From a virus, in the IMG/VR virus record IMGVR_UViG_3300005253_000529, positions 1 through 47,073 of that record: 47,073 nucleotides of DNA; one strand, given 5' to 3'. Below, one piece after another: positions 1-47,073 of the stretch. The position numbers and the translations under genes were made by a program. The notes under the pieces are model-generated. The model saw only the letters and a program-made list of their open reading frames with translations. It searched no databases and was not told the origin of the DNA. The number at the start of each line of letters is the position of its first letter. Position 1 is the first letter of the stretch.

Positions 1-93
<93 letters not shown>

Positions 94-94
<1 letters not shown>

Positions 95-138
95 CGACGT
101 TTGCGTGGACTGAGGAACGAATTAAGGTGAATATATGA
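94..138 (+). CDS. C-terminal fragment of a gene cut by the contig end
   Basis: A frame running out of the poly-G reads ATFAWTEERIKVNI and then stops at TGA 136-138. The stop overlaps the ATG of the next gene at 135 in an ATGA arrangement, the same coupling seen at many junctions in this genome, so the 14 visible codons look like a real gene end. If the genome is circular, this may be the other end of the gene that begins at 46807 and runs into the right-hand poly-G. Function unknown. Confidence 0.5.
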
Positions 139-386
139 TCCGACATACACCCAAGAAAACTGCCTTCTCTGGGTGTGTTAGCTTCGTCGGCGCCGTGACC
201 TGTGCCTTCATCGCTTCGGAGCTTTGGTCTGATCTGACTACGGGCACACAGTATTTCCGTCAAGTCCCACGGCCTCTGAAGCCGGCTTGTATGGCCTTCT
301 TCGCCTTCTGGTGTGTGCTTGAGTCTCGGAAAGTCCACTCTCGTATCTTGGATCTGATGGATTATGAGCCGAATACTGTCTTATAG
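135..386 (+). CDS. Small putative membrane protein
   Basis: An 83-residue protein, not recognised. Two hydrophobic stretches, around residues 13-29 (CVSFVGAVTCAFIASEL) and 50-62 (PACMAFFAFWCVL), could be membrane segments, with a basic N-terminus and charged C-terminus. The ATG overlaps the stop of the preceding gene fragment, and AAGGTG lies about six bases upstream as ribosome binding site. It ends in TAG immediately before the late promoter at 390. Position next to the capsid operon suggests a small virion or lysis-associated protein, but nothing in the sequence settles this. Confidence 0.6.
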   Translation: MIRHTPKKTAFSGCVSFVGAVTCAFIASELWSDLTTGTQYFRQVPRPLKPACMAFFAFWCVLESRKVHSRILDLMDYEPNTVL

Positions 387-389
387 CTA

Positions 390-419
390 TTGACATAGTG
401 CTTCAGTCTCGATTACAAT
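390..419 (+). promoter_or_regulatory. Sigma70-like promoter of the scaffold/capsid operon
   Basis: A perfect TTGACA (390-395) is separated by 18 bases from TACAAT (414-419), directly after the stop of the upstream gene and about 90 bases before the scaffold gene. The -35 box sits in the 12-mer CTATTGACATAG, which recurs exactly, on the other strand, in the promoter at 18671-18699. The transcript would have an 80-base leader before the scaffold start. Confidence 0.7.
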
Positions 420-507
420 AGTTATAACGGTGTAATCAACAGGCAATCCGGCAGGTTCAATCCCTGTCAGGTAAAGCCGACCAGGACTGAAAGGTAAGAG
501 TCCCAAG

Positions 508-1365
508 ATGACAGTAGATCCGAACCCCAATCCGACTTCTGATGATCCGGCCCCAGGCGGAGGGACACCTTCTCCCGGCCCAGCTGATTCACCCGGAGAC
601 CCCAAGGATGGTGCGACGCTCAACGAACTAGCTGAAGCGAAGGCGAAGACGCTTATGCAGAGCAGCATGGACAGAAACCGTGCTCTGATGTCTTCAGGCC
701 GGTACAAGGAGATGGACCCCAAAATCTTGGAGTTGCTTAGCGACTATGAGAAAGTGACCCAGCCTACCCGCCCGGCCGACCCCACCGCTGCTCCCGCTCC
801 GGCAAATCCCTATGTGGACGTCCTGCTCCCAGGTGATCGAAAGCCTGAGGCACCGACTGTCCCTAACGCCCTTGAACAGAAGGGCCTGGATGCCACCCGA
901 GCAGAAGTAGTAGCCAAGCTAGAAGAGCAGATTGCCGACCGATGGGTTAAGGACAGTTGGCGAAAGGATGCTGAAGCCTTCTTCCGAGACATCGGAGACG
1001 TTAAGGACTTTGACGAGGAAGACTTCCCGTTGGTGGACCTCACTAACGCGGCGGAATTCCCGATCAATGCTGACGGGTACAGAAAGTGGCTTAACAACGC
1101 CACTCAGTTGCGCGTCAAGTACCTTAACGAAGGGGGTCAACCCCCCGAGAAGACACCAGGAGACGGAGGAAGTCCCGATCCGACCGCACTCGATCGTGCC
1201 AAGGCAAAGCGCACCAAACGTCAGCCTGGCCCGAACAGTTCTGCGGCCGCGGCAACTTCCCTCTACGACGCTGCAAAACAGCGACACGAGGGCAAGATGT
1301 CAGATTCGGACTTCCGGGAGCAGATCAAATCACGACTTCCTCGCGGCGGTCGCGTAGTAGCGTAA
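508..1365 (+). CDS. Putative capsid scaffold protein
   Basis: A 285-residue hydrophilic protein. The first 45 residues are Pro/Gly/Asp-rich and probably disordered. A charged, likely helical centre follows (about 115-150), and then a basic, Lys/Arg-containing C-terminus (KAKRTKRQPG, ending KSRLPRGGRVVA). This composition, and the position immediately upstream of the major capsid gene, fit an internal scaffold that binds coat protein through a basic C-terminal helix. AAAGGTAAG about a dozen bases upstream is the ribosome binding site. A strong terminator hairpin separates it from the capsid gene. The assignment rests on position and composition, not on a recognised domain. Confidence 0.6.
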   Translation: MTVDPNPNPTSDDPAPGGGTPSPGPADSPGDPKDGATLNELAEAKAKTLMQSSMDRNRALMSSGRYKEMDPKILELLSDYEKVTQPTRPADPTAAPAPANPYVDVLLPGDRKPEAPTVPNALEQKGLDATRAEVVAKLEEQIADRWVKDSWRKDAEAFFRDIGDVKDFDEEDFPLVDLTNAAEFPINADGYRKWLNNATQLRVKYLNEGGQPPEKTPGDGGSPDPTALDRAKAKRTKRQPGPNSSAAAATSLYDAAKQRHEGKMSDSDFREQIKSRLPRGGRVVA

Positions 1366-1420
1366 CCCCGCACTCGTTCCTCTCCGTCGTCGGGTTTCTC
1401 CTCCCCCGATTGACCGACAT

Positions 1421-1455
1421 AGAAGGCCCCCAGGTGACTCCACCGGGGGCTTTCT
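1421..1455 (+). terminator. Rho-independent terminator between scaffold and capsid genes
   Basis: An uninterrupted lower stem (AGAAGGCCCCC pairing with GGGGGCTTTCT, including one G-U) is extended by a four-pair upper stem with one bulged A and an ACTC loop, followed by a pyrimidine-rich tract. Placed between scaffold and capsid genes, it could act as a partial terminator or processing hairpin setting their relative expression. No obvious promoter lies between it and the capsid start at 1504. Confidence 0.7.
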
Positions 1456-1503
1456 CTTACCCTACAGTCCACGTACCACCAATAACTTGAAAGGAAACAA
1501 CCA

Positions 1504-2433
1504 ATGACTACAGCATTTGGCGACACCACCACGAGTATTGCCAATTTCAGCGAAATCGTACCGATTATCACGTCGGTTGCGGAAGTGCTGGAAATGGAAT
1601 ATGCCGTGATGGGCAACCTTGTGGTCCGGCACACTATCCCCCGCGGTAAAGACCGTGTACGGATCATGTTCCAGACCAACCAGTTCATCGCTGAAGACCA
1701 CACAGATGGTGAAGAGATCACGACTGTCCAGCAAATGGGCATCGACACGATCGACCTCACCCCGAACATGCTCAAGATCCTGTACCGCATCTCCGGCCGC
1801 GCCCTGCGCTTCCCGAGTGAGGACCTCGCGGCCCTCTGCGGTCAGGAGCAGGCAAAGGCTCAGGCCGAAGCCCTTGAGGTTCGTCTGTTGGCCCTTCTCG
1901 ATGATTCCGGCACCCAGAACCCTGGATTCGACTCTGCCTTCACGCTGGCTCACATCGCAGAGTGCCGGCGCCGACTTCGCGGCGTTGCTCGCGCTGACGG
2001 TGGCCCGGCTCCGACCCCTATCGTAGGCGTCCTCGACGTCTATCAGGAAGAGGACATGCTAAACCAGCTTGGTGCGGTAGCTGCTCTTTCGGGTAGCGCC
2101 AACGACCAGTCGCGTGTGATCCCTCACTTCTTGCAGGCCATCATCGACGTCTCTCCGTCTCTGGATGATTCATACTTCGGTGTGATTCTCCGGGTCCCGT
2201 TCTTCGTCTCCGGGTATATCGGACAGACCGTTGGCTCCGTAACGGCTCCGTCAATCGGCGGCGTGTTCTCTACTGAAGCTCTCCACCTTGGAGTCGCTCA
2301 GGAGTGGGACACCAAGCCCTATGATGAAGTTGAGTGGGACGGCCTTCTGGTCCGTTCTCTCACCGACTACGGTGCGCGCCTCGGTGCGTTCCCGAAATGG
2401 GTTATCCAGCTTGACGCTACGGTAGGCTCGTAA
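1504..2433 (+). CDS. Major capsid protein
   Basis: A 309-residue protein directly after the scaffold, with AAAGGAAAC as ribosome binding site. The N-terminal part has an amphipathic segment followed by a beta-hairpin-like stretch (VRHTIPRGKDRVRIMF), a long helix rich in Ala/Glu (about 110-135) and a C-terminal beta-rich part ending in KWVIQLDATVGS. Length, order of secondary structure and gene position agree with HK97-fold coat proteins of podovirus-like phages. It starts well inside its own mature-looking sequence, with no obvious N-terminal delta domain. Identification is by context and overall pattern; no diagnostic motif exists for this fold. Confidence 0.75.
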   Translation: MTTAFGDTTTSIANFSEIVPIITSVAEVLEMEYAVMGNLVVRHTIPRGKDRVRIMFQTNQFIAEDHTDGEEITTVQQMGIDTIDLTPNMLKILYRISGRALRFPSEDLAALCGQEQAKAQAEALEVRLLALLDDSGTQNPGFDSAFTLAHIAECRRRLRGVARADGGPAPTPIVGVLDVYQEEDMLNQLGAVAALSGSANDQSRVIPHFLQAIIDVSPSLDDSYFGVILRVPFFVSGYIGQTVGSVTAPSIGGVFSTEALHLGVAQEWDTKPYDEVEWDGLLVRSLTDYGARLGAFPKWVIQLDATVGS

Positions 2434-2440
2434 GCCAATC

Positions 2441-2782
2441 ATGCGTAAGAACGGAGGCGGCATTGCGGAAATCCTGGAATCAGGCCAGTTCCCCGGAACA
2501 GTGGTCCGTGAACCGGTCCGTAGTGCCGTCCTCCGGGACGCACAAGGCCGTACAACCCGTGTGGTCTACGGTGGTGGCATAGACGCCATTGCCGTTGAAA
2601 AGGACATGCAGGGCCTCGCAGAGCGCGATGGCCTCGACCCGTCCACCAGTAACTTCACAGAGATTGTTCCCGAGCAAGGCCAAGGAATTGGCAAGGCCGG
2701 GGACACTCTCGCTCAAGTGAAATCGCGTCCTCGTCGCAAGACGAACGACATCAAAGTAACATCGGTGCCAGAGTCCGAGTAA
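2441..2782 (+). CDS. Small head-associated protein, unknown
   Basis: 113 residues, not recognised. It starts seven bases after the capsid stop and so is translated from the capsid message. There is a Gly-rich N-terminus (MRKNGGGIAEIL), a short hydrophobic/basic centre, and a Lys/Arg-rich C-terminus (KSRPRRKTNDIKVT). There is no strong Shine-Dalgarno sequence, so translation is probably coupled to the capsid gene. The position suggests a head completion or minor capsid role. Confidence 0.6.
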   Translation: MRKNGGGIAEILESGQFPGTVVREPVRSAVLRDAQGRTTRVVYGGGIDAIAVEKDMQGLAERDGLDPSTSNFTEIVPEQGQGIGKAGDTLAQVKSRPRRKTNDIKVTSVPESE

Positions 2783-2873
2783 ACTGGCCCCTACCGGTGC
2801 AGGGTTCGCCCGGTCTATAAACCCTTTGAGACGGGGGATCAGGTGAAAGCCCTGAGAGAAAGGTACTAACACA

Positions 2874-3422
2874 ATGGGTGTTTTCAACGACAAGCAAATT
2901 CTAGGCTGCGGAGAGTATGACGGCGTAACTAACGCTCTCGGTAACTACGACGTGGCCGGCAAGGTGCTTGGGGACGGAACGCACTTGTTCCAGACCTTTG
3001 CAGCCTGCATGATCCACGATGTAGTCATCACGCTACTGGACGTCGCGTTCACCGACCCTGGCGCCGACCGGCACATTGGTTATGTGCTGAACTACACGCT
3101 AGACAACAGTACATACGTCACGCTGCGAACGCAGATCGCTGTGGCCGACACTCCCATCATCTGGGATGACAGCGCAGGTACGCTGCCCGACGTCTCGGAC
3201 GGCGTTCCGATCTTCATGTTCGACTTCAAGGGCAACGGATCGGCCACTGGGCACACCGGCACCAACAAGTTCGGCGGTAACAACGCTGCGCCTGCGGTAC
3301 GCTGTCCTGCCAACGCACTTGTCAAGCTCACCATCGGTACATACGCCGCGGGTACGCTCGCAGCCACAACCGGCCTTGACAACCTTCAGGCGTCCGTCAT
3401 CGGCATGCACGTCGGCTCGTAA
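2874..3422 (+). CDS. Beta-rich structural protein, paralogue A of a tandem pair
   Basis: 182 residues. It shares with the next gene a conserved N-terminus (QILG.EYDGVTN.L.NYDVAGKVLGDG.HLF), a central FTDPGAD...IG...YT block, an IWDD motif, and a C-terminal G.Y.AG.L.A.TGLD segment. It is predicted to be mainly beta strand, without signal peptide or membrane segment. Tandem copies straight after the major capsid gene suggest capsid decoration or head-fibre proteins, but no named family is recognised. Start supported by AAAGG about 12 bases upstream. Confidence 0.65.
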   Translation: MGVFNDKQILGCGEYDGVTNALGNYDVAGKVLGDGTHLFQTFAACMIHDVVITLLDVAFTDPGADRHIGYVLNYTLDNSTYVTLRTQIAVADTPIIWDDSAGTLPDVSDGVPIFMFDFKGNGSATGHTGTNKFGGNNAAPAVRCPANALVKLTIGTYAAGTLAATTGLDNLQASVIGMHVGS

Positions 3423-3457
3423 GCCGAATCCATCACACAGAAGGGAAACCATAACAC

Positions 3458-3976
3458 ATGAGCAAATTTCGCAACCAACAGATCCTAGGTTCCGCGGAGT
3501 ACGATGGGGTTACGAACAGCCTGGACAACTATGATGTCGCTGGCAAGGTCTTGGGCGACGGGGTACACCTGTTTGCTACAGGCCCCGGTACGTGCATCAT
3601 CGATGAACTCATCTTCATCGCGTTTGACCTGACGTTCACCGACCCTGGCGCCGATCACAACATCGGATTCGAGTTGAAGTACACGATCGACGGGGGTGAC
3701 AACTACGTTGACATCCTCACTGAAACGGCTGCGGCTAGTCTCCCGATGATCTGGGACGACACGGGCAACGACACGGAAGACTTCGCAAAGGGAGTCCCGG
3801 TCTATGCCTTCGGCTACCAGCTTGCGACGCCGGCTAACACCGCAGGTTCACGAACCTTCCAGGTTCCGGCTCACGCGGCTGTACGACTTCTAATCGGTTC
3901 GTATGTGGCTGGTTCTCTGACCGCCATGACGGGCCTGGATGACTTCGTTTGTCAGCTTACGGGAAGGTTCAACTAG
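3458..3976 (+). CDS. Beta-rich structural protein, paralogue B of a tandem pair
   Basis: 172 residues, clearly homologous along its whole length to the preceding gene: EYDGVTN, NYDVAGKVLGDG, FTDPGAD, IWDD, and TGLD near the end. The largest differences are in the segment after IWDD, where paralogue A has a Gly/Asn-rich insert (KGNGSATGHTGTNKFGGN). The start is preceded by GAAGGGAAACC. It ends in TAG. A gene duplication with divergence of an exposed loop would suit a surface-exposed capsid decoration protein; this is an inference. Confidence 0.65.
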   Translation: MSKFRNQQILGSAEYDGVTNSLDNYDVAGKVLGDGVHLFATGPGTCIIDELIFIAFDLTFTDPGADHNIGFELKYTIDGGDNYVDILTETAAASLPMIWDDTGNDTEDFAKGVPVYAFGYQLATPANTAGSRTFQVPAHAAVRLLIGSYVAGSLTAMTGLDDFVCQLTGRFN

Positions 3977-3978
3977 AA

Positions 3979-4362
3979 ATGGTTAGGACCGTCCCTCGTG
4001 AATTCGACTGGGCGGCATTGCCTCTGGGGCATCAATCTCCGGAAGATCCTCACGATACGATCATCGTTGGGCCGAATGGGAAACCTGGGCGTTGTACCTG
4101 CGTTGCAGATGCAAAGGCTCTAGCCGAACATCCGGAGAACCAGCCAAAGACGCTGCGTGAGGAAGCCAACCGGGCTCCGGGTAAGAGCACGTCAGCCTAT
4201 GGCGTTGGAGCACCTGGTTCCAAGCCGCGGGTGCCCGGCCCAGCCAAGCGTCTGTCTCCTCCGGCTCCGCGAGCACCCGGTCCGGCAACCCGGCGTGATC
4301 CCGTGAAGTCCAAGGCCAAGCCTAAGTCCAAGGGGAAGGCGGCTCCGAAAAAGCAATCATAG
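3979..4362 (+). CDS. Lys/Pro-rich basic virion-associated protein, unknown
   Basis: 127 residues from the ATG at 3979, two bases after the upstream stop, with GGGAAGG as ribosome binding site. A longer frame from 3949 would overlap the upstream gene without need. The N-terminal half has a small folded-looking part with CTC at about residue 41. The C-terminal half is Pro/Ala/Lys-rich and ends in a K-repeat (KSKAKPKSKGKAAPKKQS), typical of a disordered nucleic-acid-binding tail. Function not recognised; possibly a head protein contacting packaged DNA. Confidence 0.55.
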   Translation: MVRTVPREFDWAALPLGHQSPEDPHDTIIVGPNGKPGRCTCVADAKALAEHPENQPKTLREEANRAPGKSTSAYGVGAPGSKPRVPGPAKRLSPPAPRAPGPATRRDPVKSKAKPKSKGKAAPKKQS

Positions 4363-4368
4363 CCTAGC

Positions 4369-4435
4369 ACTCTTGACTCGAAGAGTATAACAACGAGCGG
4401 GTTGGATGGTGGGAATAAACCCTCTATCAAGGGTT
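4369..4435 (+). other. Two small intergenic hairpins before the adaptor gene
   Basis: ACTCTT/AAGAGT (4369-4386) and AACCCT/AGGGTT (4418-4435) each form a perfect six-pair stem with a six-base loop. The second ends shortly before the AGGAAACAC ribosome binding site of the adaptor gene. Neither is followed by a U-run, so they are more likely processing or translation-modulating structures than terminators. Confidence 0.4.
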
Positions 4436-4448
4436 AGATAGGAAACAC

Positions 4449-5711
4449 ATGAGCACTTCACTGCGAAAATATCGGCAGGACGTGGGCCGGGAGCTTGGCC
4501 TTGTCAAGTACGGCACCGCTACGTCTGTCACCACAACAACGGTCCTAGACACCAGCGACGATTCCTGGATGGACCCTGCGGACGACGCCGCACGCTACAA
4601 CGAGGCGGGGGTCCTTGTTGATGACGGTACTGACCTCCACTTCCGACAGAACGTAGTGTACGCGCCGGCCACACAAAAACTTACGGTCGGTACGATCTCT
4701 GGTCTGTCTGGAACTCCTTACTACGAAATTCACACGGAGCCTCTGCTTCATGCTCTGAATCACTGGCCGTATCTTATCAATGAAGGACTGCAGAGGATCC
4801 GCAAGATCAGTCTTCAACCTCTTCTTATGAATGGCCGGGGTTACTATGACCTTACCGACTGGACCGACGTCTCAGCGGTCTCTCACTTCCGGCGCCTGTA
4901 TAACGTTGGCGCCAATCTCTGCCGTAACGCGGACTTTTCACAGTGGGCCACGGGAGACAATGGTCCGGCAGACTGGACTGTCTCCGCTGCTCTGGATCGT
5001 ATCGTCCCGGTCAACTATGCTCATGCTGTTCAACTGGATGCTGGGGAAAGCATTTACCAGGACATCGGGGTCGGCGCGGGCTCTAAACGGTTGAAGGTCT
5101 CAATGTGGACAAAGGCTTTCAACGGCGCCACAGGCACCATGACGATCGCTGCGTATCTCTCAGATGGTACGACGGTAGAACGGTCCACCACAGCTACCAT
5201 TGATGGCTCCGCCGCAGCTACGGCAAACACGTTAATTACAGCCGAGCTTGAACTGACCAACCGCACTAACAAAGTGCGCGTAACCTTTGCCGCCGCGGCT
5301 GCTGACTGTAATATGTGGAGTCCGATGGCCTGGGTCATGTCGATCGGTCGGCACCAGCGGATCGTCCCAATTTCAGCACTTCAAGCAGACCGCACCGTCC
5401 GGCTCTGGACACCCAAGCGGGTATGTGTGGGCGAACTAGCCCTCCTCCTCCCTGAAAACCAATTCACAGTCGGGACCACGAACGCCTTAGACGTCGCAAC
5501 CGTCAACGCTCCCTATGAACTGGCGAAGGCGTCGATTATCGTTCAGGTCCTACGCTTCCTGGTGCAGCACCCTGAGATTCCCAAGGCGAGCAAGTCGGAA
5601 TACCTGGGCACGTTAAGCGTGTGGCAGACAACGTTCAACCACCGCATCCGTGAGCACCACCGGAAGCTCGCCAAGTCCTCCTCAGTTTGGGAGCGTGGGG
5701 AGCTTAACTAG
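4449..5711 (+). CDS. Putative head-tail adaptor with inserted carbohydrate-binding-like domain
   Basis: 420 residues. Residues 1-155 and 300-420 are helical and read like the shell of a phage adaptor or tail-tubular-A type protein (helix-rich, HALNHWPYLINEGLQRIRKI; C-terminal long helix). Between them, about 157-296, lies a beta-sandwich-like insert that begins NLCRNADFSQWATGDNGPADW, reminiscent of the N(G)DFS.W.....P..W opening of CBM4/9-type carbohydrate-binding modules, and continues with alternating beta strands. Gene order (capsid, small head proteins, this, tail hub) supports an adaptor. Such an insert could project from the neck or tail and bind glycans. It ends in TAG directly abutting the ATG of the next gene, in the same frame. 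Confidence 0.55.
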   Translation: MSTSLRKYRQDVGRELGLVKYGTATSVTTTTVLDTSDDSWMDPADDAARYNEAGVLVDDGTDLHFRQNVVYAPATQKLTVGTISGLSGTPYYEIHTEPLLHALNHWPYLINEGLQRIRKISLQPLLMNGRGYYDLTDWTDVSAVSHFRRLYNVGANLCRNADFSQWATGDNGPADWTVSAALDRIVPVNYAHAVQLDAGESIYQDIGVGAGSKRLKVSMWTKAFNGATGTMTIAAYLSDGTTVERSTTATIDGSAAATANTLITAELELTNRTNKVRVTFAAAAADCNMWSPMAWVMSIGRHQRIVPISALQADRTVRLWTPKRVCVGELALLLPENQFTVGTTNALDVATVNAPYELAKASIIVQVLRFLVQHPEIPKASKSEYLGTLSVWQTTFNHRIREHHRKLAKSSSVWERGELN

Positions 5712-7835
5712 ATGTCCGTCAAACAAGATGTCGAACTCCGCGGCGCCTCTACAACTGTCAACCTGCGTATCGCTACTGACGAGCGTGGGGAGATAGTTTA
5801 TCAGGAACAGGTAGGTGATGGCGCCGATCTCCTGGATCCCCAGGACGGCATCCGCTTCGTAGAGAAGTTCGACACCTGGCATAAGGGAGGCTTCATCCCG
5901 AAGTACATTCAGAATGGATGGTACAACAACGCCATCAACATTGACTGTCTGACTCCAGGCGAGATCCGGCCAGCGGCACAGCGTAACAAGTACATTACAT
6001 TGGACTGCACCGGAGCGTCTTTGAATCAGTACGGCATTGCAGGTATGGCTTATGATGAAGTCAACACGGACGTCCTTGTACTTGTCCGGTATGAAGGGGC
6101 CAGCGGCGATAACGTCCCGAATCGACTCCGACAATTCGCCTTAATTGGTACGTCTTTAGCTGAAGATAGTGGTGGTTGGGGTAGTAATGCTGAGGTTACT
6201 AACGGCGGCACCGGCAACGATGTCGGAGATCAGGTAGGCAAAACTGATGGCTTCACGAACAAGGCCAATCCTATTCAACTGGTCCGAAGCTCACAGCGAG
6301 AGTACCTGATTCCTTGTGGGACCGAATTCAATGAAGTCCTCTATGCTGGTGTGGGGCCGAAGACAGCCCTGCCTGCACACGCTATTGTGATTGGTCAAGG
6401 ACGCATCTACAAAGTCAGTATTGATGCTCGGGGTCAGGTTGGTCTCTCAAATTGCGACATTAACGCGACGTACACGACGACTAGTAACTGGACCACGCCT
6501 GTTATCATGGGCGCTTTTGATGCCCTGTCTACTATCGGTCCAGCCGGGATACAACTGGCCCTTCTGGGCGGGGTTCCGGTAGTCGGCACGCCCGATGGTC
6601 TCTTTGTCCTCGGCCCTGGTGGTATTCCTGAAAATATGACGCCGCAGTTCGGAGCCCTCTCAGCCGGCCAAGGAAACTTGAGCACTCTTATCGGTGGCGC
6701 AGGCGGCTTGATCGCAGGTTTGGCCGGGAGAGGTAACATGATCTGGTTGTCCGGTGGGGGCGGGGCTCCCATTGGTCCTAATACGAATCCTCTAGCTCTA
6801 CCCCCAAAAATACGGATCATGGATATGGTAGAAGCACCGACCGGCGATTTGTGGGTGTTTGGTTATCACTATTCACTGGACTGGACTCGCAATGGGGATG
6901 TCTGGTCGGGGGGGATTGATCAATACATGGTAGTCTGGGTTGGTGTAAAAGAACCCGGCTCTCGTCCGGGACCCGGTGCGTATGCCTGGCACCCTTACAT
7001 CAAATTAGAAGGCGCCGCTGAAATCACTACCCCTCACATCCTTGGCGGAACGAAACGAATAGAGTGTGATACCGTCATGCTTCCTTACATTGATAGCTCA
7101 GGCAATCCGTGGTTGCTCCTTGGTGGCGGCTCCGACACCGATGTTACGAAGCTGATCCGAATAGACGGCAGCCGGTTCTTTGGGCTTGAAGAGGGAAGTG
7201 CAGAGTGGGAAGGCGGCTTTGTAGCTGACTCCATCACTACGGCCTTTACGTCAGGCCGGTACTTCCGGCCGAGTCGCAACCAATGCTTCTTTAGCCGCTT
7301 GACCGTTCGAGGCTACAACTTCGGGGAGTCGGGTGAGCGCGGAGGTACAGCCGACGTTGACATCCGGTGTGACGACGGCGACTTCGCCGAAATTGGTACG
7401 ATTCAAAACACCGAAGTAGCCGCCCCCTTCGAGACGTCATTCACGATTAACCAGGTCGGTTTTGATATTGAATGGCAACTGGACTGGCAACTGGACGGGG
7501 ACGTTTACGAGATGGATTGGAACCCCGCTACGATCACAGGTATTGAGATTGAAGGCAAAGAGATCCCTGATAAGGTACGCCTGATTACGATGGTGGTTGA
7601 AGCTGTCGCTGCTCGTAAGGCTGGTGGCACGCGCTCACACGCCCTGGGCACGGGACTCCGGACTGACCTGGAAGCCCTGGGCTATGCGAACACAGCTAAC
7701 CTCACCTTCAAGGACCCGTACCAGAATGAACGTACCGTTTACCTGGTTGACAGCACGGTCATCAGCGCAGAGGACGCCCAGCGCATGAACGTCCCTGAAG
7801 GCTCGTTGAGTCTTAGATTGGTTGAGGTCCTGTAA
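5712..7835 (+). CDS. Tail hub / tubular-B-like structural protein
   Basis: 707 residues, all beta/turn-rich with many short Gly/Asp motifs. It contains repeated blade-like segments (for example GMAYDEVNTDVLVLVRYEG, TPDGLFVLGPGGIPENM, EAPTGDLWVFGYHYS, PWLLLGGGSDTDVTKLIRIDG), suggesting a beta-propeller, then a C-terminal sandwich domain. Position between the adaptor and the tail fibre and its size fit the nozzle/hub component of a short tail. It begins at the base after the upstream TAG with no ribosome binding site of its own, so it is probably translationally coupled. Confidence 0.55.
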   Translation: MSVKQDVELRGASTTVNLRIATDERGEIVYQEQVGDGADLLDPQDGIRFVEKFDTWHKGGFIPKYIQNGWYNNAINIDCLTPGEIRPAAQRNKYITLDCTGASLNQYGIAGMAYDEVNTDVLVLVRYEGASGDNVPNRLRQFALIGTSLAEDSGGWGSNAEVTNGGTGNDVGDQVGKTDGFTNKANPIQLVRSSQREYLIPCGTEFNEVLYAGVGPKTALPAHAIVIGQGRIYKVSIDARGQVGLSNCDINATYTTTSNWTTPVIMGAFDALSTIGPAGIQLALLGGVPVVGTPDGLFVLGPGGIPENMTPQFGALSAGQGNLSTLIGGAGGLIAGLAGRGNMIWLSGGGGAPIGPNTNPLALPPKIRIMDMVEAPTGDLWVFGYHYSLDWTRNGDVWSGGIDQYMVVWVGVKEPGSRPGPGAYAWHPYIKLEGAAEITTPHILGGTKRIECDTVMLPYIDSSGNPWLLLGGGSDTDVTKLIRIDGSRFFGLEEGSAEWEGGFVADSITTAFTSGRYFRPSRNQCFFSRLTVRGYNFGESGERGGTADVDIRCDDGDFAEIGTIQNTEVAAPFETSFTINQVGFDIEWQLDWQLDGDVYEMDWNPATITGIEIEGKEIPDKVRLITMVVEAVAARKAGGTRSHALGTGLRTDLEALGYANTANLTFKDPYQNERTVYLVDSTVISAEDAQRMNVPEGSLSLRLVEVL

Positions 7836-9593
7836 GTGGTTGACATAGTAAAACTCCCCGGCGACGAAGAAGCTGATTCAGGCTTTACTTCCGGTAGCGC
7901 TGTTCCGCTTGACGAGCAAATAGCCGATCTGAAAATGAAATACAGTACGATGCAGGACATGTTGGTCCTGGGTGAGATCCTTTACTCACCCGAAACACCG
8001 CCTACAAATCGCTGGATCCTGTATACCAAAGCCGATGAGTTTTTCATTGTGAATGATACAGGGACTCACCACGATTTGCTTACTCCTGACATGCCCAGGC
8101 TCTATGCGATTGCCTCGGGTGGAGGCACCAACGCCATAGCGATCGCACCCTCCCCGGCCATTACCGCCTATGCCCAGGGACAACGTTTCCACTTCCGTGC
8201 TCAACACACTAATACAGGGCCGGTTACACTGAACGTCAACGGTCAAGGCCCGAAGGCGATTAAGAAGCACGGGAATGTTGTTCTAGTCGCGGGTGACATC
8301 AAAGCCTCGCACATTGTTGAGGTCGTTTTCATTACGGGTACTAATCTATTCGAGATGACATCTCAGTTGGGAAACCCTCCGGCTGGTGGTTACACAGACG
8401 CCCAAGCAATCACGGCTGTTGAGGGTGAAGCCACACTTGACCTAACTGGGGATGTTACGATCGACGGCGCCAAGACGCTCAAGGTTGACGTCATCAATGA
8501 GAAGGATGTGGACGCAGGCGTTACGGCAGACGGTGTTCTCCACAAAGACGGTTTGATTGCGGCCGGGGCTATACCGGATACGCATGGCGTTACGCCTACC
8601 CCGCACCACGCTTCGTATCTCTCGGCAAATCATGGGGCTTTGGGTGATAACGCCCCTCACCACATAAAGTACACCGATGCTGCGGCTAAAGCTGCGGCCG
8701 CGACTGTCAAGTTGGACGACTTCACAGCCCCCGATGATAACACGGATCTGAACGCTAGCAGCACGAAGCACGGGTTGGTGCCGAAACTCCCGAACGACGC
8801 CACTCTGTTCTTTAACGGGGTCGGCGGGTACACTGTTCCGTACACAGATGCCAAGGCTGTTATAGCCGCCAAGACCGTTAAGCTGGATGACTTTACGGTG
8901 CCAGATGATAACACGGATCTGAACGCTAGCACATCAAAGCATGGCTTGACGCCGAAGTACCCGAACGATGCTACGAAGTACCTGGACGGGACCGGGGTCT
9001 ACTCAATTCCGGCCGGGGCCGGAGGTGGCGGCGTTGAAATGCCTCCTGTCCCGGCATCTGCCAGTCAATGGTGCCGGCCAGGCTGGAACAACAACGGCGC
9101 CACGCCCATACAAATGATCTCTGGTTGGCTTACCGCTCACCCGATTTACGTTAATGAGGATACCACGTACACAGCAATTGGTGTTCATGTAACAACCGCA
9201 GGTGCCGGGGGCAAGCTCGTCCGCCTAGGGATTTACAACCCCGGAAGCGATCACCTACCCGGCACTTTGAAGCAGGATTGCGGAACAGTCTCAATTGCTG
9301 CGACTGGCGCTGCTACCATCACAGTAAACATCACCCTGGAAACGGGCTTCTATTGGATCGTCTACGTCACTGACGATGGTTGTTACTTTAAGGGTATTGA
9401 TACCTCTAATGCTTATACAACACCCGCAACTGGAATAGCAGGTTCGGTTGGTAGTGCTTGTCGTGAATTAGGGATTATGAAGACTGGTCAGACAGCTTTA
9501 GTAGCCGGGGGACTGGCCGATCCCTTCCCTGCCGCAGCTTACTCAGCAATAGACGTATCTCGGGCCAGCGCCATGTTGAAACTGCCGGCTTAA
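7836..9593 (+). CDS. Tail fibre protein
   Basis: 585 residues from a GTG immediately after the upstream TAA. The N-terminal 170 residues are probably the tail-attachment part. A central region carries two 46-residue copies of a repeat common in phage fibres (KLDDFT.PDDNTDLNAS, then KHGL.PK.PNDAT) at about 290-335 and 347-392. A Gly-rich hinge (AGAGGGGVEMPP) is followed by a C-terminal beta-sandwich, likely the receptor-binding tip, with regular hydrophobic strands such as GFYWIVYVTDDG. It is the last large virion gene before the holin-like gene. Confidence 0.75.
   Translation: MVDIVKLPGDEEADSGFTSGSAVPLDEQIADLKMKYSTMQDMLVLGEILYSPETPPTNRWILYTKADEFFIVNDTGTHHDLLTPDMPRLYAIASGGGTNAIAIAPSPAITAYAQGQRFHFRAQHTNTGPVTLNVNGQGPKAIKKHGNVVLVAGDIKASHIVEVVFITGTNLFEMTSQLGNPPAGGYTDAQAITAVEGEATLDLTGDVTIDGAKTLKVDVINEKDVDAGVTADGVLHKDGLIAAGAIPDTHGVTPTPHHASYLSANHGALGDNAPHHIKYTDAAAKAAAATVKLDDFTAPDDNTDLNASSTKHGLVPKLPNDATLFFNGVGGYTVPYTDAKAVIAAKTVKLDDFTVPDDNTDLNASTSKHGLTPKYPNDATKYLDGTGVYSIPAGAGGGGVEMPPVPASASQWCRPGWNNNGATPIQMISGWLTAHPIYVNEDTTYTAIGVHVTTAGAGGKLVRLGIYNPGSDHLPGTLKQDCGTVSIAATGAATITVNITLETGFYWIVYVTDDGCYFKGIDTSNAYTTPATGIAGSVGSACRELGIMKTGQTALVAGGLADPFPAAAYSAIDVSRASAMLKLPA
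8703..9011 (+). repeat. Tandem 46-codon repeat in the tail fibre gene
   Basis: Two copies (8703-8840 and 8874-9011) are offset by exactly 171 bases. Within them, 28 bases are identical at 8733-8760 and 8904-8931, encoding DDNTDLNAS, while the rest of the repeats has diverged in sequence. The exact block could recombine to change fibre length. Confidence 0.85.
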
Positions 9594-9609
9594 CGCGAAA
9601 GGAACCATC

Positions 9610-9903
9610 ATGCCAGACGCAACGCTAATCCAAATCATCATCCAGGGGGGTGCTGTGGGCCTGATGGCTGCGCTGTTCTTCTTCCTCTACAAGTTCTCGA
9701 TCAAAGCCCTGGCTCTGGTGGAGAACGTGCTGACGAATCACCTGGAACACCTGACCGAATCCGCGGATGGATTGAACAGGAGCGTGGAGCGGATGATGGA
9801 CCGGATGGACTACTGGCTGTTTAAGATCCCGCCGGGGCCTTCCTCGGACGAGCCTTCTTCTTCCGAGCCGGCTTCTGATTCCGACGAAGCTCCACCAGCC
9901 TAA
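9610..9903 (+). CDS. Holin-like single-span membrane protein
   Basis: 97 residues: a short N-terminus, one strong membrane segment (IIIQGGAVGLMAALFFFLY, about 9-27), an amphipathic helical stretch (30-70) and a very acidic Ser/Asp/Glu/Pro tail. Layout and position after the tail fibre fit a small holin or spanin-like inner membrane protein, although many phage proteins of unknown role look the same. AAAGGAA is the ribosome binding site. Its last 83 bases overlap, in antisense, the end of the minus-strand HExxH gene. Confidence 0.5.
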   Translation: MPDATLIQIIIQGGAVGLMAALFFFLYKFSIKALALVENVLTNHLEHLTESADGLNRSVERMMDRMDYWLFKIPPGPSSDEPSSSEPASDSDEAPPA

Positions 9904-10327
9904 ACGCTAGGTCCTGGCAGACACCTTCCTCGGGTCCGTAGAGGAGAGGCTTAACAAACGCAAACTGATCGGCGTCGATCTTCTGTCGTAGGGCAGTCTC
10001 CCAAGCATCGGTTACAGGAGAGAGCATGACGTGGAGGATCTCATGGCACGTAAGTAACTCGATCTGCCCCTTGGTAGTACACCCCTCAGTATCCACAAAT
10101 AATTCGATCCGAGCTTCCTTGTAGTTGGGATCACTATAGGTCCGGGCGTAGAGGAGCGGGAGTTCGATTGTACGATTTACCTGTGGTGGCCGTTCATCTA
10201 CCTCCACAAGCGTAAAGTCCCAGGCCCGCAAGAGGAGGGATTCCCGCCAGTAAAAGAGGTCATCGCGCAGGGCTTTGAATACCTGCTTACGTTCCCGCTT
10301 ATTATGGAGACAGTAGTGATCCTTCAT
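9821..10327 (-). CDS. HExxH putative zinc metalloprotease-like protein
   Basis: 168 residues. The motif LLTCHEILHVML (H95, E96, H99) is a zincin-type HExxH site, and acidic residues further on could supply a third ligand. The N-terminal half resembles small phage metallopeptidase-like proteins. The C-terminal 20 residues are strongly basic (KPARKKKARPRKAPAGS). This is the last gene of the early operon. It shares ATGA with the gene upstream, and its 3' end is encoded antisense to the holin-like gene. Substrate unknown; SprT-like or anti-restriction roles are possible but not shown. Confidence 0.6.
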   Translation of the reverse strand: MKDHYCLHNKRERKQVFKALRDDLFYWRESLLLRAWDFTLVEVDERPPQVNRTIELPLLYARTYSDPNYKEARIELFVDTEGCTTKGQIELLTCHEILHVMLSPVTDAWETALRQKIDADQFAFVKPLLYGPEEGVCQDLAFRLVELRRNQKPARKKKARPRKAPAGS

Positions 10328-10533
10328 CTCTTCTCCTCACAGTGTTCACACTTCCGCTTAGATGCCGCCCCGCCAGTCCTGTACATCCAGTGGTGGGCGC
10401 CCGTAGGCGAGGCTGAGCAGGGGTCTAGCTCAATACGAGGGGCAAACCGCGCAGCCCGTTGAGCCTTGGCTGTCAGGGCCTCCTCCTCTATGATCTCCTG
10501 GACTACGCCGCGGAGGGTGTGAGCTTCAGTCAT
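10324..10533 (-). CDS. Small zinc-knuckle protein
   Basis: 69 residues from the ATG at 10533, two bases after the upstream stop. A TTG at 10557 would add eight residues but overlap the upstream gene. An N-terminal helical part is followed by C....(x6)..HH and a terminal CEHCEEKR, together a plausible zinc-binding site. It overlaps the next gene by ATGA. Function unknown. Confidence 0.55.
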   Translation of the reverse strand: MTEAHTLRGVVQEIIEEEALTAKAQRAARFAPRIELDPCSASPTGAHHWMYRTGGAASKRKCEHCEEKR

Positions 10534-10534
10534 C

Positions 10535-11437
10535 TCAAACGGATACGTTGATATCAATCCGCGTAGTTGATCGTCCGTCCTTACGTTCCCTCACCGGCCG
10601 GATGAAGATGACCGGCGCCCCGAGAGTGTGAGGAGACAGCATGGCCTTCTCGATGTAATTCCCCTTGGCTACCTTAGCACCGTCATGGGTGCCCTCTTCA
10701 TAGCCGGCCAGCCAACCCCCTGTGCAGACGAGATAGCGGGTCGTGCCAGTCAACTTGACGTCACCATCGCGGGTCACGTAAGAGTCGATCCAGGGAATCG
10801 GGATGGCTTGTTTCGTGTGATAGTGGCCGATCATATAGAGGTTCGCCATCCAATACGGGACGGCCCGTTGCATGATCTTGTTGAGTGCAGCCGAGATTGT
10901 TTGCCCGCCGCCCTGTCCGTGGTGGAGCCAGAGCTTAGCAGTAGCGCCACTTGTCGAGCCTGTCTTCCCAAAGCGGAGATGGACCATCGCGCTATCCCCA
11001 AGGTAGGTCGTTTCGAGGAATTGAGCCAGGCGTGTGTCAGTATTAGTGCCGTCCTCAAACTCATACAGATGATGCCCGGACAGCAAACCGATCCAGTGGC
11101 CCTTCGTAGGCGCCAGGACCTTCTGTAGCTCGCCCAAGAGCCTCTCGGCAGCATCATCGAACATGAGCTTAGCCGAGTCGTAGAGATCCACAAAGGCTTT
11201 CTTCAGGATCTTACGATTTGAGGGAGAGGCAACGTCAACGTAGTCACCCATTCCAACGTAATAGACTTCGGCGCCCTTCGCTCGTAGCCCCTCTGCCCAC
11301 TTGATGTGCTTCTTCAAACGGTCGATCTTGCACCCTGGTGCTCCGAGTTGGATGTCACCTAGCGGACACAAGACGATTTCTTTATGGGGGAGGAGGAGCG
11401 ACTTCCCTACCGTGGGGGTGAACTCGCGTAGTTCCAT
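10535..11437 (-). CDS. Calcineurin-like metallophosphoesterase
   Basis: 300 residues with the ordered motifs of the family: GDIQLG (D28, Q30), GDYVD (65-68), SGHH (about 120-123, the GNH[D/E] position), HHG (172-174) and GHYH (204-207). These residues bind two metal ions and hydrolyse phosphodiesters. The first motif has Gln where the classical DxH has His. Phage relatives are often called phosphoesterases or nucleases; the real substrate cannot be read from the sequence. It lies in the distal, nucleotide-metabolism part of the early operon. Confidence 0.75.
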   Translation of the reverse strand: MELREFTPTVGKSLLLPHKEIVLCPLGDIQLGAPGCKIDRLKKHIKWAEGLRAKGAEVYYVGMGDYVDVASPSNRKILKKAFVDLYDSAKLMFDDAAERLLGELQKVLAPTKGHWIGLLSGHHLYEFEDGTNTDTRLAQFLETTYLGDSAMVHLRFGKTGSTSGATAKLWLHHGQGGGQTISAALNKIMQRAVPYWMANLYMIGHYHTKQAIPIPWIDSYVTRDGDVKLTGTTRYLVCTGGWLAGYEEGTHDGAKVAKGNYIEKAMLSPHTLGAPVIFIRPVRERKDGRSTTRIDINVSV

Positions 11438-11440
11438 TAG

Positions 11441-11725
11441 TTAATTGGCTGCGTTCTCGACAGTGGCCTCGCCGTCCCTTATGAGTGGGTTAGGCTTGGT
11501 ATAGGCGTCCACAGACAAACCGATAACACCAGCATAGGCTTCCAGGATGAAGAAGAACGTTGACCGGCGGAGGTCGGCTGTCATTGTGGCGCCGATCGTC
11601 GGGGATCGGACGTCTAACTTACTGAAGGTAAAACTGACGTACACCCGGCCAATGCGGAGACGTAGTTCGATCGGCACCCAGCCTGTAATGAAAAAGGCGT
11701 GGAGCTTGTTTAGGATGGATTTCAT
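11441..11725 (-). CDS. Hypothetical early protein
   Basis: 94 residues, not recognised. Beta-strand-like centre (WVPIELRLRIGRVYVSFTF) and a hydrophobic segment (FFFILEAYAGVIGLSV) that is too short and mixed for a confident membrane call. The ATG overlaps the stop of the preceding gene (ATGA), placing it firmly in the operon. Three bases separate its stop from the metallophosphoesterase start. Confidence 0.6.
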   Translation of the reverse strand: MKSILNKLHAFFITGWVPIELRLRIGRVYVSFTFSKLDVRSPTIGATMTADLRRSTFFFILEAYAGVIGLSVDAYTKPNPLIRDGEATVENAAN

Positions 11726-12018
11726 TGGGGTTCGTTCCTCTCTTTCGTGTCTACAGTATAACGGAAAACGTCTCCGTTTTCAAGGATCTTTTTGTCCTCG
11801 TAGGGAGCTACCAGCCGGCGGTAAAGTTCGAGCTTCGCGCACTCTAATACCCCAATAGCTTCGTTGTAGCGGGCGTAGTTGGGGTCCTCGACATGAGAAT
11901 TGATGTAGGCGTCTACGAGGCTGGTGACAACGTAGTTCAGTTCCCCCGGCGTATGAGTGTAGATCTCATCTAGTTTGGGGTCAAGAAACTTACGACCCTC
12001 TTCGTTAATGTATGGCAC
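11722..12018 (-). CDS. DUF6899-like conserved phage protein
   Basis: 98 residues starting MPYINEEGRKFLDPKLDEI and containing PGELNYV, YARYNEAIGVLECAKLELYRR and APYEDKKILENGDVF-type segments. This is the signature of a small, well-conserved phage family that I recall as DUF6899. The role is unknown; it is often found among phage nucleotide-metabolism genes. The start is GTG, sharing its first base with the upstream TAG, with AGAGGAGG as ribosome binding site. Confidence 0.75.
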   Translation of the reverse strand: MPYINEEGRKFLDPKLDEIYTHTPGELNYVVTSLVDAYINSHVEDPNYARYNEAIGVLECAKLELYRRLVAPYEDKKILENGDVFRYTVDTKERNEPQ

Positions 12019-12515
12019 TACTCAACCTCCTCTGGCAAGTTCAACGCGATCCTGGCCGCCGCGATCCCATCGTCAAAGTCATAGACGTACACCCAGGCAG
12101 CTTGCCGGATGAAGGGATGATCGTGCATCCCGTGTTTCTTAGCAACGACAACAGACAGGTTGCCGAAGAGTTGAGCCGCAATGATCTCACAGACCGTACC
12201 GATGCTCACCTTCTCAGCCTCATCAGCGCCGGTCAGGTTAGCGAACACCAGGTCCGCACGCTTCACATCCCACATATCCCGAGAGAAGATCCCGTTGTCT
12301 GAGGAGACGGCTGCGTTCAGATCGTTCAAGCGAAAGTCCTCTTTGTAATCTCTCGCCTTGAACTTCTTGATGCGCTTGGCCCAGCCCTTCCCGCGCATGG
12401 GTACGATGATTTCAGCTTCAGGGATACCCGCACGGAGAACATCGTACCAATCGGTAGCGCCTTTGTAGCTCTGACCGGCGATGGGACCGGCTGCGTAGAT
12501 TCGTGGACCACTCAT
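12018..12515 (-). CDS. Nucleoside 2-deoxyribosyltransferase-like protein
   Basis: 165 residues from the ATG at 12515 (a longer in-frame start would overlap the upstream gene; GGGGGG lies at ribosome-binding distance). It shows the Rossmann-like pattern of the family: IYAAGPIAG at the N-terminus, DNGIFSRD and ADLVFANLTG in the middle, and SIGTVCEIIAAQ, where the Glu (about residue 110) matches the family nucleophile position. Relatives transfer deoxyribose between bases or hydrolyse dNMPs. Next to the dATP/dGTP diphosphohydrolase-like gene this suggests control of the purine deoxynucleotide pool. Confidence 0.7.
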   Translation of the reverse strand: MSGPRIYAAGPIAGQSYKGATDWYDVLRAGIPEAEIIVPMRGKGWAKRIKKFKARDYKEDFRLNDLNAAVSSDNGIFSRDMWDVKRADLVFANLTGADEAEKVSIGTVCEIIAAQLFGNLSVVVAKKHGMHDHPFIRQAAWVYVYDFDDGIAAARIALNLPEEVE

Positions 12516-12516
12516 G

Positions 12517-13764
12517 TTAAGCCCCCCTTCGGCGCCCGCGGACTTCATCAAAGCGGGTCTGTCCCACGCTCATACCTTCCTGATCAGGGCCAGTCCCCGG
12601 AGCTACACGAGGAGCAGGCTTCTTCTTACGATCTTCCTTTGCTTGACGACGACGATCTGCTCGGTTCAGCTTGACTTCAGGCGGTTCTGCTGCTCGTACT
12701 TCTTCTGCCCGGCGGAGAAGTTCCTTCTCGTCGTCGGTGAGATCATCGTCGCCGGCCATCTGTTCCATGACGTTCGGGCGTTCCGCAAGTTCAGCGGCCA
12801 GGTCTTCGGGGGGCTCGACTTCATCAGCCGGCGCCTGTGGGTCTATCTCTGGTATGCCGGCATTGAGGTACTCAGCCGCGGCCGCACTCTTGTCAGCCAG
12901 AAGTGCCCGAGCCTTGTCAATCGTTTCCTTCTCGTCGTAGGTCAACTCCGGCGCGGCTAGATCAATTGCTGATCCCGGCTCGTCCGGATCGCCTCCGCCG
13001 AATTCATGGGATGCTGGATGTGTAGCTGCAGGGTTGTTCTCCTGCGCCTTCTCATACAGAGCACGAGCGATCGCCAACACGTTAACCGGCCGGTCATCGA
13101 ACTCCGGCCTGAACAGTTCGTACTCCATCAAAGCAAAGGCACCCCAGGCTACGGAAGCTAGGTGGTGCTGACCATCCTCGGGGTCCATCGACTCACCCAT
13201 GATGAAGGCTTCGAGGTGGCGCTTCATGGAACCTACCATCCGCATCCAAGACATCCCCTTCTTCCAGTTATCGTCGCCGTACTTGTTGGCACCGATCGTG
13301 TAGACCTGACCGAGCAGGAAGAAGGGCCACGGCGGGATCAGGTCGAAGCGGATCTTGTCCTTGTCGTCGGCACGCTGTCCGCCCTCTGTGCCAGTCTTGG
13401 AAGAATAGCGCTTGGTATTCGGAGGCATCGGATCACCAGGGGTGCCATCAGGAGCGACGTAACGCTTGGCGTCGTCAGGCATTGGCCCGGGGTCTTCTGG
13501 ACCAAACCTCTCAGCCATCTCAGCATCGTGAAGCTCAGCCGCACGATCATCGTCAGTGGGCTCCTGTGGAAGCTCGTCAGCACCCATAGCTTTCGCGCGG
13601 TCTTCCGCCGAGATCGCCGTCGTGATTCTTGGGGTAGGGTGGTCTACCTGATCATGCTCTGAAGCGTGCATATCTTCCGCACGGATGCCGGCGTGAACAG
13701 CAGCCTCATCAGCACCCAGAGGCGGACGTTCTTCTTCACCGCGCATGGGACTGGCCTCGTTCAT
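12517..13764 (-). CDS. dATP/dGTP diphosphohydrolase-domain protein
   Basis: 415 residues. Residues 136-216 match the phage dATP/dGTP diphosphohydrolase N-terminal type: KIRFDLIPPWPFF, ANKYGDDNW, MVGSMKRHLEAF and DGQHHLASVAWGAFALMEY, with His/Asp/Glu likely to bind metal. The first 135 and last 190 residues are acidic, Ala/Glu/Asp-rich and probably disordered, ending in a basic KEDRKKKPAPR segment. Expected activity is removal of pyrophosphate from purine dNTPs. The flanking low-complexity regions make the protein far longer than the domain alone. Start: ATG behind TAGGAGGAGAACG. Confidence 0.65.
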   Translation of the reverse strand: MNEASPMRGEEERPPLGADEAAVHAGIRAEDMHASEHDQVDHPTPRITTAISAEDRAKAMGADELPQEPTDDDRAAELHDAEMAERFGPEDPGPMPDDAKRYVAPDGTPGDPMPPNTKRYSSKTGTEGGQRADDKDKIRFDLIPPWPFFLLGQVYTIGANKYGDDNWKKGMSWMRMVGSMKRHLEAFIMGESMDPEDGQHHLASVAWGAFALMEYELFRPEFDDRPVNVLAIARALYEKAQENNPAATHPASHEFGGGDPDEPGSAIDLAAPELTYDEKETIDKARALLADKSAAAAEYLNAGIPEIDPQAPADEVEPPEDLAAELAERPNVMEQMAGDDDLTDDEKELLRRAEEVRAAEPPEVKLNRADRRRQAKEDRKKKPAPRVAPGTGPDQEGMSVGQTRFDEVRGRRRGA

Positions 13765-13774
13765 CGTTCTCCTC

Positions 13775-14017
13775 CTAGCCTTTCATCATGGATATGATTA
13801 CGTTCGCTGTTGCGTACAAGCCGCTCAGGATAGCGACTTTCGGTTCACCTGACATCAGGGCGTAGATCGCTCCCAGGGCCATAAACATCCCCGAGATGAA
13901 GACGAACCAATTGGTTATCATTTGGACGTCGCTCTGTAATCTATACAGGAACAGTTCGTTACTAGACAATGAGGTATACCATCTGCGTAATGCCTTGTCT
14001 TCTGATGTCCACACCAA
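13775..14017 (-). CDS. Two-span small membrane protein
   Basis: 80 residues with two predicted membrane helices (WFVFISGMFMALGAIYAL and ILSGLYATANVIISM) separated by a short Gly/Glu/Lys loop. The start is uncertain: TTG at 14017 or the adjacent GTG, neither with a good ribosome binding site. It ends TAG, whose bases lead into the Shine-Dalgarno of the next gene. Function unknown. Confidence 0.5.
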   Translation of the reverse strand: MVWTSEDKALRRWYTSLSSNELFLYRLQSDVQMITNWFVFISGMFMALGAIYALMSGEPKVAILSGLYATANVIISMMKG

Positions 14018-14037
14018 CAGATGTTAGTCGCCGTCAC

Positions 14038-14139
14038 TTACTCTTCCTCATAACCACAGCACAGGCACCCCTCGATAGTACAAGCGCCTCCGCACTCATG
14101 CTCGTCCTCGACGTGACCACAACAACAAATGTCTTCCAT
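14038..14139 (-). CDS. 33-residue cysteine-rich microprotein
   Basis: Encodes MEDICCCGHVEDEHECGGAC..., nine cysteines and two histidines in 33 residues, ending CLCCGYEEE. The ATG shares its A with the upstream TGA (TGATG) and has an excellent AGGAGGAGACTG ribosome binding site, so it is very likely translated. The Cys/His spacing suggests one or two zinc sites. No family recognised. It is one of many such microproteins in this operon. Confidence 0.65.
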   Translation of the reverse strand: MEDICCCGHVEDEHECGGACTIEGCLCCGYEEE

Positions 14140-14672
14140 CAGTCTCCTCCTATTAGTTCGTGCTTGTTCTTGTTCGACCATTGGTACAGTTTATCAATGG
14201 CATCTGCAATCCCGTTGTCCTCGCACTCGGCTATCTTAACACCGGCTAGCTGCAAAGACAACTTCGCATTGCGGATGGCATAATCTGACCACTTCCGTTT
14301 GCGGTCCCTGTCGAAGCGGTACTCAAGCAGGATGATGAATAAGGTCTGGCTGCCAGCCGGTTCGGAGTGGATGATAACTTGCATCCGGCGTACTTGATCC
14401 ATCAGGCGGGGGACATCGCGCAAGTCAGCCAGGGTCTTCCGCTCTACAACTATGTACCTATAAGCCAGCCTCGTAGTAAGGTAGCTGGCCGGCTTCAGGT
14501 CCCAGGCATAGTCGCCTACCTTCAAGGCCCTCCGTTCAACTGTATACCCTCCACCATTAAGGAGAAGTTCAGTGATGTTGTCAGGCTCGCGGGTGTCCAT
14601 TACAATGTCCCGCGGCTTGCGCTGGCGCTTCTTACGGCCGATGAAATCCTGCTTGTCGGAGTAGGAGGTCAT
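14139..14672 (-). CDS. ERCC4/XPF-type nuclease
   Basis: 177 residues from the ATG at 14672, which shares ATGA with the upstream gene; a GTG nine bases earlier is less likely. It has the family's metal-binding set: DTREP (26-30), GDYAWDL (53-59) and VVERKTLADL (76-84), the GDx(n)ERKxxxD pattern. These enzymes cut branched DNA such as flaps or Holliday junctions. Together with the Cas4/RecB-like nuclease and RecA-fold ATPase it forms a recombination/repair group; it may resolve packaging or replication intermediates. Confidence 0.8.
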   Translation of the reverse strand: MTSYSDKQDFIGRKKRQRKPRDIVMDTREPDNITELLLNGGGYTVERRALKVGDYAWDLKPASYLTTRLAYRYIVVERKTLADLRDVPRLMDQVRRMQVIIHSEPAGSQTLFIILLEYRFDRDRKRKWSDYAIRNAKLSLQLAGVKIAECEDNGIADAIDKLYQWSNKNKHELIGGD

Positions 14673-14845
14673 CGGCCCCACGTCACTTGAAGAAACCTGA
14701 TGAATCCGTCCTCATAACTAGGGGGGACAGAGACATGAGCAGAGATGGGAGCACCGAACTCACGGGCTTCTAACCAGGCGGGATAGATCTCTTCCCAACA
14801 AGTAGGATAGGACATGGCAACCCGAACGGAAGTTGGTTTACGCAT
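14669..14845 (-). CDS. Hypothetical 58-residue protein
   Basis: Encodes 58 residues beginning MRKPTSVRVAMSYPTCWEE and ending FIRFLQVTWGR, with no recognised family. It overlaps the upstream ATPase gene by eight bases and the downstream nuclease by ATGA. It fills an otherwise unexplained 157-base gap, and its amino-acid composition looks like a real folded protein (hydrophobic and aromatic residues regularly spaced). Confidence 0.6.
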   Translation of the reverse strand: MRKPTSVRVAMSYPTCWEEIYPAWLEAREFGAPISAHVSVPPSYEDGFIRFLQVTWGR

Positions 14846-15647
14846 CGGCTGGTAGCTCCTTCATCACCTTGAGCAACAGCTTCAATGTCGGATTGGTCAA
14901 GATTACACCCTCAATCATGGGCCGCTTCTTGGCGATCTGGACCTGGCCCTTGAACTCCAACGCCTGTCGCTGAGAGAACTCTACACCCTCCATCAACTGA
15001 GCACCGGCACTTACCGGGATCTCAGCGGCGCCAGCCGGCCGATTGGTATACAACCATAACTCAGCCATCGCGTGAAATTCGATGTGCTTCCAACCCTCGG
15101 GATCATAGAGACCTGTCGCCTGGCCGGTCATGTTCCCGGTGTTCTTGTTCATAACAGACCGCCAGATCTCTTTCGGCGGGGCTGTGATCAGACACCAGAG
15201 ACCAGACGCTTCAAGGCCCAGCACGAAGTCGCGCCACCAGTTGTTGACGGGCCCGTAGGCCAAGGCACCGTTCTTGTTGTTGTCGTACTTCGCCATCAAC
15301 ACCAGGTCACTCGCCGCTGCAAAGTTGTCCAGCACGAAGATGCCCTTGCCGGCATTGACCGCAGCGTTCCGCATGGACAAGAGCTTTTCACAGGCGGTCT
15401 CAGCCTGGGCTTTGGACAGCGCCGTGAAGTCAGCGTAGTGGACACCCTCGGCGCCCTGGTACTCTGAGATCAGGTGAGCCGCGGACCGATCGAAGTTGGC
15501 GTACCAGAGAGGCGAGGCGACGCCCCAGGAGTTGATACAGAACCAGGACTTGCCGACTCCCGGCCAGCCGTAAATAATTATGATCCCACCAGACGTAGTA
15601 GGCGGGGCGTCACCAGGTTTGAAATGGGTAGGCTGCCAGGTTGACAT
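14838..15647 (-). CDS. RecA-fold ATPase, Sak4-like (putative recombinase)
   Basis: 269 residues with a Walker A motif GWPGVGKS (27-34), a Walker B GIFVLDN (102-108) and a downstream polar motif (LITAPPKEIW, about 150-160). Size and motif order match phage Sak4/AAA_24-type ATPases, single-strand annealing or strand-exchange proteins distantly related to RecA. It sits among the ERCC4 nuclease and Cas4/RecB-like exonuclease genes, consistent with phage homologous recombination. A different AAA role, such as a helicase loader, cannot be excluded. Confidence 0.7.
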   Translation of the reverse strand: MSTWQPTHFKPGDAPPTTSGGIIIIYGWPGVGKSWFCINSWGVASPLWYANFDRSAAHLISEYQGAEGVHYADFTALSKAQAETACEKLLSMRNAAVNAGKGIFVLDNFAAASDLVLMAKYDNNKNGALAYGPVNNWWRDFVLGLEASGLWCLITAPPKEIWRSVMNKNTGNMTGQATGLYDPEGWKHIEFHAMAELWLYTNRPAGAAEIPVSAGAQLMEGVEFSQRQALEFKGQVQIAKKRPMIEGVILTNPTLKLLLKVMKELPADA

Positions 15648-15943
15648 TACCAGGGAGCCTCATCAATCGGCATCACATCAGCGATGATGACATACGCCGC
15701 ATAATCATGCCCCGGACTGACCCCACCTTCTTGAATTGTGAGGCTGAGCAACGTAAGCTCGTGCTCTTCCAAATAGGTAAGCACCAGGCGAACAGCCGGC
15801 GCCGCCTTGATCTCAGCGAAGGGCGCGTCCGGTTCCGCCTCTGGGTTAAGCGCGTCGAAGTCGTACTCCTGCCAAACCTTTGCGATCGGCACGACCATAC
15901 GGACTTCTTGGGACAGGATTCGTTCTCTAATCTCTAATGACAT
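15647..15943 (-). CDS. Hypothetical early protein
   Basis: 98 residues from the ATG at 15943, chosen because AAAAGGAGA lies at proper distance; an upstream TTG would add 16 residues. Mixed alpha/beta composition (LEIRERILSQEVRMVVPIAKV; LTYLEEHELTLLSLTIQEGG), no recognised motif. Its stop shares TAATG with the ATPase start, so the two are probably co-translated and may act together. Confidence 0.6.
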   Translation of the reverse strand: MSLEIRERILSQEVRMVVPIAKVWQEYDFDALNPEAEPDAPFAEIKAAPAVRLVLTYLEEHELTLLSLTIQEGGVSPGHDYAAYVIIADVMPIDEAPW

Positions 15944-16027
15944 GGGGGTTCTCCTTTTCGTAATGTAGTTCGGTCCAGTGTAGGAAGACAATCCCCCAAA
16001 AGAAACCGGACCAGAATGAGAGGGTAA

Positions 16028-16192
16028 TCATCGTAGGTTGTGCTTCGGGGGAAACCTGAACAGGCGCCGTAAAGCTTCACGACGGATTCGCCGACTCTTC
16101 CAGTAGAATCGGGCACGCCGGATTAATGTCTCCAACCCGAAGAGGAACACGACGATGAGGAAGATAGTTATGATGTCCACTACGATCGTCAT
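16028..16192 (-). CDS. 54-residue single-span membrane protein with basic tail
   Basis: Begins MTIVVDIITIFLIVVFLFGL, one clear membrane helix, followed by a strongly basic tail (RRARFYWKSRRIRREALRRLFR). The ATG overlaps the upstream TGA (ATGA). N-out/C-in topology with a positively charged cytoplasmic tail is expected. Could be a small inhibitor, superinfection-exclusion or lysis-related peptide; nothing specific is recognised. It is preferred over a competing 60-codon frame in the same region. Confidence 0.6.
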   Translation of the reverse strand: MTIVVDIITIFLIVVFLFGLETLIRRARFYWKSRRIRREALRRLFRFPPKHNLR

Positions 16193-16575
16193 GCCGGCGG
16201 CTGTCCTTCCTGCCCAGGTACAATCAGCCCGAGCTTCTTACGCTTGGCCTCTTGCTCAGCGTAGGCTGCCATCTTTGCCAGGTTCTCCTTAAACTCGACC
16301 ATCTTGTCCTCAGTCAAGACGACGAAGTTCATGGTACGGATCATAACAAGCTCGTCACAATCCCCACACACCATTTCAAGGTCGCCTAGTTCCTTTAAGG
16401 TGTATCGTTTGGCAGCCTCCGTGTGCTTGCAGTCTTCCTTGACCTGATCGTCGGGGACCAGAAGACCGTCTTTGTTCTTGACCAAGCGGGTGATATTGTC
16501 TTCAGGCTTGACGTTAGACTCAGCCGCGGTAGGATTGGGCGGGTTGGTCTTGTTACGACTTTTCTTGTTCGGCAT
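16189..16575 (-). CDS. Hypothetical protein with CxxC zinc-binding site
   Basis: 128 residues: a Lys/Asn/Pro-rich disordered start, then C..H (DCKHTEAAKRY) and MVCGDCDELV about 20 residues later, a likely C-H-C-C zinc site, and a charged C-terminal helix (FKENLAKMAAYAEQEAKRKK). Start ATG is preceded by AGAGGAG. It overlaps the 3' end of the amber-containing small gene upstream. Function unknown. Confidence 0.6.
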   Translation of the reverse strand: MPNKKSRNKTNPPNPTAAESNVKPEDNITRLVKNKDGLLVPDDQVKEDCKHTEAAKRYTLKELGDLEMVCGDCDELVMIRTMNFVVLTEDKMVEFKENLAKMAAYAEQEAKRKKLGLIVPGQEGQPPA

Positions 16576-16738
16576 TAGGCTCCTCTCTTAAAGCCAGGAT
16601 CCGGTCTGCCCGGATGTACTCGATATCATCAGCGTTGATCCGTTCTTGACACCAGGAAGTCTCGGCCCAATCAGGTGAGACTGGATCCTCGTCGCCTATC
16701 TAAAGCCAGATACGATCAGGCGGGGGAGACTTCGGCAT
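16553..16738 (-). pseudogene. Small conserved-type phage protein with in-frame amber at codon 13
   Basis: From ATG 16738 the frame reads MPKSPPPDRIWL, a TAG (16700-16702), then IGDEDPVSPDWAETSWCQER and DDIEYIRADRILALREE to a TAA. The pattern RIWLQ.GD...(T)WC..RIN..D.EYIRAD is, from memory, that of a widespread small phage protein with Gln at the position of the amber, one base change away (CAG to TAG). The downstream part keeps its coding character but has no ATG, GTG or TTG to start from. So either the gene is broken by a nonsense mutation, or TAG is read through here. It overlaps both neighbours, as intact genes of this operon do. Confidence 0.6.
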
Positions 16739-17600
16739 CTTGACCTACTCCTAACTTCTTTGCCTGCTCACACCATTTGACAACAGGACAGTAGCTCTCA
16801 CACCGGGTCTGTACTCCTGGCCGGTGGACGATCTTGTACTCGCCGGCCTTCACCGGGCTCATCTTGTCAAGCCACTGTTGAGCTTTGAACCGGCTCGCTT
16901 CGACTCGGAAGGCACGCTTGGCCTTGTGCTTCATAACCGCGAACGCTTCGGGTTGAGCCCAACGTTCTTCCGGCCGGCACTCACGAGCGTGTCCAGCCCG
17001 AGCCCGCTTGTGATCGGCGATGCGGTTCCGAATGAGAGTCTCGGTCACTTCCATTGACCACGGTTGGTATGACAGTTCACCGTAAGAGATAGGAGGCATG
17101 TCTGCTCTAAGCCCATCTAATCGGGTCCAGTCCAGGAGAAGCCCGACCACCAGCAACTTGTCCACCTGAAGGCCGTGCTTCTGGGCGAGGTAGGCATAGA
17201 TGTTGAGTTGCGCTTCCCAATCCGTCCGGCCGTAAATGTACGCCCACTTCGAGGTTGTCTTGTAGTCCTTGAGGGTAGCGGTGTCTCCGTAGTACACGTC
17301 GAACTGACCAGAGATCTCCCAGCCGTCCAGTTCCCAGGTGAGACGTTCTTCTTGACGACGTTCAGGCGCGGAACCACTCTGCTTGAGAATGTAGTCGTGA
17401 ACAGCCCGGCCAATGAAGATCCGAAGGAAGTCCCCGACATCCGCGACGATCTCACCCTCATGCTGTTGTTCCAGCATCGCCAGTTGTGGAGGCTTCAGGA
17501 GACCCGTGGCGCTGATGTCCCCGACGGCTTCGTAGTCATCGTTCATAATCGCCTCTGCGATTACGGAGTCTATTCCGTGTTTGTTGGTCCAGTTAACCAC
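16716..17600 (-). CDS. Cas4/RecB-like PD-(D/E)XK exonuclease with Fe-S cysteines
   Basis: 294 residues, GTG start behind AGGAGGAG. Nuclease motifs in order: RAVHDY (H68), GQFDVYYG (D101), LKDYKTTS (D112, K114) and QLNIYAYL (Q131, Y135), the RecB-family set. Near the C-terminus CESYCPVVKWC (C267, C271, C277), with C208 upstream, could hold a 4Fe-4S cluster as in Cas4/AddB-type enzymes. Likely the 5'-3' end-resecting exonuclease of the phage recombination system. The upstream intergenic region contains a long inverted repeat that would lie in its mRNA leader. Confidence 0.75.
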   Translation of the reverse strand: MVNWTNKHGIDSVIAEAIMNDDYEAVGDISATGLLKPPQLAMLEQQHEGEIVADVGDFLRIFIGRAVHDYILKQSGSAPERRQEERLTWELDGWEISGQFDVYYGDTATLKDYKTTSKWAYIYGRTDWEAQLNIYAYLAQKHGLQVDKLLVVGLLLDWTRLDGLRADMPPISYGELSYQPWSMEVTETLIRNRIADHKRARAGHARECRPEERWAQPEAFAVMKHKAKRAFRVEASRFKAQQWLDKMSPVKAGEYKIVHRPGVQTRCESYCPVVKWCEQAKKLGVGQDAEVSPA

Positions 17601-17633
17601 TGGTCTCCTCCTCTCCTCAATTTAGGATGGTTA

Positions 17634-17718
17634 CTCCTCCAAGATGGACCCGGCTCACGTATCGCTGTGACGAAGTGTACCCTATACCCTTCACAGGGGT
17701 AGGTCCATCTTGGAGGAG
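17634..17718. repeat. 17-bp perfect inverted repeat with structured 51-base spacer
   Basis: CTCCTCCAAGATGGACC at 17634-17650 is exactly complementary to 17702-17718. The 51-base spacer contains a second, imperfect stem (CTGT..GAAG / CTTC..ACAG). It lies in the 217-base non-coding gap between the exonuclease gene and the 272-residue gene. In leftward RNA the proximal arm ends in GGAGGAG, a perfect Shine-Dalgarno-like string, 34 bases before the actual start codon. It is not followed by a U-run in either direction, so it is not a standard terminator. Confidence 0.85.
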
Positions 17719-17733
17719 CCAGGAGAAGGAAAT

Positions 17734-17763
17734 TTATTACGCTACTCCTGACATCCTCGTCAA
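17734..17763 (-). promoter_or_regulatory. Candidate promoter for the exonuclease gene
   Basis: On the minus strand TTGACG (17763-17758) is followed after 18 bases by TAATAA (17739-17734). A start about seven bases further would place the whole 17-bp inverted repeat at the 5' end of the transcript. The -35 is good and the -10 weak. Confidence 0.35.
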
Positions 17764-17770
17764 TCTAAAC

Positions 17771-17803
17771 GCCCCCTGTTAATACCGTGCGGCTCATGGG
17801 GGC
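17771..17803 (-). terminator. GC hairpin downstream of the 272-residue gene
   Basis: GCCCCC / GGGGGC (17771-17776 and 17798-17803) form a six-pair stem with a 21-base loop, 15 bases after the stop of the 272-residue gene. In the leftward transcript it is followed by GTTTAGATT, only a weak U-tract. It may be a partial terminator limiting readthrough into the exonuclease gene. Confidence 0.4.
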
Positions 17804-17817
17804 TTCAGCCGTCTAAG

Positions 17818-18636
17818 TTAGGCGCTTGCTGGGACGTCTAGCTTCCCAGCCACCTGTAATGAATGACGCAGCGTAAGGGAGACCGCGGCGCCCATCACAG
17901 ACTCGCCGTTGATCTGGAACTGATGGCTCACACCAGCCGCCAGCAAGGCATCGTCCAGCTTGTCGTCGGGCTCACCGTCGATGGCCGTGAGGACCTTCGC
18001 CAGCGCGTCCTCATTGGTCAGAATGTCCACGAAGTTCGCAGTCGCGGGAGCCTGTTGACCATCTTCGTTACCACCACTACCAGCCTGGGTCGGGATGACG
18101 TTCTGCTCGTCAGCGAAGACGAAGGCAGCGCCAAGCTCAGCAGTCGGCAGCGGTGCGGCGAAGCGGTTGCGGTCCTTGTCGTTGTCACGATCGAAGCCAG
18201 GCTTCTCTAGGCTGAAGACGTTGCCCACAATGTCCTGCGCGTTCGGGTTCGCACCGATCGTGTCCTGCCCATGAGCAGCACACCAGCTATCGAACTCGCC
18301 GGTCGGATCGCCGGGGAAGACGTCGATTTGCAGCGCGGCATACGCCTTGCCGATCTGGAACGGGCGCTGCGTATTGTCCTGGATCTTGCCTTCCTTGGTG
18401 AACAGCTTGCATCCGGACCTGATGGTGTAGGCACCACCGGTATCGAGCACCGCATCCAGGGCCTCGTAGCGGAGGTCCCAATACGGGGCGCCGGCATCTT
18501 CACCGTCCGGAAGTTCTCGCATGACGCCCTCTGCAACGGCAGTCGCAAGGGAGATGATCCGGTTGGCGACGCACTTGCCGATGTTCTTGAATGTCCGCGG
18601 CTCAGGCTTGGGGGCCGCGTTTGGGTTGTAGGACAT
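17818..18636 (-). CDS. Unknown early protein with its own strong promoter (possible DNA-binding role)
   Basis: 272 residues, not recognised. N-terminal half has an ordered alpha/beta look (YWDLRYEALDAVLDTGGAYT; QRPFQIGKAYAALQIDVFPG). A Gly/Asn/Asp-rich linker (about 150-200) precedes an acidic C-terminal part. It has an AGAGGAG ribosome binding site and a TTGACA-N17-TAACAT promoter just upstream, the clearest in the early region, so it is probably abundant. Position between polymerase and exonuclease genes would suit a single-strand DNA-binding protein or recombination mediator, but no such fold is demonstrable by eye. Confidence 0.6.
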   Translation of the reverse strand: MSYNPNAAPKPEPRTFKNIGKCVANRIISLATAVAEGVMRELPDGEDAGAPYWDLRYEALDAVLDTGGAYTIRSGCKLFTKEGKIQDNTQRPFQIGKAYAALQIDVFPGDPTGEFDSWCAAHGQDTIGANPNAQDIVGNVFSLEKPGFDRDNDKDRNRFAAPLPTAELGAAFVFADEQNVIPTQAGSGGNEDGQQAPATANFVDILTNEDALAKVLTAIDGEPDDKLDDALLAAGVSHQFQINGESVMGAAVSLTLRHSLQVAGKLDVPASA

Positions 18637-18670
18637 CTGAATTTCTCCTCTCGAATTGACTTACTTCACA

Positions 18671-18699
18671 ATGTTACTTGGTCCGACTGGCTATGTCAA
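18671..18699 (-). promoter_or_regulatory. Sigma70-like early promoter
   Basis: TTGACA (18699-18694), 17-base spacer, TAACAT (18676-18671) on the minus strand, about 35 bases before the 272-residue gene. The -35 lies in CTATTGACATAG, identical to the late promoter at 387-398 on the plus strand. Confidence 0.7.
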
Positions 18700-18705
18700 T
18701 AGGCG

Positions 18706-18864
18706 TTACTCGCTCTCAGCTAACAAGGGCTGGCAGATCTTTAGCCAGCCGCTACGGGCCTTACCGCTGACGCCGAAGTCTGCACTACCAGAGCACCACC
18801 GCAACGCCTCGTCCAAAGCGGCTATGCGCTTCTCGGCTGCCTGTAACGCCTAACTCTTAAACAT
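18706..18864 (-). pseudogene. Small early gene with in-frame amber at codon 5
   Basis: ATG 18864 follows the polymerase stop by two bases behind TTGGAGGGACTAACG, a near-ideal ribosome binding site. The frame reads MFKS, TAG (18850-18852), then 47 codons beginning ALQAAEKRIAALDEALRWCS and ending WLKICQPLLAESE before TAA. The downstream part is clearly coding-like (amphipathic helix, then a conserved-looking WCSGSADFG core). No good alternative start exists after the TAG; the nearest is a TTG eleven codons on. Same situation as the gene at 16553-16738: nonsense mutation or amber readthrough. Confidence 0.55.
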
Positions 18865-18866
18865 CG

Positions 18867-20591
18867 TTAGTCCCTCCAATACACGCTGTCTTTGATTTCC
18901 ACTGGACCTCCTACAGTCGGCAGATACTCTCTCGCCGTACCTTCCATTATCTCACGTATCCTGGCCTTCGGCAACTCCAAGTCGATGTCGTCTTGGACGA
19001 ATAGAGGTGAGGCGTCATGAATTTGGTTAGCGAGGAGGAACCCATCCTCGGACAGTCGGGTCTGAGCGTGCTTCATAAGGTAGCCGGCTGAGCCTTGAAT
19101 CGGATGGTTGATCGCCAGCTTCTTAGAGTGCTCAATATTCCCGACGAGGGGGACGTTCCGGATCTGACAGATGGGTTCAGGGAGCATGGACTTCCCGTGT
19201 CGCTGAACCTCAAGCCAATGCCGCTCGGCCCAGGCAAAGAAGACAGCCCATTGTTCGCGCAAGACGTTAAGCAACATCTCAGCCACAGCATAAGACACAC
19301 CCATAACGGAAGCGAGGTACATGGGGCCTCCAAAGTACAACACGCCGAAGTTGAACCGCTTGGCCTGATCTCGGTGGATACACTTGACCGGCCCGCAGTT
19401 ACACCAACCAGGAAGGAACGGCCGGAAGAAGTCCCGCGTCTCCATGTGAAGGTCACGTGTGCTCCCCGGCTTGAAGACTTCCAGGAGATACGGGTCCTGG
19501 CTAACCTCCGCGGCAAAGCGAAGTTCGATCTGACTGTAGTCTGGGTGGAGGATTGTGAATCCCTCCGGGGCCCGAAGGATACGTTGCATTTCCGGCGGTT
19601 GGTTCTGCATGTTATCACGCTCACTGGACAGCCGGCCGCCCTCAGTCCCGCCATCCATCCCGCCAGTCTGTTCATTATCTTGCGGCGTGAGATTGAACAG
19701 CCCGGTCAACGTGTCCTTCTCTTGATTAGGATAGAAGTAACGTGTGAGTAACGTGTTACTTTTCCTGTACTTACGGATCCACATGGCAGCCTGGCCGGCC
19801 TGGTCGTTGGCGTCGTGGTGCTCGATCTCTTTCAGCGTCTCCTCATCAGCGGACTCCCGCATGAAAAACTGCTGAAGTTGTTTAGGAGATCCGATGTCAG
19901 GCGGGCCGAACTTCTCGACGTACTCTAGACCCCGAGCCTTCGTGACCTTCTTGCGCCGGGACTTCAGTACCTCCTCGCCGAACATCAGCTTGTCGAACTG
20001 AGCCTGGCAGCGATCACGGGTCTGTTCAGCCTGGGCGATGCCAGCATCAAGCCGCTCATGGTCAATCACATACCCACGGAAGCTCATGTCAATTAGGGCA
20101 GGAATCAAGGCCCGGTCAATGTCATACGCTCGGCCACGCTGACGCTCCATCAACTTTGGATGAAGATTACGAGTACCCCATAGGTCCTGAGCGTGATATT
20201 GGTCGGTGCCGATTAGTTCTTGTTGAGTGTACGTTACGGTGTTGACGCCCAGATGCTTTTGCATGAGACCCTTCAAGCTCAAGTCCTCTTCGCCCAGAGA
20301 ATAAGCCAGGGCCATCGTGTCTTCTATATCTATATTGTGGAGGGGGAAGTTGATGGGGTCCAGGCGATGAAGGATACCGTGGTCGTACACCCCGTTGTGA
20401 TACCGGTACTCACGAATGTCCATCGGCATGGGGCAGGCATCCTCAGACCAGTAAGCCGTATCAGCCCCATCAGCCAGCCAACCAAAGCGATCGACCTCAT
20501 CTATCCGAAAGTCCGGCCGCTCGTCCTTCTTCTTCTTGGCGACAAATCCCTCTGGCTTGTGAGTTTCGAGGTCGATCGTGAGACGGGTCAT
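18867..20591 (-). CDS. polA: DNA polymerase I family (family A) with 3'-5' exonuclease
   Basis: 574 residues. Exonuclease: IDLET (Exo I, D7/E9), YHNGVYDHGIL (Exo II) and YHAQD (Exo III), so proofreading looks intact. Polymerase: motif A HPDYSQIELR (D351), motif B RDQAKRFNFGVLYF with Phe at the E. coli F762 position, motif C NQIHDASPLF (D526) with Ala where nearly all family A enzymes have Glu. Between A and B is a Cys/His cluster, WCNCGPVKCIH (C397, C399, C404, H406), looking like a zinc knuckle. There is no 5'-3' exonuclease domain, as usual in phages. The start overlaps the upstream stop (ATGA). Confidence 0.9.
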   Translation of the reverse strand: MTRLTIDLETHKPEGFVAKKKKDERPDFRIDEVDRFGWLADGADTAYWSEDACPMPMDIREYRYHNGVYDHGILHRLDPINFPLHNIDIEDTMALAYSLGEEDLSLKGLMQKHLGVNTVTYTQQELIGTDQYHAQDLWGTRNLHPKLMERQRGRAYDIDRALIPALIDMSFRGYVIDHERLDAGIAQAEQTRDRCQAQFDKLMFGEEVLKSRRKKVTKARGLEYVEKFGPPDIGSPKQLQQFFMRESADEETLKEIEHHDANDQAGQAAMWIRKYRKSNTLLTRYFYPNQEKDTLTGLFNLTPQDNEQTGGMDGGTEGGRLSSERDNMQNQPPEMQRILRAPEGFTILHPDYSQIELRFAAEVSQDPYLLEVFKPGSTRDLHMETRDFFRPFLPGWCNCGPVKCIHRDQAKRFNFGVLYFGGPMYLASVMGVSYAVAEMLLNVLREQWAVFFAWAERHWLEVQRHGKSMLPEPICQIRNVPLVGNIEHSKKLAINHPIQGSAGYLMKHAQTRLSEDGFLLANQIHDASPLFVQDDIDLELPKARIREIMEGTAREYLPTVGGPVEIKDSVYWRD

Positions 20592-20863
20592 TCGTCAGTA
20601 GCGGGCAGGTAAAGGCTGGCTTCATAGCCGTCGCCCATCTCGTCTAGTGCGTTCACTACTGCAGTCCAGCCGGCACGGAAGGCGTCTTGAGCCTCTGCCT
20701 TGCTTACCTTCTTATGGAGATTGCGATAGGTGTCACCAAAGGGACCTGACCACCAGGTTTGAAAGGCTTTGGCCCGAGCCGCGGCTTCAGCATGAAGTTC
20801 CTCCTGTTGTGTGAGCGCTGCGTCCGCCTCATCGTTGGCGCTGGGGTAAGGTTCATTGACCAT
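20588..20863 (-). CDS. Hypothetical early protein
   Basis: 91 residues from the ATG at 20863; an upstream TTG would add eight residues and overlap more of the glycosylase gene. Helical, Ala/Glu-rich start (EADAALTQQEELHAEAAARAKAFQTWW) followed by KKVSKAEAQDAFRAGWTAV, which resembles phage proteins containing a short A..AF.AGW motif. No function assigned. It ends in an ATGA overlap with the polymerase start. Confidence 0.6.
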   Translation of the reverse strand: MVNEPYPSANDEADAALTQQEELHAEAAARAKAFQTWWSGPFGDTYRNLHKKVSKAEAQDAFRAGWTAVVNALDEMGDGYEASLYLPATDE

Positions 20864-22025
20864 GAAGGCTACACTCCACTTTCTCAATCGGATAGTGTGG
20901 CAGGTCGGCGCCCAGGAAATTCCTCAACGCGCGCTGCCAGTCATTGATTTGCTTCTGGACATACCGAGCGGTCCGGTTATGTAAGAAGAAGGCCGGGTGG
21001 TACAACGTCAAAGCGTCAAAGGAACACAGACCGGAGGGCGCTGCGTAGTAGCCGGTGGAGGATCGGTTGACCAGGCTGGACTGACTCGGGTTGCCCTTCA
21101 ACTTCAGGACTTCCTTCGCGGCTGTAGCCCCTAACAGGATCACCTTCTGAGGCTGGACCATTTGCATCTCAGCCAGTAAGAACCCTAAGCACGCCTTGAT
21201 GGTGTCTTTACTAGGTGTCTGTTGCTTCCGGTTCCATTGATGCCGACAGACTACCGCAGTTGGAAATGTTGAAGGCAATGGGGACAACGCACGGCTCCGT
21301 GATGGTGGGAGGCTATGACCACTTCGAGATTCTCCGGACGGTTGTCCCGTTTGTCCCCGTTTTTGTGATGCACCTGCTCCCACGACTCTAACAGTCGATG
21401 AAGGTGCCACATCATTACTAACCTGTGGACCCGCATCGCTTTCCCGTTTACTGACACTTGTAGATAACCGTCCCGGTCCATATTCTGGCGTCGGGTGTTC
21501 CGTTCCCCCTTGAACCACAGATTGCTGCATAGATGATGGGTCTTCAGGTTCCTTCGAGGCTTGCTGGTTGGCCATTTCGGGTACCATACCCGCTTGCACA
21601 GGAGGCAGGACCGCCAAAGGAGCGGGCAAGTGTGCCCCGTCCACCGGGCTTCCCTCGCCGCTTGAACCCACGCGCGGGGGCGGGCTTCGCCTTTCTTGAA
21701 TACCATCCCCACCTATTATACCACATTTACGACACATTAGGTGGAAGGGTCGGTGCTTAGCGATGTTCGTAATGTAGTACGACGTCAACCCGCACTCCTC
21801 AAGCATGGTCCGGAGTAGCTGGCCCGATGATCCAATGAAGGGCCGGCCGGCGTGCTGTTCTGTGCCCCCGGGGGCCTCACCGATCACCATCATAGTAAAG
21901 TCACGCTGCTTGATGAAGGTAGGCTCTGAGTGAACGTACTCCCCCGGCACACCCTTCCCTTGAGTATGAAGAGGACACGCTTCACACGCCCGGACCAGAC
22001 TACTCAGAGTCTCGTAGCTTGCCAT
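20853..22025 (-). CDS. Family 4/5-type uracil-DNA glycosylase interrupted by a mobile insertion
   Basis: 390 codons in one open frame. Residues 1-99 hold the N-terminal half of a Fe-S uracil-DNA glycosylase: CEACPLH (C14, C17), [20 protein letters not shown] (motif 1) and [10 protein letters not shown]. Residues 262-390 hold the rest: [28 protein letters not shown] and LYHPAFFL. The 162 codons between are low-complexity Pro/Ser/Gly/Arg sequence because they are the out-of-frame reading of an embedded HNH gene. In uninterrupted enzymes the two halves are nearly adjacent. The product would remove uracil from DNA if the insertion is tolerated or removed. Confidence 0.75.
21243..21728 (-). mobile_element. 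HNH homing-endonuclease insertion in the glycosylase gene
   Basis: Best boundaries by eye are 21728 and 21243 (486 bases, 162 codons), because joining the flanks gives MCR-HQWNRK in frame. Both junctions carry TGTCG, a possible target-site repeat. Nearly all of the insert is the HNH gene, leaving only about 24 bases besides it, far too few for a group I intron core. The exact ends could shift by several bases. Confidence 0.6.
21251..21712 (-). CDS. HNH homing endonuclease nested in the glycosylase gene
   Basis: 153 residues in the +1 frame relative to the glycosylase. The N-terminus [13 protein letters not shown] and a Cys-containing segment ([10 protein letters not shown]) are typical of free-standing phage HNH enzymes. 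The catalytic part has [35 protein letters not shown] (H-N-H) and a terminal CPHC. The start is supported by AGGTGGGG. It ends in TAG. Acts by cutting glycosylase genes lacking the insertion and copying itself by repair. Confidence 0.8.
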
Positions 22026-22372
22026 TACCGTCCGTCCGGGTGTCCCATGTGAGCAGTGCGTACCAACTCAGAAACGTCCTCCGTCATTTTCATGTGTGAG
22101 TACAGAGCAGGAGGAGATTGGCCGGAAATGTACTCCGCTAACAACAACTCAGCATCGTAGCTGTGTTTGAAATGGATATCAACCCCTAACATCAAACCAG
22201 CAAGAAATGCCGTCAACGCGGCTCTTTGAAGTACAGTATCGTGTGGATTGCCCCCCGAGATGTGCGCCCCACAAAACTGAGTCATCATCTCCTCGACTAA
22301 AGCATCCCAGGCAGGCGTGTCAGGCTTCTCAGGCTCCTCGTGTCCGCCCGGAGCCAGTTCGTTCTCGGTCAT
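22025..22372 (-). CDS. Hypothetical early protein
   Basis: 115 residues, not recognised. Acidic N-terminus, a short hydrophobic helix (AALTAFLAGLMLGVDIHF) probably too short to span a membrane, and a polar C-terminus. The ATG overlaps the stop of the lysozyme gene (ATGA) and its own TAA overlaps the glycosylase ATG (TAATG). Position next to the lysozyme might hint at a lysis accessory role, but evidence is slight. Confidence 0.55.
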   Translation of the reverse strand: MTENELAPGGHEEPEKPDTPAWDALVEEMMTQFCGAHISGGNPHDTVLQRAALTAFLAGLMLGVDIHFKHSYDAELLLAEYISGQSPPALYSHMKMTEDVSELVRTAHMGHPDGR

Positions 22373-23298
22373 GGCCGGGGGATTCCGTGGGGGAACGTGA
22401 TCGCGCCTTCAGTAAAGAAGGGATCGTGTGCATCTACTTTTTGCACGAGAACGTCAGCGCCTTGTTGTTCAGCTACCCAGCGGATTGAGGTTAGTTCGGG
22501 TAGGCTCAAGTGCTTGCCGTCGAGCGTGAAGATGCCGCCGCCGTCACCCTCTCGGCCGATTAGTAAGATCATGTTAGTCTCCTTCTCCGGTTCTTCCGGT
22601 GGTGCGGGCGGTGTTGGCTCTACCGGGGCCTGGGTGATCTCGTGTATCCAGGCCCCGTCGAAGACGTTGAGGTCCGTAACCTTGCCGCCCAGGATGGTGG
22701 TTCCTTTGTATTGTTTGCCGACAACTGGTTCAGCCATCGCCCAGGTAGGTGTTCCCATACGCAAGTCAGGTATGTTGTCGTACCGAGCGTGCCAGTACCC
22801 ATCCAGGGCATACCAATTCCGGAGATTATCCGGCCCCGTCCGACCGAGTAATGTACCCAGGAACCCTAAGAACCAATCGGCAGAGTACCCGATGATCGGG
22901 ATACCCCAGGGAGCCGCTACGTCTCGAGTCAACCGGATCAGTTCGTGTGTCCGATCATCAAGATCCTGTGCCCCAGCTCTCGTCGCCGGCACCGGAGAAA
23001 GCTCATGGTCAATTACGAGGAACGACAGGTGCTCAAGCTCAGCACCGATCGCCCGCAGAGCGTCATCAAGCGTCTGTTGAGGAGAGTACCAGGGGTTCGT
23101 GTTGAAGTAGGCCGCGGTCAGACCACCAGCCCGACGCATGGCACTCAACGAACGAGCACATTCACGTTGCATTGTCGGGTAGAGCGGGGCTGCTCGTCCA
23201 CCCGAGCCGGCGCCTTGGATTAGGCCACCCCAACCCTCCATAAGACGAGCCCGGCACCAGGTTTCATTAACGCCAACCCAGGTATCTAGTAGTTTCAT
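22369..23298 (-). CDS. GH25-like lysozyme (endolysin) with C-terminal domain
   Basis: 309 residues from the ATG at 23298 (GAGGAG just upstream; five residues shorter than the longest frame). It has GH25 muramidase features: LLDTWVG near the N-terminus, GGLTAAYFNTNPWY, FLVIDHEL with the D-x-E pair (D97, E99), GIPIIGYSADWFLGFL and YWHARYD. After a Pro/Glu linker (PTPPAPPEEPEKE) a separate 70-residue C-terminal domain (GREGDGGGIFTLDGKHLSL) may bind cell wall. It would cleave the MurNAc-GlcNAc bond of peptidoglycan. It lies in the early operon, far from the holin-like gene. Confidence 0.75.
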   Translation of the reverse strand: MKLLDTWVGVNETWCRARLMEGWGGLIQGAGSGGRAAPLYPTMQRECARSLSAMRRAGGLTAAYFNTNPWYSPQQTLDDALRAIGAELEHLSFLVIDHELSPVPATRAGAQDLDDRTHELIRLTRDVAAPWGIPIIGYSADWFLGFLGTLLGRTGPDNLRNWYALDGYWHARYDNIPDLRMGTPTWAMAEPVVGKQYKGTTILGGKVTDLNVFDGAWIHEITQAPVEPTPPAPPEEPEKETNMILLIGREGDGGGIFTLDGKHLSLPELTSIRWVAEQQGADVLVQKVDAHDPFFTEGAITFPHGIPRP

Positions 23299-23320
23299 GC
23301 TCTCCTCATTCAATTTCAGT

Positions 23321-23396
23321 TGGTGGGGGCGGTGGGAGTCGAACCCACATTTAGCCCTGAAGCCAGTGACCTCAGAAATCCGTACCCGACGCCCCC
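23321..23396 (-). tRNA. tRNA-like gene, isotype undetermined
   Basis: Minus strand: acceptor stem GGGGGCG / CGCCCCC, discriminator A, encoded CCA, T-arm GTGGG-TTCGACT-CCCAC, total 76 nt. The acceptor pairing continues three bases into the flanks. The best anticodon arm is TGAGG-TCACTGG-CTTCA (one G-U), whose loop lacks U33; read literally the anticodon would be ACT. The D-arm is weak (CGGG/TCTG, two G-U). It could be a divergent or degenerate tRNA. A covariance-model scan is needed to fix the isotype. Confidence 0.6.
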
Positions 23397-23447
23397 ACCC
23401 AGGACCGAATAGCCGGGCCCATACAGCTTACCATACCAGCACGTCCT

Positions 23448-23858
23448 TTAGCCAGCCGAGTGCGGGCACGCCCCGTAGAAACCTTTAGCAGCATTACAGT
23501 TATGACAGAGAATTTGAATGTGATCGGGGTAGCCTTCCCGTCGTAGTTTGAGATACCAGGAAATTCCACTCTTGCGCTCGGCGGCTCGGGCTTTCCCCGT
23601 CGTACCATACTTGTGGTCCAGAGCCAGGAATTCATACTGAGCTTCCCCACAACAGGTACAACTACCTCCGTAAGCCGTAAGAACTTCGCGTCGAACTTGC
23701 TGTCGATACTCACGTAGCTTCCGGCGTTCAGCTTCGGGGTTAGCGGCATATCGTTTACGCATAGCCTCACGACCCTCAGCTTTTCGCTGTTCGTGGTGTT
23801 TGTAATAATAACGGCGACTCGCCTCACGTCGTAATTGCTTATGTCGTTGACAGGACAT
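23448..23858 (-). CDS. HNH endonuclease (endonuclease VII-like)
   Basis: 136 residues: a basic helical N-terminus (REASRRYYYKHHEQRKAEGR), then the zinc/catalytic part AYGGSCTCCGEAQYEFLALDH, a GYPDHIQILCHNCNAAKG ending with two CxxC pairs and the LDH histidine. This is the pattern of recombination endonuclease VII-like HNH proteins, often mobile in phages. It follows the intein-containing helicase gene, two bases after its TAG, with no clear ribosome binding site of its own. Related by pattern to the HNH at 31486. Confidence 0.75.
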   Translation of the reverse strand: MSCQRHKQLRREASRRYYYKHHEQRKAEGREAMRKRYAANPEAERRKLREYRQQVRREVLTAYGGSCTCCGEAQYEFLALDHKYGTTGKARAAERKSGISWYLKLRREGYPDHIQILCHNCNAAKGFYGACPHSAG

Positions 23859-23860
23859 TA

Positions 23861-26122
23861 CTAATCTAATATATCATGGAACCAACCAGGAAACAAGGAC
23901 TTGTTGTAACGGTAGAGGTTACGAAAGGCGCCATCCAAAATGATGGTTTCGCCGAAGTCTTTAGAGTGCCGCATAATCCGGCCGGCTGTTTGGGCAACCC
24001 GTCCCGCCGTGAGCGCAGCGTAATACGTCTTACCTATTCCTGGTTCTTCTTTCCGAAGACGCATGAGCGGAGACGAGAGATCAGGGAAGGGGATTTTGGC
24101 GATGAGTTGGATACGGGCGGAATCGTCATCAAATGACTCTCCTTCTCCCACTGAATTATGGGAGAACATCCCATCAGCAAACAGCGTGGATGTACTTGTC
24201 TCTAAACCAATTAGCCGGCGATTACCTACGGATGTGACTTCCAAGACTGTAGCGTAGTAGGGCGAAGCAGCCCGTTTCCCTTCCCATAAATCTGAGTACC
24301 GCTGTCGTAACCGCAAGCTGGGCGCGATGCCAAGTAATTTCAAACGGTCGGGCAGGCGGCTAACCATTATTACTTGAACAGAAGCATGACCGGTGTGTTC
24401 AGTGTAATGGATACCTTGAGCCTCAAGATGAAACCGGTAAGCGTCTAAGACAAGGCCGGGGTTTTGCCCAAACCCGACACCACCCCCGGACAACTCTGCT
24501 TGACGCAAGAAGCCCTCCCCATCGAGTAAGCCCCCCAGGTAGGGTGCGCTATCATAATCCCACTGACCCAAGAAGCGAATTTTGTGCCCAGGTTTGAGGT
24601 CCTGAGTTTTCTGCCATCCTTTTCGGGGATAAGCCATCAACCAGGCGTGGTTTGCGCTGGCGTGTGTTACTCCCTGATCCGTCTGGATGCGGTAGGTATC
24701 AACGTCTTCAGGCCCAATGGATGTGATCGTTGTGCGCCTTAATTTTCGCCATTTCCCCTCATCAGGCGGTGTTTCATCGAAGCCAATAAGTTCATCCCCC
24801 TCTTTAGCATCCCGGAGGAGGCGCCAACTTCCGTCGGCGTAGAGAATTCGGGTTGACGGGTCCAGGCAATAGTGAGCGAGCCATGTGTCGGGACCGGCAC
24901 TCCTAAACTCTCGTAGAAGCTCAGCACGAGTCTTGCCCCGTCTCGTATCCGATCCTTTTGGCCGGATGAGCCGCATTCGACATGATTCACACCCTTCCGT
25001 ACTGTGTAAGAGACGATTAAGTTGACGCGCGGCTGTGACATGGATGACTCCTCTCGTATTCCTATATTCGTGCATGTACCGGTGGATCTCCTGGGCCATG
25101 CGGTTCCATTCGTCATCACTTGCACGGTAGCTCAGACTCGCAACAGGCCGGACATGGACAGGCCAGCGACGGGGATCAAACGGGGACGGACTCGCGTAAT
25201 ATTCGTACTCCGAATTCTCCAACCCAAGCAACTGCCCGAGCAAGTGACCTCCGTACAGTGTAGCAGACATCAGAAGGAAATGCTCGGCCGAGTTGAACAA
25301 CGTCCTGGCAGTCCGAGTAGGCCAGAGAGGAGCGGCCTTGATCTCCTGACCGGTCTCAAGGGGGAGGTAGTCATCACCCAGGGAGCGCCAGGCTCGGACG
25401 TTCCGGTCCATCGCAATCCAATCGCGAGCTAGCGGGTCTCCGCGTGTAACAGCATCGGACATACGTTCTCGTATTACCTGCCGGTTCTCATTACACCAAG
25501 CTATGGCGTCTCCAATTGTTGCCCAGCCTTCACCTAAGACGACCAGGCCCAGCTTATCGGCAGCCTTGGTACTCAGCCGGACCGTCTCGAACTCCGTCAG
25601 TTGATTCAATAGTTGGTGAGCCTCATCACAGACCAGTAACAGCGGGCGCGTTTCATCTCGGCCGAGGAATCCCTTGGTGTAGGCCATCTCGTTAAGGTAT
25701 AGCGCGTAGTTGGCTACGACACGCCGGCTAGCTTGCGCGACCTCGCGTTGAGCATAGTACGGAGAGTCACATCGTTCCTTCGGGTGAGACTGACACCAGC
25801 CATCGGCCGCGGTCAACCCGTTCAACGTACACGGAAAATTCCCTCTGCCTTTGACCAAGCGCATACCTTCGAAGTCATCCCGGTACTGCTCTTGAAGTGA
25901 GATCGTAGCGGCCAGGATCACAGACTGATCGATCGTCTCGACATCAGATGGAGTGAGTATGTCGCCGTAAGCCACAGCCACGGCACTCTTACCTATACCA
26001 ACCGGCGCCTCAACCATCGCAATCCGAGGCTGATCTCGCTCTAAGTTAGAGAGGATGGCTGATTGAATGGGCCTGGGTGTTTTATACTTCGGCCCGAGGT
26101 TCGAGAAAATTTCCGGATTCAT
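23861..26122 (-). CDS. XPD/DinG-type superfamily 2 helicase interrupted by an intein
   Basis: 753 codons from the ATG at 26122 (MNPEIFSNLG). Extein motifs: Walker A EAPVGIGKS (about 38-46), a Cys cluster (C98, C110, C118) resembling part of the Fe-S site of XPD/DinG enzymes, VCDEAHQLLN (DEAH, 166-169), LLMSATLYGG (motif III), and after the intein SVGEGESFDDD (motif V) and QTAGRIMRHSKDFG (motif VI, about 711-724). It should unwind DNA 5'-3' in replication or repair. The intein splits motif V, so splicing is needed for activity. Upstream lies a cluster of GGTCCA-core repeats. Confidence 0.8.
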   Translation of the reverse strand: MNPEIFSNLGPKYKTPRPIQSAILSNLERDQPRIAMVEAPVGIGKSAVAVAYGDILTPSDVETIDQSVILAATISLQEQYRDDFEGMRLVKGRGNFPCTLNGLTAADGWCQSHPKERCDSPYYAQREVAQASRRVVANYALYLNEMAYTKGFLGRDETRPLLLVCDEAHQLLNQLTEFETVRLSTKAADKLGLVVLGEGWATIGDAIAWCNENRQVIRERMSDAVTRGDPLARDWIAMDRNVRAWRSLGDDYLPLETGQEIKAAPLWPTRTARTLFNSAEHFLLMSATLYGGHLLGQLLGLENSEYEYYASPSPFDPRRWPVHVRPVASLSYRASDDEWNRMAQEIHRYMHEYRNTRGVIHVTAARQLNRLLHSTEGCESCRMRLIRPKGSDTRRGKTRAELLREFRSAGPDTWLAHYCLDPSTRILYADGSWRLLRDAKEGDELIGFDETPPDEGKWRKLRRTTITSIGPEDVDTYRIQTDQGVTHASANHAWLMAYPRKGWQKTQDLKPGHKIRFLGQWDYDSAPYLGGLLDGEGFLRQAELSGGGVGFGQNPGLVLDAYRFHLEAQGIHYTEHTGHASVQVIMVSRLPDRLKLLGIAPSLRLRQRYSDLWEGKRAASPYYATVLEVTSVGNRRLIGLETSTSTLFADGMFSHNSVGEGESFDDDSARIQLIAKIPFPDLSSPLMRLRKEEPGIGKTYYAALTAGRVAQTAGRIMRHSKDFGETIILDGAFRNLYRYNKSLFPGWFHDILD
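24155..24868 (-). mobile_element. Intein with LAGLIDADG-like endonuclease in the helicase
   Basis: 238 residues. It begins at Cys after LAHY (CLDPSTRILYADG, block A), has a block B-like TDQGVTHASANHAWLM, a LAGLIDADG-type motif YLGGLLDGEGF, block F-like YYATVLEVTSVG and block G SHN followed by Ser as the +1 residue. All splice-junction residues (C1, His-Asn, S+1) are present. It is inserted in helicase motif V, a typical conserved-site location. Confidence 0.85.
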
Positions 26123-26145
26123 ATGTGTGTGCCGCCTTTCACTAA

Positions 26146-26199
26146 TGGTCCACCACCCTCTCAGTAGTGGTCCAAGTGGTCCAGGTTGTGTTGGACCAC
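26146..26199. promoter_or_regulatory. Cluster of GGTCCA-core repeats upstream of the helicase
   Basis: TGGTCCAC at 26146, GTGGTCCA at 26167 and 26176, and its exact inverse TGGACCAC at 26192, all 24-77 bases before the helicase ATG. The two direct copies are nine bases apart and the outer inverted copy forms a dyad with them. This looks like a multi-site operator or iteron set in a gap of more than 200 bases. Confidence 0.5.
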
Positions 26200-26242
26200 C
26201 CAAAATCGATGGAAATTGCCTTGGAAATACCCCTCAAAACCC

Positions 26243-26271
26243 TTGACAATGCCCTGGTTCAGCGGTACACT
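26243..26271 (+). promoter_or_regulatory. Sigma70-like promoter facing against the early operon
   Basis: TTGACA (26243-26248), exactly 17 bases, TACACT (26266-26271), on the plus strand in the non-coding gap 26123-26355. All genes on both sides are on the minus strand, so the transcript would be antisense or a small RNA. Downstream, 26280-26335 contains GC-rich self-complementary segments (GGTCC/GGACC, GCCC/GGGC). Confidence 0.45.
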
Positions 26272-26355
26272 GGCTCCAGCAGGCGCGGTCCTAGCCCGCA
26301 AGCCCTTCCAGGGGTCAGGGCGCGGGGACCACCCGATGGGCCAGACTCCCCAAGA

Positions 26356-26538
26356 TTACTCCCCTTCCTTATTCTTTTCCTCCTCATGCTCAGGGTGGAA
26401 GTCCTCGTACAACTCGTTCAGTTCGGCCTCCGCTCGCTCCGGCCCGTATAGCTGAGCCGAGTGCGCGATCTCCATTTGAAGGAGCAGGTCAGCCTCGAAC
26501 TTGGCCTGACAGGAACGACACTCACTGGGTTTCATCAT
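26356..26538 (-). CDS. 60-residue protein with CxxC
   Basis: From the ATG at 26538, which overlaps the upstream TGA (ATGA) and has AGAGGAGAAGAA as ribosome binding site; an earlier in-frame ATG at 26556 is less likely. It begins MMKPSECRSCQAKFEADLL, continues as an amphipathic helix and ends in an acidic run (HPEHEEEKNKEGE). A single CxxC plus nearby His could bind zinc as a dimer. Function unknown. Confidence 0.55.
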   Translation of the reverse strand: MMKPSECRSCQAKFEADLLLQMEIAHSAQLYGPERAEAELNELYEDFHPEHEEEKNKEGE

Positions 26539-27785
26539 TTCTTCTCCTCTTCCCATAGTACAGGCATGGGCTCGCCGGCCATCATCGCCTTAGCATATGG
26601 CTTCAGTCTGTGCGCCGTCGTCTTGGCTATCCCTGTCTCACTTGTGACCTTCCGCTCACTGGCATCCGCGTCAATCAAGTACACGGCCGCGATCTGCTCA
26701 ATCAGGTCAGCATGGTCGTGAACCCACTCAGTCTCCGTCAGGACCTCGTACCCAGCCGCATCAGTATACCTTAGCTGAAGGGGCTGGTCCGGGTTAGGGA
26801 ACAGCCGGCCGATCCGGAATAGCCAACGCTGATTGTTGTTGCCGTCCCCACCCAGGACAGCCAGTGTGTCAACATTCCCGGCGAAGGCTGACGACCCTCG
26901 CAGCGTTTCCAACGTCTCGTATCCATACTTGTCGCTGCTACCCTTGCGCGTATGGTGAATTAGCAAGGCCGCGAAGTTGTACCGGCGCACTAGCTTGACC
27001 AGCGTCTTGATCTGGGCCCGAGTCTGTGCGCTACTGTTCTCATCCTCCGCGTCCATGTAGAAACCGATCGTGTCAATCACCACCAACAAAGGAAAGCCAG
27101 GCGGTAGGAAGCCCGGCGTGCTCGGCAATTCTTGAACAGCACGTTCGAGTAGCTTCAACATGTCATCCCAGGACTCACCCGCATCCTCCGCGGTTAGGAA
27201 CGCCATGTACCCGGCCTTGGCGAGCGGTCCTAATCGAGTAGGATACAGTTGGTGCTTGATAGCAAGTGGGACCTCGCCCTCCTCAGTGACGTAGAGAACG
27301 TTGGCCTTACTCATGGGCATACCTAAGAACGTAGGCTGCGACGTCGCCATTGCGTACAGGAAATCAAAAATCACCGTTGTCTTCCCCAATTTCGGGGGGC
27401 CACCGAGTAGCGTGATGGTGCCTTGCTTCAACATACCCGCCCATATCCACGGGCGCCGAAGCTCAACCTCCGCTGCTTCTACTACGTCCTTCAACCCCCG
27501 CCAGGGCTGATGATACTTCCGGGCTCGATACCTGAACCAATCCGCCTCTTCGTGGAACCATACCTCCTGTTCAACATCCAGATGGTACGCTCGCTTGTCG
27601 TTGAGTAAGATGATACATTCAGGTTCAGCCGGTGGGTAATCATCCCGGTTGGTCTCGGGGTGCTCGTAACAAGGGAACGTGATCCCGAAGACACCCTTTC
27701 CCTCATGCTTGATGACCCGCTCAGCACCAGGGTAAGCAGCGCCGAATGAAGCTGCGGTTTGGATCGTGAGGTTACTGAGGATCAT
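26535..27785 (-). CDS. RepA-like AAA ATPase / replicative helicase
   Basis: 416 residues. A 115-residue N-terminal part of unknown role is followed by a RecA-type core: LLGGPPKLGKTT (Walker A, 127-137), LLVVIDTIGFYMDAEDENS (Walker B and following acidic patch, about 233-251), ALLIHHTRKG (sensor) and LRGSSAFAGNVDTLAVL, a set seen in the hexameric RepA/AAA_25 helicases. The C-terminus (ASERKVTSETGIAKTTAHRL) looks like a helix-turn-helix. Probably the phage replicative helicase or its loader. Overlaps both neighbours by ATGA. Confidence 0.75.
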   Translation of the reverse strand: MILSNLTIQTAASFGAAYPGAERVIKHEGKGVFGITFPCYEHPETNRDDYPPAEPECIILLNDKRAYHLDVEQEVWFHEEADWFRYRARKYHQPWRGLKDVVEAAEVELRRPWIWAGMLKQGTITLLGGPPKLGKTTVIFDFLYAMATSQPTFLGMPMSKANVLYVTEEGEVPLAIKHQLYPTRLGPLAKAGYMAFLTAEDAGESWDDMLKLLERAVQELPSTPGFLPPGFPLLVVIDTIGFYMDAEDENSSAQTRAQIKTLVKLVRRYNFAALLIHHTRKGSSDKYGYETLETLRGSSAFAGNVDTLAVLGGDGNNNQRWLFRIGRLFPNPDQPLQLRYTDAAGYEVLTETEWVHDHADLIEQIAAVYLIDADASERKVTSETGIAKTTAHRLKPYAKAMMAGEPMPVLWEEEKK

Positions 27786-27853
27786 CGGTTAGCTCTACAC
27801 CACGGGGCATGACGTTCGTCCCCTTCTCTGATACCACAGTCAGGACAGATCAT
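27782..27853 (-). CDS. 23-residue zinc-knuckle microprotein
   Basis: Encodes MICPDCGIREGDERHAPWCR plus ANR. CPDC, one His and a further Cys make a CxxC...H..C site. The ATG overlaps the upstream TGA and its TGA overlaps the helicase ATG (ATGA at both ends), filling the gap exactly, which argues for a real gene despite its size. Confidence 0.6.
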   Translation of the reverse strand: MICPDCGIREGDERHAPWCRANR

Positions 27854-28083
27854 GCGAACGGGGGCTCCCCGGCTGCGAGGTAATACAGAAGGATGAAGGT
27901 TATGGTCAAGAGTACACCCAAGTAGAACACGCCGTAGACCAGGCCGGCGATAACCGACACGACCGGCACGCCGAGTGCCTTGTCCATCCGAACCTTGCGC
28001 TCCTCGGGAGTGGCGCCCATCAGCTTCTCTAGACAGGTTTGCTCAGCATGACAGCAATAGGTACACCAAGACGAGTGAATCAT
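27850..28083 (-). CDS. Small membrane protein with Cys-rich N-terminus
   Basis: 77 residues. N-terminus MIHSSWCTYCCHAEQTC has four cysteines and two histidines, a possible metal site. Then a charged stretch (PEERKVRMDKAL) and a long hydrophobic C-terminal region (VVSVIAGLVYGVFYLGV; LLTITFILLYYLAAG) forming one or two membrane helices. Overlaps both neighbours by ATGA. Function unknown; the metal-binding head would face the cytoplasm. Confidence 0.6.
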   Translation of the reverse strand: MIHSSWCTYCCHAEQTCLEKLMGATPEERKVRMDKALGVPVVSVIAGLVYGVFYLGVLLTITFILLYYLAAGEPPFA

Positions 28084-28517
28084 TTCGTTCCCTCCAAGGC
28101 AACTTGAGCGTCAAGGCATTTCTTATCGCAATCCTTGAAGCCGTGACGTGTTGGGCAAGCGAAGTAGTGCCAGCCGGTGTCACCATAGACAATACCGAGA
28201 GCCCGGAGTGCCTCCACCAGCACAGTCTTCTGCGTTTCCCAGAAGTGCTTGTAGCAAGCAATCTCTACGCGATCACATTCAAGGTCAATCGACACCCAAC
28301 CGTCAGTGAGGTCACAATCATAGCGACCCTGCTCGATCTCAAGCGCCTCTACCCAAGCGTCTACCTTTACACAGTCGATCGCCCACATGTGCATCCCGGA
28401 TTTAGGCGCTCGGTGTACGTCAGGTTTGCAGGACTGGCAGCCAGGACACACCCTAAAGTGCGGCCCGGCCATATCCACGCCGTCTTGAATGACGCCTCTG
28501 TCGCATCTGTCTACCAT
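28080..28517 (-). CDS. Cysteine-rich early protein, unknown
   Basis: 145 residues with about twelve cysteines in three groups: VCPGCQSC near residue 24, RYDCDL and LECDRVEIAC in the middle, and FACPTRHGFKDCDKKC near the end. Pairing of CxxC units suggests two zinc sites. It begins behind TAGGAAACCCCG and ends in an ATGA overlap. No family recognised. Confidence 0.6.
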   Translation of the reverse strand: MVDRCDRGVIQDGVDMAGPHFRVCPGCQSCKPDVHRAPKSGMHMWAIDCVKVDAWVEALEIEQGRYDCDLTDGWVSIDLECDRVEIACYKHFWETQKTVLVEALRALGIVYGDTGWHYFACPTRHGFKDCDKKCLDAQVALEGTK

Positions 28518-28636
28518 CGGGGTTTCCTAGCCCGACACCGGCAGCGACACGGCCCAGCATGAGGGAATACCTTACGGCAGCGATGATGACCGGGCCACTT
28601 GTTCAGGCAGTGAGAGAACTTCGGGAAGACGATCAT
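28511..28636 (-). CDS. 41-residue Cys/His-rich basic microprotein
   Basis: Encodes MIVFPKFSHCLNKWPGHHRC and continues to CRCRCRARKPRW: five cysteines, four histidines and many arginines. The ATG overlaps the upstream TGA (ATGA), and the TAG stop lies seven bases inside the next gene. Likely a zinc-binding nucleic-acid-interacting peptide. Confidence 0.5.
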   Translation of the reverse strand: MIVFPKFSHCLNKWPGHHRCRKVFPHAGPCRCRCRARKPRW

Positions 28637-29094
28637 CGGGCGACTAGACAGTCAGGACAGGTGTCAGTGGCGTCCAAGGATTCTCGGCACAGACCACAGA
28701 CTACACACGTTATATGATCTTCCCCCGGCTTATGGCCACACTCGTCTGGATCGGACTCATCCTCCGGACTCGGACAGTCGGGATACTGACTAGCCCCATG
28801 TGAAGGATACGCCAGACAACGGGACTCCTCCTCCTCGTCAGGTGTAGGCGGCAGCGGTGGATCGAATGGTACGGCCAAGCCACGAGCAACCGGCGTGGTG
28901 CGGTTGTAGTAAATCGCCGCCAGTTGATCAATTGTATGTCGGAGCCTATCTATCAGACTGGGCAGGTCGGCCTTCTTCGGGAACCAAACGACCTCGATCT
29001 CGCCCGCAACGATACGGAAGGGCATCGTCCCACCCTCCAATACTTCTGCTTTCACTTGCGTGATCTTCCCGTGGACGTAGGTTTGTGAGCCCAT
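28633..29094 (-). CDS. Two-part early protein with C-terminal zinc ribbon
   Basis: 153 residues. The N-terminal 80 look folded, beta then helix (PFRIVAGEIEVVWFPKKADL; LIDRLRHTIDQLAAIYYN). After an acidic Pro-rich linker, the C-terminus holds CGHKPGEDHITC, VVCGLC and TCPDC, a zinc ribbon with up to six Cys and two His. Start behind AGGAGGAGATTAAT. The zinc part resembles the neighbouring microproteins, as if one had been fused to a larger domain. Confidence 0.6.
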   Translation of the reverse strand: MGSQTYVHGKITQVKAEVLEGGTMPFRIVAGEIEVVWFPKKADLPSLIDRLRHTIDQLAAIYYNRTTPVARGLAVPFDPPLPPTPDEEEESRCLAYPSHGASQYPDCPSPEDESDPDECGHKPGEDHITCVVCGLCRESLDATDTCPDCLVAR

Positions 29095-29135
29095 ATTAAT
29101 CTCCTCCTCCCGCCTCTATAGACGAGGATACCTTG

Positions 29136-29243
29136 TTACTTACCGAACATGCGCTTGCGTCGTGGCCAGCATTTCTTACAGAGTGGGTGCTTCTTGTATT
29201 CTACGCAGGCTGTGTTCCGTTTGCAACCCGCGCAGAATGCCAT
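29136..29243 (-). CDS. 35-residue zinc-finger microprotein
   Basis: Encodes MAFCAGCKRNTACVEYKKHP and then LCKKCWPRRKRMFGK. C-x2-C ... C ... H-x2-C-x2-C gives a full zinc site with a basic tail suited to nucleic acid. Located seven bases after the stop of the next zinc microprotein. The start lacks a strong ribosome binding site. Confidence 0.5.
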   Translation of the reverse strand: MAFCAGCKRNTACVEYKKHPLCKKCWPRRKRMFGK

Positions 29244-29250
29244 GACGGGA

Positions 29251-29355
29251 TCAGCGGACACGGCATTTCCGGTACTGATCTGTGGTAACGGCCTGTCCAC
29301 AATCTGGACAAATCCCCCAATTAGGCTTAACGTGGTCGGGTTGGGTGCCCGTCAA
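29251..29355 (-). CDS. 34-residue zinc-ribbon microprotein with TTG start
   Basis: Starts at TTG 29355 behind GGAGGATAGAG, a good ribosome binding site, inside the end of the upstream gene. It reads MTGTQPDHVKPNWGICPDCG and then QAVTTDQYRKCRVR. ICPDCG plus a C-terminal Cys and the upstream His could bind zinc. Its short length and rare start lower confidence. Confidence 0.45.
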   Translation of the reverse strand: MTGTQPDHVKPNWGICPDCGQAVTTDQYRKCRVR

Positions 29356-29866
29356 CTCTATCCTCCGGGTCAAGCCGATAGTTCTCGTGCGGCTTGACCT
29401 TCGCTTGCTTCTGTGCGCGCGGGAGATCAGCCTTCAAGACCCGCGTGATCCCTTCCATGATAGTTTCGGGTGCTAAGTCAGGCCCGCGCAGGTTAGTGTT
29501 AACGGGAGCGGGTGAGACTTGATTGTCAGGCGGGAATGAGCCGCTGAACTGGTCAAGCCATTCGTGGTCGTCAGAAGGTGGGAGTGTATTTGGCACCCTT
29601 TCATTATACGCCCCGTACTCTCGCAAGTCACTCTCATTAGCCTCTTGGATGGCCCGGTTAAGCCGGTCAATCGCCTCGTTACTGTAGTCCCGTGGTTGCT
29701 GGCCGACCTCGTTTAGCGCCGGGCAATTGCGGGCGTGGTCGTATGCAGCCTTAATGGCGGCTGCTTGTGCCTCCGCGCTCCACGTCTGGATCGGGCCAGT
29801 TGAAACTGTATACCAATCACTACAATCCGAACAGTCCCAGCCGTAGCTGTTCCAGTAGATGCCCAT
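29327..29866 (-). CDS. Hypothetical early protein with N-terminal cysteines
   Basis: 179 residues. N-terminus MGIYWNSYGWDCSDCSDWYT with one CxxC, then AEAQAAAIKAAYDHARNCPAL, so C-C plus H-C may form a zinc site before a helical part. The rest is polar and Pro/Asn-rich, probably disordered. Preceded by AAGGGTAGGC. Function unknown. Confidence 0.6.
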   Translation of the reverse strand: MGIYWNSYGWDCSDCSDWYTVSTGPIQTWSAEAQAAAIKAAYDHARNCPALNEVGQQPRDYSNEAIDRLNRAIQEANESDLREYGAYNERVPNTLPPSDDHEWLDQFSGSFPPDNQVSPAPVNTNLRGPDLAPETIMEGITRVLKADLPRAQKQAKVKPHENYRLDPEDRVDGHPTRPR

Positions 29867-29876
29867 GCTTAATAGC

Positions 29877-30191
29877 CTACCCTTCTAGATCGTCAGTCAC
29901 TTGCCGACGCCAGAGTTGAGGCGATCGACAGTCCGACACCCCATGTTCGTGGTGAGACTGTGCGTCAGCGTCGGCCCGACAGTCGTCTATGCCAAGCTCC
30001 CGCCGCCGCTCAGCGTTAAATACGGCCGTGATCGGGCTCGCGTTCACATCTTCATGTCCGTTGTTGAAGTCGTCCTGTTCGTTGTCATGGTCAACGAGGA
30101 TAAACCGTACCCCGTCCGGGTCTAAGTCCGTGGCGATGTCCTGTACCACGCCACCGTAGACTGAAACGATCACCGTATTCTGGATTCTCAT
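29877..30191 (-). CDS. Hypothetical early protein
   Basis: 104 residues with an ideal AAGGAGG ribosome binding site. Beta-rich N-terminal half (NTVIVSVYGGVVQDIA; GVRFILVDHDNEQDD) resembling small phage proteins with a V..YGGV...V pattern; C-terminal half polar, His/Asp-rich. It ends in TAG. No function recognised. Confidence 0.6.
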   Translation of the reverse strand: MRIQNTVIVSVYGGVVQDIATDLDPDGVRFILVDHDNEQDDFNNGHEDVNASPITAVFNAERRRELGIDDCRADADAQSHHEHGVSDCRSPQLWRRQVTDDLEG

Positions 30192-30218
30192 TGTCTTGCC
30201 TCCTTGTACTAACTTACC

Positions 30219-30380
30219 TTACAGTCGCTTGTCTGACTTGTCTAGTTCAAACTCTGCGCCACAATCCACACAGACGTAAGGGAAATCGTTATCCTCCGCT
30301 TGGCATGTGAAGTTGAGGCTATCGCAGTCCGGGCAATGCCATTCCTTACAGCCGGCATCGTGGGGGTCTTGCTTGTTCAT
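30219..30380 (-). CDS. 53-residue zinc-ribbon protein
   Basis: Encodes two CxxC units: GCKEWHCPDCDSLNF and VCVDCGAEFEL, spaced like a classical zinc ribbon (HCPDC ... CVDCG). The ATG overlaps the upstream TGA (ATGA). Probably a small transcription- or nucleic-acid-associated zinc ribbon. Confidence 0.65.
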   Translation of the reverse strand: MNKQDPHDAGCKEWHCPDCDSLNFTCQAEDNDFPYVCVDCGAEFELDKSDKRL

Positions 30381-30712
30381 ACGTCTACCTCCGCTTCAAA
30401 GGTGTTGCCACAGTCGCGGCAACGATACCATGTGAGAGCTTCGCCTGCGCCGTTACAAAGCGGGCAGCATTCGTTCGCCGCCGGGCCGCAATTATGCACG
30501 TCAAGTTCAATCAGGTTAGCGAATACCCTATCGCAGTCAGAGCATTGTACGCGGTCGCGTGGATCGTTTGTCATGGGTGAGTGCACACTTGGCGCTGGTT
30601 CGCCCGCGTGGGCCTTGCCGTAGCAGTCGCAAGCATCAGGATGCCCACAAGTGATGTAGACGCCATCCCGCGTCCATGCTTGCTTGTCGTAGTCGTAGTG
30701 CGTGTCAGTCAT
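30377..30712 (-). CDS. Multi-zinc-finger early protein
   Basis: 111 residues with three Cys groups: TCGHPDACDC, VQCSDCDRVFANLIELDVHNC (a C2H2-like finger) and CCPLCNGAG...RCRDCG. Probably two or three zinc sites. AAGGAAAGCACG is a good ribosome binding site. Candidate early regulator of transcription or a host-takeover factor, by resemblance and position only. Confidence 0.6.
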   Translation of the reverse strand: MTDTHYDYDKQAWTRDGVYITCGHPDACDCYGKAHAGEPAPSVHSPMTNDPRDRVQCSDCDRVFANLIELDVHNCGPAANECCPLCNGAGEALTWYRCRDCGNTFEAEVDV

Positions 30713-30795
30713 CGTGCTTTCCTTTCATTTCTCTTGACTGCCCACAGGATAGCACGGACGCAAGCTAGAAGGGACAAGAAATCGTAAGAATCAGG

Positions 30796-30954
30796 TCAGG
30801 ATTGGTTAAGGTTATCTGTGACACTAGCCCTAGACTTCGCCTTCCGGCAGGCTGTCGAGCAAGTAATCGCATCAGCCCTGCGAGCCGGGAAGAGAACCCA
30901 ACAGACCCGGCAGGGGAGCCACAGCTCCGCTTTCGTAAGCATCTTACGCTTCAT
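30796..30954 (-). CDS. 52-residue zinc-finger protein, first gene of the early operon
   Basis: Starts ATG 30954 behind TTAGGAG (short spacing); a second ATG is four codons later. The core CRVCWVLFP..R.DA.TCSTACRKAKSR is the pattern of a small zinc finger often seen in phage proteins (C-x2-C ... C-x3-C-R). It ends in the gap before the 111-residue gene. It is the promoter-proximal gene behind the early promoter at 30983-31011. Confidence 0.6.
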   Translation of the reverse strand: MKRKMLTKAELWLPCRVCWVLFPARRADAITCSTACRKAKSRASVTDNLNQS

Positions 30955-30978
30955 AAGCTCCTAACATCAGGTAAGGCA

Positions 30979-31011
30979 CTTACTAATAGTAAGCTGATCT
31001 CACCCTGTCAC
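30979..31011 (-). promoter_or_regulatory. Early promoter with overlapping palindrome
   Basis: Minus strand GTGACA (31011-31006), 17 bases, TATTAG (30988-30983). The -10 is embedded in the perfect palindrome CTTACT-AAT-AGTAAG (30979-30993), a likely operator. It lies 30-60 bases before the first early gene and should drive the leftward operon. Confidence 0.5.
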
Positions 31012-31450
31012 GCAAGCATTTGTCAAGTCATTTGGGTGAATAAAGTCAGGCCTATCTGTAACCGTGTGTTCACCGTTGTTCACTTGTCAACCAGCATGTA
31101 TTAGTGGACAAATACATGATATTAATATAGGTATAGCAATGCCAGGTGAATAAATAGTAGACATCCAGGCAAGGCCGGGTGAATGAATATTCACGTTACA
31201 GATTATTCACCAACTTGACACCAAGCCTCCACCATTCCTTCACCAATTCTTCACTATTACAGCATAACGGTGTAGATTCGGTTAAGATTTCAAGTTAAGG
31301 TTTGGTTAACGCGGATGCAGATATTGAGAAAGTAATATGCGAACGCAGTGAGCCCTGAATGTATTTTTCTCCTGAGAATTTCTTGGGACTCCTGGCGCCC
31401 TCCATTTAATTTTTTCGGCTAGAAATTGAACTCAGGCGCCCTTCTTATAG
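31012..31450. other. AT-rich divergent intergenic region, putative replication origin
   Basis: No convincing gene. It holds repeats close to the DnaA box TTATCCACA: TTATTCACC on the minus strand at 31036 and 31146, and at 31203 on the plus strand, plus GGGTGAATGAATATTCAC (31177-31194) and several shorter TTCACC/GTTCAC copies (31067-31255). Three GTTAA-containing repeats follow (31276-31312), and a GGCGCC pair occurs near 31395 and 31435. The position between divergent early and late genes, low GC and iteron-like repeats make it the best origin or master regulatory candidate. Confidence 0.55.
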
Positions 31451-31479
31451 TAGACTTGAAGACGGATTTATTCTATAAT
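31451..31479 (+). promoter_or_regulatory. Rightward promoter for the HNH/late genes
   Basis: TAGACT (31451-31456), 17 bases, perfect TATAAT (31474-31479). Transcription would start about seven bases later, at the ATG of the HNH gene (31486), implying a leaderless message. Confidence 0.6.
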
Positions 31480-31485
31480 ATAAGT

Positions 31486-31875
31486 ATGGGGCGACCACTC
31501 ACGACAGACGGACCTACGGCGCTCGGGGCGAATGAATACAGCCGGCGCTGGTATAAGAAGAACCGTACCCGCATCCGCAACACACCCAACGCGCAATTAA
31601 CCCTCCGTATAAAAGCGATTGCAGCCTACGGCGGGAAGTGCGTCTGTTGTGGTTGTGACGAATTTATCCTACTTGACCTAGACCACATCAATAATGACGG
31701 ATCGACTTGGCGTAAGCATTTCAAGGACCCTAGGCGCGAATTACGGTGGTTGCGGGATCATGGATGGCCTCCGGATAGGTTGCAAGTGCTCTGCGTTGTG
31801 TGTCACCGGAGAAAGACCATCTGGAACAAACAGGAGGGCGCAGTGTCCTTGACAGTCCCACACTCGATCACCTAA
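31486..31875 (+). CDS. HNH endonuclease
   Basis: 129 residues from the ATG at 31486; a longer frame would start inside the promoter. A basic N-terminus (RRWYKKNRTRIRNTPN) precedes AYGGKCVCCGCDEFILLDLDH, then LRDHGWPPDRLQVLCVVCHRRK. Two CxxC pairs and the LDLDH histidine match the endonuclease VII-like HNH pattern, as in the protein at 23448. Probably a mobile homing-type enzyme next to the origin, though a packaging-associated HNH near TerL is an alternative. Confidence 0.75.
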   Translation: MGRPLTTDGPTALGANEYSRRWYKKNRTRIRNTPNAQLTLRIKAIAAYGGKCVCCGCDEFILLDLDHINNDGSTWRKHFKDPRRELRWLRDHGWPPDRLQVLCVVCHRRKTIWNKQEGAVSLTVPHSIT

Positions 31876-31884
31876 CATATAGGT

Positions 31885-32163
31885 ATGAGTGGATCTTACA
31901 ACGCAGGCGAACCCCTCGCTGTCACAAACTCTGTGGCAGTCGCATTGACCGCTGGAACATATGGGAATAACAGGCATGCAATCGTTCAAGTACAAGGCAA
32001 TCCAATCCGGTACCGCTTCGACGCGACGGACCCCACGGCTACGGTCGGGTTCCTGATCCCGGTCGGCGCGTTCATCCGTCTGACCTCTAAGGACCAGCTT
32101 GTGAAGTTCCGGGCGATTGCGACCGGCGGAGACGCTGTGTGCTTCGCGGAGTTCGGTTACTAA
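31885..32163 (+). CDS. Small beta-barrel-like head protein, unknown
   Basis: 92 residues, all beta-like: GNPIRYRFDATDPTATVGF, LIPVGAFIRLTSKDQLVKF, CFAEFGY. This pattern is common to small phage proteins near the capsid module, possibly stabilisation or decoration proteins. AGGT precedes the ATG at short distance. No specific function. Confidence 0.55.
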   Translation: MSGSYNAGEPLAVTNSVAVALTAGTYGNNRHAIVQVQGNPIRYRFDATDPTATVGFLIPVGAFIRLTSKDQLVKFRAIATGGDAVCFAEFGY

Positions 32164-32164
32164 G

Positions 32165-32902
32165 ATGCCTGGACAACACGACATCATCCTCCCGGCGTCC
32201 GATGGGCGCGTCCACGTATTCGACCCGCGGAAGTGGGGTTCTAACCCCGGCACCGACTTCTGGCTGTTCTGCAATAACGCTGACCAGATTCCCGCCGGAG
32301 GGTCAGCAACCGAATTGAAGACCCACGGTTGGGAAGGCGAGGGCTTTTCCTACTTAGCCGGTTCCGGCGCGGACTTCCTCTCGGGCTCGCCCATCGCTGA
32401 TGCCGGTACAACCGGGGGCTTCAACTTTGACGCAGCCAACGACCACCTGATCTCGCCCTTCATCTTCGGAGACTACGCAGCCGCGACGATCTTCGAGAAC
32501 ATCATGGGTTACTTGCCAGTGACTCTCAACATGGAAGTCTTTGCGCGGTTCGCGGTCAACGCCGATGAGAACGCCTCCGGTTTCGGCTTCCTGGAAGCAG
32601 GCGGTGGGGGTGGATCTCCCGCTGACGCCGATATGATGGCCTTCATCGGCCAGGGCGCGACCAACTTCGAGATCATCCGGGGCGACGGCACAGTCGATGC
32701 CAGTGTCGCGGTCTTCGACACGGACCCGCACAAGTTCAAGATCAGCATTACCGGCGCCGTCGTGACCTGGTACATCGATGGTGTCGCACAGGGGACACTC
32801 GTGACGCAGGACGACCTCTGGCCTGTGGCCTGGTGCGCCAACACGGAAACTGGCGGCGCTGCTGACCCGGTAGTGTCCCAGGCTCACGTCTGGTACGAAT
32901 AG
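32165..32902 (+). CDS. Lectin/LamG-like structural protein
   Basis: 245 residues from the ATG one base after the upstream stop; the longer frame from 32117 would overlap that gene. After an N-terminal segment, residues about 100-240 have the strand pattern of a concanavalin/LamG-like jelly roll, including FEIIRGDGTVDASVAVF, HKFKISITGAVVTWYIDGVA and a closing SQAHVWYE. The KF.I.I....V.WYIDG pattern is typical. May form a head or tail surface fibre binding sugars. It ends in TAG. Confidence 0.55.
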   Translation: MPGQHDIILPASDGRVHVFDPRKWGSNPGTDFWLFCNNADQIPAGGSATELKTHGWEGEGFSYLAGSGADFLSGSPIADAGTTGGFNFDAANDHLISPFIFGDYAAATIFENIMGYLPVTLNMEVFARFAVNADENASGFGFLEAGGGGGSPADADMMAFIGQGATNFEIIRGDGTVDASVAVFDTDPHKFKISITGAVVTWYIDGVAQGTLVTQDDLWPVAWCANTETGGAADPVVSQAHVWYE

Positions 32903-32917
32903 AAAGCGAGATCTCTT

Positions 32918-33592
32918 ATGTCGCAGAACATTCCAGCCAAGGCTGTCCCGGCGCTCATCAAGAAGCTCAACGCTGACGCGCGCAAGGCTAATGCAGAGGC
33001 TTACGCTTTCGAGTTGGAAGGTGCAGTAGGCGATCTTCAGCTTGCCGGCGCCATTCGCATTGAGAAGGAACGCCTGGCGTCCAACAAGTTTCATCACGTC
33101 TTTAACTACATTGGTGGGATCGACCAGAACTCCGTTGCAATCTGCATGGATCAGTTGACCCTCTGGGACCGGCTTGATCCGGGCTGCGGCATCGAGATCG
33201 TCTTCAACTCTCCTGGTGGTTCCGTCATGGCTGGCATGGCCCTATTCGATCACATCCAGGCGATCCGTAAGGCCGGCCACCAGGTCACGACGGTTTCCAA
33301 CGGCTACGCTGCGAGTATGGCTGGCATCCTTCTCCAAGCCGGCGACATTCGGGTCATCGGTAAAGAGTCCTACGTCTTGATCCACCAGATCAGTTCTGGC
33401 GCCGTCGGTAAGATCGGTGAGATCGAGGACGTCGTGAAGTTCCTCAAGCTGGTTTCCAAGCGCGTGCTCGGGATCTTCGCTGACCGCTCGAACAAGCCGG
33501 CCTCCTACTTCGAGAAGCATTGGGAGCGGACGGACTGGTGGCTTGACAGTGAAGAGTGCATGAAAATTGGCTTCGTAGACGAAGTGCGCTAG
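32918..33592 (+). CDS. ClpP-type (S14) head maturation protease
   Basis: 224 residues with the ClpP fold: FNSPGGSV (about 97-103), GYAASMAG with nucleophile S133, VLIHQIS with H156, and RTDWWLDSEECMKIGFVDEV supplying the Asp (about 206). The first 55 residues are an N-terminal extension rich in Lys/Ala. Phage S14 proteases process scaffold or capsid proteins during head maturation, and the upstream position relative to TerL/portal fits. It ends in TAG overlapping the next start. Confidence 0.85.
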   Translation: MSQNIPAKAVPALIKKLNADARKANAEAYAFELEGAVGDLQLAGAIRIEKERLASNKFHHVFNYIGGIDQNSVAICMDQLTLWDRLDPGCGIEIVFNSPGGSVMAGMALFDHIQAIRKAGHQVTTVSNGYAASMAGILLQAGDIRVIGKESYVLIHQISSGAVGKIGEIEDVVKFLKLVSKRVLGIFADRSNKPASYFEKHWERTDWWLDSEECMKIGFVDEVR

Positions 33593-33798
33593 TGCCGATC
33601 TACGAATACGTCTGTGCTCACGGACATCTGACAACCCTGCAAGATGATTTCTCAGCGAAGAGTCAGATCACTTGTACTTCGGCTGAGTGTAATTTGGACG
33701 CGATACGTCAGATCAGTACGCCGGCGATTATCTTCAAGGGCTCGGGCTTCTATTCCACAGACAACCGGACGGTTCCTGACGACCACGTAGCTGATTAG
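33592..33798 (+). CDS. FmdB-like zinc-ribbon protein
   Basis: 68 residues from GTG 33592, sharing one base with the upstream TAG. MPIYEYVCAHGH at the start, a later CTSAEC, and IIFKGSGFYSTDNR near the end match the FmdB/CxxC zinc-ribbon family (MP.YEY.C..G ... C...C ... GSGFY.TD). Proposed regulatory or metal-binding role; its job in the late operon is unknown. Confidence 0.75.
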   Translation: MPIYEYVCAHGHLTTLQDDFSAKSQITCTSAECNLDAIRQISTPAIIFKGSGFYSTDNRTVPDDHVAD

Positions 33799-33812
33799 CC
33801 AACCAATTTCTC

Positions 33813-33866
33813 TTGACACCTAGCCCTATATTCCTGTAGACTGAAATAGACCCTCGGGTTATTTCA
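33813..33866 (+). promoter_or_regulatory. Late promoter with dyad at the start site
   Basis: TTGACA (33813-33818), 18 bases, TAGACT (33837-33842). The dyad TGAAATA-N11-TATTTCA (33842-33866) follows at once and would cover the start site, so it may be an operator or a 5' hairpin. GTAGACT also occurs as the -35 region of the 31451 promoter. Confidence 0.45.
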
Positions 33867-33888
33867 ATTCAGGAGACTTTCTTCAAAT

Positions 33889-34557
33889 ATGGCTACACAA
33901 CGACGCGGCCGTTCAGTTAAACGCACTCAAGATTCATTCCAGCAACTCCTCGCTATGGACAGGCGGGGACAGAGTGCCGGATCTCAAGGTCGAGCTTACA
34001 GTGATGCATTCGCGCTCCCGACTGGCGGGCGATCGGTCGCAGAATATAAGGCCGCTGGTGGTCTCCGGGCCGGGTCGCGTAAGCTTCCAAGTGGTGGCGA
34101 TCGTTTTACTCAACCACGGGACCACCGGTACATTCCTGGACTGCAAGAAAAGTTGGGAGCTAAGGAAATCCGAGCATCCGGTCCGCCGCGAGGAAATCCA
34201 CGAAATCCAGTAACTCGCGCTCGCAATGATATGAGGCTGGGAAGTTCGATTCAACCGGTGCGGGCTGACTCAGGCCCGGCCGTTACTTCTCAAGGTGTAG
34301 CCCGGCCCCGCCCCAAACCGCAAGAGATTGTATCGGGGCAATATGATGAGCGTGGCCCGCGGGGTAGACCCGACCACGTAATAACCAAGGCGAAGAAACA
34401 GGCGCCAAGGCAGCAACCACGGACGTCACGTCGGCCTGTTAGACGTGCGCCTGCTCGTCCTGTACGAGGAGGCGGGGGTGGTGCCAGACGTCAGCAAACG
34501 GCAGCTTCAGGGTCGATGGCTAGGATTGCTGCTCGACGCCGAGCCCGTGGCGGGTAG
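33889..34557 (+). CDS. Arg/Gly/Pro-rich basic protein
   Basis: 222 residues, highly basic and low complexity, probably disordered: RRGRSVKRTQ at the start, PRQQPRTSRRPVRRAPARPV and a GGGGG run near the end, finishing RIAARRRARGG. Composition suggests binding to DNA or RNA, for example packaged DNA or the terminase complex. Located before the putative small terminase and behind its own promoter. No domain recognised; ends in TAG. Confidence 0.55.
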   Translation: MATQRRGRSVKRTQDSFQQLLAMDRRGQSAGSQGRAYSDAFALPTGGRSVAEYKAAGGLRAGSRKLPSGGDRFTQPRDHRYIPGLQEKLGAKEIRASGPPRGNPRNPVTRARNDMRLGSSIQPVRADSGPAVTSQGVARPRPKPQEIVSGQYDERGPRGRPDHVITKAKKQAPRQQPRTSRRPVRRAPARPVRGGGGGARRQQTAASGSMARIAARRRARGG

Positions 34558-34571
34558 ACCCTCCTCTTTCG

Positions 34572-35063
34572 ATGTCACCGAAGCCTGACCTCAAGCCGGA
34601 TCAGATTGTTCGCAGGGAAGACTTTGCGAAGATCACGGCCAGTCTTACTAAAGCCCTGGCGTCCGAATTCTCTACGCTGAATGACGACACCAAGAAGAAG
34701 CTGCTCGAAAACGTTGAGGACCTGTTGGAGACTGCATTTGCTCTCGCCAACGGTATAACCATCCAAAAGTTCGAGACAGACCGGCAAACGGGTAAAGTGG
34801 ATGAGGTCATCTACACCGTTCCCCCCTTCTGGCCCGTCATCAAGTATTTCCTGGACTGGTTCCGTGAGATTGCTGACAATGACACGTCCGGAGGTCCCGG
34901 CCTTGGTTTGACTGATCCTGACGTTAAAGCCTTCCTGCGTGAACTCATAGACGAGCGCCCTGACATCCAACAGGGCGGCGTTGAGGACCGGGGCGGTGTG
35001 CGGCACCTGGTCCCCTTTCCCATAACAGAAGAAGAGAATGACAAGTCAACCACTGACGATTAA
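34572..35063 (+). CDS. Possible small terminase subunit / TerL-associated protein
   Basis: 163 residues, mostly helical: REDFAKITASLTKALASEF, KLLENVEDLLETAFALANG, a KVDEVIYTVPPFWPVIKYFL segment and an acidic C-terminus. It overlaps TerL by 26 bases, a position usually held by the small terminase, but no DNA-binding helix-turn-helix is evident. Function by position only. Confidence 0.45.
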   Translation: MSPKPDLKPDQIVRREDFAKITASLTKALASEFSTLNDDTKKKLLENVEDLLETAFALANGITIQKFETDRQTGKVDEVIYTVPPFWPVIKYFLDWFREIADNDTSGGPGLGLTDPDVKAFLRELIDERPDIQQGGVEDRGGVRHLVPFPITEEENDKSTTDD

Positions 35064-36555
35064 CGATCTCTCGCCGGATCTTCGGCGTGCGTCTCTTGAG
35101 GCGAAGTGTCTTGAAGACTTCCCCTGGTGGCTGTATAATTACGGCATCGTGGAGATGCGTGAGATCGGCGTCCGGCCCTTCAAAGACGAGATGTGGCCGT
35201 TCCAGTGGGACTTTGCCGACTTCATGGCGAAAGAGGACCGTCTGATCGTACTGAAGGCCCGACAGACCGGGATCTCTACGATCACGATGCACTACGTCTA
35301 TCATCAGATCCGGTTCAAGCCGGAACACTCTCAGCACGCCCTGGTCCTCTCAAAGTCCAAAGAAGACGCGGCGTACCTGCTTGAGAAGATCCCGCGGATC
35401 CATGCTAATATGGCGGAGATCTCCCCCGAGTTGGCTATGCCGATCCTGGCAGATAACACGTTCTCCTTTGAGTTGGAGAATGGGAATAAGATCGAGTGCC
35501 TGGCTGCGACAAAGGCCGGCGGTCGGTCTAGAGCCGCGACGGTTGTGGTCCTGGACGAGTTTGCGTTTCACCAATATGCCAAGGACAACTTCGCTGCCCT
35601 GAAGCCGACTCTGGAAGGTGGAGGTAAGGTCTTCCTGATCTCCACAGGCAACGGGACCGGCAATGAGTATCACAAGCAGTGGCAACTTGCCAAACAGAAA
35701 GCCTCGAACTTCCGTGCCATCTTCATTCCTTATGACGTCGTGCCTCATCGCACGAAGGAATGGTACGAGCACGAAGAGAAGGACTATATCGGCCACGAGG
35801 AACTATTCTTCCAGGAGTACCCCCGGAATGACTCGGAAGCCTTTACGAAGACCGGATCTTCGCCGTTTGATCAGGAATATGTCCAAGAACAGATCCGCCT
35901 GGCCGAACAACTCCATCACGATCGGCCCCCGGCAAAATTGTACGACGGCCGCGGTCAGGTGTGGGAGAAGCCTAAGACGCGGGGCCAATACGTCGCCGGT
36001 CTGGACATGGCTCAGGGGGTCGGGGAATCCGGAAATCCAGATGGCACTAGCTTGAAAATACTCGATCTATATGGTAAACTGGTAGCGTCCTGGGACGGCC
36101 GTCTTGAGTTAACCGAAGCGGCGCCAGAAATATCGCAGATCCTCCTTGAGTACAACCCCTTCTTGTGCATCGAGCGCAATGCCGCTGGTGCCGGGTTCAT
36201 TCCGTACCTCCAAGCTGCAGGCTTCAAGAATTACTATCGTTACGACGATCGTCACTTCACGCCCGATGCTGAGAGGACTAAGGACCCGAAGATTGGGTTG
36301 ACGCTCACGCCGAAGACTAAGACCCTTGTCATCAGCAACTTGATTACGTGGATCAACACGCGTAGTCTCCATGCTGAAGACCCGGAATTTTGGCGGGAGA
36401 TTTCAACGTTCGTACAGACCGGCCCGACTAGATGGGGTGGGCTCTCGGGCTACAAAGACGACCGGGTGCTGGCGATGGCTCACGCTCTGTGGGCCCGAAG
36501 CTGGTTCCCCATTCATCAAAAGAGAAAGAAGAGTCGTAACGTTAGATGGCGCTAA
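35038..36555 (+). CDS. terL: Terminase large subunit
   Basis: 505 residues. ATPase: VLKARQTGIST (Walker A, 71-81), VVVLDEFAFH (Walker B with catalytic E, 169-178), LISTGNGTGNEY (motif III). Nuclease domain: VAGLDMAQG (D322), CIERN (E378) and a late KDDRVLAMAHALW (Asp), the RNase H-like metal triad. It packages DNA into the prohead and cuts it. It begins inside the preceding gene and overlaps the portal gene by ten bases. Confidence 0.9.
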   Translation: MTSQPLTINDLSPDLRRASLEAKCLEDFPWWLYNYGIVEMREIGVRPFKDEMWPFQWDFADFMAKEDRLIVLKARQTGISTITMHYVYHQIRFKPEHSQHALVLSKSKEDAAYLLEKIPRIHANMAEISPELAMPILADNTFSFELENGNKIECLAATKAGGRSRAATVVVLDEFAFHQYAKDNFAALKPTLEGGGKVFLISTGNGTGNEYHKQWQLAKQKASNFRAIFIPYDVVPHRTKEWYEHEEKDYIGHEELFFQEYPRNDSEAFTKTGSSPFDQEYVQEQIRLAEQLHHDRPPAKLYDGRGQVWEKPKTRGQYVAGLDMAQGVGESGNPDGTSLKILDLYGKLVASWDGRLELTEAAPEISQILLEYNPFLCIERNAAGAGFIPYLQAAGFKNYYRYDDRHFTPDAERTKDPKIGLTLTPKTKTLVISNLITWINTRSLHAEDPEFWREISTFVQTGPTRWGGLSGYKDDRVLAMAHALWARSWFPIHQKRKKSRNVRWR

Positions 36556-38606
36556 CTAGTATCAGTGATGTTCAGTCCCGAATAGGCGGTGGGTTCTCTC
36601 CGATGGGGAGAAGCTCTACGGCTCAGGTCAGCATGGACATCATGCGGTCCCCCGAATGGCGTAATTGGGTTAATTGGGGGCAGGAAGCCAACGATTACCT
36701 GGGCAACATCCGCGGGAAATTCACTATCCGAGATGACAACTACCGGGAGATGTTCGAGCTTCGGCACGGGCTAATTCGGGCTTACCTGCCGGCGTCTCAC
36801 CGAGAAGTCGTCCCCATTGTCACATCCAAGGAAGCCGGTGAGATCATTGAGCGCCTGGTCGCCATCCTTTCGGCAGTTTACCCCAAGTTCATCTTCCAGG
36901 CGACGTCGCTCAAGCCTGAAAGTGGTATTGAAGCATCGAACCTTTCGGCCCTGGCTGAGTCGTTGTGGTTAGCGATCGAGGACCGTCAGTTGCTCCCCAT
37001 CTTCCGTTTGCTGAACGATCAACAGCTTGCGTATGGCGGCGGAGTAATGAAGGTCGTTAATCGCTTCGACCGTTGGAATGATCTTCCAATTCAGGGGATT
37101 GACGAGTCCAAGATTGCTTACAACCAACGCGTAGATATCTTCAAGGCAGAGCACATCCCCTTTGACGTCATCGTTCCGGAGTACAATACTCTCTTCTATG
37201 ATGTCACGTCTGAGGGTCTGAGCCGGGTCCTTGAACGTCACCAACTGTCTGTCTATGAAGTGGCGGATATGTTCGGTGGGAGCTTTGACGACAAGAACAA
37301 GAAGCTGCGCATCCCGGTCGAGATCGGCTTGACCGAAGAGGAGATTCAAGAGTATCTTAACGAAGGTTACGAGTGGGATGAAGTCCCTGAGACCAAGACC
37401 TCAAGTATGGTCATCAATGCTACTCGCACGGTGGAGTACATGGAGTTTTGGAAGAAAGGTGAATGGTGTATTTATGTCATTAACGGAACGCCAGTCCGAG
37501 TTGACTATCTTGCAGAAAATCAGGAGCTTCCCTATTTCCTCGCGCTTGGTATGGTCACGTCAAGCCCGGATCCGGGCCGAATGGGCCTCCCGGTGCTCTA
37601 TAATGCTATCGAGGATTTCAAGAGGAAGCTGAATCTCCGTACACAGAACGATGCTTTCTTGTGGAAGCACGGTTTCGCTCGCCTGGTCCACACGACTACT
37701 CACGGGGCGAACGTACCGGGTGGTATGGAACCTGATGTCGGAGACGAAGATCAGGAAGAAGAGCAGCTTGGCGAGGTTCTGGAAGTCGGTCAAGACGAGG
37801 ACTGGAAGTACCTGTACCCAGCCAACGTCTCCAACCTCTTCATGGTGGCGATTGACGATGTGAACAAGAGCCTTCAGTCGGTCGCTCTGTCAGATGTGAT
37901 GACCGGTAAGACCCCTCCGAGCGGAACTACTGGTTGGCTGTGGACGAATATGGCCGCGGCTGCCAACTCGAAGTACCTGCCCATTCTCCACCAGGCTGCG
38001 CGGGCGATTCGCAAAGCGACGCTCTACATGATGCGTCAGATGGATGAATTCAACTCTCCGACCGTCGTGCCGGCTCAGACTGGTGAGGTCACAGAGGGGG
38101 CTTTCCTGTACTTCAACCCTGGCGATTTGGGGTACAACTTCAACCTCAAGGTAGAGATCAACGCTCCCATGCCTGATGACCGGATTACCCAGACGGAATA
38201 CTTGACGAAGGGTAATCTGGGCGGATACATCACCCGGCGCCGCGTGCAGAAGGAGGGCTACCAGGTCGAGCACCCCGACGACGAGGACTCACAGATCCTT
38301 ATTGAGAAGTTTGATCAGTTCTACCAGCCGATCGCTATGATGAAGGGCCTTCAGCGCGCCGGCCGTATAGACGAATTGGCTGAAGCTGCACAACAGGGTC
38401 TCTTGCCACCGGAACTGGCACAGTTGGCTCAGATGTTCGCGGTCGGTCCTGACGGACAGAAGCCACCGAACATTGCTGAAGTCGTTGGCAACCCGAATGG
38501 CGTACAGCCGGCCGGTGTGCGGCCTGGCCTTGGTGAGCCTGAGCAACCAACAGTCGGCGCCACAGCTAACGCAGGACCAGTTGCTCCCACGGCGGCGGTG
38601 GGCTAA
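36546..38606 (+). CDS. Portal protein
   Basis: 686 residues immediately after TerL. N-terminal helices (WRNWVNWGQEANDYLG), a mixed wing domain with REVVPIVTSKEAGEIIERLV, then stem and crown-like regions and a Gln/Pro/Ala-rich disordered C-terminus. The size is typical of podovirus (P22-like or marine podovirus) portals. It forms the dodecameric DNA channel. Identification comes from position, length and general pattern. TAATG junction with the next gene. Confidence 0.8.
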   Translation: MALTSISDVQSRIGGGFSPMGRSSTAQVSMDIMRSPEWRNWVNWGQEANDYLGNIRGKFTIRDDNYREMFELRHGLIRAYLPASHREVVPIVTSKEAGEIIERLVAILSAVYPKFIFQATSLKPESGIEASNLSALAESLWLAIEDRQLLPIFRLLNDQQLAYGGGVMKVVNRFDRWNDLPIQGIDESKIAYNQRVDIFKAEHIPFDVIVPEYNTLFYDVTSEGLSRVLERHQLSVYEVADMFGGSFDDKNKKLRIPVEIGLTEEEIQEYLNEGYEWDEVPETKTSSMVINATRTVEYMEFWKKGEWCIYVINGTPVRVDYLAENQELPYFLALGMVTSSPDPGRMGLPVLYNAIEDFKRKLNLRTQNDAFLWKHGFARLVHTTTHGANVPGGMEPDVGDEDQEEEQLGEVLEVGQDEDWKYLYPANVSNLFMVAIDDVNKSLQSVALSDVMTGKTPPSGTTGWLWTNMAAAANSKYLPILHQAARAIRKATLYMMRQMDEFNSPTVVPAQTGEVTEGAFLYFNPGDLGYNFNLKVEINAPMPDDRITQTEYLTKGNLGGYITRRRVQKEGYQVEHPDDEDSQILIEKFDQFYQPIAMMKGLQRAGRIDELAEAAQQGLLPPELAQLAQMFAVGPDGQKPPNIAEVVGNPNGVQPAGVRPGLGEPEQPTVGATANAGPVAPTAAVG

Positions 38607-38866
38607 TGGCTACGAATCCAGACCAGATCGGAGAACTGGCGACTCGTGGTGCGGCCATGAATGACATCATAGATGACACCCTGGCTCTGATGCCCGGCGA
38701 ATCAACCATCTCGGCTGATGAACTGGCGGCACACTACCTGATGATGAACTTTGAACAACGCGGACAGCTTTTCAACCAGCTTATCATTGCTCACGGCCCG
38801 AAGGGGATTACGATGGCGCGTGAGGTCTATGTGAAGGCGATCAAGTTGTTTCAGGGGCAAGCGTAA
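38606..38866 (+). CDS. Hypothetical small virion-region protein
   Basis: 86 residues, alpha-helical and acidic (IGELATRGAAMNDIIDDTLAL; ADELAAHYLMMNFEQRGQLF). Overlaps portal and next gene by TAATG junctions, so it is translated with them. No family recognised; may be an assembly chaperone or small head-tail connector. Confidence 0.55.
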   Translation: MATNPDQIGELATRGAAMNDIIDDTLALMPGESTISADELAAHYLMMNFEQRGQLFNQLIIAHGPKGITMAREVYVKAIKLFQGQA

Positions 38867-39720
38867 TGGGTGTTTTTGGTAAGTTCAAGAACATTGCGGA
38901 AACGCTAGGTCGAGAAGGTATCCGTGGAGTCGGTACAGGGATCCTAGCTACAGCTACCGAAGTTAACAAACTTCAGTTGTGGGAGAAAGTGTATCCTTGG
39001 GTGCCTACGCAGTTAGGTAAACTCCCAGACGATCCACGCGAAGATGTGGAGGACCTGAGATATACTTCCCCCATCGAAGAACAGATCCACACGTACCTTC
39101 TGACAGCCGGGTTGGACGAACTGTATAAGACAGCGGCCGCAAAGAGGCGGGCTGGACAACCTCTTACCGCCGAAGAATTGGATGCTATCACGCAAGGCGC
39201 TGGCTTCCTCGGTTCGTTGTATAATGGAACTGCAGACGTCGGCACACAAGCCTCTCTGGAACTCTTGAGTTACATCACCAGCGCCGCGGACGGCGATTAT
39301 AGCAGTCCCTCTTTCGCCTTGGGTCTGGCTAAGATAGGGGCAGGCTTGCTCCCTCCGGTGAGTGCCGCGACACAAGAAGACGACCTGACCAAATCCCTTA
39401 TGGAACAACAGACACTTGTCATGGAACAACAGCGAATCGAAACTATGACCGCGCGCCGGAACTACGAGCGTGAGGGCATCCTGTCTGTCATTCAGATGCT
39501 CCCCTCGGCTAACCGGTTGCAGTTCATGTCTGCGATGTTCCAGACTCCGAAATTCTCACAACTGTTCTTTGGCTCGTTGGACGAAGGTTTTAGTGAGGGG
39601 CCTTACGTCGGTGGCGTTATCGGTAGCCTTGGTGACCAGGGCAGTCGGTTCTCAAGTACGCCGGGTGCTGGGGCCCGAGACCTCTCTGTAGCAGATCAAA
39701 TTAAGGCTTGGAGTCGTTAG
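38866..39720 (+). CDS. Putative internal virion / ejection protein
   Basis: 284 residues, mainly helical, with small-residue-rich segments (GIRGVGTGILATATEVNKL; SFALGLAKIGAGLLPPVSA), a Gln-rich helix (LMEQQTLVMEQQRIETM) and a Gly/Ser-rich end. Situated between portal and two longer Gln/Ala-rich proteins, an arrangement typical of ejected inner-core proteins of short-tailed phages. It ends in TAG abutting, in frame, the ATG of the next gene. Confidence 0.5.
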   Translation: MGVFGKFKNIAETLGREGIRGVGTGILATATEVNKLQLWEKVYPWVPTQLGKLPDDPREDVEDLRYTSPIEEQIHTYLLTAGLDELYKTAAAKRRAGQPLTAEELDAITQGAGFLGSLYNGTADVGTQASLELLSYITSAADGDYSSPSFALGLAKIGAGLLPPVSAATQEDDLTKSLMEQQTLVMEQQRIETMTARRNYEREGILSVIQMLPSANRLQFMSAMFQTPKFSQLFFGSLDEGFSEGPYVGGVIGSLGDQGSRFSSTPGAGARDLSVADQIKAWSR

Positions 39721-41268
39721 ATGCCTTATTACGCGCCCGGAGACATTTTCCCGCAACCCGAGCCTGAACCGGCGCCGGAGCCTGATACGTCCTCGTTCGA
39801 TTTGTTTGCGGACATCTTCAAGAGCATCTACGAATCGTCTCTTACTCAAGCTAGCGGGTCGTCATACCTTCAGGAAGTACAGGCCGCTCTGGCTCAGGAC
39901 CAGTTCGCTTTCCAAAAGACACAATGGGCAGACCAGCTTGGTCAGTGGAGTCAGCAATTCGGCTTCTCGAAAGAGCAGTTCGATACTTCGACTCAGCTTC
40001 AGCGCGACCAGATGGTCCAGAGCGCGTCACAATTCATGTTGTCGTTCGGCTTGTCGGAAAAAGGCCAAGAGGCGGCACAGCAACAGTTCCTTCAGACGTT
40101 TGCCTTCCAACAGGAGCAATTTGAATTCTCGAAGGAATCATTCTCGGACCAACTGGACTTCTCTAAGATCCAGTTTGAGGAACAGTTGGGCTTCAGCTAC
40201 GACCAGCTTGAACAGCAACTCGGGATGCAGGAGAACCAACTGTCCTTCCAGCGTGAGCAGTTGGCGGCGTCAGCGTCACAATTCGCCGCGGAGATGGGCC
40301 TTCGGACGGAGGCACTTGGAATACAACGTGAGACAGCCGCCGGCCAGCTTGAACTCGGCCGCGGTCAACTCGCCTTGGGTCAACTTTCTGAAGCTCACGA
40401 CTACGAGCTTGCTAAGGGCGGCCTGGCCCTCTCTCAACGTCAGCAGGGCTTCTTTGAAAAGACGACCAATACACAGATGCTCATGGAAGCCGCCGGACTG
40501 GCTGCCTCTCCGACTGGCGCCATCCAACTTGCTTACATGGCTCGTAATGCCGGCGCCCCCTCCGGTGCGATCGCTGACATCTTCTCGAACCTGCCGTTCG
40601 TTCAGGCAGCGTTGGCTGGTAAGACCCTCCCCGGCTTTGGTGTCCCTGAACAACTTGGGGGTACTGGTGGTAGTAGCGGCGTCTCTGCAGATATGGATAC
40701 CGGTGCGCTAATCAACGCGGCTCTCGGGCCTGAAGGTGGCGGCTCCCCTAGTAGTGGGGGCGGGGCGGGAGTAACGAGCGGGACCAGCCTAAGTCCAGAG
40801 ACAGCAGGGTCTACACCCGCTACCGTAGACTTGTACTCTCTGAGTGAAACAGAACTCCGTGATCTAGGCATCAAAAAGAGTGCGGGGGGTGCTTTCTTCT
40901 CTGGTGTTTACGACGCTGAGGGAAATAAGACGGGTACTGAGCAACGTATTCAGGGCATACGGAGTGACCTTCAGAACTACCAAACAGGTGAGGTTACAGA
41001 GCAGACGGCTCCGACAGCAACCCCGACTGCTACGGCCCCGACAACTTCCGGGGCGCCGACTGGTGACATCTTCAAGCGCGGCCTCGGCGTCGAACTTCCC
41101 AGCCTGACGTCAATCACACAAGAACAGTGGGGCGGCATGAAGTCGTCTGAAAAGCTGTTCCTGGGTGCGCTATACCAGTCTGAAACCGGTATCCCGATTG
41201 AACAAGCTCTTAATGACATCCAAAGGTCCTTCATTCCGACTGCCCAGACTAGCCGCCTGAGTTTCTAA
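39721..41268 (+). CDS. Gln/Phe-rich repeat protein, putative ejection protein
   Basis: 515 residues. An acidic Pro/Glu start (PQPEPEPAPEPDTSS) is followed by about 200 residues (45-245) of degenerate short repeats of the type QFxFxKEQFxxQLxF, strongly Gln/Phe-rich, probably an extended coiled or helical rod. The C-terminal half has Gly/Ser/Thr linkers and a small folded part (LSETELRDLGIKKSAGGAFF). Such proteins form inner cores or periplasmic tunnels during DNA ejection. No named family recognised. Confidence 0.5.
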   Translation: MPYYAPGDIFPQPEPEPAPEPDTSSFDLFADIFKSIYESSLTQASGSSYLQEVQAALAQDQFAFQKTQWADQLGQWSQQFGFSKEQFDTSTQLQRDQMVQSASQFMLSFGLSEKGQEAAQQQFLQTFAFQQEQFEFSKESFSDQLDFSKIQFEEQLGFSYDQLEQQLGMQENQLSFQREQLAASASQFAAEMGLRTEALGIQRETAAGQLELGRGQLALGQLSEAHDYELAKGGLALSQRQQGFFEKTTNTQMLMEAAGLAASPTGAIQLAYMARNAGAPSGAIADIFSNLPFVQAALAGKTLPGFGVPEQLGGTGGSSGVSADMDTGALINAALGPEGGGSPSSGGGAGVTSGTSLSPETAGSTPATVDLYSLSETELRDLGIKKSAGGAFFSGVYDAEGNKTGTEQRIQGIRSDLQNYQTGEVTEQTAPTATPTATAPTTSGAPTGDIFKRGLGVELPSLTSITQEQWGGMKSSEKLFLGALYQSETGIPIEQALNDIQRSFIPTAQTSRLSF

Positions 41269-41272
41269 GACC

Positions 41273-44200
41273 ATGCCTCCACCGCGTATTAACTTTACGC
41301 CGGGCATCCAGAGCCTCATTGCTTCGTTGCCGCAAGCGCCCCAAATTGAGCCTTCACAAGATGATGGATTCAATCTTGGTTCGATCTTCTCCAACGCGCT
41401 CCCCTTTGCCGCTAAACAGTTCACTACTGGTATGATGGCGGCAATGGAAGCCTTGGACGTCGGGCGCCAGTACGTCGCCAAGCCTCTTCTGGGCCTGGGT
41501 GTTTACATGAACGACCCCAACGCCTTCACTCAGGCACACGGGACACCATTGAGTGTTAACAACCTTCGGGACGGGTGGAATGAAGCGAATCTTCCTGGGA
41601 TTCTGAAGTTCGGGTTGGAGCTTGCGTTCGACCCCACAATGTATATCGGCTTGGGTCTGTTCAAGACACCTGCGATTCGAGGCGCTGAAGCCCTCTTGCC
41701 TCTGGCTCTGGGTAAGGGTGTAAAGGCAACGGCTGTCACCTTCACCCAACGTATGAAGCTGGCCTCCAAAATTGATTCAATTCCAGGACGTTCTCAACTC
41801 TTCAACCGCTTCCTCCAAGGTAAGGAGATCTCAGACGATGCTGTCAAGGCTTTCGTTGTAGGCGCCCAGAAGCGGGGCCTCCCTAAAAGTTGGATTGAAG
41901 CAAATGCTGCGATCCTTCAATCTGCTGATCCCACAACTATAAAGGGCCTACGTGGTGGCCTTCTGACCGGTGTCTTACCGAAGAATCGCATCACATCCTT
42001 TATGGGACAAGCTGACTTTCTGGCTGAAGGTATTTGGGCCACAGCATTGTCGCTGCCCGTGAACGCCGTCTCTAAGATCCCCTACAAAGCCGGTACGATT
42101 ACCAGTATCCTAAACGTCGCAGGGAAGTCCACGCCCCTCCGAGGCATGACGGCCCTGATGGGCTTTGTTGGTCCTCGCAGTTGGAAGATCATGGACACCC
42201 ATGCCGCGGCCGGACGGTTGGGGACCTGGGGCTTAGGTTCCACCGCTAAGTCAGCAAATCGGCAGGTCCGCCGTACCGCTTACGGTATCATGCAAGGCTT
42301 GAAAGAGAGTGAAGCTACCGCGGGCGGTCGAAGCATCACTGAGATCGCCAGCAATGTGTTCTATCAGGATGGACGCTTTCTGGACGACGTAGCTTTCGGG
42401 ACAGCCCGCACAGTCGATCAGGCTGTTGACGAACGTGAGGTCTTCAGGCGTGCGATCGTCGGTCTTCGGGATGATAAGGGAGGCGATAAGGCTTTCCTCC
42501 GCGTGTTTAGTGACTTGGGAAACACCTCAGAAGACGTCTTCGTACAGTCCCTTGAGGATATGATCCGTCCTATCCGTTTTGCGGATATGGGCGTGCTTCC
42601 TGACCCCAAGGTGGTAAGCGATATGCGATTCGGAGCTTACGATTGGGTAGGTAAAGCAGTCGATCACGTTTTCCGTCCACTAGTCACGACCATGACCGGC
42701 TTGCCCTTCTTGCTCATCAATGCGGGTGACAATACCTGGCGTGCTGGGGGACTCCGGTTCCTTGGGAGCCAGAGTGCCGATCTCCCCTTCATGGTGAAGC
42801 ACGGTCTACCGCCTGAAATCGGTGCGGCCGCTGATGGTACGATACTTGACATCTTCAAGGCTTCTGTAAAGGGTACAAGCGACGATGTTAAATCGGCTGT
42901 AGATTTTGCTGTCGGGCGGAAACTGGCGCCGACCAAAGCCTCACCGACCCTCGGAGAAGCTATTGGTTTGGGCGGCGGGGACTACGTTTCGTCAATGGGT
43001 TTGACGTCGAAGAACCTGGCTGAGTCCATCCCGGGCGCCACCTTCTTCAACCGTACAATCCGTAACGTAGATGGCTCGTCTCAGGCACAGATTGCCCTGG
43101 AACATGCCTCGCGTGGGTTCTACAAGCGCGTTAATGACGCGGCTGCAGCCGGTGAACTCTTGCCCCTGAAGACCTGGTATGACGAACTGGATGCTTTGAA
43201 CCTCAACCCGACCCTCAAGAAGTTCTTTAAGGACCGGGCTGCTCGATTCATAGATGACCCAAAGGGTACACGGGCCTTCTTGGACGAGGGTCTCAGCCTG
43301 GACAAGCTCGTCCTGGACGACGTGCTGGCTTCTCTTAACGACATTCCGGAGAACCTTCGTCTTACTGCACAGTGGGCGATCGAGACCAACATGCGCAAGG
43401 GGATGGGTGTATACGACGCTACGATCGCTGGCCTGGCTCAAGCTCAGACGAACATTCCGTACTACGCGGATGACGCGTTGCGCTCGAAGGTCCTGAACCT
43501 GGGGGCGGCTCGTCAGCGGTTTTCTCAGGTGATGGATGACATCCTTACGCCTGAAGACACCAAGACGCTGATCGGTGAATTAGGGAAGTTGAAGGAAATC
43601 CGTAAGACGCGCCAGGCTATGTTGAACCGCGCGCAAGTGGCTTCACCGGATATGTGGACTACTGACGCGCTGCGAATCCAGGTCGATCAGGAAATCGCTG
43701 GCCTGACAGAACAGATCAAACAGGCTTACACACCGTATATGATCCGCCAACAGCGGGCTCTACAACAGGACCAGCAAGTCATTGAGGGCTTCATCGCCAC
43801 TCTCGATGCCGGTAAACTGATGTCCAAGCAGGACTTGACGTTCTGGCAACAGTTCCAGAAGTCACACCCGCTAGCATCGGAGTCCACGGATATGCTGGTC
43901 TACACACAGATGTCCCACGCTGCATCTGCGAATGATGTAATGTCAACTCAGATGGTCCTGGCTTACGAGAATGTTAGGCTCAACTTGTCTGACCAGATCG
44001 CCATTCGCTTCAAGTCCGTGACGGAGGAACTCAACACGTACAAGCAGGCACTACAGGCTGGCGATGATCTCGGGGCGAAGACTGCCCTGAACCGCCTGGC
44101 TGCTATGAATGGAGACTTCAAGCCGGCCCTGCAACTGTTCGATGAGACTAGTGAGCTTCCTGGTATGGTCTCCATGATGGGTCACTTCCGCGCATCCTCT

Positions 44201-46807
44201 GAAGCAACCTTCTACCGTGTTCAAGGTGCCAAGCTCGAATTTGCGGACCACATGGTTGACATGATGAACAAGGGATCCTGGCGCCAGATGGAAGTTGCAC
44301 AGGCCGCTAAGAAGCTCGAACAGGAAGTGTTCCAGGTCGGTAACATCAACAAGGCCCGAGAGTTTTGGTCTGAGACGGCTGCCTCTCGTTACGGCCTTCT
44401 GGGTGAATCCCTCCCTCACGTACAACCGCAACGTGAATTGATCGTGGCTAAGGCTGCCGAGCTTCAGGGGATGGTTGACAACGCACTCAACCTGGCTGGC
44501 ACCGAAGTCGATCAGATGTCGTTCCGGCGCGTGCTCAAGAACATCATTCAGAACGAAAAGGCGCCGGGCTCAACGCAAACGATTACGGAGCACCTGCCAC
44601 TTGAGGAAGCAGTCCGTGGGTACATGAAGCAGACTGGACAGTCGGCCGATGAAGTCATGGCCCGGTTTATGGATTCCGGTGACATCCCGCGGGAACTGAC
44701 TACGATCCCCGGCAACCCGGCTGCCCTTGCTGAGAAGGACCCGAAGTTCGCTGGCCTCCTGGCTGAGCTTGAGAACATCAAACTGCTTGAAGCCAACCCG
44801 CCTATTCGTGAGGCGAAAGAGATGTTCCGGGACTTCCAGGACCACTACCAGGACCTCGGCAAGTTCTTCTACAACTCAGTCGAACAGGTCATGCCGAATA
44901 ACTACCGGCAGTTCCTCTCTAACCGCATGAAAGACGCTACCAAGCGGACTATGAAGCTGGCGATGAACCAGGACCTTGACTCTCAGGCAGTACGCAAGCT
45001 CCAAACGCTCGTACATCACCTGGCGAATATCGGTGACAACTCAGGCACCGCGGTGAAGACCAAGATGTCAGCCCTCTACCGAGACGCGATGCAAAATGAG
45101 GGTCTGCCGGCGATGCGTCGGTACATGGTGGACTACAACTTGCAGACGAACTTCGAGGGTGTCATTAGTGAGATCCTCCCCTTCGCTGCGTTCCAGTTGC
45201 ACCTTCCGAAGTACCTGGCACAGACCTTCGTTCACCGTCCTGGCGTGATTGTCGGGATGAACCACTTTACACAGGCTGCTCAAGACGAAGGCATGTTCCG
45301 CGGCGGTCTGTTGTTCGGCTCGGTGCCTGGTGGTGGCGCCATGATGTTTGCGCCTCAACTGCGCTTTTCCTGGCTGCCTGTTATGGCCGGCCAGAACTTC
45401 GTGGACTCTGAAGACTCCTTCCAGAACCAGCTATTTGATACGCTAGACCTCTTTGGCTTCATGCCTGGGCCGCACGTACAAGCAGCCGCGGACACCTGGA
45501 CTGCCTTTGCTGAACAGGCCGGCATCCCTGGCGCTAAGGGTGGAGATCGTCAGTTGAAGTACGGGGTGATCCCTCAACTGCGTTGGGTACAAGACCTTAC
45601 GTCCATGATGGGGATTAACGACTCCCGCGGCATCAACCTGCCCTTCTTCGGTGCGACGACTGACGTCCGTGATCGTGAGGTTCAGAAGAACCTGGCGAAC
45701 CGTGTAGCGAACCGCCTGGCTGCTAAGCGGTTTGAACTCGGCCGTGACTTGTACCCCAATGAGGTTCAGGACATCCGGGACTACGTGTACGAGAAGGAAC
45801 TGATGACGGCCCGGAAGACGGTCTCCGCAATGGACCTCCTGGCTTCACAGATTCCTGGCCTGAAGGTCTACAGTGACACAGCTATGGAAGTCCATGAGCG
45901 TGTTGCGTCCTGGATGACCCAGAATGGTGTTGAGGGTGCAACCGCCAAGAATACGGTCTCGCGTTACAAGGAACTCAATTCCCTACAGCGGGCTAACCTC
46001 CTAAAGTCCGTGCCTGAATTTGAGGACATCCTGGCTATTCCGCCATTCGCTGAGACGGGTGGGGAGAAGGTTGAGCGTCAGGCCCGCACGTCATACTTCG
46101 GGGCGATCGACACCGCTAAGGGCTTGCTGTCAGCTACACAACAGGACTTGGACGCTGCCCTCGCCTCGGGTGAAATCAACATCATCCAGTGGCGTAAGGG
46201 TCGTAGCACCGCTCGCACTCAATACGGCGCCGGCCTCAACGGTCTCCGAAACGTACCTGAATTCAAGGCGATCGCTGATAAAGAGAAGGTCATGCCCGAA
46301 GATCCCGCGGATGCTGCCTGGACGCAGTACAACGCGATCGTGCCGACTGACTTCAACGGTAACGGCTTCATTGACGATGATGACTATGACCAGTTCTACG
46401 CAATGAAGGACAGCTTCATGGCGTCGATTCCCGCGAACATCCGGAACTACATTGAAGAACGGCGCCGGATCTCTATGACTCCGCTTGAACAGGAGTACGA
46501 AACCGCTCAGGATCAGTACGGTGTGTACCGTGACATCCCGAAGTGGGTGGGTTTCTCTCCTGAACAGTCTAAGCGGGCTGAGAACATCCTTCGTGATGTC
46601 CAGGTCCTAGCCAGTCTGTCGCCTGAACAGGACAACAGGCTTGCTATGATCTTGACCATGCCGGGTCTGTCCAGTGAGGACCGTGCCCTGGCTATCCAGG
46701 CAATGCGAGCCCCGTACAATCCTCAACGGCTGTTCTACTGGAATGACAAGCCGCTTCTGACCAAATTTTATCCGGACTACGCCCCGAGTCCCGATCAGTA
46801 TTTCTAA
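41273..46807 (+). CDS. Giant internal virion protein (1844 aa)
   Basis: 1844 residues, mostly helical with long Ala/Leu/Gln-rich amphipathic stretches and several hydrophobic segments near the N-terminus (for example PGILKFGLELAFDPTMYIGLGLF), fitting a large ejection protein of the phage inner core. Near the C-terminus residues 1693-1704, DFNGNGFIDDDD, form a textbook EF-hand/dockerin-type calcium loop. No polymerase, lytic transglycosylase or protease motif was seen on reading. It is the last complete gene before the contig end and overlaps the next start by TAATG. Confidence 0.6.
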   Translation: MPPPRINFTPGIQSLIASLPQAPQIEPSQDDGFNLGSIFSNALPFAAKQFTTGMMAAMEALDVGRQYVAKPLLGLGVYMNDPNAFTQAHGTPLSVNNLRDGWNEANLPGILKFGLELAFDPTMYIGLGLFKTPAIRGAEALLPLALGKGVKATAVTFTQRMKLASKIDSIPGRSQLFNRFLQGKEISDDAVKAFVVGAQKRGLPKSWIEANAAILQSADPTTIKGLRGGLLTGVLPKNRITSFMGQADFLAEGIWATALSLPVNAVSKIPYKAGTITSILNVAGKSTPLRGMTALMGFVGPRSWKIMDTHAAAGRLGTWGLGSTAKSANRQVRRTAYGIMQGLKESEATAGGRSITEIASNVFYQDGRFLDDVAFGTARTVDQAVDEREVFRRAIVGLRDDKGGDKAFLRVFSDLGNTSEDVFVQSLEDMIRPIRFADMGVLPDPKVVSDMRFGAYDWVGKAVDHVFRPLVTTMTGLPFLLINAGDNTWRAGGLRFLGSQSADLPFMVKHGLPPEIGAAADGTILDIFKASVKGTSDDVKSAVDFAVGRKLAPTKASPTLGEAIGLGGGDYVSSMGLTSKNLAESIPGATFFNRTIRNVDGSSQAQIALEHASRGFYKRVNDAAAAGELLPLKTWYDELDALNLNPTLKKFFKDRAARFIDDPKGTRAFLDEGLSLDKLVLDDVLASLNDIPENLRLTAQWAIETNMRKGMGVYDATIAGLAQAQTNIPYYADDALRSKVLNLGAARQRFSQVMDDILTPEDTKTLIGELGKLKEIRKTRQAMLNRAQVASPDMWTTDALRIQVDQEIAGLTEQIKQAYTPYMIRQQRALQQDQQVIEGFIATLDAGKLMSKQDLTFWQQFQKSHPLASESTDMLVYTQMSHAASANDVMSTQMVLAYENVRLNLSDQIAIRFKSVTEELNTYKQALQAGDDLGAKTALNRLAAMNGDFKPALQLFDETSELPGMVSMMGHFRASSEATFYRVQGAKLEFADHMVDMMNKGSWRQMEVAQAAKKLEQEVFQVGNINKAREFWSETAASRYGLLGESLPHVQPQRELIVAKAAELQGMVDNALNLAGTEVDQMSFRRVLKNIIQNEKAPGSTQTITEHLPLEEAVRGYMKQTGQSADEVMARFMDSGDIPRELTTIPGNPAALAEKDPKFAGLLAELENIKLLEANPPIREAKEMFRDFQDHYQDLGKFFYNSVEQVMPNNYRQFLSNRMKDATKRTMKLAMNQDLDSQAVRKLQTLVHHLANIGDNSGTAVKTKMSALYRDAMQNEGLPAMRRYMVDYNLQTNFEGVISEILPFAAFQLHLPKYLAQTFVHRPGVIVGMNHFTQAAQDEGMFRGGLLFGSVPGGGAMMFAPQLRFSWLPVMAGQNFVDSEDSFQNQLFDTLDLFGFMPGPHVQAAADTWTAFAEQAGIPGAKGGDRQLKYGVIPQLRWVQDLTSMMGINDSRGINLPFFGATTDVRDREVQKNLANRVANRLAAKRFELGRDLYPNEVQDIRDYVYEKELMTARKTVSAMDLLASQIPGLKVYSDTAMEVHERVASWMTQNGVEGATAKNTVSRYKELNSLQRANLLKSVPEFEDILAIPPFAETGGEKVERQARTSYFGAIDTAKGLLSATQQDLDAALASGEINIIQWRKGRSTARTQYGAGLNGLRNVPEFKAIADKEKVMPEDPADAAWTQYNAIVPTDFNGNGFIDDDDYDQFYAMKDSFMASIPANIRNYIEERRRISMTPLEQEYETAQDQYGVYRDIPKWVGFSPEQSKRAENILRDVQVLASLSPEQDNRLAMILTMPGLSSEDRALAIQAMRAPYNPQRLFYWNDKPLLTKFYPDYAPSPDQYF

Positions 46808-47073
46808 TGGCTCGCGTGTCCTGCCTGCGGTTTCGTCTGTATCTACAAGAAGCGAGCGTTACGAGTGAAGCGGCTCGTAACCGTCTAACGAGGATCGTAC
46901 ATGATGCATTCAATCACGATAGGGGTTTGTATTGGCCTAATCTGCTTACGGTTTATCCCTGTCCTGCCACAGGACACTTGCTCGCCGAGCTTCTTTGTCC
47001 GACGTCTGCGGGTAATGATATTAAGGCCCGCATCAATTTCATCAAGGAGCGCGTGTCGGGGGGGGGGGGAGGG
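46807..47073 (+). CDS. N-terminal part of a gene cut by the contig end
   Basis: Opens with ATG 46807 sharing the stop of the giant gene (TAATG) and stays open to the end. It reads MARVSCLRFRLYLQEASVTS and continues with LTRIVHDAFNHDRGLYWPN, ending ...INFIKERV before the poly-G at 47058; codons after that are unreliable. Not recognised. It may be the same gene whose last 14 codons stand at 94-138. Confidence 0.55.
   Translation, partial: MARVSCLRFRLYLQEASVTSEAARNRLTRIVHDAFNHDRGLYWPNLLTVYPCPATGHLLAELLCPTSAGNDIKARINFIKERVSGGGGG
47058..47073. other. Poly-G contig end, probable artefact
   Basis: A run of G with one A ends the window and matches the left-end poly-G. Real coding sequence is lost here. 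Confidence 0.8.

Follow-up and report, generated by a model that had tools for sequence, protein, structure and literature searches.

A probable frame-sparing insertion of an HNH homing endonuclease gene in a viral uracil-DNA glycosylase gene

The stretch of DNA analyzed here, which we call the window, comprises all 47,073 nucleotides of the IMG/VR virus record IMGVR_UViG_3300005253_000529. It contains a gene for a uracil-DNA glycosylase (UDG) and, wholly within that gene but in another reading frame, a gene for an HNH endonuclease (Table 1). The UDG open reading frame (ORF) matches the Pfam UDG family in two separate stretches (1.2e-23, profile search) and the NCBIfam family-4 model TIGR00758 at 4.2e-28, which is under the curated cutoff of that model. 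Both the GEAPG and the HPA motif are present, the latter conforming to the HPx of the family-4 fold. The Fe-S cysteines C14 and C17 (CxxC) and C279 are kept, but the four-Cys set of family-4 UDGs is incomplete, with His91 (21753-21755) in place of the third Cys of KCRPP. The same His occurs in the uninterrupted viral UDGs L025, L013, L015, and L046, indicating that the insert did not cause the loss of this Cys. By fold and motifs, we refer to the window enzyme as family-4-like; searches with the whole 390-residue product found no close relatives.

The HNH ORF lies in the +1 frame relative to UDG, so that the third base of each HNH codon is the start of a UDG codon. It can begin with GTG at 21712 or, preferably, with ATG at 21706, and it stops at TAG (21253-21251). 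The ORF matches HNH_3 in Pfam (6.1e-9) and phrog_59 in PHROG (2.1e-15), and its catalytic residues H94, H113, H114, N116, N122, and N126 are intact and invariant in alignment A5. In the zinc ribbon, CSNLW is found where relatives have CSxxC, with Trp replacing the fourth Cys ligand (21515-21517); judging from this substitution, the nuclease may be decaying or losing function. The Shine-Dalgarno-like TAGGTGGGG ahead of the preferred start has a duplex energy of −6.3 kcal/mol, compared to a mean of −5.0 over 27 genes of the same phage, and strong internal Shine-Dalgarno sequences also precede several of the methylase-nested HNH genes described below. A perfect TATAAT at 21720-21715 was considered as a promoter and rejected, since it is too near the HNH start for an mRNA with a leader.

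Table 1. Features of the UDG locus and nested HNH genes found in other viral sequences
Feature	Coordinates	Strand	Description and basis
Family-4-like UDG ORF	20853..22025	minus	390 aa, with the interruption in the post-KHRP loop; Pfam UDG, family-4 fold, motifs
UDG N-terminal part, residues 1-93 to KHRP	21747..22025	minus	Alignment to L025 and 33 other viral UDGs
Enlarged UDG loop	21237..21746	minus	170 codons vs 5 in L025; alignment to L025 and 33 other viral UDGs; pLDDT
UDG C-terminal part, WNRKQQTPS... to stop, including the HPA motif	20853..21236	minus	Alignment to viral UDGs
HNH endonuclease ORF	21251..21712	minus	153 aa; zinc ribbon, HNH core, C-terminal CPHC; HNH_3, phrog_59
Shine-Dalgarno-like TAGGTGGGG	21707..21715	minus	Directly upstream of ATG 21706
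Nested HNH genes in other viral sequences			L099, L100/L101, L117 (two in one host), L123, L128, L133, L135, L136, L150, L154, L172, L176, L205

To place the insert, we used a joined-flank alignment search of viral sequences, which gave 502 UDG relatives, of which the best 80 were kept. By far the nearest relative among these best 80 of 502 is L025 (IMGVR_UViG_3300025327_000066), which is 54% identical to the window UDG over the whole protein, lacks the insert, and comes from a contig that also codes for a PolA relative at 51% identity. Where L025 has KHRP-PVTVG-YKGKQEKPN, the window has KHRP-[170 residues]-WNRKQQTPS. This comparison with an uninterrupted phage glycosylase places the insert after KHRP, between P93 (ends at 21747) and W264 (starts at 21236), with a net length of 165 codons (495 bp); L025 is one moderately distant empty-site orthologue, and the ends are uncertain by a few codons. 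The HNH ORF begins near the 5′ end of the insert and stops near its 3′ end (21712/21706..21251 in 21746..21237). The original prediction, made from the sequence alone, had described an HNH gene lying out of frame inside UDG without breaking the host frame, and UDG residues 94 to 263 indeed contain no stop in that frame. The proposed junctions (21243-21728, 486 bp) were right in marking a stop-free multiple of three but are a few codons off the 495 bp obtained with L025. Similarly, what had been called a 162-residue low-complexity insert amounts to a net 165 codons and is modeled as disordered.

In the other fetched UDGs whose motif was read, the same loop is short and uninterrupted; its length varies in the phage UDG-like proteins L009 and L010, and the segment just after it aligns to the His109 position in UdgX structures. 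Three more scans of viral sequences, based on subfamily peptides or DNA motifs, yielded no second insert-bearing UDG; their only matches were the L025 contig and a single distant UDG. Scanning bacterial genomes likewise gave no insert-bearing UDG, just distant Anaerolineales UDGs. TGTCG occurs at both ends of the insert (21734 and 21248, 486 bp apart), but we rejected it as a target-site duplication because a 5-mer match is expected by chance.

An AlphaFold2 model of the 390-residue UDG product, built from a 35-row alignment, has both UDG parts modeled well (many residues with pLDDT of >90), whereas residues ∼110 to 246 have pLDDT mostly <50 and almost no secondary structure. The insert is thus predicted to be disordered and to be flanked on both sides by an intact UDG core. 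In Foldseek, the UDG model matches the family-4 UDGs 1ui1, 1ui0, 1l9g, and 4zby; the best match of the HNH model is I-HmuI (1u3e), weak by E-value (0.011) at a probability of 1.00.

The absence of stops from the UDG frame was compared with what the HNH protein would allow. When the HNH gene was recoded synonymously with phage codons, a mean of 7.7 stops appeared in the UDG frame, compared to 0 observed, and zero stops were reached in ∼2 of 10,000 trials (P of ∼2e-4; P values for the window are post hoc, the openness having been noticed before testing, and the replicate loci described below are independent). The divisibility of the insert length by three contributes a further factor of ∼1/3. 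Stops are avoided in the UDG frame only: the other alternate frame of the HNH gene has 7, compared to 4.0 expected. A stop arises in the UDG frame only where an HNH codon ending in T precedes AA, AG, or GA. T-ending codons occupy 0 of 28 such risky positions but 21 of 88 safe ones (Fisher P, 0.0015); the phage's other genes have them at 34% of risky positions, and phage codon usage gives a chance of ∼2e-5 of having no T at all 28 sites. Conditioned on the absence of stops, the host-frame peptide has 26 hydrophobic residues, compared to 33 expected (P, 0.0065), and is also poorer than expected in aromatic residues and Cys. We conclude that the UDG frame has, very probably, been maintained in a translatable state across the HNH gene. 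The stop pattern is similar under selection after insertion and under survival of rare insertions that were open by luck, and with either origin, reading through the insert matters.

The same arrangement recurs in other viral HNH genes. Among 117 distinct ones, pooled from two scans and five earlier relatives, 14 are nested in longer host ORFs that are open on both sides; L107 and L118, whose alternate frames are open but which lack a credible host, were left out of this count. With synonymous recoding, 15.0 stops would be expected in L099, 17.8 in L176, and 7.4 in L100, and all three have none. Openness is unlikely for most of the nested loci tested, some of which lie in AT-rich DNA, with 7 to 18 stops expected; taken singly, the GC-rich L123 and L133 do not reach significance. 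The mycobacteriophage ShiLan, which served as a positive control, was recovered, its 195-residue HNH gene having 0 stops in the methylase frame, compared to 3.3 expected. Nine of 10 hosts compared with Pfam match the N6_N4 methyltransferase family (L123 marginally), with L172 giving no match, and the hosts in L128, L135, L172, and L205 resemble methyltransferases by motifs. From matches and motifs, all 14 nested genes apparently lie in DNA methyltransferases; the window UDG is the sole glycosylase host that we found.

The nested genes differ in register and in the start of the insert. L099, L154, and L176 share the rarer +1 frame of the window; ShiLan and most methylase cases have the HNH gene in the third frame. 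Eight third-frame inserts on contigs, along with those of ShiLan and Cr-LKS3, start with a near copy of their 3′ flank (P, 0 to 0.02). The similarity test did not detect such a copy in the third-frame L135, L136, and second insert of L117, and it is absent from L099, L154, and the window, in which the similarity between the insert 5′ end and the 3′ flank is not significant (P, 0.52). In the third-frame methylase inserts that have it, the starting segment is a KPAxEPIILARKP-like near copy of the host segment after the insert (L101, L117, L123, L128, L133, L150, L172, L178, L179, and L205, with L135 by eye). In L099 and L154, a host CxxC knuckle precedes the HNH gene, and the host frame of the window has CRKCG there (21734-21720); this common context may reflect a shared target preference.

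The arrangement itself was described in 2025 for the ShiLan methylase and Pacc40 gp60 (PMC11855218; see also the earlier PMC9957025). In that description, an in-frame, stop-free insert that is neither an intron nor an intein is occupied by an HNH gene in another frame, and a patchy distribution was taken as evidence of homing. The window insert likewise is a multiple of three filled by an alternate-frame HNH gene, and in both cases zinc fingers adjoin the HNH domain and the host-frame product is predicted to have no clear structure. They differ in host (methylase versus UDG), in register (third versus +1 frame), in the insert 5′ end, which resembles the 3′ flank in ShiLan but not in the window (a trait that the class does not require), and in the Shine-Dalgarno-like sequence before the HNH start, found in the window. 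A patchy distribution speaks for homing in the published cases; for the window, the scans gave a single empty-site orthologue and no second insert-bearing UDG, and its mobility is presumed. The viral N6/N4 methyltransferases L099 and L154 share with the window the relative frame, the lack of a 5′ flank copy, and the open host frame, although their inserts lie between two CxxC knuckles of a methyltransferase; the L099 HNH protein, at an E-value of 6e-18 one of the closest relatives found, likewise has CPYC..F at its end. Free-standing phage HNH homing endonucleases (phrog_59, HNH_3) have the same zinc ribbon, HNH core, and C-terminal CPxC, but their genes sit between other genes instead of wholly within one. 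As far as could be found, methylases are the only hosts reported before: UDG is absent from the text of PMC11855218, and we found no report of UDG as the host of such an insertion in a search whose coverage mostly excluded subscription papers and preprints.

Several other explanations were weighed. The original prediction had offered, as one of two possibilities, a very recent gene disruption. On that view, the HNH gene would have inactivated UDG, and the open frame would be fortuitous. The insertion is a single observation, it lies near the UDG active site, and one zinc-ribbon Cys is missing from the HNH protein, all in keeping with a disruption. However, a targeted lack of stops needs selection or survivorship; with none of 7.7 expected stops present, an additional factor of ∼1/3 for the frame, no T-ending codons at just those positions that would create stops, and 14 other HNH genes that show the pattern too, we consider recent disruption unlikely.

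A self-splicing intron that went unrecognized, with the HNH protein as its homing endonuclease, would resemble the I-HmuI introns. Phage group I introns often carry HNH genes, and the group I intron-encoded I-HmuI, which shares the HNH fold, is the best fold match of the nested protein. The window, though, lacks an intron core: no group I or II Rfam intron family was found in it at the gathering score or even at a permissive threshold (E of ≤5), and none was found in the 14 similar loci. Moreover, only a few tens of insert bases are not HNH coding, and an insert removed by splicing would be free to carry stops in the host frame. We thus regard an intron as quite improbable, in line with the original prediction. 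Nor did we find homologues in which the middle segment is conserved in the glycosylase frame, which would have pointed away from an insertion.

Phage genes split by HNH insertions have been described; in Aeh1, a homing endonuclease gene, mobE, divides the conserved nrdA into separate coding regions, a genes-in-pieces arrangement (PMC2988022). By analogy, the two UDG parts could be made separately or reassembled, with the open frame only preventing polarity. Both systems have a homing endonuclease gene in a conserved phage gene, but the UDG frame is uninterrupted, with no stop between the two parts, and apart from TTG codons in the insert, no good start for a separate C-terminal piece was noticed; this makes a gene in pieces very improbable. 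Least probable of all is that the base composition or codon usage of an imported HNH gene explains the open frame without any constraint. T-ending codons are rather rare in the HNH gene overall (14%, compared to 23% in the phage), but at safe positions they reach 24%, near the 27% of the phage, and the openness remains unlikely when the gene's own synonymous codons (P, 0.014) or its codon order (P, 0.004) are shuffled. In addition, the HNH relatives L002 to L006 have 6 to 14 stops in that frame. An intein, motifs of which the original prediction had also failed to see, was rejected: Pfam and NCBIfam gave no intein family, and the insert is modeled as disorder with no Hint domain.

Thus, the window probably holds a frame-sparing homing endonuclease insertion with dual coding. 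The other original suggestion, a minimal homing insertion that the protein tolerates as a linker, gains support from the open frame, the negative intron and intein searches, the predicted disorder, the UDG core, and the methylase parallels. According to this explanation, an HNH homing endonuclease gene lodged in a variable UDG loop, beside the loop that carries His109 in UdgX. Ribosomes would read through the insert, yielding a UDG whose disordered loop spans ∼165 residues, and the same mRNA would also be read in the +1 frame from the internal ATG 21706, with its Shine-Dalgarno-like sequence, to make the HNH protein. That protein would cut or nick insert-free UDG alleles, and repair would copy the element in. 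A host enzyme kept in working order would spare the element the burden that comes with occupying a useful gene; a loop of this size near the active site could nonetheless impair UDG. We lean, if only somewhat, toward the fuller reading that the same DNA serves in two frames as a homing endonuclease gene and as the linker of a working repair enzyme, under joint selection.

Introns and inteins allow homing endonucleases to be tolerated cheaply in conserved genes, the insert being removed. In the window nothing seems to be removed; instead, the nuclease gene appears confined to a frame and a codon choice that leave the host frame readable. If true, frame-sparing dual coding would join introns and inteins as a third general way for homing endonucleases to occupy conserved genes and would not be peculiar to methylases, from which it would now extend to a DNA-repair enzyme; the nested loci on contigs of uncultured viruses take the ShiLan class well beyond mycobacteriophages. 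Stop-codon statistics, applied here to >100 HNH genes, offer a quantitative test that separates frame-sparing insertions from free-standing genes. Annotators should note that a long disordered insert in a UDG or methylase gene may conceal a second gene.

Other observations concern individual loci. In L176 (743-2662), the methyltransferase carries by eye an intein-like insert (CLSEDTEILTGEGW ... VFVTGN/S), with the HNH gene out of frame; NCBIfam gave no intein match for this insert. If it is intein-like, the splicing parts and the endonuclease lie in different frames. In ShiLan, a GTG (L178:1839) 26 codons after the published GTG has GGAGGACGA upstream (−9.3 kcal/mol) and the zinc ribbon downstream; on these grounds it may be the true HNH start, contrary to the published view that there is no detectable ribosome-binding site. 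Elsewhere in the window, ARAGORN calls a tRNA-Ser (anticodon act) at 23321-23396, where Rfam has no tRNA at the gathering score, and this call is probably false or degenerate. Finally, a 301-residue ORF (39806-40711) lies within a 515-residue ORF (39721-41268) on the same strand in another frame, neither having a PHROG match.
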